The notes beneath the pieces are model-generated. The model was not told where the DNA came from. It did not search any database and saw nothing but the letters and a program-made list of their open reading frames with translations. The translations under genes and the position numbers were made by a program. This document shows positions 1 to 64,000 of a stretch of DNA of 64,000 bases, in pieces. The DNA is taken from positions 124,001 to 188,000 of the forward strand of contig JACVCH010000003.1 of the NCBI GenBank assembly GCA_016742175.1, read 5' to 3'. Numbering within the stretch: the first letter of the stretch is position 1; each line of letters begins with the position of its first letter. This DNA comes from Rhizobiaceae bacterium (GTDB taxonomy: Bacteria > Pseudomonadota > Alphaproteobacteria > Rhizobiales > Rhizobiaceae).

Positions 1-26
1 CCTCGGCTTAAGTGACGGAATCGAAG

Positions 27-52
27 CGGGCGGCCATTGGCCGCCCGTTTTT
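27..52 (+). terminator. Rho-independent terminator
   Basis: A perfect 9-bp inverted repeat (27-35 with 39-47, loop ATT) is followed directly by five T residues at 48-52. It reads as a plus-strand terminator for a gene lying left of the window, and may also stop leftward transcription from hspQ. Confidence 0.75.
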
Positions 53-65
53 CGTTTCGGGTAGA

Positions 66-398
66 TTAGTGGCTGGCGCGCGGCTTGGGTTCGTAGCGCC
101 CGCCCGAAAGCGCGCCGAAGTAGTCCCGCAATTGCGGATGGCGCACCGGCTCGCCGGTCTCGTCGGGCAGAAGGTTCTGCTCCGAGACATAGGCGACGTA
201 TTCGGTCTCGGCGTTCTCGGCGAGCAGGTGATAGAAGGGCTGGTCCTTGCGCGGGCGCATTTCGGCGGGGATCGCGCGATACCATTCCTCGGTGTTGGCG
301 AATTCGGGATCGACGTCGAAGATCACACCGCGAAACGGGAAGATGCGGTGGCGAACGACCTGACCAATGGCGAACTTTGCGTTTCTTGTCTCTGGCAT
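66..398 (-). CDS. hspQ: HspQ-like heat shock / hemimethylated-DNA-binding domain protein
   Basis: This 110-residue protein has the compact fold and motifs of the HspQ (YccV-like) family. A glycine-valine-rich opening (KFAIGQVVRHR) leads into RGVIFDVDPEF, then a stretch with W39 and the signature QPFYHLLAE and YVSEQNLL segments. In enterobacteria HspQ is a small cytoplasmic heat-shock factor that stimulates Lon-dependent proteolysis, and the same domain was first described as binding hemimethylated DNA. The length is normal for the family. It is a single gene, convergent with a terminator at 27-52 and divergent from the AEC transporter. The family call is firm; its role here is inferred. Confidence 0.85.
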   Translation of the reverse strand: MPETRNAKFAIGQVVRHRIFPFRGVIFDVDPEFANTEEWYRAIPAEMRPRKDQPFYHLLAENAETEYVAYVSEQNLLPDETGEPVRHPQLRDYFGALSGGRYEPKPRASH

Positions 399-513
399 GT
401 CTCTGACCTCACAAGCCTATTTGGCGCAGCAGACGGCCGAATTCAATCCCGTCCGGGTTGACGCCCGGCCGATCGCTGCGTAAGCGCGGCAATCCGCACC
501 GATGGCAGGCCCC

Positions 514-1473
514 ATGTCGGAAATCGTCGCACTCGTTCTGCCCTTCTTCGGCATGATCTTCATCGGCGCGTTCGTCGCCCGGCTGACGAAGCAGCCGGTC
601 GAGGCGCTGGGATGGATGAATTTCTTCATCATCTACCTGGCGCTGCCGGCGCTTTTCATCCAGCTCCTGTCGCGCACGCCGCTCGAGGACCTGGCCAATT
701 GGCGCTTCATCGTCGGCGCCGTTGCGGCGACCTATTGCGTCTTCTTCCTGATGTTCATCTTCGCCTGGCTGAGGACGCGCGACCTGCGGGCGACCACGAT
801 CCAGTCGCTCGCCGCGTCCTACGGCAATATCGGCTATATGGGCCCCGGCATCGCGCTCCTGGCCTTCGGGCCCGAGGCGGCTGTGCCGGTGGCGCTGATC
901 TTCTGCTTCGAGAACGCGGTCCACTTCGCCATGACGCCGTTCCTGATGGCGGTGGCCGACCGCAACAGGCAATCCTTCGCAAGCGTCGCGGTGGATGTGG
1001 TGCGCAAGATCGCCATCCACCCCTTCATCATCGCGTCCGCGATCGGCGTCGCGCTCGCCTGGCTGCAGTTCGAGCCGCCGCTGGCGCTCGGGACGCTGAT
1101 CGATTTTTTCGCCCGCGCCGCCGCGCCCTGCGCGCTCTTCGCCATGGGCGTGACGATCGCGCTTCGCCCGCTGAAACGTGCGCCGGTCGAGCTTCTGCCA
1201 ATCACGCTCCTGAAGCTCGTGATCCATCCGGCGATCTGCTACGCGATCCTGACCGCGATCGGCGGCTTCCCGCCGATGTGGATCTACACCGCCGTCCTGC
1301 TCGCGGCCTTGCCGACAGCCACCAACGTCTTCGTCATCGCGCAGCAATACGGCGTCTGGATCGAGCGCGCGTCTGCGAGCGTGCTCGTGACGACGGTGGT
1401 CTCGATCGCCACGCTGACGCTGACGCTCTACGCGATCAAGTCCGGTCTGTTGCCCGTCGATCCCTGGTCCTGA
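514..1473 (+). CDS. AEC family transporter (auxin efflux carrier type)
   Basis: The 319-residue integral membrane protein has about ten hydrophobic segments in the 5+5 arrangement of the auxin efflux carrier / malonate-type permease family. A polar central loop at about residues 150-165 (ADRNRQ) separates the halves. Each half carries the helix-breaking glycine/proline/asparagine stretches typical of the fold, such as YGNIGYMGPG and LPTATNVFV. Substrates in bacteria are usually small carboxylates or amino acids; nothing here identifies one. An in-frame ATG at 502 is an alternative start, but 514 places MSEIVALVLP directly at the N-terminus. The 3' end overlaps the convergent hydroxylase gene by 38 bp. 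Confidence 0.85.
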   Translation: MSEIVALVLPFFGMIFIGAFVARLTKQPVEALGWMNFFIIYLALPALFIQLLSRTPLEDLANWRFIVGAVAATYCVFFLMFIFAWLRTRDLRATTIQSLAASYGNIGYMGPGIALLAFGPEAAVPVALIFCFENAVHFAMTPFLMAVADRNRQSFASVAVDVVRKIAIHPFIIASAIGVALAWLQFEPPLALGTLIDFFARAAAPCALFAMGVTIALRPLKRAPVELLPITLLKLVIHPAICYAILTAIGGFPPMWIYTAVLLAALPTATNVFVIAQQYGVWIERASASVLVTTVVSIATLTLTLYAIKSGLLPVDPWS

Positions 1474-2656
1474 GCGGCAAGAGCGCGCGCAGGCCGCTGC
1501 CCGGCCGCATGCCTTCGTGCATGAAGAAGGCGCGCATGGGCGAGAAGGCGCGCAGCGCCTCGAATACCGTGCTGCGGGCAAGCTGGGCGGGGAGGAAATC
1601 GGACAGCAGCGAGCGGTTGAGAAGATTCACCGCATTGGCGCGCATCGTAACATCGGGCCGGCGGCGCACTTCATATTCGGCGAGTGCGGCCGACGCGCCG
1701 GGGTCGGCACGGTGCCGGGTCGCGACCGAAACGAGGCTTTCGACGTCGCGGATGCCGAGATTGAGCCCCTGCGCGCCGATCGGCGGAAAGACGTGCGCCG
1801 CCTCGCCGATGAGCGCGATGCGCTTGTCGGCATAGCGGCGCGGCTGCGAGGTCGACAGCGGATAGGGCTGCGGATCGGTGTCGACGGTGACGCGCCCGAG
1901 CATCGAGCGCATCTGCCGTTCGACGCGATGGGCGAGTTCGGTCCGGTCGAGCGCCAGCAGTTCGGCCGCGTCGTCCGACTTCACCACCCAGACGAGGCTC
2001 GACCGGTCGCCTGCGAGCGGAACCTGCGTGAACGGGCCCGACTCTGTGTGAAACTCCGTCGAGATGCCCGAATGCGGCCGCGTGTGCGAGAAGGCAAGGA
2101 CGATGGCCGTCTGCCCGGTCGGGCGCGCATCGACCTCGATTCCGGCGGCAAGGCGGGCAGGGGAGCTGCGCCCGTCCGCCGCCACGACGAGCCTTGCGGC
2201 AAGCTCTCGTCCGTCGGACAGCTTCGCGCCGACGCGGCCTTCGCCGGGCTCCCAGCGCTCGACGAGTGCCTCGTGGCGCACGACACCCGGCCGCGCCACG
2301 GCGGCGTTTTCCAGCGCCGCGTTGAGTTCGGCATTGGCGATGTTGAGCCCGAAGGCGGGAAGGTCGATCTCGGCCGCGCGGAACGTCACCGTCGGGCTGC
2401 GCACGAGCCGCGACGTCGCATCGACGATGCGCATGGTCTTCAACGGTTCGCCATGCTCATGCAGAAACGGCCCCATCATGAGCGCGTCGAGATAGCGCAG
2501 CGCGGGGTCCATGATCGCGGTCGTGCGTCCGTCGCTGGTCGACGCCTTCGGCCCGACGAGCGCGGTCTGGAACCCGGCATCTGCAAAGGCCAGCGCCGCG
2601 ATCAGGCCGACCGGGCCTGTCCCTGCGATCACGACATCGTACTCGGCACGTTCCAT
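1436..2656 (-). CDS. UbiH/UbiF family FAD-dependent hydroxylase
   Basis: This is a 406-residue flavoprotein monooxygenase. An N-terminal dinucleotide-binding motif (VIAGTGPVG, residues 10-18) leads the Rossmann fold. A mid-protein ADGRSSPAR matches the DG motif, and IGEAAHVFPPIGAQGLN is the second FAD-binding motif, with Glu in place of the usual Asp. In alphaproteobacteria such proteins hydroxylate the ring of ubiquinone precursors in the membrane, so a role in ubiquinone biosynthesis is likely, but which ring position is modified cannot be read from the sequence. It is divergent from pcs with 145 bp between them, and its 3' end overlaps the AEC gene. Confidence 0.85.
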   Translation of the reverse strand: MERAEYDVVIAGTGPVGLIAALAFADAGFQTALVGPKASTSDGRTTAIMDPALRYLDALMMGPFLHEHGEPLKTMRIVDATSRLVRSPTVTFRAAEIDLPAFGLNIANAELNAALENAAVARPGVVRHEALVERWEPGEGRVGAKLSDGRELAARLVVAADGRSSPARLAAGIEVDARPTGQTAIVLAFSHTRPHSGISTEFHTESGPFTQVPLAGDRSSLVWVVKSDDAAELLALDRTELAHRVERQMRSMLGRVTVDTDPQPYPLSTSQPRRYADKRIALIGEAAHVFPPIGAQGLNLGIRDVESLVSVATRHRADPGASAALAEYEVRRRPDVTMRANAVNLLNRSLLSDFLPAQLARSTVFEALRAFSPMRAFFMHEGMRPGSGLRALLPLRTRDRRATDRT

Positions 2657-2801
2657 GGTCTCAGCCTGCTTTCCGTTTGATATGAGCTATATGTTCTCAC
2701 GCGCGGGATTGATCAACGGGACGATTTGGCCCATTGCGGAGCCTCGACTTTGATCGGACGGCCGAGCGGCCATCCCCCGCAAGCTGGACTGGCCTCGATA
2801 C

Positions 2802-3569
2802 GTGAGCAAGGACACCAACCGAATGCCGCTGTCGCAGCGCATCCCGAAGCCGAAGAAGAAGGTGACGTGGCCGCAGGCCCGCGCCTTCTCGGTGCACCTC
2901 CTGACGGCCTCGGGCTCGTTCCTCGCCTTCCTGTCGCTGGTCGCGGCGGCGGAAAAGCAGTGGACGGCAATGTTCCTGTGGCTCGGCCTCGCGCTCTTCG
3001 TCGACGGCATCGACGGCCCCATCGCCCGCAAGCTCGAGGTCAAGGAAGTGCTGCCGACCTGGTCGGGCGAACTCCTCGACAACATCATCGACTACGTCAC
3101 CTACGTCCTGATTCCCGCCTTCGCGCTCTACCAGAGCGGCTTCATGGGCGAGGGGCTGTCGTTCCTGTCGGCGGCGATCATCGTCGTGTCGAGCGCGATC
3201 TACTACGCCGACACCGGCATGAAGACGAAGGAGAACTTCTTCAAGGGCTTCCCGGTCGTCTGGAACATGGTCGTCTTCACGCTCTTCGTCATCGAGCCGG
3301 GCGAGTGGATTTCCTTCGCCGTGGTCGTCGCGGCGGCGCTCCTGACCTTCGTGCCGCTGAACTTCCTGCATCCGGTGCGCGTCCAGCGCCTCCGGCCGCT
3401 CAACCTCGGCATCTTCCTCGGCTGGTGCGCGCTCTCGGCCTATGCGCTTTTGATGGACATGAACCCGCCCGAGTTCGTGCAGGTCGCGATCGCGATCCTC
3501 AGCATCTACCTGTTCTGCATTGGCATCGTCATGCAGATGTTCCCAACGCTTGGACTGAAGAAGGGCTGA
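2802..3569 (+). CDS. pcs: Phosphatidylcholine synthase
   Basis: This 255-residue membrane enzyme condenses CDP-diacylglycerol with choline to give phosphatidylcholine, a route characteristic of rhizobia, brucellae and relatives. The CDP-alcohol phosphotransferase motif is intact: D68, D71-G72, A75-R76, G89, D93 and D97. About eight hydrophobic segments span the rest, and the length is typical. The reading frame opens with GTG at 2802; an ATG at 2823 (MPLSQRIPK) is a possible alternative. The downstream quinone oxidoreductase begins 2 bp after the stop codon, so the two are probably co-transcribed. The organism must be able to obtain choline. Confidence 0.95.
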   Translation: MSKDTNRMPLSQRIPKPKKKVTWPQARAFSVHLLTASGSFLAFLSLVAAAEKQWTAMFLWLGLALFVDGIDGPIARKLEVKEVLPTWSGELLDNIIDYVTYVLIPAFALYQSGFMGEGLSFLSAAIIVVSSAIYYADTGMKTKENFFKGFPVVWNMVVFTLFVIEPGEWISFAVVVAAALLTFVPLNFLHPVRVQRLRPLNLGIFLGWCALSAYALLMDMNPPEFVQVAIAILSIYLFCIGIVMQMFPTLGLKKG

Positions 3570-3571
3570 TC

Positions 3572-4549
3572 ATGGCAAAGGCAATCCGCATCCACGCCCA
3601 TGGCGGGCCCGACGCGATGGTTCTGGAGGATGTCGATGTCGGCGCGCCCGGCGCCGGCGAAGTCCGCATTCGCCACACCGCCATCGGCGTCAACTTCATC
3701 GACGTCTATTTCCGCACCGGCCTCTACCCGGCGCCGAACGGCCTGCCGCTAACGCCCGGCCACGAGGCCGCAGGCGTGGTCGAGGAAGTCGGCGCGGGCG
3801 TCGACGGCCTGAAGGTGGGCGACCGCGTGGCCTATGCCTCCGCGATCGGCGCCTACGCCACCGAACGCGTCATGCCGGCCGAAAAGCTGGTGAAAATTCC
3901 CGACGGCGTTTCCGACGACGAAGCGGCCGCGATGATGCTGAAAGGCATGACGGCGGAATATCTCCTGCGCCGCACATTCCCCGTGAAGCCCGGCGACACG
4001 GTGCTCTACCACGCGGCGGCCGGCGGCGTCGGGCTGATCTTCGGCCAGTGGGCGAAGCATCTCGGCGCGACCGTCATCGGCACCGCCGGTTCGGATGACA
4101 AGATCGAGCTCGCCAAGGCGCACGGCTTCGACCATGTCATCAACTACCGTACGCAGAACTTCGTCGACGAGGTGATGGCGATCACTGGCGGCAGGAAGTG
4201 CGACGTCGTCTACGATTCGGTCGGCAACGACACGTTCCCGGCCTCGCTCGATTGCCTGAAGATGCGCGGCATGTTCGTCTCCTTCGGCCAGTCGTCGGGA
4301 CCGATCCCGCCGGTCAATCTCGCCATCTTCGCGCAGAAGGGCTCGCTCTTCGCCACCCGGCCGACGCTCTTCAACTACATCGCAACCCGCGCCGAACTGG
4401 AAGAATGCGCCGGCGCGCTGTTCGACGTTGTGAAGAACGGGATCGTCAAGATCGAGATCAACCAGCGCTATGCCTTGGCCGATGCCGGCAAGGCGCATGC
4501 CGACCTCGAAGGCCGCAAGACGACCGGTACGACGATCCTCGTCCCCTGA
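3572..4549 (+). CDS. qor: NAD(P)H:quinone oxidoreductase (zinc-free MDR/QOR family)
   Basis: The 325-residue protein belongs to the zinc-independent medium-chain dehydrogenase/reductase group. Its N-terminal GroES-like domain includes GVNFIDVYFRTGLY, the quinone oxidoreductase signature, followed by GHEAAGVV. The cofactor-binding Rossmann domain contains HAAAGGVG near residue 150, the NADPH-binding loop of this family. Catalytic zinc cysteines are absent, as expected. It probably reduces quinones or related alpha,beta-unsaturated carbonyls in the cytoplasm with NADPH. It follows pcs by 2 bp and is likely translated from the same message; a functional link to lipid synthesis is not evident. 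Confidence 0.9.
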   Translation: MAKAIRIHAHGGPDAMVLEDVDVGAPGAGEVRIRHTAIGVNFIDVYFRTGLYPAPNGLPLTPGHEAAGVVEEVGAGVDGLKVGDRVAYASAIGAYATERVMPAEKLVKIPDGVSDDEAAAMMLKGMTAEYLLRRTFPVKPGDTVLYHAAAGGVGLIFGQWAKHLGATVIGTAGSDDKIELAKAHGFDHVINYRTQNFVDEVMAITGGRKCDVVYDSVGNDTFPASLDCLKMRGMFVSFGQSSGPIPPVNLAIFAQKGSLFATRPTLFNYIATRAELEECAGALFDVVKNGIVKIEINQRYALADAGKAHADLEGRKTTGTTILVP

Positions 4550-4564
4550 TCACATGGTTGAAAC

Positions 4565-4612
4565 TTGAAGCACTTTCAAATTCACGCAAGCTTTGCGCGT
4601 TGGCTTCGCCAA
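4565..4612 (+). other. Three tandem short hairpins in the leader of the ABC operon
   Basis: Three perfect 5-bp inverted repeats follow one another: 4565-4569 with 4575-4579, 4585-4589 with 4593-4597, and 4600-4604 with 4608-4612. They lie between the qor stop codon and the GTG start of the importer ATPase at 4673. They could be mRNA leader structure or processing sites; no known riboswitch consensus was recognised. Confidence 0.35.
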
Positions 4613-4672
4613 GCATAAGGTCACGTCAGGGAACAGAAAAAGGCAGGCCAAAGGCCGCCGCATGGGGGTTGA

Positions 4673-6250
4673 GTGGATCAGTCCGATCCGGGCCAGACCG
4701 AAGCCTTGCTCGCGGTTCGCGGGCTGACGAAGATTTTCGGATCGCTCAAGGCCTGCGACAATGTCGACCTGACCATCGGTCGGGGTGAAATACACGCGCT
4801 TCTGGGCGAGAACGGCGCCGGCAAGTCGACGCTGGTCAAGATGCTGTTCGGCTCGCTGGAGCCGGCCTCCGGCACCATCTTCTGGAAGGGCGAGCCCGTC
4901 CGCATTTCCAGCCCCGCCCAGGCGCGCGCGCTCGGCATCGGCATGGTGTTCCAGCATTTCTCGCTGTTCGAGGCGCTGACGGCGGCCGAGAACATCGCGC
5001 TGTCGATCGATGACGACACGCCGATCATGAAGATCGCCGAGCGGGCGCGAAGCCTCTCCAAGGCCTATGGCCTCCCGCTCGACCCGTTCAGCCATGTCGG
5101 CGACCTGTCGGTCGGCGAGCGCCAGCGCATCGAGATCATCCGCTGCCTGTTGCAGGAACCCGAGCTCATCATCCTCGACGAGCCGACCTCCGTCCTGACC
5201 CCGCAGGAGGCCGACAAGCTGTTCGAGACGCTGGAGCGGCTGAAGGGCGAGGGCAAGTCGATCCTCTACATCTCGCATCGCCTGGAAGAGGTGAAGCGCA
5301 TCTGCGACCGCGCGACCGTCCTGCGGCACGGCAAGGTCGTCGATCACTGCGACCCGAAACAGGAGACCGCCGCGTCGCTGGCGCGCATGATGGTCGGGCT
5401 CGAAGTCCAGAACGTCACGCGCGACGTGCCCGCGCGTGCCAATGACCACCGGCCGCTGCTGGAAATTGATCGGCTCAACCGCAAGCCAGCGACGCCATTT
5501 TCGGTCGCGCTGCGCGATATCTCCGTCACCGTCCATGCGGGCGAGGTGCTGGGCATCGCGGGCGTCGCCGGCAACGGGCAGGGCGAGTTCTTCGAGGCCG
5601 TTTCCGGCGAGGCGCTGCAGGAGCGCGCCGATACGGTGCGCGTCGCCGGCCATACGGTCGGGCGCCTCGGCATTTCCCAGCGCCGCCTGAAGGGCGCGGC
5701 CTTCGTGCCCGAGGAACGGCTCGGCCACGGCGCGGCGCCGGCCATGCGGCTTTCCGAAAACCTGTTCCTTTCCCGCTACCGCACCGACGCGCGCGAATAT
5801 ATGGGCGCGGCCGGCACGATCCGCACGGGCCGCATCGCGGCTGCCGCCAAACGCATCGTCGAGGCGATGGACGTGCGCAAGAGCGCGGAAGACCCGGAAG
5901 CCTCGGCACTGTCGGGCGGCAACCTGCAGAAATTCATCATCGGCCGCGAACTCGACCGCGAGCCGAAAATCATGGTCGTCAACCAGCCGACCTGGGGCGT
6001 CGATGCGGGCGCAGCCGCGCGCATCCGCCAGGCGCTGATCGATCTTGCTCGATCCGGCTCCGCCGTGCTCGTCATCAGCCAGGACCTCGACGAACTGTTC
6101 GAGATGTCGGACGCGATCGCGGTCATGCATGACGGGCAATTGTCCGCACCGATCCCGATAGCTGAGGCGACCTACGAGAAAATCGGGCTCCTGATGGGCG
6201 GCGCCGACGTGGCGCATCCGCCGCGCCCGTTCGAGGAGGAGGCGGTCTGA
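4673..6250 (+). CDS. BMP-family ABC transporter, ATP-binding protein (two fused nucleotide-binding domains)
   Basis: This 525-residue ATPase carries two tandem nucleotide-binding domains, as in sugar- and nucleoside-type importers. The first has a canonical Walker A (GENGAGKST, 45-53), a Q-loop at GMVFQHFSLF, signature LSVGERQR and Walker B with LIILDEPTS. The second has a degenerate Walker A (GVAGNGQGE) and signature LSGGNLQK, with Walker B IMVVNQPT lacking the usual acidic pair, so it is probably a poor hydrolase, as in this subfamily generally. It begins with GTG and overlaps the first permease by 1 bp (TGATG). With the downstream genes it forms a complete importer, likely for nucleosides. 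Confidence 0.93.
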   Translation: MDQSDPGQTEALLAVRGLTKIFGSLKACDNVDLTIGRGEIHALLGENGAGKSTLVKMLFGSLEPASGTIFWKGEPVRISSPAQARALGIGMVFQHFSLFEALTAAENIALSIDDDTPIMKIAERARSLSKAYGLPLDPFSHVGDLSVGERQRIEIIRCLLQEPELIILDEPTSVLTPQEADKLFETLERLKGEGKSILYISHRLEEVKRICDRATVLRHGKVVDHCDPKQETAASLARMMVGLEVQNVTRDVPARANDHRPLLEIDRLNRKPATPFSVALRDISVTVHAGEVLGIAGVAGNGQGEFFEAVSGEALQERADTVRVAGHTVGRLGISQRRLKGAAFVPEERLGHGAAPAMRLSENLFLSRYRTDAREYMGAAGTIRTGRIAAAAKRIVEAMDVRKSAEDPEASALSGGNLQKFIIGRELDREPKIMVVNQPTWGVDAGAAARIRQALIDLARSGSAVLVISQDLDELFEMSDAIAVMHDGQLSAPIPIAEATYEKIGLLMGGADVAHPPRPFEEEAV

Positions 6251-7341
6251 TGCGGCTAGAACTCGTCAAGCGACAGCAGCAGTCGACGCTGTTCAGCGCG
6301 CTGTCGCCCTTCCTCGCCTTCGGCCTCACCATCGTCGCCGGCGCGATCCTCTTCGCCGCCCTCGGCAAGGATCCGGTCGAAACGCTCTACTACTATTTCG
6401 TCGATCCGCTGCGCGAGACGTGGTCGCTGCACGAACTCGCGATCAAGGCCGCACCGCTGATCCTGATCGCGGTCGGACTGTCGATCTGCTTCCTGTCGAG
6501 CAACTGGAACATCGGCGCCGAGGGCCAGTTCATCATGGGCGCGATCGCCGGCTCTGTGCTGCCGGTGCTGTTCCCCGACTTCCAGTTCTGGTTCGTCCTG
6601 CCGCTGATGCTGATCATGGGCATGGCGGGCGGCGCGGCCTATGCCTTCATCCCGGCGCTCCTGAAGGTGCGGTTCAACACCAACGAAATCCTGTCGAGCC
6701 TGATGCTGGTCTATGTCGCCCAGCTCTTCCTCGACTGGCTGGTGCGCGGCCCCTGGCGCAACCCGGAAGGCTTCAACTTCCCCGAAACGCGCAACTTCCA
6801 CGAATACGCGATCCTGCCGGAAATCTGGTCGGCGTCGGGCCGTGCGCATTGGGGCTTCGTCTTCGCGATTGTCGCCGCGCTCGTCCTCTGGTTCATGCTG
6901 TCGAAGACGCTGAAGGGCTTCGAGGTCAAGGTGCTCGGCCAAAGCCCGCGGGCAGGGCGCTTCGCAGGGTTCTCGGCCGGCCGCATGGTCGTCTTCGCCT
7001 TCCTCGTCTCCGGCGCCATGGCCGGCCTTGCCGGCATTTCGGAAGTCTCCGGCGCGATCGGGCAGCTTCGCCCGACCATTTCGCCCGGCTACGGGTTCAC
7101 CGCCATCATCGTCGCCTTCCTCGGCCGCCTGAATCCGCTCGGCATCGTCGCCGCCGGCCTGATCCTCGCTCTGACCTATCTCGGCGGCGAGGCGGCGCAG
7201 ATCTCCGTCGGCCTGTCCGACAAGGTCGTGCGTGCCTTCCAGGGATCGATCCTGTTCTTCGTCCTCGCCTGCGACACGCTGATCCACTACCGCGTGCGCC
7301 TCGTGCGCCCCGCTCAAAAGGTGGAGGCCGCCCATGTTTGA
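6250..7341 (+). CDS. BMP-family ABC transporter permease 1
   Basis: The 363-residue inner-membrane permease belongs to the BPD_transp_2 family, resembling the NupP/YufP subunit of nucleoside importers. Multiple hydrophobic segments are visible from residue 20 onward. The characteristic NIGAEGQFIMGAIAG segment near residue 80 marks a permease that couples to the fused ATPase. It starts within the ATPase stop codon and its end overlaps the second permease by 8 bp, showing translational coupling. The two permeases presumably form a heterodimeric channel for the substrate delivered by the 8300-9373 binding protein. Confidence 0.92.
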   Translation: MRLELVKRQQQSTLFSALSPFLAFGLTIVAGAILFAALGKDPVETLYYYFVDPLRETWSLHELAIKAAPLILIAVGLSICFLSSNWNIGAEGQFIMGAIAGSVLPVLFPDFQFWFVLPLMLIMGMAGGAAYAFIPALLKVRFNTNEILSSLMLVYVAQLFLDWLVRGPWRNPEGFNFPETRNFHEYAILPEIWSASGRAHWGFVFAIVAALVLWFMLSKTLKGFEVKVLGQSPRAGRFAGFSAGRMVVFAFLVSGAMAGLAGISEVSGAIGQLRPTISPGYGFTAIIVAFLGRLNPLGIVAAGLILALTYLGGEAAQISVGLSDKVVRAFQGSILFFVLACDTLIHYRVRLVRPAQKVEAAHV

Positions 7342-8248
7342 AGCCATCCTGCTCACCGTCTCGATGGCCGCGACGCCGCTTCTCCTGGCGGCTATCGGCG
7401 AACTCGTCGTCGAGCGCTCGGGCGTGCTCAACCTCGGCGTCGAAGGCATGATGATCATGGGTGCGGTGACCGGTTTCGGCGTCGCGCTGATGACCGGTAA
7501 CCCGTTCATCGGCGCGCTTGCTGCGATCATCGTCGGCGCGCTTTTTTCGCTGCTTTTCGCCTTCCTCACCTTGACGCTCGTCACCAACCAGGTCGCGACC
7601 GGCCTTGCACTGACGCTGCTCGGCCTCGGGCTTTCGGGCATGATCGGCGAGAGCTTCGTCGGCCAGCCGGGCGTGCGCCTGCCACGGCTCGACGTGCCGT
7701 TCCTCTCCGAACTGCCGATCGTCGGCCGGCTGGTCTTCAGTCAGGACCTGATCTTCTACGCGTCGGTCTTCCTGACCTTCGGCGTCGCGTGGTTCCTGTT
7801 CTACACCAAGGCCGGACTGACGCTTCGCTCAGTCGGCGACAACCACGCGTCGGCCCATGCGCTCGGCATCAAGGTCATCCGCATCCGCTATCTGGCGGTG
7901 CTGTTCGGCGGCGCCTGCGCGGGGCTGGCCGGCGCGCACCTGTCGCTCGTCTACGTGCCGCAATGGGTGGAGAACATGACGGCCGGCCGCGGCTGGATCG
8001 CGCTGGCGCTCGTCGTCTTCGCCTCGTGGCGTCCGCTTCGCGTGCTTGCCGGCGCCTATCTCTTCGGCGCGGTGTCGATCGGCCAGCTCCATGCACAGGC
8101 ATTGGGCATCGGCATTCCCTCGCAGCTTCTTTCGGCACTTCCCTATATCGCGACGATCGTTGTACTTGTACTCATCTCTCGAAACCGGCGACTGACAATG
8201 GTGAACACACCGGCATCCTTGGGGCGGCCGTTTGTTCCAGATCGCTAG
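7334..8248 (+). CDS. BMP-family ABC transporter permease 2
   Basis: This 304-residue membrane protein is the second permease of the importer, similar to NupQ/YufQ. It shows the family landmark GVLNLGVEGMMIMGAVTG near residues 33-50 and eight or more hydrophobic spans, ending with a short polar tail. It overlaps the first permease by 8 bp. The periplasmic binding protein starts 51 bp further on with its own Shine-Dalgarno sequence. Length and order (ATPase, permease, permease, binding protein) are those of a complete uptake system; the substrate is inferred to be a nucleoside or purine-like compound. Confidence 0.92.
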   Translation: MFEAILLTVSMAATPLLLAAIGELVVERSGVLNLGVEGMMIMGAVTGFGVALMTGNPFIGALAAIIVGALFSLLFAFLTLTLVTNQVATGLALTLLGLGLSGMIGESFVGQPGVRLPRLDVPFLSELPIVGRLVFSQDLIFYASVFLTFGVAWFLFYTKAGLTLRSVGDNHASAHALGIKVIRIRYLAVLFGGACAGLAGAHLSLVYVPQWVENMTAGRGWIALALVVFASWRPLRVLAGAYLFGAVSIGQLHAQALGIGIPSQLLSALPYIATIVVLVLISRNRRLTMVNTPASLGRPFVPDR

Positions 8249-8299
8249 CAATCAAAACACGGGATACGCCCCTTGGTGACCAACAGAGGACGAACTTTG

Positions 8300-9373
8300 A
8301 TGAAAAACACGCTTCTTGCTCTGGCAGCTTCCGCTGCCGTGCTCATTCCCGCGGTCGCCTCCGCGCAGGACGATCCGACCAAGGCCTGCTTCATCTATGT
8401 GGGCCCGATCGGCGATTTCGGCTGGTCCTACCAGCACCATCAGGGCCTTCTCGAAGCCGAGGAGCATTTCGGCGACAAGCTCGAGACCGCCTATCTCGAA
8501 AGCGTGCCGGAAGGCGCCGATGCCGAGCGCGCCATCGAGCGCTTCGCGCGTTCGGGCTGCGACATCATCTTCACGACGTCGTTCGGCTACATGGACCCGA
8601 CCAACAAGATCGCTGGCCGCTTCCCGGACGTGAAGTTCGAGCACGCCACCGGCTACAAGCGCGAGCACCCGAACGTCGCGACCTACAATTCCAAGTTCCA
8701 CGAAGGCCGTTACGTCCAGGGCGTCATCGCCGCCAAGATGTCGGAAGCCGGCGTCGCCGGCTACATCGCCTCATTCCCGATTCCCGAAGTGGTGATGGGC
8801 ATCAACGCCTTCCTGCTCGGCGCGCAGTCGGTCAATCCGGACTTCCAGGTCAAGGTCGTCTGGGCCAACACCTGGTTCGATCCGGCCAAGGAAGCCGACG
8901 CCGCCACCGCGCTGATCGACCAGGGCGTCGACATCATCACCCAGCACACCGATTCGACCGGCCCCATGCAGGTCGCCGCCGACCGCGGCATCAAGGCGTT
9001 CGGACAGGCGTCGGACATGATCGAGTTCGGCAAGGAAACCCAGCTCACTTCGATCATCGACGACTGGGGTCCGTACTACATCGAGCGCATCCAGGCGGTC
9101 ATCGACGGCACCTGGGAGCAGCACGACGTCTGGGAAGGCATGGCCGAAGGCCACGTCGTGATGGCGCCCTACACCAACATGCCCGATGACGTGAAGGCGC
9201 TGGCCGAAGAGACCGAAGCCAAGATCAAGTCCGGCGAGTTCGATCCCTTCACCGGCCCGATCAAGAAGCAGGACGGCTCCGACTGGCTCGCCGAAGGCGA
9301 AGTCGCAGAGGAAGGCGTCCTCCTCGGCATGAACTTCTACGTCGAAGGCGTCGACGACCAGCTTCCGCAGTAA
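8300..9373 (+). CDS. BMP family ABC transporter substrate-binding protein
   Basis: The 357-residue protein is a periplasmic binding protein of the basic membrane protein (BMP/Med/PnrA) family. A signal peptide of about 22 residues ends in AVASA, just before QDDPTKAC. The mature part opens with FIYVGPIGDFGWSYQHHQG, the BMP-family ligand-site segment. BMP proteins with this partner set bind nucleosides or purine derivatives. An upstream TTG at 8273 is also in frame, but the ATG at 8300 is preceded by AGAGGA and begins a proper signal peptide, so it is preferred. A strong terminator at 9398-9422 closes the four-gene operon. Confidence 0.92.
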   Translation: MKNTLLALAASAAVLIPAVASAQDDPTKACFIYVGPIGDFGWSYQHHQGLLEAEEHFGDKLETAYLESVPEGADAERAIERFARSGCDIIFTTSFGYMDPTNKIAGRFPDVKFEHATGYKREHPNVATYNSKFHEGRYVQGVIAAKMSEAGVAGYIASFPIPEVVMGINAFLLGAQSVNPDFQVKVVWANTWFDPAKEADAATALIDQGVDIITQHTDSTGPMQVAADRGIKAFGQASDMIEFGKETQLTSIIDDWGPYYIERIQAVIDGTWEQHDVWEGMAEGHVVMAPYTNMPDDVKALAEETEAKIKSGEFDPFTGPIKKQDGSDWLAEGEVAEEGVLLGMNFYVEGVDDQLPQ

Positions 9374-9397
9374 GCGAAGCCTTTCGCGAGGAACGGA

Positions 9398-9422
9398 ACG
9401 GGCGCCTTCGGGCGCCCGTTTT
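9398..9422 (+). terminator. Rho-independent terminator of the BMP transporter operon
   Basis: A 9-bp GC-rich stem (9398-9406 with 9411-9419) has a stable TTCG tetraloop and runs into TTTT. It lies 25 bp after the binding-protein stop codon. Confidence 0.85.
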
Positions 9423-9504
9423 CGTTTCCGGGGCATGCTCCTGACAATCCGCTGTCAGGAGCACTGGGGTAGGGTGCGCCATCGATCCAACGAGGAGATT
9501 TTCG

Positions 9505-10149
9505 ATGCTGACATTCTACCACGCCCCCTGGTCCCGCAGTTCCGGCATGCTCTGGCTCATGGAGGAGCTCGGCGTGCCTTACGAGATGGAAATCGTCGAC
9601 ATCCGCAAGGAAGGCGGCGTCGACGAGGCCTACCGTGACATCCAGCCGAACAAGAAGGTGCCCGCGATCGTCCATGACGGCGTCACGATCACCGAACGCG
9701 CCGCGATCACCGCCTATCTGGCGGATCGCTTTCCGCAAGCAGGCCTCGCGCCGGCGATCGACGATCCGCGCCGCGGGCCGTACCTCACCATGCTCGTCTA
9801 CTGCGATTCCGTCTTCGACCCGGCGCTCGCCGCCCGCGCCCATGGGCTCAGCTATGAGAGCAACGACTATTCGTTCGGCCTGTTCGACGACATGGTGCAC
9901 TATGTCGAGCGGCACCTGACGGAGCACGACTATGCCGTCGGCAACAGCTTCACGGCCGCCGACACGCAACTCGCCTCGGCCATCGGCTACACGATGAGCC
10001 ACATGAAGGTGCTCCCCGAAAAGCCGGCCTTCGTCGACTACATGGCGCGCGTCGCGGACCGCCCGGCGAACAAGCGCGCCGCGGCGAAGGACTACGAACT
10101 CGCCATGGCGACGCCGTTCTTCCAGAAGCAGATGGCGTCGAACCGCTGA
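9505..10149 (+). CDS. Glutathione S-transferase family protein
   Basis: The 214-residue soluble protein has the two-domain GST arrangement. An N-terminal thioredoxin-like half begins MLTFYHAPWSRSS, where a serine at residue 10, 12 or 13 could activate glutathione. VPAIVHDG supplies the cis-proline, and the glutathione-binding TITERAAI contact follows. The all-helical C-terminal half contains GNSFTAADTQLASA, the conserved N-capping box region. Substrate cannot be predicted. It stands alone between the transporter terminator and rimO. Its TGA abuts the convergent rimO stop codon in the palindrome TGATCA at 10147-10152. Confidence 0.88.
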   Translation: MLTFYHAPWSRSSGMLWLMEELGVPYEMEIVDIRKEGGVDEAYRDIQPNKKVPAIVHDGVTITERAAITAYLADRFPQAGLAPAIDDPRRGPYLTMLVYCDSVFDPALAARAHGLSYESNDYSFGLFDDMVHYVERHLTEHDYAVGNSFTAADTQLASAIGYTMSHMKVLPEKPAFVDYMARVADRPANKRAAAKDYELAMATPFFQKQMASNR

Positions 10150-11463
10150 TCAGACGGCCGTGCCGGTCAGATCGTAGGCCGATGCCTGGTCGATCTTGAC
10201 CGTCACGACGTCGCCGACCCGCAGCGGCCGGCGCGAGGTGACCTGAACAGACCCGTCGATTTCCGGTGCGTCGTAGCGCGTGCGGCCCTTGGCGGTCAGG
10301 CCCGTCGTCTCGTCGATGATGACGGGCAGGCGCTTGCCGACTTTCTTCGCCAGCAACCTGGCGGAGACCTTCTGCTGGCGCTCCATGAAGCGGTTCCAGC
10401 GGATCTGCTTCACCTCTGCCGGTACTTCGGGCAGATCCATCGCCTCGGACCGCGCACCGCCGACGGGCTCGTACTTGAAGCAGCCGGCACGGTCGATCTT
10501 CGCCTCGTCGAGCCAGTCGAGCAGCATCTCGAAATCCTCCTCCGTCTCGCCGGGAAAGCCGACGATGAAGGTGGACCGCAAGGCGAGGTCCGGGCAGATT
10601 TCCCGCCATTTGTGGATGCGGTCGAGCGTCTTTTCCTGATGCGCAGGGCGGCGCATGTTCTTCAGCACCGCCGGCGAGGCGTGCTGGAACGGAATGTCGA
10701 GATAGGGCAGCACCTTACCCTCCGCCATCAGCGGGATGACCTCGTCGACATGCGGGTAGGGGTAGACGTAATGGAGCCGCACCCAGGCGCCCATGTCGCC
10801 GAGTTCGCGGCAAAGGTCGAGGAAGCGCGTGCGGACCGCGCGATCTTTCCACTGGCTCTCCTGATATTTCAGGTCGACGCCATAGGCGCTGGTGTCCTGC
10901 GAAATGACGAGGATTTCCTTCACGCCCGCGGCGACCAGCTTTTCGGCCTCGCGCAGGACGTCGCCGGCCGGTCGCGACGCGAGGTCGCCGCGCAGCGCCG
11001 GAATGATGCAGAAGGTGCAACGATTGTTGCAACCCTCGGAAATCTTGAGATAGGCGTAGTGGCGCGGTGTCAGCTTGACGCCCTGCGCCGGGATCAGATC
11101 GAGGAACGGCTCGTGCGCCGGCGGGACCGCCTCGTGCACGGCGCCCATCACGCTCTCATAGGCCTGGGGCCCGGTGATGGCGAGGACGTTCGGGTGCTTC
11201 TGGCGGATCAGTTCCGGCGTCGCGCCCATGCAGCCGGTGACGATGACCTTGCCGTTCTCCTTCATCGCTTGGCCGATCGCCTCGAGCGATTCGTCGCGCG
11301 CCGAATCGAGAAAGCCGCAGGTGTTGACCACCACCACGTCCGCGCCGTCATGCTTGCGGGAGATCTCGTAGCCCTCGGCGCGCAGCCGCGTGATGATCCG
11401 CTCGGAATCCACCAGCGCCTTCGGGCACCCAAGGCTGACGAACGAAACGCGCGGCGCTGACAT
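10150..11463 (-). CDS. rimO: Ribosomal protein uS12 methylthiotransferase RimO
   Basis: This 437-residue radical-SAM enzyme adds a methylthio group to the conserved aspartate of ribosomal protein S12. The N-terminal UPF0004 domain starts [15 protein letters not shown] and supplies cysteines for the second iron-sulfur cluster. The radical-SAM motif CNNRCTFC lies near residue 150, and a C-terminal TRAM domain follows. The start was set at the ATG at 11463, preceded by GGAAGG, because the 28 in-frame codons upstream have no family character. It is convergent with the GST gene, with no spacing. Confidence 0.95.
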
Positions 11464-11547
11464 GATCTGCGGACCTTCCGGATATCTGGCGATTTTGGAG
11501 AAGTGGCGGCGCCATAGCACAGAAGATCGCTTCTGGCACCCCCGCAT

Positions 11548-12039
11548 TCACTCCTGCGACGGATCGGGCGCGTCGAGATCGGGCAGGTCAGAGGCGGGGA
11601 GGGTGCGCGTGAACGTCCGGCCGCCGAAAATGACGGTGGAAAGGTCCGGCGCGGACATCTCGTGCATCGACCCGTCCCTGCAGGCATAGGCGGGCCAGCC
11701 GGCCGGGTCGCAGAAAACGTAGCTCGTCCAGTTGGCGCCCGCCGACCAGATCTCCATCCGGAACGAACTGTCCGGCATTCGCCGGATCGTCGAGCCGTCC
11801 GCGGCCTCCCAGAAGAACGGGATCGTGGTCGGATGCGCCCGCGCATGGTCGAATGCGACGGAAAGCGGCTTGGGGCCGCGGATGAACCAGGCAAGGCGCG
11901 CCCGCGTCATGGCGCCGGCAAAACGCTCCGGCAGCGCGACCGGCCGCGGCTTTTCTAAAAGCCGCTCGCTCGCCGCCCCGAATCCGGTGGCCCCGAGCAG
12001 CGCCGCAAGCGCCAGAACATATCGCAGAGAGATCGCCAA
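11548..12039 (-). CDS. Secreted protein of unknown function
   Basis: From a TTG at 12039 the product is 163 residues with a signal peptide (AISLRYVLALAALLGATGFGA). A basic, tryptophan-containing mature domain follows, with two cysteines (CDPAG and ACRDG) that could form a disulfide, and an acidic tail. No family was recognised. An in-frame GTG at 12060 is an alternative start; the open frame extends further upstream but overlaps the divergent gene and lacks coding character. A GGGAG lies 11-15 bases before the TTG. It sits upstream of rimO in the same orientation with 84 bp between; co-transcription is possible. Confidence 0.55.
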   Translation of the reverse strand: MAISLRYVLALAALLGATGFGAASERLLEKPRPVALPERFAGAMTRARLAWFIRGPKPLSVAFDHARAHPTTIPFFWEAADGSTIRRMPDSSFRMEIWSAGANWTSYVFCDPAGWPAYACRDGSMHEMSAPDLSTVIFGGRTFTRTLPASDLPDLDAPDPSQE

Positions 12040-12169
12040 CTCGTCCGTCGCTCCCGCCACCCGAGTTGAAAGCGATACGCCATCACGCCGATTTGCGCCA
12101 GTTCGGCGAAACCAAATGCCATCGAGGCGCGTATGGGTGTGTCGCAGCCAAAATAGCGGGAGACGCCTT

Positions 12170-12550
12170 ATGCATCTGAAAGCATTGACCCTAGCGCTTG
12201 CCGCATTCGTCGCGGTGCCTGCCGCCGCCCAGACATTGGAGGGCGCCGACATCGAGAGCCTGATCGGCGACAAGCGCGTTCTGCTTTCCACGCCCTACGG
12301 CCTCGAACTTCCGCTGCGCTACAGCGCCGGCGGCGAGGTGACCGGCGACATCTCCGGCTTCTCGATGGCGTCGATGTTCACACCGAGCGAGACCGGAACC
12401 TGGTGGGTCGACGGCGACCAACTCTGCCAGCAGTTCCCGACCTGGTATGACGGCGAAACCTTCTGCTTCGCGATCGAGCAGACGGGCGAAAGGTCAATTT
12501 CCTGGAAGCGCAATGACGGCCTCGAAGGCACCGCGCGCATCGAGGGCTGA
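12170..12550 (+). CDS. Small secreted protein of unknown function
   Basis: The 126-residue product starts at an ATG preceded by CGGGAGA. A clear signal peptide (KALTLALAAFVAVPAAAQ) precedes a mature domain of about 105 residues. That part is beta-rich with the pattern GTWWVDGDQLCQQFP and GETFCFAIE, in which two cysteines flank a tryptophan-rich stretch. The layout recalls periplasmic DUF995-like proteins common in rhizobia, but the match is only impressionistic. It is divergent from the secreted protein at 11548-12039 and upstream of rlpA. Function unknown. Confidence 0.7.
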   Translation: MHLKALTLALAAFVAVPAAAQTLEGADIESLIGDKRVLLSTPYGLELPLRYSAGGEVTGDISGFSMASMFTPSETGTWWVDGDQLCQQFPTWYDGETFCFAIEQTGERSISWKRNDGLEGTARIEG

Positions 12551-12561
12551 TCGGCCGACTT

Positions 12562-12649
12562 TTAGTCGAATTTTAACCATGCCCGCACCGTCGCGTTAGC
12601 CGCCACATTCGTGCCCGGTTCCAAACACAATCGATTAATACGCAGCTAA
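12562..12649 (+). promoter_or_regulatory. Two CtrA-like sites upstream of rlpA (tentative)
   Basis: TTAG-N7-TTAACC lies at 12562-12577 and TTAA-N7-CTAAAC at 12635-12651. Each is one base away from the alphaproteobacterial CtrA recognition pattern TTAA-N7-TTAA. They precede the septal-ring lipoprotein gene by 100-190 bp. One-mismatch sites are common in AT-rich intergenic DNA, so this is only suggestive. Confidence 0.25.
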
Positions 12650-12754
12650 ACAATTCGTGCGATCCACAGGATTGCTCGAAGGTGGACGCAGGCAACACGT
12701 CCAAATAGATTTTGGCTGCGCATATTCGTTGCGTTGGGGATCGGGGACATACTT

Positions 12755-13969
12755 ATGGCCGAACTGGGGCGCCGCCGCACAAAGACGCTTGGCTCGATCT
12801 TGGCTCTGACCTGCGGCGCGGCATTGCTTGCCGCCTGTTCGTCCGGTCCCTCGCAGGTCGCCAGCGGCAAGCCGAAGCGCTCCAAGGAATATTTCGCCGA
12901 ATCCGAATATGGCGTGAAGGCGAGCCCGCGCGTCTCGCACCTCGCATCGAACCTGCCGCGCGGCGGCGGCCGCGACCAGGTCGGCAAGCCCTACCAGGTG
13001 CGCGGCAAGTGGTACACGCCGAAGGAAGACCCGAACTACCGTAGCGCGGGCCTGGCAAGCTGGTATGGCGACGCCTTCCACGGCCGCCTGACCGCAAACG
13101 GCGAAGTCTACGACAAGACGCACCTGACGGCGGCGCATCCCACCATGCCGCTGCCGAGCTATGCGCGCGTCACCAACAAGAAGAACGGCCATTCGGTCAT
13201 CGTGCGCGTCAACGATCGCGGACCCTTCGCCAAGGGCCGGGTCATCGACCTGTCGCAGCGCGCCGCCGAAATGCTCGACTACAAGAACAGCGGCGTCGCC
13301 GAAGTCGCCGTCGAATATGTCGGCCGCGCCCCGCTGCACGGCCTCGACGACCAGTATCTGATGGCGTCCTACCGCCCCGGCAACGCCGCGCCCGATCCGT
13401 CGGACGGCCTGCCGACCGGCGTGATGATCGCCATGAACGGTGCGACGCCGACTTCGCCCGTGCCAACCGCAGCACCGATGCCGCAGGCAGCGCCGTTCCC
13501 GGGCGCGTTGACCGCGACGCCGCCTGCTGCCGACGGCCACATCGTGCTTCCCGATGTGGTGCCGATCGCGCCCGCGCGCCCGTCCATCACGCTTGCCTCG
13601 GCCGATGGCGTCTCGAGCCTCCTCCTGTCCTACGCAGACGAGCGCGTCAGCACCGCCAGCGCCGTATCGAGCTTCGGTGCGCACCGGCTCGACGCCGATG
13701 CCGTCGTCGCGTCCTTCGCACGTTCGAGCGCCGCTCGCGAGGGAACCGGCGCCCCGGACTACATCAATGCCGGCACGTTCGCCTCGAAGGCAGAAGCACT
13801 GGCGGTCACCGCGCAATTCGCCTCGCTGGCCGATGCCACGATCGAAACCGACCCCTCGGGCAAATGGTTCGCGGTCAGCGTCGAGGAGAATGGCGGCGCC
13901 TCGCTCGACCAGATCCTCCGCCATGCCTGGGCGCATGGCGCACCGGATGCGATGATCGTCCGGAACTGA
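12755..13969 (+). CDS. rlpA: Septal ring lytic transglycosylase RlpA family lipoprotein
   Basis: The 404-residue protein is an outer-membrane-type lipoprotein. Its signal peptide ends in the lipobox LAAC near residue 28. A double-psi beta-barrel domain at about residues 95-190 contains GLASWYGDAFHGRLTANGE and VNDRGPF, whose Asp is the presumed catalytic residue for cleaving denuded glycan strands. A proline/alanine-rich linker follows, and the last 75 residues (YINAGTFASKAEA onward) look like a divergent SPOR domain for septal localisation. The ATG at 12755 is preferred over an upstream in-frame TTG at 12734. The gene is monocistronic, with about 190 bp before the next operon. Confidence 0.85.
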   Translation: MAELGRRRTKTLGSILALTCGAALLAACSSGPSQVASGKPKRSKEYFAESEYGVKASPRVSHLASNLPRGGGRDQVGKPYQVRGKWYTPKEDPNYRSAGLASWYGDAFHGRLTANGEVYDKTHLTAAHPTMPLPSYARVTNKKNGHSVIVRVNDRGPFAKGRVIDLSQRAAEMLDYKNSGVAEVAVEYVGRAPLHGLDDQYLMASYRPGNAAPDPSDGLPTGVMIAMNGATPTSPVPTAAPMPQAAPFPGALTATPPAADGHIVLPDVVPIAPARPSITLASADGVSSLLLSYADERVSTASAVSSFGAHRLDADAVVASFARSSAAREGTGAPDYINAGTFASKAEALAVTAQFASLADATIETDPSGKWFAVSVEENGGASLDQILRHAWAHGAPDAMIVRN

Positions 13970-14162
13970 TCCCTCTCCATTGCAGTCTGGAACGCGTCGT
14001 GATGCGGCGCGTTACTCTATCGTTGCTGGCTGAATCCGAACCATCCCGCACAAGGATTGGGCAGGTTCCGCAGCGCGACTGCAAAAGGGGGAGCTCCATC
14101 ATTTCAAACACTTGCTTTTTCCAGAGCGAAGCTTTCGAATGCGACGACAAGGGAGTTGTCGC

Positions 14163-15575
14163 GTGGTAGCTTTCGACGAAATGCGCCCGGAAAGTGCCGG
14201 GCTGCGCAATCCATACTCCGAATATGACAACTGGCTGACCGAGCAGGACACTGCCCGGCTCGGTCAGAAGATGAAGGACGCCGAAAACGTCTTTCGCCGC
14301 ACCGGCATCACCTTCGCCGTCTATGGCGAACAGAACGCCGCCGAGCGCCTGATCCCGTTCGACATCGTGCCACGCATCCTGTCGGGCGCCGAATGGCGGC
14401 GGCTGACGCAGGGCATCGAGCAGCGCGTGCAGGCGCTGAACGCCTTTCTCGAAGACATCTACCATCGGCAGGAAATCCTGCGGGCAGGGCGCGTCCCGCG
14501 CGAGCTGATCGCCGGCAACGTCGCGTTCCTGCCGGAGATGATCGGCGTGCGCCCGCCGGCGGGCGTCTATACGCACATCATCGGGACAGACATCGTGCGC
14601 ACCGGCGAGAACGAGTTCTACGTTCTGGAAGACAATGCGCGCACGCCGTCGGGCGTCTCCTACATGATCGAGAACCGCGAAACGATGATGCAGCTCTTCC
14701 CCGAGCTCTTCAAACGCATCAAGGTCCGTCCGGTCGAGAACTATCCGCAATTGCTGCGCCAGTCGCTGGCCGCGGTCGCCCCGCGCTCGGCCGACGAACA
14801 GCCGACCATCGCGGTGCTGACACCCGGCAGCTTCAACTCGGCCTATTTCGAGCACGCCTTTCTTGCCGACCACATGGGCGTCGAGCTCGTCGAGGGGCAG
14901 GATCTGCGCGTCGTCGACGGCCATGTCGCCATGCGCACGACCGAAGGCTACAAGCGCATCGACGTGCTCTACCGCCGAGTCGACGACGATTTCCTCGATC
15001 CGCTGACGTTCAATCCGGATTCGGTCCTCGGCGTGCCGGGCATCATGGATGTCTACCGCGCCGGCAACATCACGATCGCCAATGCGCCCGGCACCGGCAT
15101 CGCCGACGACAAGGCGATCTATTCCTACATGCCCGAAATCGTCGAGTTCTATACCGGACGCAAGGCGATCCTCGGCAACATCCCGACCTGGCGATGCTCG
15201 GAGGCCGACAGCCTCGCCTATGTGCTCGAGCACCTTGGCGAACTGGTCGTCAAGGAAGTGCACGGCTCGGGCGGCTACGGCATGCTGGTCGGCCCTGCGG
15301 CCACGAAGAAGGAGCGCGAGGCCTTTGCCGAAAAGCTGCGCGCCCGGCCCGGCAACTACATCGCCCAGCCGACGCTTGCGCTTTCGACCTGCCCGATCCT
15401 GACCGATGCCGGTCTCGCGCCGCGCCACGTCGACCTGCGCCCCTTCGTGCTGGTATCGGACCGCATCCGCATCGTTCCCGGCGGCCTGACGCGCGTCGCC
15501 CTCAAACCCGGTTCCCTCGTCGTCAACTCCTCGCAAGGAGGCGGCACGAAGGACACCTGGGTTCTGGACGATTAG
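14163..15575 (+). CDS. Circularly permuted type 2 ATP-grasp protein
   Basis: This 470-residue protein (DUF404/DUF407 family) is a circularly permuted ATP-grasp ligase, predicted to form amide bonds between a carboxylate and an amine using ATP. Visible landmarks are the N-terminal NPYSEYDNWL, the central IGTDIVRTGENEFYVLEDNARTP-type strand-loop, and the glycine-rich VKEVHGSGGYGMLVGP nucleotide loop near residue 365. The start is the GTG at 14163 with GGGAG about ten bases upstream; ATG at 14181 is an alternative. It heads a four-gene set with alpha-E, transglutaminase and Anbu, spaced 14, 1 and 33 bp. That association is known across proteobacteria, but the substrate is not. Confidence 0.88.
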   Translation: MVAFDEMRPESAGLRNPYSEYDNWLTEQDTARLGQKMKDAENVFRRTGITFAVYGEQNAAERLIPFDIVPRILSGAEWRRLTQGIEQRVQALNAFLEDIYHRQEILRAGRVPRELIAGNVAFLPEMIGVRPPAGVYTHIIGTDIVRTGENEFYVLEDNARTPSGVSYMIENRETMMQLFPELFKRIKVRPVENYPQLLRQSLAAVAPRSADEQPTIAVLTPGSFNSAYFEHAFLADHMGVELVEGQDLRVVDGHVAMRTTEGYKRIDVLYRRVDDDFLDPLTFNPDSVLGVPGIMDVYRAGNITIANAPGTGIADDKAIYSYMPEIVEFYTGRKAILGNIPTWRCSEADSLAYVLEHLGELVVKEVHGSGGYGMLVGPAATKKEREAFAEKLRARPGNYIAQPTLALSTCPILTDAGLAPRHVDLRPFVLVSDRIRIVPGGLTRVALKPGSLVVNSSQGGGTKDTWVLDD

Positions 15576-15589
15576 AGGGGGCGAGACGG

Positions 15590-16531
15590 ATGCTGCTGGG
15601 ACGCACGGCCAACGGCCTGTACTGGATGGCCCGCTACATCGAGCGGGCGGAGAACATGGCGCGCCTCGTCGATGCGGGTCTGCGCATGGCGCTGACGCGC
15701 AACGAGGGAGACGTCGAGGAGTGGACGTCGGTGATCGTCTCCAGCGGCGTCGAGGCGGGCTATCGCCAGAAACACACCGAGTTCAACGCCGCGAATGTCT
15801 GCGACTACCTCCTGCGCGATGCCGAGAACGGCTCGAGCGTGCTGTCGTCGATCGAGACCGCGCGCACCAATGCGCGCATGGTGCGAACGGCGCTGACCCG
15901 CGAGACGTGGGAAAGCATCAATGATGCCTGGATGTCGTTCCGGCGCATGCTGGCGAGCCCGATCGACGAGCGCGAGGTGCCGAAGGTTCTCGACGCCATC
16001 AAGCGCGAGACGGCGCAGATTCGCGGCGCCTTCCAGGGCACGATGCTGCGCAACGAGATCTATGATTTCTGCCAGCTCGGCCTCCATGTCGAGCGCGCCG
16101 ACAACACCGCGCGCATCCTCGACGTCAAATATTACGTCCTCCTGCCGTCGATCTCGTGGGTCGGCTCGTCGATGGACAACTACCAGTGGGAATCGATCCT
16201 GCGTTCGGTCTCCGCGCACCGGTCCTACCGCTGGGTCTACGACGCGGCCTACAAGCCGACCAACATCGCCGAATTCCTGATCCTGTCGCGCCGCATGCCA
16301 CGGTCGCTCGCCTTCTGCTACCGCATGATCGACGAGAGCCTGGAAGGTCTCGCCAACGACTACGGCAACCGGCACATGTCGCACGAGATGTGCGAGAACA
16401 CGCTGTCGCGGCTGAAGCGGATGACGATCAAGGACGTGCTCGACGAGGGCCTGCACGAGTTCCTGACGGACTTTCTCATCCGCACCAACAATCTGGGCGA
16501 CCAGGTCGCGCGCGACTACAGGTTCTTCTGA
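15590..16531 (+). CDS. Alpha-E domain-containing protein (DUF403)
   Basis: The 313-residue, almost entirely helical protein begins MLLGRTANGLYWMARYIERAE, a hallmark of the alpha-E family. Paired motifs such as GLHVERADNTARILD recur later, so the fold is likely an internal duplication. Biochemical function is unproven; because the family is nearly always next to a permuted ATP-grasp and a transglutaminase, it is thought to act with them on a peptide or peptide-like substrate. It starts 14 bp after the ATP-grasp stop codon and ends with TGA one base before the transglutaminase ATG, indicating a single message. Confidence 0.9.
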   Translation: MLLGRTANGLYWMARYIERAENMARLVDAGLRMALTRNEGDVEEWTSVIVSSGVEAGYRQKHTEFNAANVCDYLLRDAENGSSVLSSIETARTNARMVRTALTRETWESINDAWMSFRRMLASPIDEREVPKVLDAIKRETAQIRGAFQGTMLRNEIYDFCQLGLHVERADNTARILDVKYYVLLPSISWVGSSMDNYQWESILRSVSAHRSYRWVYDAAYKPTNIAEFLILSRRMPRSLAFCYRMIDESLEGLANDYGNRHMSHEMCENTLSRLKRMTIKDVLDEGLHEFLTDFLIRTNNLGDQVARDYRFF

Positions 16532-16532
16532 G

Positions 16533-17327
16533 ATGCTGCTCAACATCGTTCACCAGACGACCTATCGCTACGACCAGAGCCTGCCCTATGCGCTGCAGCG
16601 CGTGCGCCTGATCCCGCGCACCGATGCGCTCCAGACGGTCGACCGTTGGGAGCTTTCCTACGAAGGCGCGCGCGAGGAAGTGCGCTTCGTCGACCACTTC
16701 GGCAACCAGTGCCGGCTCTTGAGCACCGAGCCGGGTGCGAGCCAGATCGTCATCACGGCCAAGGGCATGGTGACGACACGCGACCAGACCGGCGTCTCCG
16801 GCCAGCATGCCGGCTTCGCGCCGCTCTGGCTGTTCGAGCGCGAGACGCCGCTGACGATGCCCTCCGACGCGATCGCCGCGCTGTCGAAACCGCTCGGCGG
16901 GCCGGAAACGCTGGGCATGCTGCACGACCTGATGCACGCGATCGAGAAGCGCGTCGCCTACGTGACCGGCTCGACGACGCCTGAGACGACCGCCGACGAG
17001 GCGTTGTCGGCGGGGCAGGGTGTGTGCCAGGATCACGCCCATATCTTCATCTCCGCCGTGCGCATGCAGGGGCTGCCGGCGCGCTACGTCAGCGGTTACC
17101 TGCTGATGGACGACACGACGCAGCAGGTCGCCACCCATGCCTGGGCCGAGGCCCACGTGCCGGGTCTCGGCTGGGTCGGCTTCGACGTTTCCAACGGCAT
17201 CTGCCCGGACGAGCGCTATGTGCGCGTCGCCTTCGGCCGCGACTACCGCGACGCGATGCCGGTCGCCGGAATCCGTCAGGGACAAGCCCACGAACAGCTT
17301 GAAGTGCATGTGACTGTCGAGCAGTAA
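16533..17327 (+). CDS. Transglutaminase-like family protein
   Basis: The 264-residue protein has an N-terminal beta-sandwich of the bacterial transglutaminase N-domain type (residues 1-110, starting LLNIVHQTTYRYDQ). A papain-like transglutaminase core follows. The catalytic triad is visible: Cys in GQGVCQDHAHIF, His in THAWAEAHVPG and Asp in GFDVSNG. No signal peptide is present, so it acts in the cytoplasm. Such enzymes either hydrolyse peptides or form isopeptide links. It sits between alpha-E (1 bp upstream) and the Anbu protease (33 bp downstream), consistent with a shared pathway. Confidence 0.92.
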   Translation: MLLNIVHQTTYRYDQSLPYALQRVRLIPRTDALQTVDRWELSYEGAREEVRFVDHFGNQCRLLSTEPGASQIVITAKGMVTTRDQTGVSGQHAGFAPLWLFERETPLTMPSDAIAALSKPLGGPETLGMLHDLMHAIEKRVAYVTGSTTPETTADEALSAGQGVCQDHAHIFISAVRMQGLPARYVSGYLLMDDTTQQVATHAWAEAHVPGLGWVGFDVSNGICPDERYVRVAFGRDYRDAMPVAGIRQGQAHEQLEVHVTVEQ

Positions 17328-17360
17328 TCGTCGATACGCACTTTCTCTGGCAGCGATTCG

Positions 17361-18089
17361 ATGACCTATTGCGTTGGCCTCAAGATCGATCGGGGGCTCG
17401 TCTTCATGTCCGATACGCGGACGAATGCGGGCATCGACAGCATTTCCACCTTCCGCAAGATGACCGTGTGGAAGAAGGAGGGCGAGCGCGTCATCGTCCT
17501 GCTCTCGGCCGGCAATCTCGCCACCACGCAATCGGTCGTCAGCCTTCTCGACGAGCGCTCCAAGGCGCATGCGGACCGAGCGCCGTCGATCCTCGAAACA
17601 CCCTCGATGTTCCAGACCGCGCGCCTCGTCGGCGACACGGTCAAGGAAGTCATCTCGAACTCGGCGCCGGTCGGCCAGCGCGCCGACGCGTTCGGGGCGT
17701 CCTTCATCCTCGGCGGTCAGATGAAGGGCTCGGAGCCGCGCCTCTTCATGATCTATCCGGAAGGCAACTTCATCGAGGCCTCCGACGACACGCCCTTCTT
17801 CCAGATCGGCGAGACGAAATACGGCAAACCGATCCTCGTGCGCGCCTATGATCCGCAGATGACCTTCGCCGAGACTGCGAAGCTGTTGATGGTCTCGTTC
17901 GATTCGACCCTGAAATCGAACCTCTCGGTCGGTCTGCCGCTCGACATGCTGTTCCTCGCTCGCGACACCTACCGGATCGAACTGCAAAAGCGTATCGGCG
18001 GAGACGACCCGTATTACCGGCAGATTTCCGAAGGTTGGTCAGAAGCGCTCAGAAATGCGTTCAAGAGCCTCCCCGACTTTCCAGGCTGA
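17361..18089 (+). CDS. anbu: Anbu, proteasome-type protease
   Basis: This 242-residue Ntn-hydrolase is the ancestral-beta-subunit (Anbu) relative of HslV and 20S proteasome beta subunits. It opens MTYCVGLKIDRGLVFMSDTR: after removal of Met1, Thr2 would be the N-terminal nucleophile, with Asp18 and Lys33 in the positions expected for the active site. No propeptide is present, which is typical of Anbu. The family forms ring- or helix-like self-compartmentalised assemblies without a dedicated unfoldase, and its physiological substrate is unresolved. It is the last gene of the ATP-grasp/alpha-E/transglutaminase operon, followed by a terminator at 18095-18120. Confidence 0.9.
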   Translation: MTYCVGLKIDRGLVFMSDTRTNAGIDSISTFRKMTVWKKEGERVIVLLSAGNLATTQSVVSLLDERSKAHADRAPSILETPSMFQTARLVGDTVKEVISNSAPVGQRADAFGASFILGGQMKGSEPRLFMIYPEGNFIEASDDTPFFQIGETKYGKPILVRAYDPQMTFAETAKLLMVSFDSTLKSNLSVGLPLDMLFLARDTYRIELQKRIGGDDPYYRQISEGWSEALRNAFKSLPDFPG

Positions 18090-18094
18090 ACACG

Positions 18095-18120
18095 AAAAAA
18101 GGCGGCCGAAGCCGCCTTTC
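18095..18120. terminator. Bidirectional Rho-independent terminator
   Basis: A 9-bp stem (18098-18106 with 18111-18119) with a CGAA loop lies between the convergent Anbu and BA14K genes. The leftward transcript gains a run of six U residues and the rightward one a short U tract, so it probably serves both. Confidence 0.75.
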
Positions 18121-18144
18121 GTCATTCATGATGATCCGCCCAGA

Positions 18145-18699
18145 TCAATAGTAGGGCGAGCGGCACTGGCGGCGCGGGCCGTTATAGGGCTGGAACGTAT
18201 TGTCCGAAGCCCGATACGACCGGTACCGGTCATAGCACCACTGGACATGCGAGCTGCCATAGTCGCGCACCACGGCGCGCGGCTGGGACGCAATCGCGCC
18301 GCCGACGATCGCGCCGGTGATGAAGGCGGCCGCCGGATACCAGAAACCGTCATCGTAACGGCGATAGCCCGGACGGTAGTCGCGATACCCGCGATAGCCG
18401 CGGTAATAGGCGCGGCGATCGCGGTCGCGATCCCAGCGGCGATCGTATCTGCGGTCGCGATCCCAGCGACGGTCCATGCGCCGTTCGATACGACGCTCGA
18501 CATTACCGGCCCAGGGGCTGAACGTACGGTCGGGATCGACGGCGCGGAACGAACCGGGGAACTGGCCCTGGTTGGTCTGAACCCGCTCGACGACGGATGG
18601 AAAGGACGTTTCGACGCGCGGCAGGGCCGACGCGGTGCCCGTCATGCCGAGCGGCAGCGCCATGGCGAGCGCAATGAAACCGGACATGATCTTCTTCAT
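18145..18699 (-). CDS. BA14K family protein
   Basis: The 184-residue secreted protein starts at an ATG 9 bp after a perfect GGAGG. A signal peptide ([21 protein letters not shown] region) leads to a mature protein rich in Arg, Asp and Tyr. It carries repeated RRWDRDRR-type units at about residues 75-110, a hydrophobic span ([14 protein letters not shown]), and the C-terminal BA14K signature [17 protein letters not shown] with a second cysteine near the end. BA14K was first described as an immunoreactive Brucella protein, and relatives are widespread in Rhizobiales; their function is not established. It is separated from moeA by 113 bp and from Anbu by a shared terminator. Confidence 0.88.
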
Positions 18700-18812
18700 G
18701 ACGACCTCCGAAAGAATGTGGAACAATGTCCCTTTGTCACAAAATGAAATGACGCGACGTAAGTTCCCTTTGGAATCCGTGAAGAGCGCGCGGAACGATC
18801 AAAAGCGGGTGA

Positions 18813-20021
18813 TCAGCCGATCGGCCGCAACATCAGGACACGGCAGGCGTCTCCGGCGCCGAGCGGCGGCGCGAATGGCGGGCGCACGATCAGACAGTTC
18901 GCCCGCGCCAGCATGCGCAGCATCGACGAATCCTGAACGTTGAGCGGCGAGACGATCAGTTCGCCGTCCTCGCCGAGCCGCGCCACCGCCCGAACATAGT
19001 CCTGCCGCCGGTCGTTCTCGCCGAGCGTGCCGTCGAGGACGGCCCTCGGCAGATGTTCCTTCATCGCCTGGCCTTGCAGCGCGGCAAGCAGAGGTCGCAG
19101 GAAGAGATCGGCGCAAACCATTGCCGAAACTGGATTTCCCGGCAGTCCGAGCACGGATGCGGCACCCAGCCGTCCGGCCATCAGCGGCTTGCCGGGCCGC
19201 ATCGCGATCTTCCAGAAGGCGAGGTCCACGCCCTTGGCGACGAAGACATTCGCCGTCAGGTCGTGATCGCCGACCGACGCGCCGCCGAGCGTGACGATGA
19301 CGTCGCATCGCGTTGCGACGGCCCGATCGAGCACCGCACCGATCGCCGCCTCGTCGTCGCCGACGATGCCGAGATCGATCGCCTCGCCGCCGGCATCGCG
19401 CACGATCTGCGCGACGCCATAGCTGTTCGACGCGATGATCTGGTCGTCGGTCCTCGGTGCGCCGGGCTCGACGAGTTCGTCGCCCGTCGCGATGATCGCA
19501 ACGCGCGGCCGCCGCACGACGCGAACCGCTGCGACATCGGCGGCGGCGATCAAGGCCAGGGCCTGCGGGTCGATCCGTCGCCCGGCTTCGAGCAGCACGT
19601 CGCCGGCATGAAAATCGAGACCCGCCCGGCGAATGTGCCGCCCGGCCACAACGCTTTCCGTTGCGGTGACAACCGCGCCGTCGCGCTCGGCATTCTCCTG
19701 GATCAGGATCGTATCGGCACCGTCTGGCACCGGCGCCCCGGTGAAGATGCGCACGGCCTCGCCGGCACCCATCGATCCCGCGAAACGGCGGCCGGCAGCC
19801 GATTCGCCAATCAGGTTGAGACGGGCAGGGACGCGCTCGACATCCTCCGCCCGCACTGCATAGCCATCCATCGCCGAGGCATCGAAGGGCGGATGCGTGC
19901 GCCCGGCGATGATGGGCGCGGCCAGCACGCGATGCCCCGCCTCAGCGAGCGGAACCGTTTCCTCGCCCAGCCGCTCGACGCCGCCGAGCAGCCTTTCCAG
20001 CGCCTCGGCGACGGGGATCAT
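18813..20021 (-). CDS. moeA: Molybdopterin molybdenumtransferase MoeA
   Basis: The 402-residue cytoplasmic enzyme inserts molybdate into adenylylated molybdopterin to make the molybdenum cofactor. N-terminal landmarks include [18 protein letters not shown], and the central MoCF-binding domain shows [21 protein letters not shown] and [11 protein letters not shown]-terminal beta-domain completes the usual architecture. It overlaps moaC by 4 bp (ATGA at 20018-20021), so it is translationally coupled and last in the ppiD-trpD-trpC-moaC-moeA operon. In many rhizobia lexA is next downstream; here a BA14K gene lies there instead. Confidence 0.95.
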
Positions 20022-20500
20022 GGTCCGCCGCGCCTGAAGTCGCCCGACTTGCCGCCGCTCTTGGCGACCAGCCGCACATCGCCGATGATCATCGCCTTGT
20101 CCAGCGCCTTGGCCATGTCGTAGATCGTCAGGCAGGCGACGAAAACCGCCGTCAGCGCCTCCATCTCGACGCCGGTCTGCCCCTTCAGCCGCACCTCCGC
20201 GACGACGCGCAGGCCGGGCAGGGCCGGGTCGGGTTCGATCTCGACGGTGATCTTCGTCAGGAGCAGCGGGTGACAGAGCGGGATCAGGTCCGACGTCTTC
20301 TTCGCCGCCATGATGCCGGCAAGGCGCGCCGTCCCCAGCACGTCGCCCTTCTTGGCGTTGCCGGCGAGGATGGCGTCGAGCGTCGCGGGCTCCATGCGCA
20401 CATGCCCCTCGGCGACCGCGAAGCGGTGCGTCTCGGCCTTGTCGCCGACATCGACCATGTGCGCCTCGCCGGCTGCGCCGATATGGGTGAGCCCGCTCAT
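20018..20500 (-). CDS. moaC: Cyclic pyranopterin monophosphate synthase MoaC
   Basis: The 160-residue enzyme converts 3',8-cyclo-7,8-dihydro-GTP to cyclic pyranopterin monophosphate, the first stable intermediate of molybdenum cofactor synthesis. The active-site segment [13 protein letters not shown] is intact, as is [10 protein letters not shown] with KALDKAM further on, where catalytic Lys and Asp residues lie. Length is normal. Four-base ATGA overlaps link it to trpC upstream and moeA downstream. Placing cofactor genes in a tryptophan operon is a known Rhizobiales arrangement with no direct metabolic reason. Confidence 0.96.
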
Positions 20501-21291
20501 GCGATCCCCAGAAGCTCCCGCGTGGCGCCGGCGACATCGGCCCGGCGCATCAGGCTTTCGCCGACGAGGAACGTGTCGATGCCGGCCGCGCGCAGCCGGT
20601 CGCAATCGGCCCGCGTGAAGATACCGCTCTCGCCGACGATGAGGCGGTCGTCCGGGATCAGCTTCGCAAGCCGCTCGGACGTCGCCAGGTCGACCTCGAA
20701 GGTGCGCAGGTTGCGGTTGTTGATGCCGATCAGCGGCGAGCGCAGCTTCAAGGCGCGCTCAGTCTCCGCCTCGTCGTGAACCTCGACCAGCGAGGCCATC
20801 CCAAGCTCGTCCGCGGCGTCTTCGAGTTCGCGCGCCAGGTCGTCATCGACGCTCGCCATGATGATCAGGATCGCATCCGCGCCCCAGGCGCGCGCCTCGT
20901 GGACCTGATAGGCATCGAACAGGAAATCCTTGCGCAAGGCGGGCAGGGCGCATGCCTCGCGCGCGGCAGTCAGGAAGGCGGGCGATCCCTGGAAGGACGG
21001 CGCATCGGTCAGCACCGAAAGGCACGCCGCGCCGCCGGCCTCATAGGCCCGCGCCAGCGACGGCGGATCGAAATCGGGCCGGATCAGGCCCTTGGACGGG
21101 CTTGCCTTCTTGATCTCCGCGATCAGCGCCGGCTTGCCTTCGGTGTGCTTCGCGCGCAACGCGCCGGTAAAGTCGCGCGGCGCGGGCATGTCCGCAGCGG
21201 CCTTGCGGATATCGCCGAGCGGCATCGCCGACTTCGCCGCCGCGATCTCGTCGCGCTTGTAGGCTTCGATCTTGCGCAGGATGTCGGCCAT
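20497..21291 (-). CDS. trpC: Indole-3-glycerol phosphate synthase
   Basis: This 264-residue TIM-barrel enzyme closes carboxyphenylaminodeoxyribulose phosphate to indole-3-glycerol phosphate in tryptophan synthesis. Conserved elements are the N-terminal [14 protein letters not shown] helix, [13 protein letters not shown] with the catalytic Lys, [24 protein letters not shown] and VGESGIF. The start is the ATG at 21291, sharing one base with the trpD stop (TGATG). It is a monofunctional TrpC, not fused to TrpF as in enterobacteria. Its end overlaps moaC by 4 bp. Confidence 0.96.
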
Positions 21292-22313
21292 CACGCGCTC
21301 CTTGCGCGGTTGGAAATCTCGATCAGCTCGGCGAGGCACCGGCGGGCTCCGCCGTCGTCGATCGACTTGCGGGCAAGTTCGATCCCGGCTTCGAGCGTAC
21401 GCGCGCGGCCGGCGACGACGAGCGCGCCGGCAGCGTTCAGCACCGCGATGTCGCGATAGGCCCCTTCCGCGCCTTCGAGCACGCCGCGCAGGGCCTCGGC
21501 ATTCGCCTGCGCATCGCCGCCTTTCAGTTCCTCCGGGCGCGCGCGGCGCAGGCCGAACTGCTCGGGTTCGATCTCGAACGTGTGGATCTCGCCGTCTTCG
21601 AGCGCCGCGACCTGCGTGACGCCGGCGGTGGTCATTTCGTCGAGCCCGTCGCCATGCACGACCCAGACCCGCGACGATCCGAGCTTCTTCAGAACCTCCG
21701 CGATCGGCTCGAGCCAGACGGGCGAAAACACGCCGACGAGCTGGTTGGAAACGCCGGCCGGATTGGAAAGCGGTCCGAGAATGTTGAAGATCGTGCGCGT
21801 GCCGAGTTCGACGCGGCTCGGGCCGACATGGCGCATCGCGGCATGATGGGCCGGCGCGAACATGAAGCCGAGGCCTGCCTCGCGGATGCAGGCCGCGATC
21901 TCGCGCGGTCCGAGCTCGATGTTGACGCCCAGCGCCGCCAGCGCGTCGGCTGCGCCCGAACGCGAGGAGAGGGCGCGGTTGCCGTGCTTGGCAACCGGCA
22001 CGCCCGCGCCCGCAACGATGAAGGCCGCGCAGGTGGAGACGTTGTAGGAGCCGGACGCATCGCCGCCCGTCCCGACGATGTCGACCGCATCCAACGGCGC
22101 CTCGACGCGCAGCATCTTCGAGCGCATCGTCGCCACCGCGCCGGAAATCTCCGGCACGGTCTCGCCGCGAACCCGCAAGGCCATCAGGAACCCGCCGATC
22201 TGGCTCGGCGTCGCTTCGCCCGACATCATGATGTCGAACGCCTTGCGCGCGTCCTCGAAGGGGAGCGTCTCCCCGGAAGCGACCCGCGCGATATGTTCCT
22301 TCAGGTCCACCAT
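21291..22313 (-). CDS. trpD: Anthranilate phosphoribosyltransferase
   Basis: The 340-residue enzyme transfers phosphoribose from PRPP to anthranilate. The PRPP-binding loop is seen as [17 protein letters not shown] near residue 80, and later [15 protein letters not shown] and [11 protein letters not shown] are family signatures. Length is standard for stand-alone TrpD. It follows ppiD with only 3 bp between and overlaps trpC by 1 bp, so the whole run is one coupled operon. trpE, trpG, trpF, trpA and trpB are not in the window, as usual in this order where trp genes are split. Confidence 0.96.
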
Positions 22314-22316
22314 CGA

Positions 22317-24206
22317 TCAGAAACTCAGCGCCTGCTGGACCGCGCCCTGATTGACCGTCACCGGATATTGCGCCTGGAGCCGCGTGACGAGCTGCTCGAG
22401 AAGATCGTCGCCGAGCCCACCGGCATAGTTCTGAGCGACGTTTTCAGGCAGCGTTTCGGCCGATGCGTTGGCGGGCGCGAAGACTTCGCTCACCTGCAGC
22501 ACGATCTGCCGGTCGCCCTCGTTGGAGCCGATCGTCTCGACGCCCCGCACCGGAACGGAGAACGCGGTGGCGACGCCCTCGCGGCCAAGATCGACATCGT
22601 CCGCGCCGCGGCGCAGGCCGCGCTTGGTCTGGACGTCCAGCTCGAGTTCGGCGGCGATTTCGGCGAGCGCGGCCCCTTCCTCGATCCGCGTCGCGATCTC
22701 GTTGGCGCGTTCGGCCAAAAGGCGGCGCGTTTCCTGTTCGCGCCACTGCGCGAGCGCGTCCTCGCGAACCTCGTCGAGCGCGCGGTCGCGGGCAGGGGTC
22801 ACCTCCGTGACCTCGTAGAAGACATAGCCGCTGGAGCCGAGCGCCACCGGCGCGTTCTCCGTGTTCGGCTCGGCCTCGAAAGCGGCCTGCAGAACCTCGT
22901 CGGCGGCCGGCATGTCGGCAACTTCGTTTCCTTCGGGATCGAGCCCGTTGGCGTCGACCGCCGGAATGCTGACCACTTCGAGGTTCTGCGCAGCCGCCGC
23001 TTCACGCAGCGTCGCGCCACCGGCGCGCGCATCCTCATACGCGTCGTAGACGTCGAGCAGGATGCGGCTCGCCTCGTCCAGCGCCATCTCTTCGCGGATT
23101 TCGGTCGAAACCTCCTCGATCGGGCGAACGGCTTCCGCCGCGATTTCGTCGACGCGCACGATCAGCGCACCGAACGCACCGTCGACGACCTCGCTGACGC
23201 CGCCCTCCTCGAGCGCGAAGGCGGCCTCGGCGATCGCCGGGTCGGGCACGTCGTCGCGCGTGAAGGTTCCCAGCGTCAGGTCGCCAGCCGAGCGGCCAAG
23301 CTCGGTCGCGATCTCGTCGAACGTCGCGTCGCCGGACGCGATGCGCCCGGAGGCTGCTTCGGCGGCTTCCGCGTCGGAAAACACGATCTGGCTGATCGTA
23401 CGCTGCTCGGCTTCTGCGAACGAATCGCGATGCGTCTCGTAGAACTCCGCCACCTGCTCGTCGCTGATCGCGGCCGGATCGGTGATGTCCTCGGGCTCGA
23501 GCTTGGCATAGTCGAGCGCGCGATATTCGGGCGCTGCGAAGCTGGCCGCGTTCTCGTCGAACCATGCCTGCAGCACGTCGTCGGCGGGGTCTTCGATCGG
23601 CTCGACCAGCGCACGGTCGAGAATGATGTAATCCGCCGTGCGGTCCTCGCCCTGGTAGAGCGCGACCGCATTGAGGAACGTGTCCGGGACGCCCATCCCG
23701 TCGGCGACGGCGTCGACGATCTGCTGGCGGATCGCAAGCTGCTCGCGATTGCGCAGATAGTCGTCGGGCCGCATACCGACCTGCTGCAGGACGAAATCGA
23801 ACTGATTGCGGTCGAACTGGCCACTGGCGTTCTGGAAGGCCGGGTCCTCCGCCGTCAGCGCCGCGAGGCGGTCGCGCGACAGGCCGAGATCCATCTCGCG
23901 TGCCTGCTCGTCGAGCACCGCGCCGGCGACGAGTTGGGCCAACACCTGCTGCTCGAGGCCGAATGCGCGCGCCTGCTCGCGCGAGATGCGCGTGCCGAAC
24001 TGCTGCGAGAGAAGCTGGAGCTGGCGATCATAGGCGAGGCGGTATTCGTTGACCTGCACCCGCGTGTCGCCGACCGAGAGCACATGGTTGCCCACGCCGG
24101 TGAAGATCTGCCCCGAGATGCCCCAGACGGCGAAGCTGACGACGAGCAGGCCAAGCAGCAGCTTCACCATCAAGGAGCCGGATTTGCCGCGAAGCCAAGT
24201 CAGCAT
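22317..24206 (-). CDS. ppiD: Periplasmic peptidyl-prolyl isomerase, PpiD/SurA type
   Basis: The 629-residue protein has one N-terminal membrane anchor (about residues 13-33, [19 protein letters not shown]) and a large periplasmic part. A SurA-like N-terminal chaperone region (residues 40-170) precedes a parvulin-type rotamase domain at about 250-360 ([13 protein letters not shown] through [18 protein letters not shown]). A second, weaker repeat follows. Such proteins help fold secreted and outer-membrane proteins at the Sec translocon exit. It leads the trp/moa operon and is divergent from tpiA with 135 bp between, an arrangement common in Rhizobiales. Confidence 0.9.
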
Positions 24207-24341
24207 TTTCGACCTTCCCGTATTGGTCCAACATCAAACTGGCTGACGGAATACCGTCACTGGCAGGCCCTGTCGATTGCTTTGTCGACGCTTTTTGCTA
24301 CCAAGCACCGATCCGAACCATGGTTGAACGAAGGAAGTCCG

Positions 24342-25091
24342 ATGAGCGCGCGCATTCGTCCCGTACTGGCAGGCAACTGGAAGATGAACGGCACCAGCGC
24401 CTCGCTTCCCGAACTCCAGGCGATCGCCGCAGGCGCAGCCGGGTTTGCCGGTCTCGATTTCGTCGTATGCCTGCCTGCAACGCTGATCGCGCGCGCGCAG
24501 CCGATCGTTGCCGGCGCGAAGATCGCGCTCGGCGGACAGGATTGCCACTCCGATGCCTCCGGCGCCCATACGGGCGATGTTTCCGCCGACATGCTTCGCG
24601 ACGCCGGCGCTTCCCATGTCATCGTCGGCCATTCGGAGCGGCGCACCGACCATGGCGAGACGAGCGACATGGTTGCCGCGAAGGCAAAGGCCGCCTGGGC
24701 GGCCGGTCTCAAGGCCATCATCTGCATCGGCGAGACCCGCGCCGAGCGCGAGGCGGGCGCGACGCTCGACATTCTGTCGCAGCAGATCGAAGGCTCGGTG
24801 CCGGAAGGCGCGACGCAGGAGAACACGCTTCTGGCCTATGAACCCGTCTGGGCGATCGGCACCGGCCTGACGCCGACGGCCGATGACGTGGGTGTCGCCC
24901 ATGCGCATATCCGTGCGCGGCTGGAGGCCAAGATCGGCGAGCCGGCGCGCTCGATCCCGCTTCTCTATGGCGGTTCGGTCAAATCTTCCAACGCCGGCGA
25001 ACTGATGTCGGTGGCCGACGTCGATGGCGCGCTCGTTGGCGGCGCTAGTCTCAAGGCCGGCGATTTCCTCGCGATTGCAAGTGCATTTTGA
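24342..25091 (+). CDS. tpiA: Triose-phosphate isomerase
   Basis: This 249-residue glycolytic enzyme interconverts dihydroxyacetone phosphate and glyceraldehyde 3-phosphate. Active-site residues are all visible: Lys in GNWKMNG, His in VIVGHSERR, Glu in [10 protein letters not shown], and the phosphate-binding YGGSVKSSN and GGASLK loops. The start ATG at 24342 is preceded by AAGGAAG. It stands alone, divergent from ppiD; no clear terminator follows, and mucR begins 180 bp later in the same direction. Confidence 0.97.
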
Positions 25092-25271
25092 ACAATTCGA
25101 TTTAAAATGCAGCATCGTCATTGGCGGGCTCTTCACCACCTGACAAGGCGACACATCTGGTTACCTGACGCAGCCATGGCCGCGCACTAGCATAGTCATA
25201 TGGCGAATCGCCTGAGGCATGACCCTCGGGCGGCGTCTCGCCATCGGTATTGATGCGGCGGGAGTGTGCGT

Positions 25272-25712
25272 ATGAGTGACGAAGACATGGCGATCGCGGG
25301 CGACGCGATCGAATCGCAAAGGCTGCTGGAACTGACGACGCAGATCGTCTGTGCCTATGTCAGTCATAACCCGGTTCCAGCCTCGGAAGTCTCGGGGTTG
25401 ATTGGGTCGGTTCACCGTTCGATCGCCGCTCAGGGGCAATCCAGCGCCCCGGAGCCGAACCAGGAGCCGGCCGTGCCGATCCGAAAATCGGTGACGCCCG
25501 ACTACATCATCTCGCTAGAGGACGGACGCAAGTTCCGCACCCTGTCGCGCCATCTCATGGCCAAATACGGCATGACGCCGGAGCAGTACCGCCGCAAATG
25601 GGGCCTGCCCGACGACTACCCCATGGTCGCGCCGAACTATGCCGTCGAGCGCTCGAAGATCGCCAAGTCGATGGGTCTCGGCCGCCCCGAAGCCGGCAAT
25701 TCGGACGAATAG
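25272..25712 (+). CDS. MucR/Ros family transcriptional regulator with altered zinc-ligand positions
   Basis: The 146-residue protein belongs to the MucR/Ros family of Alphaproteobacteria, global regulators of surface polysaccharides, motility and virulence. The N-terminal half is helical (oligomerisation region) and the C-terminal half holds the zinc-finger-like DNA-binding fold. In this copy the usual first Cys is Ser (DYIISLEDG) and the usual last His is Lys (RHLMAKYGMTP); the Asp and the first His remain. Zinc-free Ros homologues that keep the fold are known from Mesorhizobium. GTG at 25266 is in frame, but ATG at 25272 lies well placed behind GGGAG. Confidence 0.9.
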   Translation: MSDEDMAIAGDAIESQRLLELTTQIVCAYVSHNPVPASEVSGLIGSVHRSIAAQGQSSAPEPNQEPAVPIRKSVTPDYIISLEDGRKFRTLSRHLMAKYGMTPEQYRRKWGLPDDYPMVAPNYAVERSKIAKSMGLGRPEAGNSDE

Positions 25713-25720
25713 CCGGGCGC

Positions 25721-25750
25721 CGGAGCGGCAAACGAAATGCAGCCGCTCCG
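25721..25750. terminator. GC-rich hairpin between convergent genes, possible terminator
   Basis: A perfect 9-bp stem (25721-25729 with 25742-25750) sits between the mucR stop and the convergent secreted-protein gene. No U tract follows on either strand, so termination would be weak or factor-assisted. Confidence 0.4.
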
Positions 25751-25765
25751 TCGATCCACGTTACA

Positions 25766-26143
25766 TTAGCCGATCAGCGGGCAATGCGGCGCGCGTCCGA
25801 ACACCACCCAGACGCGCTCGCCGCGCGAGCGGCCGATGATCTCGATCGAGCGCCGGCCGACATCGACCACTTCGGGACGCCGGATGCCCATGCGCTCGGC
25901 CTTGCGCAGCGCGTCACGCGGGGAGCAGCCGCCACGGCCGCGCCACTCATCGCGATCGCGGTATTCGCCGCGGTCCCAACGGCCCGGTCCACGATCGCGA
26001 TCATAGCCACGACCCGGCGCGAAGAACTCGGCCCCCGGCCGATGGCCGCCGCCCAACCCATAATAACCACGATCCTGCGCCGCCGCAGGCAGGGTGGTCA
26101 GCAGACTGGCTGCGACCAGACCCCAAACAGCGATCTTTTTCAT
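25766..26143 (-). CDS. Small secreted Arg/Gly/Asp-rich protein of unknown function
   Basis: The 125-residue product begins at an ATG behind GAGGGG. A signal peptide ([23 protein letters not shown]) precedes a low-complexity stretch rich in Gly, Arg, Asp and Tyr (about residues 24-70). A conserved-looking C-terminal module follows (SPRDALRKAERMGIRRPEVV, then IEIIGRSRGERVWVVF) with two cysteines. Similar short periplasmic proteins are common in Rhizobiales, without known function. Convergent with mucR. An exact GTTC-N7-GTTC lies 82-96 bp upstream of its start. Confidence 0.7.
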   Translation of the reverse strand: MKKIAVWGLVAASLLTTLPAAAQDRGYYGLGGGHRPGAEFFAPGRGYDRDRGPGRWDRGEYRDRDEWRGRGGCSPRDALRKAERMGIRRPEVVDVGRRSIEIIGRSRGERVWVVFGRAPHCPLIG

Positions 26144-26224
26144 GACAAACCCCTCGTCGACATCGCACGATTGCGATCTGGACATACCCTACGCGCCAGA
26201 AGCTGAACGGAGCGCCTACGGCCC

Positions 26225-26239
26225 GTTCATCAGCCGTTC
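26225..26239 (-). promoter_or_regulatory. Possible LexA box upstream of the secreted-protein gene
   Basis: GTTC-N7-GTTC matches the alphaproteobacterial LexA operator core. It is 82-96 bp before the start of the minus-strand gene at 26143 and about 190 bp before the plus-strand peptide at 26429. The spacer is GC-containing rather than AT-rich and no clear promoter overlaps it, so it may be a chance match. Confidence 0.3.
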
Positions 26240-26374
26240 ATGGCCCAGCCGGCGACGGTCGGGCAATCCGTTCGGTACACAATATCCCCTTGTTCTATCG
26301 GCAATAACCGCCCGTGTCGCGCTCAGGTGAAGCCTTGCGGGCAGACGGCCTGCCGCAAAATTTGCCGATACCGC

Positions 26375-26403
26375 TTGCAATTAGAACAAAACAAGAACAT
26401 AAA
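26375..26403 (+). promoter_or_regulatory. Promoter with embedded LexA (SOS) box
   Basis: A -35-like TTGCAA (26375-26380) and a -10-like CATAAA (26398-26403) are 17 bp apart. Between them, at 26384-26398, is an exact GAAC-N7-GAAC with an A/C-only spacer, the inverse orientation of the alphaproteobacterial LexA operator. The operator fills the spacer, the usual position for repression. A strong GAGGAG ribosome site (26416-26421) follows. Confidence 0.65.
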
Positions 26404-26428
26404 GGCTCAGCAACTGAGGAGAACATCC

Positions 26429-26515
26429 ATGTCCGATCTCGTCCACGACCTCGTCTCGTTCGTTTCCATCGGCGCCTTCATCACCACGCTGGCACTTTGG
26501 CTGGTCGCCGTCTGA
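26429..26515 (+). CDS. 28-aa single-span membrane peptide, predicted SOS-regulated
   Basis: The short frame encodes MSDLVHDLVSFVSIGAFI followed by TTLALWLVAV, 28 residues in all. Residues 9-28 form one hydrophobic helix, and the first eight are polar with two Asp and one His. The ATG lies 7 nt after GAGGAG, one of the best ribosome sites in the window. The promoter carries an exact LexA box. Size, single span and SOS control resemble Caulobacter SidA (an SOS-induced division inhibitor) and E. coli TisB, but sequence homology to either was not established. Its TGA abuts the convergent ggt stop (TGATCA). Confidence 0.65.
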   Translation: MSDLVHDLVSFVSIGAFITTLALWLVAV

Positions 26516-28276
26516 TCAATCGCCAAGGGCAACGCCTTCGCGGCGCGGATCGGCGGCGCCTTCGATCCTCGTCGCCGTGAACTCGATGCCGTGCAGGCCC
26601 GAATTGAGTTCGCGCGTCTCCGTCTCGTAGCCAAATGCTTGAAGGGCAGGGGCGAAGCCCTCCGCCGTCGAACCGGCCTCGAGCCAGTAGGGGCCAGCGA
26701 TGTTCGCCAGATGCGGCAGGGCGATCGCCTCGTTCATCGGCATGTCCCAGTCGATCAACGCGACGAGCGTCTTGGCGACATAGGGAATGATGGTCGCGCC
26801 GCCGGGTGAGCCGAGCGCATAGACCGGCTTTCCCTCCCGAAGGACGATCGTCGGCGCCATCGAGGAGCGCGGACGTTTCGACGCCTCGACGCGGTTCGCC
26901 ACCGGTCCGGCATCACCATCGGGCAGGAAGGAAAAGTCGGTGAGCTGGTTGTTCAAGAGATAGCCATTGGCGATCACCCGCGCGCCGAAGGCATTCTCGA
27001 TCGACGACGTCATGGAAATGACGTTGCCCTCCTTATCGGCGATGACGAAATGCGTCGTGGCAGGTGCTTCGTGGGAAAAGCCGTCGATCAGGTTTTCCGT
27101 TCGCTTCATCGGCGGTTCGCCGGCAATGACCTCGTCGTCGGCCATCGCTTCCTCCGGCTGCAGTAGCCGGGCGCGCTCGGCAAGATATGCGCCATCGAGA
27201 AGGCCGGACGGCATGTCGACGAAGTCGGGGTCCGCCAGATAGCGATTGCGGTCGGCGAAGGCGAGGCGGGTCGCATCGCCGATGAGCCGCCACGACTTCG
27301 CGTCGTCGGCGCCGAGCGCGCGCAGGTCGTAAGGCGCGACGAGGCCGAGTATCTGGCCGACGGCGATGCCGCCGGAAGAGGGGGGCCCCATGCCGCATAT
27401 GTCGAGGCCGCGATAGGTGGCGCAGACCGGTTCGCGTTCCACGATTTCGTAGTCGGCGAAGTCGGAGAGCGCCAGCGAACCCGGATTCGTCGGATGGCCG
27501 GCCACCGCATCGACGATGGCGGCGGCGAGATCGCCCCGGTAGAAGGGTGCGGCGCCGTCCTCGGCAAGTGCGCGCAGTGCATCGGCATAGTCGGCGTTGC
27601 GCAGCTCGTCTCCCGCCGCAAGGGCGTTGCCTGCGGGAAAGAAATAGGCGGAAGCCGCCGGATCGGGGTCGAGCCGGCCGGTTTCGTCTTCCAGCAATCC
27701 GGCCAGGCGCGGGGAAACGATGAAGCCGCCTTCGGCGAGTTCGATCGCACCGGCCAGGGTTTCGCCCAACTCCAGCCTGCCATGCCGTTCGGCGAGGAGT
27801 TCCAGAAGCAGCGGCACGCCGGGCACGCCGACCGATCGCCCGCCGACGACGGCCTCGAAAAACGGCAGCGGCTCGCCATTGTCGTCGAGGAAGAGATCGG
27901 GCGTCGCATCCGCCGGCGCCGTCTCGCGCGCGTCGTAGGTGGTCAGCTTGCCAGTATCGCCATCGAACCAGATTGCGAAGGCGCCGCCACCGAGGCCTGA
28001 CGATTGCGGCTCGACGAGGCCGAGCACGGCCTGCACCGCGATCGCCGCATCCGCCGCCGACCCGCCCTGGCGCAACACCGCTCTGCCGGCCTCCGCGGCG
28101 AGGGGATTTGCGGCAACGACCATCGCCTCGTTCGCCGTCACCAGCGGTGCCGTTTGCAGGCCGGTCGCGGCCTCGGGCGCGATGAGATCGCTTTGGCTCT
28201 GGGCCGCCGCCGGCTCGGCGAGCGAAAGCGCCAGGACTGCAAGAACGGGCAGGGGCGCTCGCAAGAGCTTCGACAT
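26516..28276 (-). CDS. ggt: Gamma-glutamyltransferase
   Basis: The 586-residue periplasmic enzyme cleaves or transfers the gamma-glutamyl group of glutathione and related peptides. A signal peptide (about 25 residues, ending EPAAAQ) precedes the large-subunit region. Autoprocessing should occur before the Thr of the ATTHFVIAD motif near residue 390, giving the N-terminal nucleophile of the small subunit. MGPPSSGGIAVGQ, SMAPTIV and ALGSPGGATI are further family motifs. A good AAGGAG site precedes the start. lipB ends... its neighbour lipB lies downstream by 21 bp in the same orientation and may be co-transcribed... the order of transcription is lipB then ggt. Confidence 0.94.
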   Translation of the reverse strand: MSKLLRAPLPVLAVLALSLAEPAAAQSQSDLIAPEAATGLQTAPLVTANEAMVVAANPLAAEAGRAVLRQGGSAADAAIAVQAVLGLVEPQSSGLGGGAFAIWFDGDTGKLTTYDARETAPADATPDLFLDDNGEPLPFFEAVVGGRSVGVPGVPLLLELLAERHGRLELGETLAGAIELAEGGFIVSPRLAGLLEDETGRLDPDPAASAYFFPAGNALAAGDELRNADYADALRALAEDGAAPFYRGDLAAAIVDAVAGHPTNPGSLALSDFADYEIVEREPVCATYRGLDICGMGPPSSGGIAVGQILGLVAPYDLRALGADDAKSWRLIGDATRLAFADRNRYLADPDFVDMPSGLLDGAYLAERARLLQPEEAMADDEVIAGEPPMKRTENLIDGFSHEAPATTHFVIADKEGNVISMTSSIENAFGARVIANGYLLNNQLTDFSFLPDGDAGPVANRVEASKRPRSSMAPTIVLREGKPVYALGSPGGATIIPYVAKTLVALIDWDMPMNEAIALPHLANIAGPYWLEAGSTAEGFAPALQAFGYETETRELNSGLHGIEFTATRIEGAADPRREGVALGD

Positions 28277-28297
28277 CGCTAATCTCCTTTATGGGAA

Positions 28298-29008
28298 TCA
28301 GTCTACGTCGCCGAACACCTCTTCGAAAGCGGCCTTCATCGCCACGTCAACATCGGTCATCGTCACCGGCAGGCCGAGGTCGACGAGGCTCGTCACGCCA
28401 TGGCCGCGAATGCCGCATGGCACGATGCCGTCGAAATGACCGAGATCCGGCTCGACATTGAGCGCGATGCCGTGAAACGACACCCAGCGCCGCAGCCTTA
28501 TGCCGATCGCCGCGATCTTGTCTTCCGCCGGCGAGCCGTCCGGCAGCGCCGGTCGTTCAGGCCGCACCACCCAGACGCCGACGCGGTCGTCGCGCCGCTC
28601 GCCCTTGACGTTGAAGCGACCCAGCGTGCGGATGATCCATTCTTCGAGCGCGGCGACGAAGGCCCGCACGTCCTCGCGCCGGCGCTTCAGGTCGAGCATG
28701 ACATAGGCGACCCGCTGGCCGGGGCCGTGATAGGTGTATTCGCCGCCGCGCCCTGCCGCGAAGACGGGAAAACGATCGGCCACCAGAAGGTCTGCCGCAT
28801 CCGCGCTCGTGCCGGCCGTATATAACGGCGGGTGCTCGACCAGCCAGACGAGTTCGCGGGCCGTCCCGTCGCGGATCGCGCCCGCGCGCGCTTCCATGAA
28901 GACGAGCGCGGCGGGATAGTCGACCAGGCCCGGCTCGATCCGCCACTCGACCGCAGCCGATCCGGGGATCGCCAGGAACTGGGCGGGCAGGGCGTCGCGC
29001 GTGGTCAT
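28298..29008 (-). CDS. lipB: Octanoyl-[ACP]:protein N-octanoyltransferase LipB
   Basis: The 236-residue enzyme moves octanoate from acyl carrier protein to lipoyl domains, the first step of endogenous lipoate synthesis. Motifs include [17 protein letters not shown] (substrate loop), [17 protein letters not shown] with the conserved Lys, and [17 protein letters not shown] carrying the acyl-thioester Cys. The start was placed at the ATG at 29008, because the in-frame extension upstream lacks family similarity. It precedes ggt by 21 bp. lipA is not in the window. Confidence 0.95.
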
Positions 29009-29170
29009 GATCAGGCGGATGTATGGGATCGCAGCGCGCGCGTCCACTCGTTGACGCAGCGTCTTGCCGCAAACGGCAAAATAATCGGCAATTCCCCGCC
29101 CGCGCACTTGTGCGGGGTGGGGCGATTTGCTAATTGCGCCGGGCCGGTCAAGACCGGCTGGTCATGGCGT

Positions 29171-29255
29171 GCGGTCGTGGCGGAATTGGTAGACGCGCAG
29201 CGTTGAGGTCGCTGTGGGGCAACCCGTGGAAGTTCGAGTCTTCTCGACCGCACCA
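29171..29255 (+). tRNA. tRNA-Leu (GAG)
   Basis: The 85-nt gene folds as a class II tRNA. The acceptor stem pairs 29171-29177 with 29245-29251, and a D arm with GGTAGAC follows. The anticodon arm is CAGCG/CGCTG with loop TTGAGGT (anticodon GAG), and there is a long variable arm. The T arm contains TTCGAGT. The CCA end is encoded at 29253-29255. It reads the CTC and CTT leucine codons. Confidence 0.95.
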
Positions 29256-29320
29256 ATGCCATCCGGCGCCTGCTTCGGCACCGCCGCGAAACATTCGCTC
29301 TCGCGATTTGGCCTGCCAGG

Positions 29321-29997
29321 ATGAAGCAGGAACCGACCCGACAAAACGTCCTGCAGCAACTCACGCGCACAAGCCTGTCCGTTGCACACGATCGGGCGAT
29401 CATCGCGATTGACGGCGTGGATGGCTCGGGCAAGACCACGCTCGCTGACGAATTGGCTGACGTCATGGCGGCATTCGGGCGCAACGTCGTTCGAGCGAGC
29501 ATCGACGGTTTCCACCATCCGCGTGCACGTCGTTATCTGCGGGGAAGAGGCAGCCCTGAAGGCTATTTCCTCGATTCCTACGACTACGACGAGTTCAAGC
29601 AGAGCTTGCTGCTGCCGTTCCGCAATGGAGCCTGGTTCGTCAAAACGGCTCACTTCGATCATCGCATCGATCGGCAGGTCATAAGGTCGTCAAGCCAGCT
29701 TCCGGCGAAATCGACACTGATCATCGATGGAATATTCCTTCATCGGAACGAACTGCTCGATAGCTGGGATATGAGCGTCTTTCTCGATGTTCCGTTTCCG
29801 GTTTCTACAGGCGAATGGCCGCGCGCGATGGATCGAATCCTGACCCTCACGCACCTGCAAACCATCGATACCTCGAAGGTCAACGCCTCTACATGCGCCT
29901 GTGCGATCCGCGCGAGCGCGCGGACGTTCTGGTCGACAATCCGGTTCTGGAAGCTCCCAGAATCTTGAGGGAGGGCGCGCGCCGCTCAGAAGTCTAG
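29321..29997 (+). pseudogene. Frameshifted uridine-kinase-like (nucleoside kinase family) gene
   Basis: The first part, to about 29811, encodes the N-terminal two thirds of a P-loop nucleoside/phosphoribulokinase-like kinase: Walker A GVDGSGKTT, SIDGFHHPR, SYDYDEF and LIIDGIFLHR. After VFLDVPFPVSTG that frame turns into unrelated sequence and stops at 29968. The expected C-terminus (MAARDGSNPDPHAP, then NHRYLEGQRLYMRLCDPRERADVLVDN) continues in the next frame from 29815 to 29997. Restoring a single base near 29811-29813 would rejoin the frames. The change may be a real loss of function or a sequencing error. Confidence 0.8.
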
Positions 29998-30072
29998 ATG
30001 GATGCCACATCCGTCAGTCGCATAAGATGGATTATGGAACTGCCGCATGTCCACCGAACTCCGGGAAGCGCC

Positions 30073-30879
30073 TCAGCCGCCGAACTCGATGACCATTCCG
30101 TCATAGGCCGGCTCGACATGATCCGGCGTCTCGGCCGCGACCGTGTCGTAGTCGAGCGGTATGTGCATGTGCGTCAGCACCGCCCGCTTCGGCTTGAGCT
30201 CGCCGATCACCTCCAGCGCTTCGGCGAGCGAGAAATGGCTCGGATGCCGCTTGTATTGAAGCGCGTCGACGATCAGCACGTCGAGGCCTTGCAGCCGCGC
30301 CAGCGTGTCGGACGGAAACGCGCTGACGTCCGAGCAATACGCCAGGCCGCCGATCCGGAAGCCGAGCGAGATGATGTCGCCGTGGATCTGCGGCAGCGGC
30401 AGGAATTCGATGGCGCCGCCGGGACCGTCGATCGCGAAGGCGTCGTCATGGGTGATGACGTGCGGGTTCAGGATCGGCGGATAGGAACTGCCGGGCGGCG
30501 TTTCGAAACAATAGAAGAATGAATCGCGCAGCCGGTCGAGCGTCGGCCGGTCGGCATGGATGTCGATGCGCCGGCGCTGGACGAGCGCGAAGCCGCGCAG
30601 ATCGTCGATGCCGTGGATATGGTCGGCATGCGGGTGCGTGTAGACGGCGGCGTCGACCGCCTCGACGCGCGCCGAAATCATCTGGTCGCGAAAGTCCGGC
30701 CCGGTGTCGATCACGACGCGGGTGATGCCCGCCGGCCCGATGCGCTCGACCATGGCGGCCGCGCGGCGGCGCCGGTTGCGCGGGTTGGCAGAATCGCAAT
30801 TGCCCCAATCGCCGGTGATCCGCGGAACGCCCGGCGACGAGCCGCATCCGAGGATCGTGAAGCGATACCCCGCGCTCAT
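30073..30879 (-). CDS. MBL fold metallo-hydrolase (PhnP-like)
   Basis: The 268-residue cytoplasmic protein is a metallo-beta-lactamase fold hydrolase. The metal-binding motif THPHADHIHGIDDL supplies HxHxDH, and further ligands appear at the QIHGD and THMH positions. N-terminal FTILGCGSSPGVPRI and DTGPDFRDQM match the PhnP/RNase-Z-like phosphodiesterase group. Substrate is unknown, possibly cyclic phosphate esters. It overlaps the tatD stop codon by one base (TGATG) and is last in the dacF-tmk-holB-metG-tatD run, as in related rhizobia. Confidence 0.9.
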   Translation of the reverse strand: MSAGYRFTILGCGSSPGVPRITGDWGNCDSANPRNRRRRAAAMVERIGPAGITRVVIDTGPDFRDQMISARVEAVDAAVYTHPHADHIHGIDDLRGFALVQRRRIDIHADRPTLDRLRDSFFYCFETPPGSSYPPILNPHVITHDDAFAIDGPGGAIEFLPLPQIHGDIISLGFRIGGLAYCSDVSAFPSDTLARLQGLDVLIVDALQYKRHPSHFSLAEALEVIGELKPKRAVLTHMHIPLDYDTVAAETPDHVEPAYDGMVIEFGG

Positions 30880-31658
30880 CAGAGCCGCGGCATCTTGGAA
30901 AACAGGCGGAAGAAATTGTCCGTTGTCAGTCGGCGGATTTCGGCATCGTCGATGCCGATCGTCTCGGCCAGCACCTTGGCGGTATCTGCGACATAGGCCG
31001 GCTCGTTGCGCTTTCCGCGATGCGGCACCGGCGCAAGGAACGGTGCATCGGTCTCGACCAGCAGCCGGTTGTGCGGAACGTTGCGCGCGATGTCGCGGAT
31101 GTCCTGCGAATTGCGGAAGGTCAGGATACCGGAAAACGAGATGTAGCCGCCGAGTTCGACGCCGACTTCGGCAAGCCGCGCGCCGGACGAAAAGCAATGC
31201 AGAACAAAGGGAAACGAACCGATCCTCGATTCGTCCTGCAGAATCGCAATCATGTCCTCGTCTGCCGCGCGCGCGTGGATCACCAGCGGTAGTCCCGTCG
31301 TCCGCGCCGCGTCGATATGCACGCGTAGTCCATGCGCCTGCGCGTCGCGCGGCGCCTTGTCGTAGTGATAGTCGAGCCCCGCCTCGCCGATCGCCACCAC
31401 CTTCGGATGGCTGCTCATTTCGATGAGTTCGGCCGCAGTGACGTCGCGTTCCTCGCCCGCATTGTGCGGGTGCGTGCCGACCGAGCAATAGACCTCGTCA
31501 TAGGCCTCGGCGATGGCCCGGATTTGGTCGAACCGTCGCACGCGCGTCGAGATCGTGACCATGCGCTGTACGCCCGCCGCAAGCGCGCGGGCCACGATGG
31601 CGTCGCGTTCCTCCGCGAATTCAGGAAAGTCGAGATGGCAATGGCTGTCGACCAGCAT
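30879..31658 (-). CDS. tatD: TatD family metal-dependent hydrolase
   Basis: The 259-residue TIM-barrel metal-dependent hydrolase is of the TatD DNase family. Metal ligands include HxH in VDSHCHLDFP, Glu in AIGEAGLDYHY, His in VIHARAADED and HCFSS, and Asp in VETDAPFLAP. Family members act as 3'-5' exonucleases or deoxyribonucleases in DNA repair or turnover. The ATG at 31658 lies 2 bp after the metG stop codon, and its own stop overlaps the MBL gene. The tandem with metG, holB and tmk is conserved widely in bacteria. Confidence 0.94.
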   Translation of the reverse strand: MLVDSHCHLDFPEFAEERDAIVARALAAGVQRMVTISTRVRRFDQIRAIAEAYDEVYCSVGTHPHNAGEERDVTAAELIEMSSHPKVVAIGEAGLDYHYDKAPRDAQAHGLRVHIDAARTTGLPLVIHARAADEDMIAILQDESRIGSFPFVLHCFSSGARLAEVGVELGGYISFSGILTFRNSQDIRDIARNVPHNRLLVETDAPFLAPVPHRGKRNEPAYVADTAKVLAETIGIDDAEIRRLTTDNFFRLFSKMPRL

Positions 31659-31660
31659 CG

Positions 31661-33211
31661 TCACGCGTCCTGCACTTCCTGCTCCACATAGCGCGGGAAG
31701 ATGCCCTGCGGCGTCGGCAGTTCGGCGCCCGGCTCCAGCCAGCCTTCCGCCAGGTTGGCGAAGCTCCGCTCGTCCGCCGCAACGTCCAGCAGGTCGAGCA
31801 GCTTGTCGGCGGACTGCGGGATGAAAGCGAGGCACAGGATGCCGACGCGGCGCAGCACTTCGGCCGTCGTGTAGAGCACAGTCTCCATACGGAGCGGATC
31901 GGTCTTGCGCAGCGCCCAGGGCTCCTGCCCGGCGAAATAGCGGTTGGCCTCGGCAACGACGCCGAAGATCGCGGCCAGCGCCGTGTGCAACGCCTGCTGG
32001 CCCATCGCCGTGCGCGCGGTCGCCAGCGCCTCCATCGCCTGGTCGAGGATCGCGCGGTCGACGTCGGCAAGTTCACCGCGTTGCGGCACCCTGCCCGCGC
32101 AGTTCTTGGCGATCATCGACAGCGAGCGCTGCGCCAGGTTGCCGAGATCGTTGGCAAGATCCGCATTGGTGCGGTTGACGATCGCCTCGTGGCTGTAGTT
32201 GCCGTCCTGGCCGAACGGCACCTCGCGCAGCAGGAAATAGCGCAACTGGTCGAGCCCGTAATGCTCGACGAGCGCGGCCGGGTCGATGACGTTGCCGACC
32301 GACTTCGACATCTTCTCCCCGCGGTTGAAGACGAAGCCGTGGCTGAAGACACGCTTCGGCAGCGCGATGCCGGCCGACATCAGGAAGGCCGGCCAGTAGA
32401 CGGCGTGGAAGCGGGTGATGTCCTTTCCGATGACGTGCAGGTCGGCCGGCCAATAGCGCCAAAGATCCGCATTTTCATCGGGATAGCCGGCGGCGGTGAT
32501 GTAGTTCGTCAGCGCATCGACCCAGACATACATGACGTGTTTTTCGTCGCCGGGCACCGGAATGCCCCAGTCGAAGGTCGTCCGCGAGATCGACAGGTCC
32601 TTCAAGCCGGATCGCACGAAGCTCGTAACCTCGTTGCGGCGCTCAGTGGGCCCGACGAAATCCGGCTGGCGCTCGTAGAGGTCGAGCAGCCGGTCCTGAT
32701 AGGCCGACAGGCGGAAGAAATAGCTCTCCTCCTCGACCCATTCGACCGGCGTGCCCTGGGGGCCATAGCGCACGTCGTCGGCGCGCACTTCCGTCTCGTC
32801 CTCGCCGTAATAGGCTTCGTCGCGAACGGAATACCAGCCGGCATAACCGCCCTTGTAGATATCGCCGCTGGCTTCCATCGCCTTCCAAATGGCTTGCGAA
32901 GCGCGCTTGTGGCGATCTTCGCTGGTGCGGATGAAATCATCGTTCGACGCATTCAAGAGCGTCGCCATCTTCTTGAATTCGGACGAGTTTCGGTCGGCCA
33001 GTTCCTTGGGCGAAATGCCTTCCTTGCGCGCGGTCTGCAGCATCTTGATGCCGTGCTCGTCGGTGCCGGTCAGGAAGTGCACATCCTTGCCGTCGAGGCG
33101 CTGGAAGCGCGCGAGCGCGTCGGTCGCGATCAGCTCATAGGCGTGGCCGATATGCGGCTTGCCATTGGGATAGGAAATCGCGGTGGTGATGTAGAATTTC
33201 TCGACTGCCAT
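31661..33211 (-). CDS. metG: Methionyl-tRNA synthetase
   Basis: The 516-residue class I aminoacyl-tRNA synthetase charges tRNA-Met. HIGH appears as PHIGH (residues 19-23) and KMSKS as EKMSKSVG near residue 300. The catalytic core contains [10 protein letters not shown] and WVDALTNYI. The connective region lacks a cysteine-rich zinc knuckle, and there is no C-terminal tRNA-binding extension, which is the short alphaproteobacterial form. It is downstream of holB by 94 bp and followed 2 bp later by tatD. Confidence 0.96.
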
Positions 33212-33305
33212 GCGCTCGCTCGGTCATTCGAAGCATCAGGCGATGCTCGCTTGGAACTGGTCGCGATCACATAGACCACGCACCGCCATTTGGCCAGTCG
33301 CGCAA

Positions 33306-34346
33306 TCAGCGCGCGCCGCAAAGCTGCCCGAGCAGCCCCACGACGTGCTGGCGTTTGTCGAGATTGTAGGTGTCCGTGTCGACGATGCGCTGGCGCACGC
33401 CCGACCACTGTTCGGCAAGCCGCGCTGCCAGCTCCGCGTCGCCGTCCCGGCCGGCCGCCTGCGCCCTCGCCTCGGCGATGCCAGCGACATGCTCGTTGAA
33501 CAGTCGGAACTGAACCGTTGCGTCGCGTCCACCGACCGCGTCCGCAATGCGATACGCCGCGGCAACGTCGAACCGGCCGCCCGAGACGACTGCATCGACC
33601 GCATTGGCGATATCGAGCCCGCCGAACTGCGTCATCAGGAGCGCCTCGCGCACGCTGCCCGAGGCCTTGGCCGCGAGATCGTCCGGCACCTCTTCCGACC
33701 CCGGCGAAACCGCGCGCAACGCGGCGAGCAGATCGTCGCTCGCGAGCGGCTTCAGCTTCAAGAGCTGGCAGCGCGAGCGGATCGTGGGCAGCATCCGGCC
33801 GATCGAATGGACGACGAGCAGGAAGAGCGTGCGCGGCGGCGGTTCTTCCAGGCTCTTCAAGAGCGCATTGGCCGCGTTGCGGTTCATGTCGTCGGCCGCA
33901 TCGACGATTACCACCCGGTAGCCGCCATCATGCGACGTCATCGACAGGAAACGGCCGACGCGGCGGACCTCGTCGACCGTGACGGCGGACTTGAAGCCGG
34001 CTCCGCGATCGGCGGCGGGCCGCGTCAGGTGCAGCAGCGACGGATGCGCCCCCTGCGCCATCAGCCTGAACAGCGTAGACGCCGTGTCCGGGCGCGCGAG
34101 CGTCGATGGCGCTTCGTCCGGGCACGGATTGGCAAGCAGATGGTAGGCCAGCCGGAAGGCGAAGGTCGCCTTTCCGATCCCGCGCGGCCCCGAAAGGATC
34201 AGCGCGTGGTGAAATTTGCCGGTCCGGTAAGCGCGCGCCAGCTCGTCGGCTTCCCCGACATGCCCGAACAACTCGGCATGTTCCACCGGTTCGGGCACTT
34301 CGGGGATGCTGTCATACTGTTCGGGCGCGATCCGTTCAAAGCTCAT
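33306..34346 (-). CDS. holB: DNA polymerase III subunit delta'
   Basis: This 346-residue AAA+ clamp-loader subunit helps load the beta clamp on DNA. It has a P-loop ([13 protein letters not shown]), the sensor/arginine-finger neighbourhood [11 protein letters not shown] (SRC motif), and [25 protein letters not shown], the hallmark of delta'/gamma proteins. The zinc-binding cysteines of E. coli delta' are absent. It overlaps tmk by 11 bp, so the two are translationally coupled, in the standard tmk-holB order. Confidence 0.93.
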
Positions 34347-35004
34347 CGGCGACCTGCAAGAGGCTCCCGGCGGGCGCGATCACCTTGGCGACGCGCGTCC
34401 AGACGGCGTCTGCAACCTCGTCCTTTTCCTTGGAGGCGTCGATGATGACGCAGCGCGCGGGTTCGGCGCGGGCGATGTCGATATAGGCCTCGCGACGCTC
34501 TTCGTGCAGCGACAGATCTTCCTTCTCGTAGCGGTCGGCATCGTCCGAGCCACGCCGGCTCGCCGCGCGCCGCATGCCCTCCACCGGGTCGAGGTCGAGG
34601 ATGATCGTCAGGTCGGGCATCATGCCGTTGATCGCAACGCTCTCCAGCGCCGTCATGAACGCCTTGTCGAGACGTCCCGAAACGCCCTGATAGACGCGCG
34701 AGGAATCGAGAAAGCGGTCGCACAGCACGATCTTGCCGGCCTCGATCGCCGGCCGGATGATCTGCTCGACATGGTCGGAACGGGCGGCCGCGAACAGCAT
34801 CGCCTCCATCGTGGGCCCGAAGGGCTCGGCCGCGCCCGAGAGAAGCACGTGGCGCACCGCCTCCCCGCCTGCCGAGCCGCCCGGCTCGCGCGAGACGACG
34901 ACCTCATGGCCTTCCGCCTCGAGCCGATCGGCGAGGAGCCGGATCTGCGTCGACTTGCCGGCCCCCTCGCCGCCTTCGAAGGTGATGAAATGTCCTCGTG
35001 GCAA
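34336..35004 (-). CDS. tmk: Thymidylate kinase
   Basis: The 222-residue enzyme phosphorylates dTMP to dTDP. The P-loop is [11 protein letters not shown], the DR(F/Y) motif is [13 protein letters not shown], and the lid region contains [13 protein letters not shown]. It belongs with holB in a replication-linked pair; their frames overlap by 11 bp. The upstream dacF ends 79 bp before its start, in the same direction, so this may be one long transcript. Confidence 0.96.
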
Positions 35005-35083
35005 TGCGCATCCTTTCGCCGGCGCTGAACTCGTCCCAGGGCCTAGCAGATAATGCGGGCGCGCGCCAAATGCGACCGCTGGA

Positions 35084-36247
35084 TCAGCGCATCCAGCCGA
35101 TGGCGAGTTCCTCGATGGCGTCGAGCGCGCGCTGATGGAGCTTGCCGGTGTCGACCGATTCGGCCGCGTAGAGCGGCGTTTCCTGGCTCATCGCATCGCC
35201 GATCCAGACCTTGAGCGTGCCGACGCGCGCTCCCTCCTCCACCGGCGCGATGACAGGCCCGTCATAGACGATGCGCGCGACGAGGCGCTCGCGGTTGGTC
35301 AGCGGCACGAACAGCGAAATCGGCCCGTTCGAGCGCAGGCCGACGCCGCCCTTCGCGCCGCCATAGACCTTGGCCTCGCCCACGATCTCGTCGGCGGCGA
35401 AGACCTGGTACTTGTCGAAGGCGCGCATGCCCCAGTCGAGGATCTTGCGCGCTTCTTCGGCGCGCACCGCGTCGCTCTCCATGCCGCTCAGCGCGACGAA
35501 GAGGCGCCGGTCGTCGCGTGCGACGGAGCCGACGATGCCGTAGCCCGATTCCTCGGTGAAGCCCGTCTTCATGCCGTCGGCGCCGATATCCATGCGCAGG
35601 AGCGGATTGCGGTTGCGCTGCGTGATCTTGTTCCAGGTGAATTCCGGCTGCGCATAGTAGGCGTAATAATCCGGATATTCGCTCCAGATGTGATGCGCCA
35701 GCATGGCGAGTTCGCGCACCGTCACCACCTGCCCCTCGGCCGGCAGCCCGGTCGAGTTCTTGAACACCGAGCGCGTCATGCCGATTTCGCGGGCGCGCTC
35801 GGTCATCAGTTGCGCGAAATTCTCCTCCGAGCCCGCCATGCCCTCGGCGATGATGATGCAGCCGTCATTGGCCGACTGAACGATCACGCCCTGGATCAGG
35901 TTTTCGAGGCTGATCGACGAGCGCACCTCGGCAAACATGGTCGACCCGCCGGACATCGCGCCGCCGGTGCGCCAGGCATTCTCGCTGACGAAGAACTCTT
36001 CCTGCAAAGTCAGCCGTCCGGTCTTCAACGCGTTGAAGACGACTTCCATCGTCATCAGCTTGGCGAGCGAAGCGGGCGGGATCAGCGCGTCCGGGTCTTT
36101 GGAGAATAGAACCGTGCCGGTGTCGGCGTCGATCATGAAGGCCTGCTGCGCGCGCGTCTCGAAGAGCTGGGCGGATGCGCTCGACACCAGCCCCATGACA
36201 CACATCAACGCGGCAAGCGCCGCGTCCAGAATTCGCCGTTCATTCAT
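35084..36247 (-). CDS. dacF: D-alanyl-D-alanine carboxypeptidase (DacF/PBP5-6 type)
   Basis: The 387-residue periplasmic penicillin-binding protein trims the terminal D-Ala from peptidoglycan pentapeptides. A signal peptide ends around SSASAQ. The three active-site motifs are present: SLAK, SAN (in VQSANDGCI) and KTG (in DGMKTGFT). The C-terminal beta domain and an amphipathic end provide loose membrane attachment, as in PBP5. The ATG at 36247 was chosen because 13 upstream in-frame codons would precede the signal peptide unnaturally. It leads tmk-holB by 79 bp. Confidence 0.94.
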
Positions 36248-36321
36248 TGCCCTACCCCGTGCCAGCCCTTCGCCGAAGGCTAGCACCGGGGTCGGCGATC
36301 CCGCAACTCAACCTCGCGCGA

Positions 36322-36732
36322 TCAGTCGATCTGGCCCAGCCATTGCAGGATTGCAACGGCGCCGCCAGCCACGAGCGCACCCATCAGCGTGCCCCAACCC
36401 GTGTCGACCATGGCGACGACGCCGTCATATCCGCGCAGGACGGAGAGGTTGGTGAAATTGTAGGTGAGATAGGCAAAGAAGCCGAACAGCGCCCCGTTGA
36501 GCGCCGCCGTCTGCCACGCGCCCGCTGCCATTCCGGCCGCGATGCCGAAATAGACGAGCCCGACGATGTAGACGGCGTAGAACACGGCCGCGACGCCCCA
36601 ACGCGGCTGGTCGAGCAAAAGGTCGCCCATCCGGCTCGCATAGAAGTTACGGGCGATGACGCCCAGCCAGAGCGCGTCGAGGATCAGAAAGAGGACGAGG
36701 GCGATTCCGTAGGCGGAAAGATACTTTGTCAT
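36322..36732 (-). CDS. DUF2177 family membrane protein
   Basis: The 136-residue protein has four hydrophobic segments (about residues 8-26, 46-66, 76-94 and 108-130). It carries DUF2177 features such as FLILDALWLGVIARNFY near the N-terminus, and AYLTYNFTNLSVLRGYD between helices three and four. Function is unknown; it is presumably an inner membrane protein. It lies 39 bp upstream of the tgt end and 74 bp downstream of dacF's start region, all on the minus strand, without tight coupling to either. Confidence 0.88.
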   Translation of the reverse strand: MTKYLSAYGIALVLFLILDALWLGVIARNFYASRMGDLLLDQPRWGVAAVFYAVYIVGLVYFGIAAGMAAGAWQTAALNGALFGFFAYLTYNFTNLSVLRGYDGVVAMVDTGWGTLMGALVAGGAVAILQWLGQID

Positions 36733-36771
36733 CTGGCGATCCCGGCTGCTGCGACTGAACCGTCTACGCCG

Positions 36772-37902
36772 TCAAAGCGCGGGTAGATCGCCCCGCGCCC
36801 AGTTTTCCGTGATCTCGCCGGCCCTGTCCGCGAAGCGTCCGGCTTCGATTGCGCTTCGGATATCGGCCATAAGCGACTGATAATAAGCCAGATTATTCCA
36901 CGTCAGCAGCATGCCCGCGAGCGATTCGCCAGACTTGACGAGGTGATGCAGATAGGCGCGGCTGTAGTCCCGCGCGGCCGGGCAATCGCTTTCCTCGTCG
37001 AGCGGGCGATGGTCCTCGGCATGGCGCGCATTCTTCAGATTGATCTTGCCGCGGCGGGTGTAGGCAAGCCCGTGGCGGCCGGCGCGGGTCGGCATCACGC
37101 AGTCGAACATGTCGATGCCGCGCGCGACCGATTTCAGGATGTCGTCGGGCGTGCCGACGCCCATCAAATAGCGCGGCTTCGTCTCGGGCAGCAGCGGATT
37201 TGTCACCTCCAGCATGTCGAGCATCACCTGCTGCGGCTCTCCGACCGCGAGCCCGCCGACGGCATAGCCCTTCAGGTCGAGATCGCGCAGCGCCAGCGCC
37301 GAGCGCTCGCGAAGGGCCGGCACGTCACCGCCTTGCACGATGCCGAACATCGCCTTGCCGGGCTGCGTGCCGAAGGCGGTCTTGCAGCGCTCGGCCCAGC
37401 GCAGCGACAGCTCCATCGCCTTCTCGATCGCCTTGTGCTCGGCCGGCAGCGCCGTGCATTCGTCGAGCTGCATCTGGATGTCGCTGTCGAGCAGGCCCTG
37501 GATCTCGATCGACCGCTCAGGCGACATCTCGTAGACGGTGCCGTCGATATGCGAGCGGAACTTCACGCCCTGTTCGGTAATCTTGCGCAACTGCGCCAGC
37601 GACATGACCTGGAACCCGCCCGAATCCGTCAGAATCGGATGCGGCCAGCGCGCGAATTCGTGCAGGCCCCCCAGCCGCGCGACCCGCTCGGCGCCCGGCC
37701 GCAGCATCAGATGATAGGTGTTGCCGAGGATGATGTCGGAGCCGAGATCGCGCACTTGGTCGAGATACATCGCCTTGACCGTGCCGCCGGTCCCGACCGG
37801 CATGAAGGCCGGCGTGCGGATAGTACCGCGCGGCATGGTGATCTCGCCGCGCCGCGCCGCGCCGTCGCTCGCCAGCACGCGGAATTCGAAATTCTCGGTC
37901 AT
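36772..37902 (-). CDS. tgt: tRNA-guanine transglycosylase (queuosine pathway)
   Basis: The 376-residue enzyme swaps the wobble guanine of GUN-anticodon tRNAs for preQ1. The TIM barrel carries the catalytic Asp motif [12 protein letters not shown] near residue 90, the nucleophile-side [17 protein letters not shown], and IVQGGD. In the zinc-binding region the segment reads [19 protein letters not shown]. Compared with the usual CxCxxC, the first Cys is Ser and the third is Ala; the middle Cys and the His remain. The ATG at 37902 overlaps the queA stop by 1 bp. Confidence 0.94.
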
Positions 37903-38975
37903 CAATCGTCCGATCTGAAGAGCAGGCTCGAATCGCCGTAGGAATAGAACCGGTAGCGGTTCTCGATCGCGTGGGCATAGGCCGCGCGCATCCGTTCCGT
38001 GCCGGCGAAGGCCGAGACGAGCATGAACAGCGTCGAGCGCGGCAGGTGGAAATTGGTCATCAGCACGTCCACCGCCTTGAAGCGGTAGCCGGGCGTGATG
38101 AAGATGTCGGTCGGGCCGGCCCATGGCGCGATCGTGCCATCGTGGCGCGCGGCGCTTTCGAGCAGCCGCAGCGACGTGGTGCCGACCGCGACGATGCGCC
38201 CGCCCGCGGCACGAACTTCGTTCAGCCTTTCGGCCGTCGCGGCGTCGATCGTGCCGATCTCGGCGTGCATCTTGTGGTCGTCCGTGTCGTCGGCCTTGAC
38301 CGGCAGGAACGTCCCCGCCCCGACATGGAGTGTGAGGAAGGCAGTTTGCGCGCCGGCCGCGCTCACCGCCGCCAGCAATTCCGGCGTGAAGTGCAGCCCT
38401 GCCGTCGGCGCGGCGACCGCGCCCTCCTCGCGCGCATAGACGGTCTGGTAGTCCGCGCGGTCGCGTGCGTCTTCGGGACGCTTCGACGCGATGTAGGGCG
38501 GCAGGGGAATATGGCCGACGGCGTGCAGCGCCTCGTCGAGAAACGCGCCAGACAGGTCAAAGGCGAGCGTCACCTCCCCCGCCTCGCCCTTCTCGCGCAC
38601 CTCGGCGGAAAGGCGCCCGGCAAGGCACATCGATCCACCATGGCCGAACTCGATCACATCGCCGACCTTCAGCCGCTTGGCCGGCCGCGCGAAGGCCTTC
38701 CAGCAGTCGGGCGCCATGCGCATGTGCAGCGTCAAGTCGATCTCGCTGACGGCTTCGCCGCGACGGCGCAGGCCCGTCAGTTGCGCCGGAATGACCTTGG
38801 TGTCGTTGAAGACCAGCATGTCGCCGGGCCTGAGGAACGACGGCAGGTCACGAACCGAGCGGTCGGCAAGACCGCCCGGCCCGACGATGAGCATCTTCGC
38901 CGCATCGCGCGGCTCGGCCGGCCGCAATGCGATCCGGTCTTCCGGCAGTTCGAAATCGAAGAGGTCGACGCGCAT
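37902..38975 (-). CDS. queA: S-adenosylmethionine:tRNA ribosyltransferase-isomerase
   Basis: The 357-residue enzyme adds the ribosyl moiety of SAM to preQ1-modified tRNA, forming epoxyqueuosine. Family motifs are [17 protein letters not shown] at the N-terminus, [25 protein letters not shown] and [19 protein letters not shown]. Length is normal. It is translationally coupled with tgt (TGATG) in the usual queA-tgt order. A hairpin at 38997-39026 separates it from the cyclophilin genes. Confidence 0.96.
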
Positions 38976-38996
38976 CGCTGCTCAGACGCAAGAAAT

Positions 38997-39026
38997 CGTG
39001 CCGGAAGCGTGGACGCTCCCGGCACG
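38997..39026 (-). terminator. Hairpin terminator between ppiB and queA
   Basis: An 8-bp outer stem (38997-39004 with 39019-39026) encloses a 4-bp inner stem with one mismatch. Read leftwards it is followed by ATTTCTT, an imperfect U tract. It probably ends the coaD-ppi transcript. Confidence 0.5.
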
Positions 39027-39061
39027 AAGGGCCATCATCGATGTCATGGCCGCGCGTCGCA

Positions 39062-39571
39062 TCACGCGTCGGCGACGACCTTCATCGACACGATCGTATC
39101 GGGGTCCTGCACCGGCTCGCCGCGCTTGATCTTGTCGACATTGTCCATGCCTTCGATCACCTGGCCCCAGACCGTGTACTGGCGGTTGAGGAAACCGGCG
39201 TCGCCGAAGCAGATGAAGAACTGCGAATTGGCCGAGTTCGGGTTCTGCGAACGAGCCATTGAGCAGGCGCCGCGGCCGTGATTGGCGTTGGAGAACTCCG
39301 CCTTGAGGTCAGGCATGTCCGAGCCGCCCATGCCGGCGCGGCCCGGGTTGAAGTCCTTGCCGCCCTTCTTGCCGAACTTGACGTCGCCGGTCTGCGCCAT
39401 GAAGCCGTCGATGACGCGGTGGAAGACGACGCCGTCATAGGCGCCGGCGCGCGCCAGTTCCTTGATGCGCGCGACATGGCCGGGCGCCAGGTCGGGATAG
39501 AGCTCGATCGTGACGTTGCCCTTGGTCGTCTCCATGACGATCGTGTTTTCCGGATCCTTGATCTCGGCCAT
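39062..39571 (-). CDS. ppiB: Cytoplasmic cyclophilin peptidyl-prolyl isomerase
   Basis: The 169-residue protein is a minimal bacterial cyclophilin without signal peptide. Catalytic-site residues lie in VFHRVIDGFMAQTGD (Arg, Phe, Gln), MARSQNPNSANSQFFI and FLNRQYTVWGQV. It catalyses cis-trans isomerisation of X-Pro bonds in the cytoplasm. A second, secreted cyclophilin lies immediately upstream with 55 bp between, so the pair appears to be a tandem duplication specialised by compartment. Confidence 0.93.
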   Translation of the reverse strand: MAEIKDPENTIVMETTKGNVTIELYPDLAPGHVARIKELARAGAYDGVVFHRVIDGFMAQTGDVKFGKKGGKDFNPGRAGMGGSDMPDLKAEFSNANHGRGACSMARSQNPNSANSQFFICFGDAGFLNRQYTVWGQVIEGMDNVDKIKRGEPVQDPDTIVSMKVVADA

Positions 39572-39626
39572 AGGTCGTTCCTTCCTTGTCTGAATGCAGA
39601 ATTTATTCGTCCGCGCTCACGCGCAA

Positions 39627-40202
39627 CTATTCGACAGCGCCCATGCGGACGCTGACCATGCGGTCCGGGTCGGTCACCGAGCCGTTCATGGCCGGGTCGC
39701 CCTTCTTGATGTTGTCGACGAGGTCCATGCCGCTCTCGACTTCGCCGACGATCGTGTAGGCGCCGTCGAGCGGCGGCGCGGCGTCGAACATGATGAAGAA
39801 CTGGGAATTGGCCGAGTTCGGGTCCTGCGCGCGCGCCATGCCGACGGTGCCGCGGACGAAATTTTCCGCCGAGAATTCGGCCGGAATGTTGCCGAGATCG
39901 GAGCCGCCGGTGCCGGCGCGCTGGCTGTTATAGCCGTTCTCCATGTCGCCATACTGCACGTCGCCGGTCTGCGCCATGAAGCCGTCGATCACGCGATGGA
40001 AGGCGACATTGTCATAGGCGCCCTGCCCGACCAGCGTCTTGATCTGCTCGACATGTTGCGGAGCAAGGTCCGGGCGAAGCGCGACGGTCACCTCGCCGTC
40101 CTTCAGCGTGATGATCATCGTGTCCTCCGGCTCGGCGGCGAGCGCCGAGGTCGCCAGACAAGCGGCGATGAGCGTGGACGAGGCGAAACGGACGAAGGAC
40201 AT
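39627..40202 (-). CDS. ppiA: Periplasmic cyclophilin peptidyl-prolyl isomerase
   Basis: The 191-residue protein has a signal peptide (about 22 residues, ending SALAAEPE) followed by a cyclophilin domain closely related to the neighbouring ppiB. It has VAFHRVIDGFMAQTGD, MARAQDPNSANSQFFIMF and LDGAYTIVGEV. It would assist folding of exported proteins. It follows coaD by 18 bp and precedes ppiB by 55 bp on the minus strand, suggesting a coaD-ppiA-ppiB transcript. Confidence 0.93.
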   Translation of the reverse strand: MSFVRFASSTLIAACLATSALAAEPEDTMIITLKDGEVTVALRPDLAPQHVEQIKTLVGQGAYDNVAFHRVIDGFMAQTGDVQYGDMENGYNSQRAGTGGSDLGNIPAEFSAENFVRGTVGMARAQDPNSANSQFFIMFDAAPPLDGAYTIVGEVESGMDLVDNIKKGDPAMNGSVTDPDRMVSVRMGAVE

Positions 40203-40220
40203 GTCGAACTCCCTGAGAAC

Positions 40221-40718
40221 CTAGCTGAATTTCTGACGCAGCACCGGGGCGACGCTCTTTGGCACGAATGCCGAGATGTCGCCGCCCATCGAGGCTATCT
40301 GGCGGACGAGTGTGGCGGTAATCGTGCGAACCGACGGACTTGCCGGAATGAAGACGGTCTGCAGCTCCGGCGCGATCGTTTCGTTCATGCCGGCCATCTG
40401 CATCTCGTAGTCGAGATCGGTGCCGTCGCGCAGGCCGCGGATCATGATCGACGCGCCCTGCTGGCGCGATGCCGTCACGACGAGCCCGTCGAAGGCGACG
40501 ACGTCGAGCCGGCCGGCTTCAGCCCCAAGCTCGTCGGCACAGGCGCGCTTGATCAGGTCGACGCGTTCGTCGAACGAAAACAGCGCCTTCTTGGAAGCCT
40601 GCACGCCGATCCCGACGACGATCCGGTCGGCGACCGCAAGCGCGCCCTTGAGAACGTCGAGATGGCCGTTGGTCAGGGGATCGAACGATCCCGCGTAAAA
40701 GGCAATGCGCTCGGTCAT
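40221..40718 (-). CDS. coaD: Phosphopantetheine adenylyltransferase
   Basis: The 165-residue enzyme joins 4'-phosphopantetheine with AMP from ATP to make dephospho-CoA, the fourth step of coenzyme A synthesis. The nucleotidyltransferase motif [15 protein letters not shown] (TxGH-like), [14 protein letters not shown] and the C-terminal [16 protein letters not shown] are all present. It is the first gene of the coaD-ppiA-ppiB group. A small plus-strand gene lies between it and the upstream gyrA. Confidence 0.96.
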
Positions 40719-40882
40719 GGAAGGCTTCTACTCAGAGGGAACGTGGATGGCAAATGCGGCGCGGGCCGTGAACGGGGGATGAATGGAGCCCTCAGAACGG
40801 GTTCAGCGGGAAATGACGATTGTCAAGACACTCCATGAAACCTTTTGAGTCATTCGTCGTTAACTCGGCAAGGAGACACACC

Positions 40883-41014
40883 ATGATCATCATCATGCTC
40901 GCAGCCACCATGACCCTCGCAATGCTGATCGCCACGGCATTCGGCCTGCATCAGGAAGCCCAGCGCGTTCGTGTCGAGAGCCGGCAGCAGAAGATCAACC
41001 GCTACCGGTACTGA
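40883..41014 (+). CDS. 43-aa single-span membrane peptide of unknown function
   Basis: The frame encodes a 43-residue peptide. Residues 1-21 form one hydrophobic helix (MIIIMLAATMTLAMLIATAF), and the last 20 residues are strongly basic and polar (QRVRVESRQQKINRYRY). AAGGAG at 40870-40875 sits 7 nt before the ATG, ideal for translation. It ends 3 bp before the convergent gyrA stop codon. The inside-positive tail predicts N-out/C-in orientation. No family was recognised; it could be a conserved small protein or a chance frame, but the ribosome site and charge distribution favour a real gene. Confidence 0.55.
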   Translation: MIIIMLAATMTLAMLIATAFGLHQEAQRVRVESRQQKINRYRY

Positions 41015-41017
41015 TCG

Positions 41018-43819
41018 CTACTCCGCCTGCCCTTCGCCCGCATTCCCGGCGGCATCCGCCGCGGTCTGCGCCACGATCTCGGCCTCGCTTTCCAGTTCTT
41101 CGTCCCCGTTTTGCGGATCGGAAATCCGCTCCACCGAAACGACCTTCTCGTCCTTCGCCGTATTGAAGATCGTCACGCCCTTGGTGGCGCGGCTGGCGAA
41201 GCGAATGCCGTTGACCGGCACGCGAATGACCTGCCCCGCATTCGAGACGAGCATGATCTGGTCGTCATTCTCCACCGGGAATGCCGCGACCAGCGATCCG
41301 ATCTCACCCGCCTTCGAGATATCCGTCGCCCGTATGCCCTTGCCGCCGCGGCCGATCACGCGGAAATCATACGATGAAGACCGCTTCCCGTAGCCCTTCT
41401 CGCTGACCGTGAGGACGAACTCCTCGCGCGCCTTGAGTTCCTCGTAGCGCTCGGCGTCGATCTGCGCGTCCTCCGAGACTTCCTCGTTGGTCAACGCAAT
41501 CTCTTCCTCCTCGCCCGTCACCGCCCGGCGCTCGGCGGCCGACTGTTTCAGATATGCAGCGCGTTCTGCCGGCGTCGCATCGACATGATGCAGGATCGCC
41601 ATCGAGATGACGCTGTCGCCATCGGCGAGGTTGATGCCGCGCACGCCGGTCGAGTTGCGGCTCTGGAAAACGCGCACGTCGGTGACCGGGAAGCGGATGC
41701 ACTGGCCTGATCCCGCCGTCAGCAGGATGTCGTCATGCTCGGTGCAGGTGTAGACGCCGAGGATCTCGTCGCCCTCCTCGTCCAGCTTCATCGCGATCTT
41801 GCCGTTGCGGTTGACCTGCGTGAAATCGGAAAGCTTGTTGCGGCGAACGGTGCCCCGCGTCGTCGCGAACATGACGTCGAGATTGCCCCAGCTCTCCTCG
41901 TCCTCCGGCAGCGGCATGATGGTGGTGATGCGCTCGCCTTCCTGCAGCGGCAGCATGTTGCGCAGGAACTTGCCGCGCGACTGCGGCGTGCCGATCGGCA
42001 GGCGCCAGACCTTCTCCTTGTAGACGATGCCGCGCGAGGAGAAGAACAGGATCGGCGTGTGCGTGCTGGCGACGAACAGGCGCGTGACAAAATCCTCGTC
42101 GCGCGTCGACATGCCCGAGCGGCCCTTGCCGCCGCGCCGCTGCGCCCGGTAGATCGAGAGCGGCACGCGCTTGATGTAGCCGGAGTGGCTGACCGTGACG
42201 ACCATGTCCTCGCGCGCGATCAGGTCCTCGTCGTCCATGTCCGCGCCGCCTTCGGCAAGCTCGGTGCGCCGCGGCGTGCCGAACTCGTCGCGAACCGCGA
42301 TCAGCTCGTCCTTGACGATCTGCTGGATGCGCGCGCGCGACGACAGGATGTCGAGGAAGTCCTTGATCTCGTCGCCGATCGCGTTCAGCTCGTCGGCGAT
42401 CTCATCGCGGCCGAGGGCGGTCAGGCGTTGCAGCCGCAGTTCGAGGATCGCGCGGGCCTGCTCCTCGGAAAGATTGTAGGTGCCGTCCTCGTTGATCCGG
42501 TGGCGCGGATCGTCGATCAGGCGGATCAGCGCCTCGACGTCATGCGCCGGCCAGCGCCGCGTCATCAACTGCTCGCGCGCCGTCTGCGGGTCCGGCGCCC
42601 TGCGGATGAGCGCGATGATCTCATCGATATTGGCGACCGCGATCGCCAGGCCCACCAGCACATGCGCGCGCTCGCGTGCCTTGCGCAACAGATACTTGGT
42701 GCGCCGGCTGACGACGTCCTCGCGGAAAAACACGAAGGCGCGCAGCATGTCGAGCAGGTTGAGCTGCTCCGGCTTGCCGCCATTGAGCGCGACGATGTTC
42801 GCGCCGAACGAGGTTTGCAGCGGCGTGAAGCGGTAGAGCTGGTTCAAGATGACGTCGGCGACGGCATCGCGCTTCAGTTCGATGACGACGCGATAGCCCT
42901 GGCGGTCGGATTCGTCGCGGATGTCGGAAATGCCCTCGATGCGCTTGTCGCGCACGAGTTCGGCCATCTTCTCGATCATCGACGCCTTGTTCACCTGGAA
43001 CGGCACCTCGGTGACGATGATCGCCTCGCGGTCGCCGCGCATCGGCTCGACATGGACCTTGCCGCGCATCAGGATCGAGCCGCGGCCCGTCTCGTAGGCG
43101 CTGCGGATGCCCGCCTTGCCGAGCACGATGCCCCCCGTCGGGAAATCGGGACCGGGGATGATCTCCATCATCTCGTGGAGCTCGATCGCCGGATTGTCGA
43201 TCAGCGCTACGCAGCCGTCGACGACCTCGGAGAGATTGTGCGGCGGAATGTTCGTCGCCATGCCGACCGCGATGCCGCCCGAACCGTTGACCAGAAGGTT
43301 CGGAAAGCGCGCCGGCAGGACCTTCGGCTCCTGGCCGGAGGAATCGTAGGTGTCCTGCCAGTCGACCGTTTCCTTATCGATGTCCTCGAGCAGTTCGTGC
43401 GCGACCTTGGTCAGGCGCGATTCCGTGTAGCGCATCGCCGCCGGCGGATCGCCGTCGATCGAGCCGAAATTGCCCTGCCCGTCGATCAGCGGCACGCGCA
43501 GCGACCAATCCTGCGCCATGCGCACCAGCGCGTCGTAGATCGAGGCATCGCCATGCGGGTGGTATTTACCCATAACGTCGGCGACCGGACGGGCCGACTT
43601 CACGTATTTGCGGTTCCAGTAATAGGCGCTCTCATGGCTGGCATAGAGAATGCGCCGATGCACCGGCTTCAGCCCGTCGCGCACGTCCGGCAGCGCCCGG
43701 CTCACGATGACGCTCATGGCGTAATCGAGATAGGAACGCTGCATCTCCTCGATGATGGAAATCGGCTCGATGTCGTCCGGTCCGCCCTGCGGCCCGCGCG
43801 GTGTCGTCAAATCGGTCAA
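41018..43819 (-). CDS. gyrA: DNA gyrase subunit A
   Basis: The 933-residue topoisomerase II subunit cuts and rejoins DNA during negative supercoiling. The catalytic Tyr is Y131 in MRYTESRLT. The breakage-reunion domain (residues 20-510) is followed by the six-bladed C-terminal beta-pinwheel, which contains the GyrA-box-like [10 protein letters not shown]. An acidic loop and tail extend the protein beyond the E. coli length, as usual in alphaproteobacteria. In the quinolone-determining region the residue equivalent to E. coli Ser83 is Ala92 ([10 protein letters not shown]). A promoter candidate lies at 43857-43884. Confidence 0.97.
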
Positions 43820-43856
43820 GTGGGTTCACGATCGTGCTGATGAATCACAGGCAAGT

Positions 43857-43884
43857 TATATAGGAACGGCATCGAAAATGCCAA
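43857..43884 (-). promoter_or_regulatory. gyrA: Candidate gyrA promoter
   Basis: Read leftwards, TTGGCA (43879-43884) and TATATA (43857-43862) are separated by 16 bp, close to housekeeping -35/-10 elements. They lie about 40 bp before the gyrA start codon. Confidence 0.5.
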
Positions 43885-44090
43885 ACCCTCAGCCCGTTCA
43901 TAGGGCCAGATAAGCGACGTTATTTCAATATGTTAGCGGAACTGGTTCGATTTGCCGCGACAAACTGGGGAAAACGCGGCGATCCGGCGGCGATCGGGCT
44001 TCCCCGCCGTCCGCCCGCACGAGGATGCGGCGCTGCCCCGAACATGCGATAAGAGCGCTCCTGCAAGCCCCTCCGACCCCGGGTCCTGAT

Positions 44091-44717
44091 GTGTTCGACG
44101 CCATCTTCAACGCCTTCGTGACGCTCCTGGTGACCATCGATCCGCCGGGCCTGGCACCCCTCTTTCTGGCGCTGACGGGCGGCATGAACCGCGCCGAGCG
44201 CGCGCAGGTCGGGCTCCGGGCGAGCATCATCGCCTTCGCCATCCTGGCGCTGTTCGCCGTCGCCGGAACGACGATCCTCGCCGTCTTCGGCATCACGCTG
44301 CCCGCCTTCCGGGTCGCCGGCGGCCTGCTGCTTTTCTACATCGCCTTCGAGATGATCTTCGAGCGCCGCAACGAGCGCAAGGAGAAGAGCGCCGACGCCG
44401 CGATCACCGTCGACCATATCCGCAACATCGCCGCGTTCCCGCTGGCGCTGCCGCTGATCGCCGGTCCGGGCGCGATTTCGGCGACCGTGCTCCTGTCGGG
44501 AACGTTCGAGGCGGCGCACCACCGCGCAATCCTCGTCGCGATCATCGCCGCATGTATCGGCCTCACTTGGCTGGTCTTCATCGCCGCCGAACGGATCGAC
44601 CGGTTCCTAGGCGAAACCGGTCGATCGATCCTCACGCGCCTTCTCGGCGTTATCCTCGCCGCCCTCGCGGTCCAGTTCGTCGCCGACGGCGTCAAGGCGC
44701 TGATGGCGGCCGCGTAA
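44091..44717 (+). CDS. MarC family membrane protein
   Basis: From a GTG at 44091 the product is 208 residues with six hydrophobic segments, matching the MarC/UPF0056 family. It begins VFDAIFNAFVTLLVTIDPPGLAPLF, the family signature with a conserved Asp-Pro in the first helix. A later AAFPLALPLIAGPGAIS repeats the pattern. Members are inner-membrane proteins of uncertain function; despite the name, a role in multiple antibiotic resistance is not supported. Upstream in-frame codons to an ATG at 44025 lack family character. Convergent with the DUF4168 gene, one base apart. Confidence 0.88.
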   Translation: MFDAIFNAFVTLLVTIDPPGLAPLFLALTGGMNRAERAQVGLRASIIAFAILALFAVAGTTILAVFGITLPAFRVAGGLLLFYIAFEMIFERRNERKEKSADAAITVDHIRNIAAFPLALPLIAGPGAISATVLLSGTFEAAHHRAILVAIIAACIGLTWLVFIAAERIDRFLGETGRSILTRLLGVILAALAVQFVADGVKALMAAA

Positions 44718-44718
44718 C

Positions 44719-45234
44719 CTACTCGGCCGGCGCCGAAGCCGGCTCTGCCGGGGCCGCGGGTGCCGCCGGCTCGGCCGGAGCGGCGGCAGGAGGCGTCGCG
44801 GGCGCGGCGGGCTGCGCCGGCTGGCCGACGGCGGCCTGGATATAGGTGTTGATCTGCTCGGCGAGCGCGGGATCGGTCTGCGCCTGCTGGATGATCGTGC
44901 CGTATTCCTCGACCGTGATGCCGTCGACGGATTCGACCGCCTGCACCATCTCTTCGCTGGCCTGTTCGCGCACGGTGTTCTGCGCTTCCTCGCCCTCGGC
45001 TTCCTGAAGCTGCGGCGCGTAGGTGCGGTTGATCTGGTCGACCTGGAGGAAGGCGACGACGAAGGATTGCAGTTTCGCCTCGTCATAGCTCGCAGCCGGC
45101 GCCGTCTGTTCGGTCGGGGCCTGTGCGGCGGGTGCTTCCATCGTTTCCTGCGCGAGCGCGGGGAGTGCGGTCGCGCCGGCAAAGCCGAGCGAGGCGGCGA
45201 GGATTGCAGCGCGCATCTTGGTGTTCATTGGCAT
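44719..45234 (-). CDS. DUF4168 domain-containing secreted protein
   Basis: The 171-residue product has a signal peptide (MRAAILAASLGFAGATALPALAQ), an acidic helical DUF4168 domain (about residues 50-130, starting SYDEAKLQSFVVAFLQVDQI), and a C-terminal Pro/Ala tail of roughly 35 residues. That tail is low-complexity and could span the periplasm or peptidoglycan. Function is unknown. The ATG at 45234 lies behind GGAAGGG; a second ATG two codons later is possible. It is on the same strand as ssb, but ssb has its own terminator at 45444-45476, so it should be transcribed separately. Confidence 0.85.
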   Translation of the reverse strand: MPMNTKMRAAILAASLGFAGATALPALAQETMEAPAAQAPTEQTAPAASYDEAKLQSFVVAFLQVDQINRTYAPQLQEAEGEEAQNTVREQASEEMVQAVESVDGITVEEYGTIIQQAQTDPALAEQINTYIQAAVGQPAQPAAPATPPAAAPAEPAAPAAPAEPASAPAE

Positions 45235-45443
45235 GTTACGCCCTTCCATTTCGATTGCCGGCAGTATTGCGGCAATTCCGGCTTGTTCAGCCGCGCCAGG
45301 CCGAAGGCTTGGGAGGAACCGATCGACGAAAACGCGGCCATGTATTCATCCGACGACGTCGGGTGATTTTCAGCACGGTAAAGATTGGCAGCGATTGTTC
45401 GAAATGCCACTCAATTGATCTTTGGAGATGAGACAAAAATTCA

Positions 45444-45476
45444 AAAAGGGCCGACGCAATCTGCACCGGCCCTTTT
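45444..45476 (-). terminator. Rho-independent terminator of ssb
   Basis: A 10-bp stem (45444-45453 with 45467-45476) with a 13-nt loop, read leftwards, is followed by a T-rich run. It starts 24 bp after the ssb stop codon. Confidence 0.8.
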
Positions 45477-45499
45477 CGATTTCATAACGATTGGAAAGA

Positions 45500-46030
45500 T
45501 CAGAACGGGATTTCGTCGTCCAGGTCGCGGCCATAGCCGCCTCCACCACCGCCGCCGGACTGCCCGCCACGCCCGCGATCGTCGGACGGGCCGGACTGGC
45601 CGAAATCGCCGCCGCGACCGCCACCACCCGAATACCCACCGCCGCCGCCATAGCCGACCTGGCCCTGGTCACCGCCCTGTCCGCGCGAATCCAGCATCTG
45701 CAATTCGCCTCGGAATTTCTGCAGCACGATCTCGGTCGTATAGCGCTCGACGCCATCCTTCTCCCACTTACGGGTCTGGAGCGCGCCCTCGATATAGACC
45801 TTCATGCCCTTCTTCAGATACTGCTCGGCGACCTTGGCAAGGTTGTCGTTGAAGATGACGACCTGATGCCACTCTGTCTTCTCCTTGCGCTCGCCGGAAT
45901 TCTTGTCGCGCCAGCTTTCCGAGGTCGCGATGCGCAGGTTGACCACCGGATCGCCCGAGTTCAGGCGGCGCGTTTCCGGATCGGCCCCGAGATTGCCCAC
46001 CAGAATGACCTTGTTGACGCTGCCTGCCAT
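45500..46030 (-). CDS. ssb: Single-stranded DNA-binding protein
   Basis: The 176-residue protein has an N-terminal OB fold (residues 1-112, [19 protein letters not shown] through VERYTTEIV). A glycine-rich flexible linker of about 50 residues follows, then the acidic tip DLDDEIPF, which recruits partner proteins. It protects single-stranded DNA in replication, repair and recombination as a tetramer. The ATG at 46030 is the family start; upstream in-frame sequence is intergenic. It is divergent from uvrA across 627 bp, and an exact LexA box lies 94-108 bp upstream. Confidence 0.97.
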
Positions 46031-46123
46031 GTCGCTCTCCAGATTACATACACTCGTGCCGGCACCATAGTGGATGCCGCTCTGTGGCGCGCCGGTGAAG
46101 TACCCGCGGTCCACAACAAACAT

Positions 46124-46138
46124 GTTCTTCTTTTGTTC
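46124..46138 (-). promoter_or_regulatory. LexA (SOS) box, ssb-proximal
   Basis: GTTC-TTCTTTT-GTTC exactly matches the alphaproteobacterial LexA operator GTTC-N7-GTTC with an AT-rich spacer. It is 94 bp upstream of the ssb start and within the shared ssb/uvrA region. Confidence 0.75.
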
Positions 46139-46190
46139 TAGATGAACGCAGGGCCCGCTTCAAGTGAAAAATCAGGGCGCGCCAAAAGCA

Positions 46191-46225
46191 AAGGCCCCTG
46201 ACCATCAATGGGTTCGAGGGGCCTT
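46191..46225. other. Terminator-like hairpin inside the ssb/uvrA region
   Basis: A 9-bp stem (46191-46199 with 46217-46225) with a 17-nt loop is followed, read leftwards, by TTTGCTTTT. A terminator between divergent genes suggests an extra short leftward transcript or a barrier that isolates ssb. Confidence 0.45.
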
Positions 46226-46497
46226 CTTGTCGCCGCTAAGGGCGACGCTATCGATATCCGAGTATCGATCTATTCTCTCGAAAGCGACTGGACGTCGTTC
46301 GACAATCGTCTCTGATTTTGGGTTGGTCACCGACGAGCGGTCGGTGCGACTGCATCAGGCAGTCAGAAGAGCCTATCCGGTGGAGTCATGCCTCACCTCA
46401 TGATTGTCTCTCGGCTGTCACCGACCTTGATCGGCTGACGAAATCATCGTGCCCTTGCGCTGCCGCAAGGTCAAGGCGAAATCGGTGTCAGGAGCAT

Positions 46498-46512
46498 GTT
46501 CGTTCTTCGTTC
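46498..46512 (+). promoter_or_regulatory. LexA (SOS) box, uvrA-proximal
   Basis: GTTC-GTTCTTC-GTTC fits GTTC-N7-GTTC, with a third GTTC repeat inside the spacer. It is 146 bp upstream of the uvrA start codon. uvrA is a known LexA target in rhizobia and relatives. Confidence 0.75.
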
Positions 46513-46657
46513 TTTTGCCTTGAAGGCGCCGAGGAAAAGCAGCAAAAGGAATTTGGCTCGCGCGCCGGCCTCGACGGACGCGTCAGATTACCTACATGTG
46601 CGGCTTGGCCGGACGGCTCATTCCCGGCGACGCAATCAGGAAGGCAGCGTTCGGCCC

Positions 46658-49582
46658 ATGGCGGACCACAAATTCATTTCCGTGCGCGGCGCGCGCGAAC
46701 ACAATCTCAAGAATGTCGACCTCGACCTTCCCCGCGACTCGCTGATCGTGATGACCGGCCTGTCCGGCTCGGGCAAGTCCTCGCTCGCCTTCGACACGAT
46801 CTATGCCGAAGGCCAGCGCCGCTATGTCGAGAGCCTGTCGGCCTATGCCCGCCAGTTCCTCGAAATGATGCAGAAGCCGGATGTCGACCAGATCGACGGC
46901 CTGTCGCCCGCCATCTCGATCGAGCAGAAGACGACGTCGAAGAACCCGCGCTCCACGGTCGGCACCGTCACCGAGATCTACGACTACATGCGCCTGCTCT
47001 TTGCGCGCGTCGGCATTCCCTATTCGCCCGCGACCGGCCTGCCGATCGAGAGCCAGACGGTCAGCCAGATGGTCGACCGCGTGCTCGAGGTCGAGGAAGG
47101 CGCGCGTCTTTATATCCTGGCGCCGATCGTCCGCGGCCGGAAGGGCGAGTACAAGAAGGAACTCGCCGAGTTGATGAAGAAGGGCTTCCAGCGCGTGAAG
47201 GTCGACGGCACCTTCTACGAGATCGCGGACGTCCCGGCCCTCGACAAGAAGTACAAGCACGACATCGACGTCGTGGTCGACCGCATCGTCGTGCGCGGGG
47301 ACCTTGCGACGCGGCTCGCGGATTCGATGGAGACCGCGCTCCGCCTCGCCGAAGGCCTTGTAATCGCCGAATTCGCCGACAAGCCGCTCGGCGAGGAGAT
47401 GACGGGTGCGGACGCGGTCAACAAGTCGAAGAACGAGACGCATGAGCGCATCCTGTTCTCCGAAAAGTTCGCCTGCCCGGTTTCCGGTTTCACCATTTCC
47501 GAGATCGAGCCGCGGCTCTTCTCCTTCAACAATCCGTTCGGCGCCTGCCCGACCTGCGACGGTCTGGGCAGCCAGAAGGCGATCGATCCCTCGCTGATCG
47601 TGCCGGAAGAGCACGTCTCCTTGCGCGAAGGCGCCGTCGCCCCCTGGGCGAAGTCCTCTTCGCCGTATTACGTGCAGACGCTCGAAGGCCTCGGCCGTGC
47701 CTACGGCTTCAAGATCGGCGACCGCTGGCGCGACATCGGCGACGAGGGCCGCAACGCGATCCTTCACGGCACCGGCACGCGCAAGATCGAGTTCTCCTAT
47801 GATGACGGCATGCGCAGCTACAAGACCTCGAAGACCTTCGAGGGCGTGATCCCGAACCTGCAGCGCCGCTGGAAGGAGACCGAATCCGCCTGGATGCGCG
47901 AGGAGATCGAGCGCTTCATGTCGGCCACCCCCTGCCCGGCCTGCAACGGCTACCGCCTCAAGCCCGAGGCGCTGGCGGTCAAGATCGCCGGGCACCACAT
48001 CGGCCAGGTCACCGAAATGTCGATCCGCAAGGCGGTCGGCTGGTTCGAAGAATTGCCGAAGGCGCTCAACGACAAGCACAACGAGATCGCCGTCCGCATC
48101 CTGAAGGAAATCCGCGAGCGCCTGCGCTTCCTCAACGATGTCGGCCTCGACTATCTCACCATGTCGCGCAATTCGGGAACGCTGTCGGGCGGCGAGAGCC
48201 AGCGCATCCGCCTCGCCTCGCAGATCGGCTCTGGCCTGACCGGCGTTCTCTATGTGCTCGACGAGCCGTCCATCGGCCTCCACCAGCGCGACAATGCGCG
48301 CCTCCTCGACACGCTCAAGCACCTGCGCGACCTCGGCAACACGGTTATCGTCGTCGAGCACGACGAGGACGCGATCCTCCAGGCCGACCACGTCGTCGAC
48401 ATCGGCCCGGCCGCCGGCATCCATGGCGGCAAGATCATCGCCGAGGGCAAGCCGGCCGAGATCATGGCCAACCCGAATTCGCTGACCGGGCAATATCTGT
48501 CGGGCTCGATGGGCATCGCGCTGCCGGCCGAGCGGCGCAAGTCGAAGAAGGGCAAGCGCATCAAGGTCGTCGGCGCGCGCGGCAACAACCTGCGCAACGT
48601 CACGGCCGAAATCCCGCTCGGCACCTTCACCGCCGTCACCGGCGTTTCGGGCGGCGGCAAGTCCACCTTCCTCATCGAGACGCTTTTCAAGGCCGCCTCA
48701 CGGCGGATCATGGGCTCAAGGGAGCATCCGGCCGAGCACGACGGCATCGAGGGCCTCGAATTCCTCGACAAGGTCATCGACATCGACCAGTCGCCGATCG
48801 GCCGCACCCCGCGCTCCAACCCCGCGACCTACACCGGCGCCTTCACCCCGATCCGCGACTGGTTCGCGGGCCTGCCCGAGGCAAAGGCGCGCGGCTACCA
48901 GCCCGGCCGCTTCTCCTTCAACGTCAAGGGCGGCCGCTGCGAGGCGTGCCAGGGCGACGGCGTCATCAAGATCGAGATGCACTTCCTGCCCGACGTCTAC
49001 GTCACCTGCGACGTCTGCCATGGCAAGCGCTACAATCGCGAGACGCTGGACGTCACCTTCAAGGGCAAGTCGATCGCCGACGTGCTCGACATGACGGTCG
49101 AGGAAGGCGTCGACTTCTTCGCCGCCGTGCCGGCCGTGCGCGACAAGATGGAGACGCTGAAGAAAGTCGGCCTCGGCTACATCCATATCGGCCAGCAGGC
49201 GACGACGCTCTCGGGCGGCGAGGCCCAGCGCATCAAGCTCGCCAAGGAACTGTCGCGCAAGGCGACCGGCAAGACGCTCTACATTCTCGACGAGCCGACC
49301 ACCGGCCTGCATTTCCACGACGTCGCGAAGCTCCTCGAAGTGCTGCACGAACTCGTCGACCAGGGCAACACCGTCGTCGTCATCGAGCACAATCTCGAAG
49401 TCATCAAGACCGCCGACTGGGTGCTCGACCTCGGCCCAGAAGGCGGCGACGGCGGCGGCCAGCTCGTCGCCTCCGGCACGCCCGAGGACGTCGTCGCCGA
49501 GCCGAAAAGCTACACCGGCCAGTTCCTCAAGGAACTCCTCGTACGCCGGCCCATCATCGGCAAGGCCGAGGCAGCGGAATGA
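46658..49582 (+). CDS. uvrA: Excinuclease ABC subunit A
   Basis: The 974-residue damage-recognition ATPase of nucleotide excision repair has two ABC modules. The first shows [20 protein letters not shown] with signature [13 protein letters not shown]; the second shows [15 protein letters not shown] with [15 protein letters not shown]. The C-terminal zinc module is intact (CEACQGDG and CDVCHGKRY). In the first zinc module the usual CxxC reads CPVS, so one ligand is lost, although CPTCDGLG is kept. The start is the ATG at 46658; an upstream in-frame extension is non-coding. A LexA box lies 146 bp upstream. Confidence 0.97.
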
Positions 49583-50379
49583 CCAAGTCAGGAAAAATCC
49601 GCGCGGGCATCGGTGGCTGGACGTTCGAGCCGTGGGAAGGCACCTTCTATCCCGACAAGCTCGCTAAGAAGAAGCAGCTCGAATTCGCCAGCCGGCAGAT
49701 CCCGACGATCGAGATCAACGGCACCTACTATCGCGGCCAGACGCCCGAGACCTTCGCCAAATGGGCGGCGGACGTGCCGGAGGGGTTCGTCTTCTCGGTC
49801 AAGGGCAATCGCTTCGTCACCAATCGCAAGGTGCTGTCGGAAGCCGGTGAATCGATGCAGAAATTCTTCGACACCGGCGTTGCCGAGATGGGCGACAAGC
49901 TCGGCCCGATCGTCTGGCAGTTCGCGCCGACAAAGAAGTTCGAGGCCGACGATTTCGAAGGCTTCCTGAAGCTCCTGCCCGAAAGCCGCGACGGCGTTTC
50001 GTTCCGCCATGTGCTCGAAGTCCGGCACGACAGCTTCGCGGTGCCCGAATTCGTCGCGCTCGCGCGCAAGTACAAGGCGGCGATCTGCTATGCCGATCAC
50101 CACACCTATCCCGAGATCGCCGACGTGACGGCCGATTTCGTCTATGCGCGCCTGCAAAAGGGCGAGGACGACGTGCCGACCGCGTACCCACCCGCCGAAC
50201 TCGACCAGTGGGCGGAGCGCGCGCGCATCTGGGCTGCGGGCGGCGAGCCGGTCGAACTGTCGAAGGCCGACCCGAAGTCGACGCCGGAAAAGCGCGCCCG
50301 CGACGTGTTCGTCTATTTCATCCATGAAGGAAAAATTCGCGCGCCGCAGGCCGCGCAGGCCTTCATGGAGCGCGTGAAC

Positions 50380-50385
<6 letters not shown>
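49579..50385 (+). CDS. DUF72 domain-containing protein
   Basis: The 268-residue protein belongs to the DUF72 (YecE-like) family, a TIM-barrel-like fold of unknown activity. Family features include [18 protein letters not shown] at the start, [18 protein letters not shown], and [13 protein letters not shown]. Late [13 protein letters not shown] and [15 protein letters not shown] complete the match. Its ATG overlaps the uvrA stop codon by 4 bp (ATGA), so it should be co-translated with uvrA and share its SOS control, which hints at a DNA-damage or nucleic-acid role. It overlaps the convergent nnrD end by 6 bp. Confidence 0.9.
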
Positions 50386-51830
<1,445 letters not shown>

Positions 51831-51878
51831 GCGCGGGCCGATCTGGATTTTCAAAGTTCAACTACAGGGAAACTGAAA

Positions 51879-53288
51879 ATGACCACAGCAAATGACATCC
51901 TCAAGCGGATCAAGGACGAGGACGTCAAGTTCGTCGACCTGCGCTTCACCGATCCCAAGGGCAAGCTGCAGCACGTGACGATGGACATCGCGGCCGTCGA
52001 CGAGGACATGTTCGCCGATGGCGTCATGTTCGACGGATCGTCGATCGGCGGCTGGAAGGCCATCAACGAGTCCGACATGGTGCTGATGCCCGACACCGAG
52101 ACGGCCCACATGGACCCGTTCTTCGCGCAGTCGACCATGGTCATCGTCTGCGACATTCTCGATCCCGTCTCGGGCGAGGCCTATAACCGCGATCCGCGCA
52201 CGACCGCCAAGAAGGCCGAGGCCTATCTGCGTTCGGAAGGCTTCGGCGACGAGGTCTATGTCGGTCCGGAAGCCGAATTCTTCGTCTTCGACGACGTCAA
52301 GTACAAGGCCGACCCCTACAACACCGGCTTCAAGCTCGACTCCTCGGAACTGCCGTCCAACGACGATTCCGAATACGAGACCGGCAACCTCGGCCACCGT
52401 CCGCGCGTCAAGGGCGGCTATTTCCCGGTTCCCCCGATCGATTCGCTCCAGGACATGCGCTCCGAGATGCTCTCGGTCATGTCGGAAATGGGCGTCGTCG
52501 TCGAAAAGCACCACCACGAAGTGGCTGCCGCCCAGCATGAGCTCGGCATCAAGTTCGACGCGCTGACCCGCAACGCCGACAAGATGCAGATCTACAAGTA
52601 CGTCATCCACCAGGTCGCCAACGCCTACGGCAAGACGGCGACTTTCATGCCGAAGCCGATCTACGGCGACAACGGCTCGGGCATGCACGTCCACATGTCG
52701 ATCTGGAAGGGCGGCAAGCCGACCTTCGCCGGCAACGAATATGCGGGCCTGTCGGAGAACTGCCTGTTCTTCATCGGCGGCATCATCAAGCACGCCAAGG
52801 CGCTCAACGCCTTCACCAACCCGTCGACCAACTCCTACAAGCGCCTGGTCCCCGGCTTCGAAGCCCCGGTCCTGCTCGCCTATTCGGCGCGCAACCGTTC
52901 GGCCTCGTGCCGCATTCCGTTCGGCAACTCGCCGAAGGCCAAGCGCGTCGAGATCCGCTTCCCCGACCCGACCGCCAATCCGTATCTCGCCTTTTCGGCG
53001 ATGCTGATGGCCGGCCTCGACGGCATCAAGAACAAGATCCACCCGGGCCAGGCCATGGACAAGGATCTCTACGACCTGCCGCCGAAGGAGCTGAAGAAGA
53101 TCCCGACCGTCTGCGGTTCGCTGCGCGAAGCGCTGACCTCGCTCGACAAGGACCGCGGCTTCCTGAAGGCCGGCGGCGTGTTCGACGACGACCAGATCGA
53201 TTCGTACATCGAGCTGAAGATGGCCGAAGTGCTGCGTTTCGAAATGACGCCGCACCCGATCGAGTTCGACATGTACTATTCGGTCTGA
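51879..53288 (+). CDS. glnA: Glutamine synthetase type I
   Basis: The 469-residue enzyme makes glutamine from glutamate, ammonia and ATP, the main nitrogen entry under limitation. Landmarks are [21 protein letters not shown] with metal-binding Glu residues, [16 protein letters not shown] and NRSASCRIP. The adenylylation site is Tyr398 in [12 protein letters not shown], so activity should be tuned by GlnE. It is 48 bp after glnB and followed by a strong terminator at 53311-53338. Confidence 0.97.
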
Positions 53289-53310
53289 TCGGATCGCGTC
53301 TGAAATGCGA

Positions 53311-53338
53311 AAGGGCGGCTCTCGGGCCGCCCTTTTTC
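53311..53338 (+). terminator. Rho-independent terminator of glnBA
   Basis: A 9-bp stem (53311-53319 with 53326-53334) with a 6-nt loop runs into T residues. It separates glnA from the convergent lpxB. Confidence 0.85.
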
Positions 53339-53355
53339 GTTGCCGCAAGTAAAAG

Positions 53356-54528
53356 CTACTGCCAGTGCCGGTGCTGCGCCTCGATCGTCGCCAGCACCGC
53401 CTCGGCGCCGATCTCGCCGGCCGGCCGCTCGGTGTGGAGCCGCTGTGCCACGATGTCGAAGCCGTGCATCTGCGTCGCGCGCGCCGGCGTCGCCGCCCAA
53501 ATCTGCTCGATCGCACGCGCCAGATTTCCGGGCCGCACATATTCGTTGTAATACTCGGGGACGACCGGCCAGTCGGCGATGAGGTTCGGCAGCGAGGCCG
53601 ACCAAGTCTTTACGAGACTCATCAGCGCGCGCCAGATCGCATCGGTCTTGTAGCAGGCGACGAGCGGCACCCGCGCCAGCGCGAGTTCCAGCGAGACGGT
53701 GCCGGAAGCGGCCAGCGCCGCATCCGCCCGCGCAAAGGCCTCGTACTTGCCCTCGGCGTCCTCGATGATGCGCGTCGGCACCGGCCAGTCGGCAATCGCA
53801 TCGTGGACCAAGGCCGCCACTTTCGGCACGGTCGGAATGTCCACCTCGAAGCGGTTGCCGCGCGCGACGAGCTCTTTCACCGTCTCGCCGAACGGCCCGA
53901 TCAAGCTCGTCACTTCCGCCCGGCGCGAGCCGGGGAGAACCAGCAGCGACTTCGTCCCCCAGGCCGGATCGCCCCTGTTCATCTGCGCGGCCGCGGCATG
54001 GCGCAGCCCTGCGTCCTGCGTCAGCCTATGGCCGACGAAGGTTCCCGATGGCCCGCCCAGTCGCTCGAGTTCGCCCGGCTCGAACGGCAGCAGGCAGAGG
54101 ATATGGTCGATATAGGGCTTCATCTCCACCGCCCTGCCCGGCCGCCACGCCCAGACGCTCGGACACACATAGTGGACGGTCGGAAGCGTCGGCAAAAGCG
54201 CGCGCACCTTGCGCGCGACGCGCAGCGCGAATTCCGGGCTGTCGATGGTGATGAGACAATCCGGCCGCTCCGCCGCAATCGCCTTGGCGGTCTGGTTCAG
54301 CCGGCCGATCAGCCGCGGCAGATCCTTGACGACGGCGGTCACGCCCATCAGCGCGATCTGCGATCCGTCGAAGAGCGAGTTCAGCCCGCGCGCTTCCAGG
54401 TGCCGCCCGCCGACGCCGACCAATTCGATGGGACGCCCGGTCAGGCGCGCGATCGCGTCGACGAGGTCGGCCCCGAGCAGGTCGCCCGATTCCTCGCCGG
54501 CCACGATGGCGATCTTCAATGCCTGCAT
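53356..54528 (-). CDS. lpxB: Lipid-A-disaccharide synthase
   Basis: The 390-residue glycosyltransferase joins lipid X and UDP-2,3-diacylglucosamine to the lipid A disaccharide at the inner membrane. It starts KIAIVAGEESGDLLGADLV, a family signature, and contains LPFEPGELERLGG, LLVLPGSRRAEV and the donor-binding ALAASGTVSLELALARVP. The ATG at 54528 overlaps the lpxI stop (TGATG). It is the last gene of the lpxD-fabZ-lpxA-lpxI-lpxB set. Confidence 0.96.
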   Translation of the reverse strand: MQALKIAIVAGEESGDLLGADLVDAIARLTGRPIELVGVGGRHLEARGLNSLFDGSQIALMGVTAVVKDLPRLIGRLNQTAKAIAAERPDCLITIDSPEFALRVARKVRALLPTLPTVHYVCPSVWAWRPGRAVEMKPYIDHILCLLPFEPGELERLGGPSGTFVGHRLTQDAGLRHAAAAQMNRGDPAWGTKSLLVLPGSRRAEVTSLIGPFGETVKELVARGNRFEVDIPTVPKVAALVHDAIADWPVPTRIIEDAEGKYEAFARADAALAASGTVSLELALARVPLVACYKTDAIWRALMSLVKTWSASLPNLIADWPVVPEYYNEYVRPGNLARAIEQIWAATPARATQMHGFDIVAQRLHTERPAGEIGAEAVLATIEAQHRHWQ

Positions 54529-55391
54529 CAATCGTCACCCTCGAGGCCATAGATGAAGAGCCCGTGCGCCTTGGCGCGCGCCACGGTCGTCGCGAAATCC
54601 AGGATGAACGCCCGCTCCGCGTCGAGCGCGATACCGTTCAATCCGGCCGCAAATGCGGCGTCGACCGTGTCCGGCCCGATCGCCGGCAGGTCGGCGCGCA
54701 GATCCTGCTCGGGCTTGGCGCATTTGACGAGCACGCCGCCGCCGCGTCCGGCGAGCCGCCCGTGCCCGCGCATCCCCGCGACACGCTCGATCAGCCCTTC
54801 GGTTCCCTCGATGCCTTCGAGCGCGACCGCCCGTCCCCCGATCGCAATCGCGGCCTGCCCGATATCGAGCGCGCCGATCGCGCGCGCCGCTTGCGCCGCG
54901 GCCCGAACGTCGCGCATGTCCGCCGCCGACGGCTTGGGTCCGGCAATCAGCCCGCCGCCTGCGAGCAGATCGGGCGCCAGTTCATGCGCGCCGACGACCG
55001 CGATGCCGTGCGCTTCCAGATGCCCGATGATGGTGCGCAAGAGGACGTCGTCGCCGGAAGCGAGCGCTCGGGCGAGTCGCGGCAGCATCGAGACAAGCGA
55101 CCACGACCAGCGTATGGACTTCAACGCCGGTCGACGCGCGACGCCGCCGGCCATGACGACCCGTTCGACCCCGGCGAACTTCAGCATGGGCACCAGCCGG
55201 CCGAAATCCTCGACCCGCAGCCAGCCATGGTCATGGCTCGTGAAGAGCGGCAGCGGCTCCGCCTCGCCCTCGATCAGGACCAGAAAGGGGCTCAGGCCCC
55301 GCGCGTCGAGGCTCTCGATGATTTCGATCGGCAGGCGTCCGCTGCCTGCAATCAGCCCGATCCGGCCCTCGGCCGGGTCAATCCTCGTCAT
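54528..55391 (-). CDS. lpxI: UDP-2,3-diacylglucosamine diphosphatase LpxI
   Basis: The 287-residue enzyme (DUF1009 family) hydrolyses UDP-2,3-diacylglucosamine to lipid X, replacing LpxH of enterobacteria. It begins GRIGLIAGSGRLPIEIIE and contains VVMAGGVARRPALKSIRW. VLVKCAKPEQDLRADLPAIG lies near the C-terminus, with acidic residues thought to be catalytic. Its frame overlaps lpxA by 14 bp and lpxB by 1 bp. It is the usual alphaproteobacterial form. Confidence 0.94.
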   Translation of the reverse strand: MTRIDPAEGRIGLIAGSGRLPIEIIESLDARGLSPFLVLIEGEAEPLPLFTSHDHGWLRVEDFGRLVPMLKFAGVERVVMAGGVARRPALKSIRWSWSLVSMLPRLARALASGDDVLLRTIIGHLEAHGIAVVGAHELAPDLLAGGGLIAGPKPSAADMRDVRAAAQAARAIGALDIGQAAIAIGGRAVALEGIEGTEGLIERVAGMRGHGRLAGRGGGVLVKCAKPEQDLRADLPAIGPDTVDAAFAAGLNGIALDAERAFILDFATTVARAKAHGLFIYGLEGDD

Positions 55392-56208
55392 CGGTTTCGA
55401 CGCCGCGATCGCTCAGGGCCGGCACCGTGAAGTAGCGCTTCCCGCGCGCCTGCAGGAAGGAGAGGATATCCGCGACGGCGGGCGCGTGGCCAAATTCCGC
55501 GGCGACGAGCGGGATCGCTTCGGCGAGCGTCCGCCCCGGCGCGAACAGCATCTTGTAGGCCGCGCGCATTTCCATCAGCTCGGCGCGCGAATGGCCGGAC
55601 CGCTTGATGCCGATGACGTTCAACCCGCGCAGCTTCGCCCTGTCGCCGACCGCCATGCCGTATGGGATGACGTCGCCGACGACGGCGGCATAGCCGCCAA
55701 TGAAGGCATGGTGGCCGACCCGCACGAACTGATGGACGGCGGCCAGCCCACCGATCGTGACGAAATTGCCGATCTCGCTGTGCCCGCCGAGCGCGGTGGA
55801 GTTTGCCATGGTCACGTTGTCGCCGACGATGCAGTCATGCGCGACATGCGATTGCGCCATGAAATAGCCGTTCGATCCGACCGTCGTCGCCCCGCGCGAG
55901 GTGTCGGTGCCGACATTGAAGGTCACGCTTTCGCGGATTTCGCAGTTCGAACCGACCGTGAGCGTCGTGCGCCCGCCCTTGTGGCGCACGCTCTGCGGCG
56001 GCCCGCCGAGGACGGCATTCGGCCAGATTCGGCACTCCGCGCCGATCGTCGTCGCGCCGAGCACCGTCACATGCCCCACCATCCGCACCCGATCGCCGAT
56101 CTCGGCGTCCGGCCCGACATGGCAGAACGGGCCGACATGAACGCCGACGCCGAGCTTCGCGCCCGGCTCGACGACGGCTGAGGGATGGATGAAGGTCTCG
56201 TCGGCCAT
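55378..56208 (-). CDS. lpxA: Acyl-[ACP]:UDP-N-acetylglucosamine O-acyltransferase
   Basis: The 276-residue left-handed beta-helix enzyme adds a 3-hydroxyacyl chain to UDP-GlcNAc, the first step of lipid A synthesis. Hexapeptide repeats run through about residues 5-190; the catalytic His lies in MAQSHVAHDCIVG. The helical C-terminal domain (ELMEMRAAYKMLF) is normal. Four bp separate it from fabZ, and it overlaps lpxI by 14 bp. Confidence 0.96.
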   Translation of the reverse strand: MADETFIHPSAVVEPGAKLGVGVHVGPFCHVGPDAEIGDRVRMVGHVTVLGATTIGAECRIWPNAVLGGPPQSVRHKGGRTTLTVGSNCEIRESVTFNVGTDTSRGATTVGSNGYFMAQSHVAHDCIVGDNVTMANSTALGGHSEIGNFVTIGGLAAVHQFVRVGHHAFIGGYAAVVGDVIPYGMAVGDRAKLRGLNVIGIKRSGHSRAELMEMRAAYKMLFAPGRTLAEAIPLVAAEFGHAPAVADILSFLQARGKRYFTVPALSDRGVETDDED

Positions 56209-56212
56209 GCCG

Positions 56213-56680
56213 TCAGCCCTGCTTGGCCGACATCATGGCGGAAATCTCGGCCTCGGCGACCTTCGCGCCGTCGACGATGCCCTCGCAGCCGAAGCGCCAG
56301 ATATTGCCGCGCTGCTTCAACTTCTTCACGTGCATTTCGAGCCGGTCGCCCGGCACCACCGGCTTGCGGAACTTCGCCCCGTCGATAGTCATGAAATAGA
56401 CCAGCGACGGCGTGGTGGCGGCGGTCTTGTTGATGCAGATCGCCCCGGCGGTCTGCGCCATCGCCTCGATGATCAGGACGCCCGGCATCACCGGGAACTC
56501 CGGGAAATGGCCGGTGAAATGCGGCTCGTTCATCGTCACGTTCTTGATGCCGATCGCCGATTCGTCGCCATTGATCTCGATGATCTTGTCGACCAGCAGG
56601 AAGGGATAGCGATGCGGCAGCAGCTTCAGCAATTCCTGGATGGTCAAAGTGTCGAGCGTGGTCGAATTCGCGTCAGTCAT
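56213..56680 (-). CDS. fabZ: 3-hydroxyacyl-[ACP] dehydratase FabZ
   Basis: The 155-residue hot-dog-fold enzyme dehydrates 3-hydroxyacyl-ACP in fatty acid elongation and competes with LpxA for the same substrate. Motifs are [14 protein letters not shown], then [20 protein letters not shown] with the catalytic His, and EAMAQTAG with the catalytic Glu. It overlaps lpxD by 8 bp and precedes lpxA by 4 bp, so fatty-acid and lipid A synthesis are coupled in expression. Confidence 0.96.
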
Positions 56681-57734
56681 CGCCGCCTTCCTTGGTCTTT
56701 CGCGAGCCGGATACGAGCTTGCGGATGTAGGTGACTTCGCGGAAGAAGTCCTTCATCGGCTGGGCCGGCATACCGCCCCACCTGCCGCCGTCCGGAATGT
56801 CGTGCATCACGCCGCTGGCCGCCGCCACCGCAGCGCCCGTGCCGATGGTGACGTGGTCGGCAAGCCCGACGCGCCCACCCAGCATCACATAGTCGCCGAG
56901 CGTCACCGAGCCCGAAAGGCCGCAATGGCCGGCAATCACGCAGCCGCGCCCCAGCCGTACATTGTGCGCGATCTGGACGAGGTTATCGATCTTGGTGCCC
57001 TCGCCGATCACCGTGTCGGACATCGCGCCGCGGTCGACCGTCGTGTTGGCGCCGATCTCGACATCGTCCTGGATGATGACGCGGCCGATCTGCGGCATCT
57101 TCTCCGGCCCGCGCGGCCCGGTCACGAAGCCGAAGCCATCCTGGCCGATCTGCGCCCCGCCATAGATAAGCACCCGGTTGCCGAGAAGCGCGAACTGCAC
57201 CGAGGCGTTCGGCCCGATGAAGCAGTCGCGTCCGACGCGGCAATTGCGCCCGACGACAGCATTGGGCGCGACCACCGTGCCGGAGCCGATCTGCGCACCG
57301 GCGCCGATCACAGCGCCGGGCTCGATCACCGCGCCGTCCTCGACATGCGCCGTCGGATCGACGAAGGCGCGATCCGAAATGCCGGTCTCCGACGTCAGCG
57401 GGATGGGCTTGGCAGCGGCGGGAAAGAGGAGCCGTCCGACGGTCGCGAAGGCATATTGCGGCTTGCGCGACACGAGAACGGCGACACCGGACGGAACCTG
57501 GTCGGCGACGTCGGCGGTGCACAGCACGGCCGTCGCGCGCAGTCCGGTCAGGTGATGCGCATTGCGCTTGCCGTCGACGAAGACGAGCGCGCCCTCGCCC
57601 GCCTCGGAGACGGGCGCGATGCGGCTGACCGGCGTTTCGGCATAAGCGGCATTGGCGAGATCCGCGCCCGTGAGCGCGGCGATCTCGCCAACCGAAAAGG
57701 TTCTTGCCGGCTCAAAGAAGAGCGGATCTGTCAT
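56673..57734 (-). CDS. lpxD: UDP-3-O-(3-hydroxyacyl)glucosamine N-acyltransferase
   Basis: The 353-residue enzyme adds the N-linked hydroxyacyl chain, the third lipid A step. An N-terminal uridine-binding domain (about residues 1-100) precedes a long left-handed beta-helix of hexapeptide repeats. The catalytic His is in [15 protein letters not shown] basic C-terminal extension ends the protein. It follows bamA by 50 bp and overlaps fabZ by 8 bp, in the widely conserved bamA-lpxD-fabZ-lpxA order. Confidence 0.96.
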
Positions 57735-57784
57735 TCATGCCTGCACTTTCGGGGCGTCACCCGCCCCGAAAAGCGTCCCGACCC

Positions 57785-60157
57785 TTAGAAGCGGGTCGAG
57801 ATGCCGAAGCTGAAATTCTGGACTTCGTCCGTGTCTTCCTTGGCGACCGGCACCGCGTAATCGACGCGGATCGGGCCGAAAGGCGACGCCCAGAGGATGC
57901 CCGCACCGACCGAAGCGCGCAGCGACGCACCGGTTCCAAGGGCCGTGAAGTCGTTGCCATGCAGCGTCGCGGCATCCGCGAACACCGCACCGCGCAGGCC
58001 AAGGCTCTGCGGCAGGGCCGGGAACGGGAACTGGGCTTCTGCCGAAGCATGGAAGTAGGTCGTGCCGCCGAGATGGTCGACCGTCCCATTGGTCACGTCG
58101 TAGGGCCCGATGCCGTTGAAGTCGAAGCCGCGGATGATGCGGTCGTTCGAGCGGAACAGGTCGAAGACGCGCAGGCCGTCGTCGCCGAAGCCCTCGATGT
58201 GGCCCGCACCCGCCGTCAGCACGCCGACGAGATCGAGTTCTTCCGAAAGCGTGCGGTAGTAGTTCCCGCGCGCCGTGAACTTGACCCAGTTCGCATCGCC
58301 GCCGAGGCCGGCGACTTCCGTCGTGAACGAGGCATAGAGGCCGTCACGCGGGTTCTGCATGTTGTCGATCGTGTTGTAGACCAGCGCACCACTGACCGAC
58401 GACTTGACCCAGGGGCTCTGCGATTCGATCGCGCTCCGCAAAATCGGCGAGATGTTGCACAGCGTGGCATCGAAATTGCCGTTCGAATCGAGGCAGCCAT
58501 CATTATACGCATAGGTTTCCCGCGTATAATTGTATGCAAGCTGCGTGCTGATCGCCTCGGTGATCGGCAGGCCGAAGCGGATCGTGCCGCCGTCGACCTG
58601 GCTCTCATAGGTGTCGAATTCGCGCGTCTGGCGGAAGACGTCGAAGCCGGCCGAGATGCGGCGCCCGAGGAAGTAGGGCTCCGTGAACGACAGCGAATAG
58701 TCGCGCGAATCGCGGCCGCCGGAAGCGGCGACGCGGATGAACTGGCCGCGGCCGAGGAAGTTGCGCTCGCTGACCGAGCCTTCCACCGAAACGCCGGAGC
58801 CGCGATTGATCGTCTCGCCGGTCGAGTAGCCGGCGCCGATCGAGAACTCGCCGGTCGCCTTCTCGACGACCTCGACCACCAGCACGACCTGGTCGGGCTG
58901 CGAGCCGGGGGCGGTCGCGATGTTGACCGATTCGAAGAAGTCGAGGCGCTCGAGGCGGCGGCGGGCACGCTGGACGAGGATCTGGTTGAAGGCGTCGCCC
59001 TCGCTCAGATCGAACTCGCGGCGGATGACGTAGTCGCGCGTGCGGGTGTTGCCGCGGATCTCGATCCGCTCGACATAGGCGCGCGGGCCTTCGTCGACGG
59101 TGTAGACCACGTCGATCGTGCGGCTCTCGAAGTTGCGGTTGCCGCGCGGCGTCACCTGGGCGAATGCGTAGCCGGAACCGGCGACGTCCTCGGTCAGTCC
59201 GACGATGGAGCTCTCGACGTCGGCGGCATTGTACACGCGACCTTCGCGGGTATCGATGCTGCCGCGATACGATTCGGGGTCGACGCCCTGGATCGAGGTC
59301 TCGATCGAGACGTTGCCAAACGTGTAGCGCTGGCCTTCGTCGATCGTGAAGACGATCGAATATTCGTTCTCCGCCTCGTTGAACTGGGCGTCCGACGAAA
59401 GCACGCGGAAGTCCGCATAGCCGCGATTGTAGTAGAAGCGGCGCAGCGCCTCCTCGTCCGCGCGCAGGCGGTCGGCATCGTAGATGTCGTTGCGCGTCAG
59501 CCAGGACAGGAAGTTCGACTGGCGCGTCGAGACGACATCGCGCAGGCGGCCGTCGCTGAACGCTTGGTTCCCCTCGAAGGTGATCGCGCCGATCTTGGTG
59601 CGGTCGCCTTCCTGGATCTGGTAGACGACGTTGACGCGGTTGTCGCCAAGGTCGACGGTCTGCGCGGTCACGGTCGTGTCGTCACGGCCGACGCGGGCAT
59701 AGGCCTGGCGGATCGCCTCGATGTCCGAGTTCATCGTGTCGGCCGAATAGGCGCCACGCGGACGAAGCTGGACGGCGGCCGAAAGCGCGTCGTCCTTGAC
59801 GCGCGAATTGCCCTGGAACAGCACCTGGTTGACGATCGAGTATTCGGAAACCTCGACGACCAGCGTCGAGCCGGACTGGTTGATGCGCACGTCGGAGAAC
59901 AGTCGCGTCTCGAACAGGCGCACGACGGCCGCGTTGATGTCCGCGCTGTCGAACTGCACGCCGGGCTGGATGCCCAGATTGCCGATCACCGTCTCGTCGC
60001 TGACGCGCTGATTCCCGCGAACGTCGATGTTGCTGACGACTGCTGCGTATGCTGCGCCCGCCCCCGCAAGCTGGACCGCAACCGATCCCGACGCGACGAT
60101 CGCGGCAGAAAGTGCCATCGCCGACGCGGCGCTCTTGAAACTCGAAGCTGCCTTCAT
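57785..60157 (-). CDS. bamA: Outer membrane protein assembly factor BamA
   Basis: The 790-residue core of the BAM complex folds beta-barrel proteins into the outer membrane. A long signal peptide ends near AGAAYAA. Five POTRA domains occupy about residues 45-440 (first strand VSNIDVRGNQRVSDETV). The C-terminal 16-strand barrel includes the conserved loop-6 motif IIRGFDFNGIG and ends in the aromatic-terminated FSFGISTRF, which is itself a BAM recognition signal. The ATG at 60157 was preferred over an earlier in-frame start that has no signal-peptide character. A 207-bp gap from rseP may hold its own promoter. Confidence 0.96.
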   Translation of the reverse strand: MKAASSFKSAASAMALSAAIVASGSVAVQLAGAGAAYAAVVSNIDVRGNQRVSDETVIGNLGIQPGVQFDSADINAAVVRLFETRLFSDVRINQSGSTLVVEVSEYSIVNQVLFQGNSRVKDDALSAAVQLRPRGAYSADTMNSDIEAIRQAYARVGRDDTTVTAQTVDLGDNRVNVVYQIQEGDRTKIGAITFEGNQAFSDGRLRDVVSTRQSNFLSWLTRNDIYDADRLRADEEALRRFYYNRGYADFRVLSSDAQFNEAENEYSIVFTIDEGQRYTFGNVSIETSIQGVDPESYRGSIDTREGRVYNAADVESSIVGLTEDVAGSGYAFAQVTPRGNRNFESRTIDVVYTVDEGPRAYVERIEIRGNTRTRDYVIRREFDLSEGDAFNQILVQRARRRLERLDFFESVNIATAPGSQPDQVVLVVEVVEKATGEFSIGAGYSTGETINRGSGVSVEGSVSERNFLGRGQFIRVAASGGRDSRDYSLSFTEPYFLGRRISAGFDVFRQTREFDTYESQVDGGTIRFGLPITEAISTQLAYNYTRETYAYNDGCLDSNGNFDATLCNISPILRSAIESQSPWVKSSVSGALVYNTIDNMQNPRDGLYASFTTEVAGLGGDANWVKFTARGNYYRTLSEELDLVGVLTAGAGHIEGFGDDGLRVFDLFRSNDRIIRGFDFNGIGPYDVTNGTVDHLGGTTYFHASAEAQFPFPALPQSLGLRGAVFADAATLHGNDFTALGTGASLRASVGAGILWASPFGPIRVDYAVPVAKEDTDEVQNFSFGISTRF

Positions 60158-60364
60158 TTGGCTTACAAACCTTTTGTTCTCGTTGTCCCCGTGGCGAGAA
60201 GAGACCGGACTTTGCCGCAAAACCCCATACGGTATTAACCGGATTTTCCCTACACGCAAGGCTGCCGGTTAATTTGCATTTACTAAGTCCGAAAGCGTGG
60301 CATTCGCGTCACGCAAATTCCCATCCATGGTAAATGGAGCCTGAATTTACAGGGTGTTGCGCGT

Positions 60365-61501
60365 TCAGCAGCCGAATATGTCGTTCCAGAAAACGAACGC
60401 CATGAAGCCCAGAACGACCATCATCCCGACCTTGTAGAACCCCTCCATCACCCGTTCCGAAACCGGTCGTCCGCGAACGGCTTCAGCGGCATAGAAGACC
60501 AGGTGGCCGCCGTCCAGAGGGGGAATGGGCAGAAGGTTGAGGAAACCTATCCCGACCGACAAAAGCGCGATGAGCTGCACCACCCACATCGGCCCCATCG
60601 AGGCCGCCTGGCCCGACATTTCGGCGATTCGAACCGGCCCGCCGAGCTGGCACTTGTCCTCCCGGCCGGTCGCGAAACGCTGCAGGAAATGTCCGGTCCG
60701 GGCGATGATCTGGCCGGTTTCGGTCACCGCTTCGCCCAAAGCCTCGCCCGGCCCGTAGGAGATCTGGCGCGGCTGGCCGAGTTCCTCGTTGTTGACGACG
60801 CCGATGATGCCGATGCGAATCGTATTGCCGAGCGCGTCGGTCTGTTCGGAAAGCTCCGGCGTCGCCCGAAGTTCGATTTCCTGCCCGTCGCGCAGCATGA
60901 CGAAGGTCAGCTCGTCCCCCGCCCGCGCCGAGACGACTCGCTGCACGTCGCCGAAGGTGGAGATTCGCGTGCCGTTGACCGAGACGAACCTGTCGCCGGG
61001 CTCGAACCCGGCTTCCGCTGCCGGCGTGTCGGGCCGGATTTCAGCCACGGTCGGCTCGGAGACATAGCGCCCATAGGCGGTGAACATCACGGCGAAGACC
61101 GCGATCGTCAGGAGGAAGTTGAAGACCGGCCCGGCGGCCACGGTCGCGGCCCGCTTCCACACCGGCTGAGTGTGGAAGGCGACCCGGCGCTGCTCGTCCG
61201 TCAATCGGGCGTTTGCTTCCGCGTCCGGCTCGCTCGTCACGCTCATGTCGCCGACGAACTTGACGTAGCCGCCGAGCGGCACGGCGGAAATCTTCCAGCG
61301 CGTCCCGCGTTTGTCGTTGAAGCCGAAGATTTCGGGACCGAACCCGATCGAGAAGGCCTCGACGCCGATCCCGCACCAGCGGCCGACGAGATAGTGGCCC
61401 ATCTCATGGACGAAGACGACGACCGCGAGCACCAGGATGAAGGGAACGAGCGTGCCCAGGATGAGTCCGCTTGTTCCGAATATGCCCGTCAGGAAGTCCA
61501 A
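60365..61501 (-). CDS. rseP: RIP metalloprotease RseP (site-2 protease)
   Basis: The 378-residue intramembrane zinc protease cleaves membrane-bound regulators such as anti-sigma factors. Zinc ligands are in FVHEMGHYLVG (HExxH) and the distal NLLPIPPLDGGHL. A PDZ domain lies at about residues 135-215 (AEAGFEPGDRFVSVNG). Several hydrophobic segments flank these. No ATG fits; a TTG at 61501 preceded by AGGGGC gives DFLTGIFG at the start and the expected length. It lies between cdsA and bamA in the conserved order. Confidence 0.93.
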   Translation of the reverse strand: MDFLTGIFGTSGLILGTLVPFILVLAVVVFVHEMGHYLVGRWCGIGVEAFSIGFGPEIFGFNDKRGTRWKISAVPLGGYVKFVGDMSVTSEPDAEANARLTDEQRRVAFHTQPVWKRAATVAAGPVFNFLLTIAVFAVMFTAYGRYVSEPTVAEIRPDTPAAEAGFEPGDRFVSVNGTRISTFGDVQRVVSARAGDELTFVMLRDGQEIELRATPELSEQTDALGNTIRIGIIGVVNNEELGQPRQISYGPGEALGEAVTETGQIIARTGHFLQRFATGREDKCQLGGPVRIAEMSGQAASMGPMWVVQLIALLSVGIGFLNLLPIPPLDGGHLVFYAAEAVRGRPVSERVMEGFYKVGMMVVLGFMAFVFWNDIFGC

Positions 61502-61586
61502 TTCACCGCCCCTTTTAGATTTTGTCGCCTCATGCCCGTTGCGGACGAATCGCGGCGTTTGCGTGGCCTCGGCGGTGCGCCGCCGA

Positions 61587-62426
61587 TCAAAAGAACGCCA
61601 GCGCCGGACGGTCGGGATCGGCGAGCACCGCCCCCACGACGTATAGCAGCAAGCTTGCCGCAACCAGACCATCGACGCGGTCCATGACGCCGCCATGGCC
61701 GGGGATGAGCTTGCTCGAATCCTTCACCTGGAACCGACGCTTCAGGCAGGATTCGAAAAGGTCGCCGATCTGCGAGACGACCGAGAGCGCGAGGATGAGG
61801 GACAGCAGTGCCGCGACCGGCAGGCGCGTCTCCATCATGAAGGCGGCGAACATGCCGAAGACGAGCGCGAAGACCGCTCCGCCCGCCGCTCCGCTCCAGG
61901 TCTTGCCCGGCGAGATCGACGGCGCCAGCTTCGGGCCGCCGAAGGTCCGGCCGACGAAATAGGCCATGATGTCGGTCGCCCAGACGACGACGAAGACGAA
62001 GACCACCGCCTTCAGGCCCTCGACGCCGTCGCCGCGCAGGAGCGCGAGCGACAGGGCGGCAAGGCTCGCATAGGCGAGACCCGCCGCGTTCCAGCGCGTC
62101 GAGCCGAGCATCGGCGCGGCGAAGAAGGCGAGAAGGACGAGCGCCGCGACCATCACGAAGCTGAGCGCGCCGCCCGGCGCCGTCAGGACGATGATGCCGG
62201 CCGTCGTCATCAGGAGGGCCGACACCTGCCGCTCGGACGCCGTGGTCTTCGCCTTGGTCATCTTCAGCCATTCGTAGAACACGGCGGCGCCGATGCCTGC
62301 GCACAGCATGCGGAACGAAAATCCGCCGACAAAGGTCACGATCAGTGTCACCGCGATCATGACGACGGCCGAAAGAATGCGCAGCCGCAATTCCTTGGTG
62401 AGGAACGTCTGGCCCGCTTCGCTCAA
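61587..62426 (-). CDS. cdsA: Phosphatidate cytidylyltransferase
   Basis: The 279-residue membrane enzyme makes CDP-diacylglycerol from phosphatidate and CTP, the precursor for all phospholipids, including that used by pcs in this window. About eight hydrophobic segments are visible. The CDS signature is near the C-terminus as [17 protein letters not shown]. The likely start is a TTG at 62426 that overlaps the uppS stop codon (TTGA), so translation depends on reinitiation. Confidence 0.93.
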
Positions 62427-63142
62427 GACGACGCCTCGCGCGCCTCGACGGCGCCGAAACGGCGTTCGCGGTTGGCGAAGGAGGCGAGCGCCCGATCGAG
62501 CTCCGCCCGGTCGAAATCCGGCCAGAAACAGGGCAGGAACACGAACTCCGAATAGGCGGCTTGCCAGAGGAGGAAGTTCGACAGGCGCTGCTCTCCGCTG
62601 GTGCGGATGATGAGGTCGGGATCGGGAATGTCGGCCGTGTCGAGCGCACCGCCCAGCATCTCGGGCGTGATCGATTGCGGATCGAGATGCCCGCCCGCCG
62701 CCAGTTGCGCGAGGTGTCGCGCCGCCCGCACGATCTCGTCGCGCGATCCGTAGTTGAAGGCGATGACGAGGTTCATCGCCTTGTTGTCGTGCGTCAGGGC
62801 CTCGGCGTCGGTGATGAGCTGGCGGATGTCCGGCTCGAGCGTGTCGCGCCCGCCGATCATGCGCACGCGCACGCCGTTGCGGTGAAGGTCCGCGAGGTCG
62901 CGGCGGATGAAGAGCTTCAGGAGCCCCATCAGGTCGCTGATCTCGGCCGCCGGCCGCGACCAGTTTTCCGAGGAAAACGCATAGAGCGTCAGCCATTTGA
63001 CGCCCCGCTCGCCGACATTGCGGACCGTCTTGCGCAGCGCCTCGACGCCGGCGCGATGCCCGGCCGCGCGCGGCAGGCCGCGCGCCTGCGCCCAGCGGCC
63101 ATTGCCGTCCATGATGATCGCGATATGCGCGGGAGTGGTCAC
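62423..63142 (-). CDS. uppS: Undecaprenyl (isoprenyl) diphosphate synthase
   Basis: The 239-residue cis-prenyltransferase builds the C55 carrier for peptidoglycan and O-antigen. Motifs are [19 protein letters not shown] with the catalytic Asp, [25 protein letters not shown], and [19 protein letters not shown] with C-terminal [12 protein letters not shown]. The start is a GTG at 63142 closely behind GGAGAG. It follows frr by 35 bp and overlaps cdsA by 4 bp. Confidence 0.95.
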
Positions 63143-63177
63143 CGGCTCTCCAGTTCCCGAGGCTCGGGGCGCAGGTC

Positions 63178-63741
63178 CTAGACCTGCATGATCTCGGCTT
63201 CCTTGTCGGCCAGAAGGCCGTCGATCTGCTTGATCGTCTCGTCGGTCAGCTTCTGCACGCGCTCGGACTGGACCTTGGAATCGTCCTGGCTGATCGCGCC
63301 GTCCTTCTCCGCCTTCTTGGCGCTTTCCATGCCGTCCCGGCGCACATGGCGCGCGGCCACCTTGGCCTGCTCGGTATACTGGTGGGCGATCTTGACGAGG
63401 TCGCGGCGGCGCTCCTCGTTGAGTTCGGGCAGCGGAATGCGAAGATTGCTGCCGTCGACGATCGGGTTGAGCCCCAGATTGGATTCGCGGATGGCGCGGT
63501 CGACAGCGCCGACGAGCTGCTTGTCCCAGACGGAGACGGCCAGCATGCGCGATTCCGGCACGGTGACGGTCGCGACCTGGTTGATCGGCATCGGCGAGCC
63601 ATAGGCCTGGACGAGGACCGGATCGAGCAGGTTGCTCGACGCACGGCCGGTCCGCAGCGATGCCAGATCGTGCTTGAATGCCGAGATCGCGCCTTCCATC
63701 CTGCGCTGCAGATCCTTGAAGTCTACGCCTTCGCTCATCAT
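63178..63741 (-). CDS. frr: Ribosome recycling factor
   Basis: The 187-residue factor works with EF-G to split post-termination ribosomes. It has the L-shaped two-domain pattern: a long three-helix bundle ([21 protein letters not shown] and the C-terminal half) with an inserted beta domain around [27 protein letters not shown] and [16 protein letters not shown] are signatures. Two ATG codons in tandem (63741 and 63738) are equally plausible starts. It lies between pyrH and uppS in the classical order. Confidence 0.96.
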
Positions 63742-63830
63742 CGTCTCCTCTGCCGGCAGCGCCGGTCCGTCTTTTGTCTGGCCGGTGCCGGCCTTGCCTG
63801 GCCGGCCTTGTGTGGAAAGTCCGCTGCCGT

Positions 63831-64000
63831 TCAGGCGTCGGCGACGACCGTGCAGCGCCCTTCCCCGCGCAGAATGGCGCCGAGACCGCCCTGCTCATGA
63901 ATCGAGTAGACGATTATCGGAATGTGGTTCTCGCGCGCAAGCGCAATCGCCGCCGTGTCCATGATCGCCAGGCCTTTGACCAGCACTTCCTCATGCGTGA
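63831..64000 (-). CDS. pyrH: Uridylate kinase (UMP kinase), C-terminal part
   Basis: Only the last 55 or so codons are inside the window; the 5' part lies beyond position 64000. The visible end reads [20 protein letters not shown] and then [14 protein letters not shown], followed by [19 protein letters not shown] and a stop at 63831-63833. This is the amino-acid-kinase-fold UMP kinase that phosphorylates UMP to UDP. The position upstream of frr is the standard pyrH-frr order. Confidence 0.93.

Follow-up and report, generated by a model that had tools for sequence, protein, structure and literature searches.

The window analysed here, a stretch of 64,000 nucleotides of Rhizobiaceae DNA, contains a 28-codon gene that is most probably a rhizobial orthologue of sidA, i.e. 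a gene for a peptide that would be LexA-repressed, damage-induced and FtsW-directed and would stop cell division. Observed at this locus and among its relatives are the frame, the operator sequence, their conservation, selection acting on the protein, and a relation to the Caulobacter division inhibitor SidA in both sequence and genomic position.

The peptide gene and its promoter in the window

The features of the locus, together with neighbouring genes that serve as context or as a control, are the following (positions are those of the window).

26375..26380, + strand: -35-like TTGCAA of the peptide promoter (read directly from the sequence)
26384..26398, + strand: LexA-type operator GAAC-N7-GAAC, GAACAAAACAAGAAC, within the promoter spacer (sequence and conservation)
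26398..26403, + strand: -10-like CATAAA, 17 bp after the -35 (sequence)
26416..26421, + strand: ribosome-binding site GAGGAG, 7 nt 5' of the ATG (sequence)
26429..26515, + strand: putative sidA orthologue, 28-aa single-helix peptide MSDLVHDLVSFVSIGAFITTLALWLVAV plus stop (HMM matches in relatives, profile match to Caulobacterales SidA)
26516..28276, - strand: gamma-glutamyltransferase (GGT) gene, convergent, its stop codon adjoining the peptide stop; context, outside the system (NCBIfam TIGR00066)
28298..29107, - strand: lipB; context (26/60 fetched loci have GGT and/or lipB 3' of the peptide)
45500-46123, - strand: ssb (named by its sequence)
46649-49579, + strand: uvrA (NCBIfam)

A preliminary description of this DNA had reported an exact GAAC-N7-GAAC between TTGCAA and CATAAA elements spaced by 17 bp, followed by GAGGAG and a 28-codon frame, and all of these elements are found in their places, with the frame running exactly from the ATG at 26429 to the TGA stop at 26513-26515. 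The encoded peptide is one hydrophobic stretch with the acidic residues D3 and D7 near its N-terminus, in agreement with the single hydrophobic helix and short acidic N-terminus described earlier. A longer frame of 91 aa, starting from 26240, is possible in register with the peptide, but the ATG at 26429 is taken as the start, because the ribosome-binding site lies there and relatives keep 28 aa from the same point.

On their own, the box and promoter are unremarkable, since exact matches to GAAC-N7-GAAC/GTTC-N7-GTTC number seven in the 64-kb window versus 2.1 expected, and from 26180 to 26700 no promoter is listed by a generic sigma-70 scan. Other exact GTTC-N7-GTTC matches are located at 24315, 26225, 40206, 42281 and 46498; the one at 42281 is inside gyrA and the remaining four are not tied to a promoter. 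The window also offers a positive control, namely an SOS-type box (GTTCTTCTTTTGTTC; its opposite-strand reading is different at one base) at 46124-46138, between the divergent ssb and uvrA genes, and lexA itself is encoded in the same genome, about 10 kb beyond the left end of the window. On the other side of the peptide gene, a minus-strand ORF at 25766-26185, kept in two congeners, adjoins a MucR-like gene (25266-25712, named by eye); NCBIfam gave no match for either of the two.

Conservation of the peptide and of its operator

A direct search with the peptide sequence gives matches at E ≤ 1 in 25 of 61 genomes, a set made up of relatives and the window's own genome. An HMM of the peptide, built from 20 relatives, finds it in 360 of 394 Rhizobiaceae-group genomes and 99 of 106 genera at E ≤ 0.1 per genome, a threshold at which chance matches are possible: counted by eye, the best E exceeds 0.001 in 37 of the 360, which leaves about 323 at E ≤ 0.001. 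A frame not conserved in close relatives, and an operator absent there, had been named beforehand as two outcomes that would refute the proposed gene; both frame and operator are conserved. Specifically, 60 loci were fetched around well-scoring matches, selected on peptide score and not on the promoter, and an exact GAAC-N7-GAAC in the same orientation is present at -100 to -10 in 50 of the 59 homologue loci counted (43 of 49 genera; L096 was left out, its upstream DNA being too short), as compared with 18 of 11,088 windows of 90 bp drawn at random from these loci. Among the nine loci that miss the exact box, L103 and L105 are second copies elsewhere, L101 is boxless and six have boxes that appear degenerate by eye. 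A TTG[AC][CA] at most 15 bp before the first box lies exactly 4 bp away in 33 of 45 cases, the same distance as in the window.

Two side observations concern these loci. The second copies are boxless and lie off the dnaE locus, with lengths of 32 aa (L103, G020:C27) and 28 aa (L105, G164:C3:118200-126500). In addition, 14 of the 60 loci (including L055, L058, L078, L084, L087, L100 and L108) have operators with three GAAY half-sites at 11-bp spacing, which amount to two overlapping boxes, and several Caulobacterales promoters likewise have more than two half-sites.

The protein itself is also conserved. Across five congeners, pS is 0.36-0.64 versus a pN of 0-0.09, so the amino-acid sequence of the peptide is under purifying selection in the window's genus. 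A chance ORF behind a chance box was rejected on the spread of the HMM matches, the conservation of the operator and the pS/pN values taken together. A pattern scan of named genomes returned at least 118 stretches, 117 of which were parsed (L334 was left out), and among the matches listed 111 of the 117 are 28 aa long. More specifically, 114 of those listed are alphaproteobacterial, with 111 at exactly 28 aa and one more cut at the locus end; the listed matches in Firmicutes (L301, L346 and L395) are chance matches. Carriers among the matches listed comprise Rhizobium, Mesorhizobium, Agrobacterium, Neorhizobium, Brucella/Ochrobactrum, Bartonella, Nitratireductor, Martelella and others. An origin as a plasmid or phage gene was rejected, since tblastn with the peptide gave no match in 72,556 plasmid records and a single one, at E 9, in 50,697 phage records; a defence gene was rejected as well (PADLOC 0/49).

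As for the 34 family genomes without an HMM match, lexA is present in 14 of the 20 that were checked versus 19 of 20 genomes with a match, which is a trend only. Of 19 dnaE loci from these matchless genomes, 7 carry an exact box and a divergent peptide (e.g. MLAFAKDCLSLAAVSGFVYAFSLLICVV), which shows that some divergent members escape the HMM. Among the 12 matchless genomes that remain, ten are no larger than 2 Mb.

Common genomic position between lolD and dnaE1

The common arrangement of the locus is proS-lolCE-lolD-peptide-dnaE1, where LolC/E, LolD, DnaE, GGT and LipB were assigned as markers by NCBIfam (LolD below the cut-off, but as the best match) and ProS by eye. Among the family loci fetched, dnaE is the next downstream marker in 25 of the 60, convergent GGT and/or lipB are found downstream in 26 (with lolD still upstream in 20 of these), and nine have neither. 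For loci fetched outside the family, dnaE is downstream in 16 of 17. The window copy is followed by GGT/lipB and not by dnaE1, and its genus keeps the GGT/lipB side of the peptide, the lolD side having been lost. In the window's genome the block is split over three places, with dnaE at G000:C5:235088, the best lolD match at G000:C29:3840 and the peptide, at window position 26429, with GGT/lipB.

Linkage of this kind raises the question of whether the peptide merely serves dnaE1, as a leader or uORF peptide controlling its expression, which is the role offered for Sinorhizobium meliloti 5'-UTR sORFs such as sORF25. Such a reading could draw on the frequency with which dnaE1 lies downstream, on the position of sORF25 in the dnaE1 5'-UTR (PMC10117765) and on the stretch from peptide to dnaE being free of terminator-like hairpins in all 25 of the linked loci. 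It is nevertheless very improbable, given that the loci in which convergent GGT and/or lipB stand downstream instead, the window included, still conserve the peptide, that selection acts on the amino-acid sequence and that the gene has its own LexA-type promoter; indeed, a pure dnaE leader was rejected on the GGT/lipB neighbours. The missing hairpins do make SOS read-through into dnaE1 possible, but this is weak evidence because shuffled sequences predict only 0.4 hairpins in the same loci. Additional read-through from the peptide promoter into dnaE1 may accompany the action of the presumed SidA orthologue.

Related peptides at the same dnaE locus also occur in other families. A class-wide profile search outside Hyphomicrobiales matched 10 of 290 genomes at E ≤ 0.02, a count that includes the window's own genome and several plainly spurious matches. 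In a class sample of 60 dnaE-upstream regions (one of them the window genome's own and three from its order), a box in the peptide orientation is present in 17, each time with a short hydrophobic ORF behind it, and the other 43 yield a single 1-mismatch box with a hydrophobic ORF that is, by its residues, inside lolC. In 14 of the 16 loci outside the family that were inspected, an exact box lies no more than 160 bp from the match.

Relation to SidA and to other systems

The reference for this comparison is Caulobacter crescentus, where sidA is CCNA_02004 (PMC10769358), dnaE is CC1926 (PMC1839093) and CCNA_02005 is a nucleoside hydrolase (PMC3667746). In that species, overproduction of SidA blocks division, ftsW/ftsI alleles suppress the block and SidA binds FtsW/FtsN (PMC4211646); sidA has been used as an early SOS gene (PMC12700426), and low-confidence AF3 models set SidA on TM7 of FtsW (PMC13396833). 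The DivK protein of C. crescentus (PDB 1m5t) was used as a tag for a C. crescentus-type genome, and G1097 carries it at 100%. This genome has a box directly 5' of dnaE and a frame ending in 29 residues from an internal ATG. (CC1926 is presumably CCNA_02003 in the other numbering.) The 29-aa ORF matches the NCBIfam model NF033228, ‘cell division inhibitor SidA’, end to end (positions 1-29 of 29; E 2e-20, 72.4 bits, cut-off 35), and on this match, its length, its place and the DivK tag it can be regarded as the probable C. crescentus-type SidA. Among 30 Caulobacterales genomes, which are those with a good DivK match and not a random draw, 21 loci have the exact box, every one with a SidA-type peptide, and in the other nine the peptide is likewise in this place, but the half-sites depart from the exact pattern. 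With E values up to 1 allowed, NF033228 recognises 16 of 20 Caulobacterales peptides.

Sequence profiles connect the rhizobial peptides to this group. The rhizobial alignment was reduced from 57 distinct 28-aa peptides to 49 by leaving out near-duplicates and L105, the off-locus copy, and the Caulobacterales alignment consists of 20 of the 30 loci, picked by hand. With hhalign, the two align without gaps at a probability of 93.6 (E 2e-7), and an order-wide alignment does so with the Caulobacterales one at 96.3 (E 1.9e-9). Internal starts giving 29-32 aa were chosen by hand for several Caulobacterales and some order-wide peptides, and register and length in these two alignments consequently lean towards SidA. 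Identity is low, at 17% between the rhizobial peptides and the C. crescentus-type SidA in the profile alignment.

A scoring matrix derived from rhizobial sequences only was also run on 380 hydrophobic small ORFs of 26-45 aa (nested starts included) from 90 dnaE loci. Its top 30 are all dnaE-upstream peptides, 115-359 bp from the dnaE match (31 positions checked), and include the C. crescentus-type SidA, 29th at -10.2, with the thirtieth at -11.5 and the next at -19.0. Register 0 is by far the best for this SidA (-10.2 versus -20.9 or worse), and all 20 peptides of the Caulobacterales alignment beat their own shuffles (p 0.0044 or less). Because the matrix scores of Caulobacterales peptides are mostly negative, the argument rests on rank, register and shuffles. 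Of the boxed class-level peptides, five of 17 reach the top 30; the other 12 either score as background or lie outside the limits set on length and hydrophobicity, and the same is true of some Caulobacterales forms (L280, L277).

The low identity, the near-failure of the profile outside Hyphomicrobiales and the 12 boxed class-level peptides outside the top 30 would suit SOS peptides that evolved independently in the same dnaE-upstream place and have a function other than that of SidA. Such convergence is nonetheless hard to credit in view of the gap-free profile alignment, the strong preference for register 0 and the related peptides at the same locus in other families. Support for homology of the rhizobial peptide to SidA comes from the box, the peptide length and the sequence profile, and from the position in dnaE-linked loci. 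The divergence is considerable. Per-column conservation in rhizobia and Caulobacterales showed no significant correlation (rho 0.23, p 0.27), the Caulobacterales W19-M20 is not kept in rhizobia, and the curated model NF033228 matched neither the window peptide nor any of 49 rhizobial relatives, nor any of the 10 other class or family members tried; Pfam matched none of 25 peptides. Since none of the 49 relatives scores, the rhizobial peptide represents a diverged branch, related to the curated NF033228 family and outside it.

The earlier suggestion was of a SidA- or TisB-like peptide, and the two halves of it have fared differently: the relation to SidA is upheld by place, box, length and profile, and for TisB no homology was found. 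Escherichia coli TisB, a membrane peptide similar in length to the rhizobial one, is induced by the SOS response, and pore-forming peptides of its kind are cationic. An SOS-type operator and a short hydrophobic helix would indeed be expected of a toxin that depolarises the membrane and induces dormancy, kept in check by an antisense RNA. There is only a slight chance that this is the function here, as the profile relation is to SidA instead, no Rfam RNA lies in 26000-26900 (a search that covers described RNA families only), and many members, the window's among them, have neither Lys nor Arg. Conservation is, moreover, helix-periodic (p 0.0099 in Caulobacterales and, marginally, p 0.053 in rhizobia), a pattern suggestive of protein contact. 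A TisB-type toxin was accordingly rejected as the main reading, on the Rfam result and the SidA relation.

For a SidA orthologue, the course of events would be as follows. LexA on the GAAC-N7-GAAC box between -35 and -10 would keep the peptide gene off; upon DNA damage RecA would become active, LexA would be cleaved and the 28-aa peptide would be made. It is predicted to insert as one transmembrane helix and, analogous to Caulobacter SidA, to bind the late divisome (FtsW, with FtsI/FtsN), possibly making contact through the conserved D/E7, S/A10, S13 and F17, whereby septal cell-wall synthesis would be held inactive until repair is done and LexA returns. For the rhizobial peptide, we infer LexA binding, damage induction, membrane insertion, target and division arrest from this analogy. 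A broader scenario is conceivable, if somewhat doubtful: SidA may be an ancestral SOS division brake of the Alphaproteobacteria, retained next to lolD and dnaE1, in the gap that separates them, from an early point in the history of the class, and acting in the polar-growing Rhizobiaceae group too (on the same doubtful footing, in Rhizobium, Agrobacterium, Mesorhizobium, Brucella and Bartonella), with the LexA-controlled transcript running into dnaE1 in dnaE-linked genomes, so that damage would both stop division and supply the replicative polymerase.

SidA has been described in Caulobacter, and among the sequences tried the curated model reached Caulobacterales only. No title or abstract on a rhizobial SidA was found in the open-access literature (most subscription papers were outside this scope), nor did fragments of the peptide sequence find a match there. 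By its sequence the peptide appears to be a SidA-kind member on a diverged branch outside NF033228, and an earlier mention in the subscription literature is possible. If it is an orthologue, rhizobia and related bacteria have in it a single-gene candidate for their SOS division checkpoint. In S. meliloti, the translated sORF already reported upstream of dnaE1, with a uORF role as the earlier suggestion, would then also have a function. The deep divergence further offers a natural set of variants with which to map how FtsW could be turned off by a 28-residue helix in pole-growing cells.

Compared with known systems, the peptide is closest to C. crescentus SidA (CCNA_02004; NF033228), with which it shares a length of 28-29 aa, a single helix, a LexA-type box in the promoter, the place upstream of dnaE1 in the common arrangement, and an acidic residue 7, [AS]10, [LF]11, S13 and F17. 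It differs in that rhizobial members lack both an NF033228 score and the W19-M20 of Caulobacterales, and in that the window copy does not adjoin dnaE1. From TisB it may differ in having no Rfam match for an antisense RNA nearby (described families, 26000-26900), and presumably in charge make-up. In S. meliloti, Ribo-seq placed sORF25, formerly unannotated, in the dnaE1 5'-UTR among novel translated sORFs, with possible uORF roles suggested (PMC10117765); it is possibly the same peptide, an identity by position only, and the available text of that report mentions no damage treatment for sORF25. Caulobacter DidA is likewise a small, single-pass, DNA-damage-induced division inhibitor (PMC4211646), but at 71 aa, SOS-independent (DriD) and interacting with FtsN, it is set apart by description. 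The same holds for Bacillus YneA, Staphylococcus SosA and Mycobacterium ChiZ, SOS-induced membrane inhibitors of late division that low-confidence AF3 models put, like SidA, on FtsW TM7 (PMC13396833), but which are, by description, larger proteins, some with a LysM domain.
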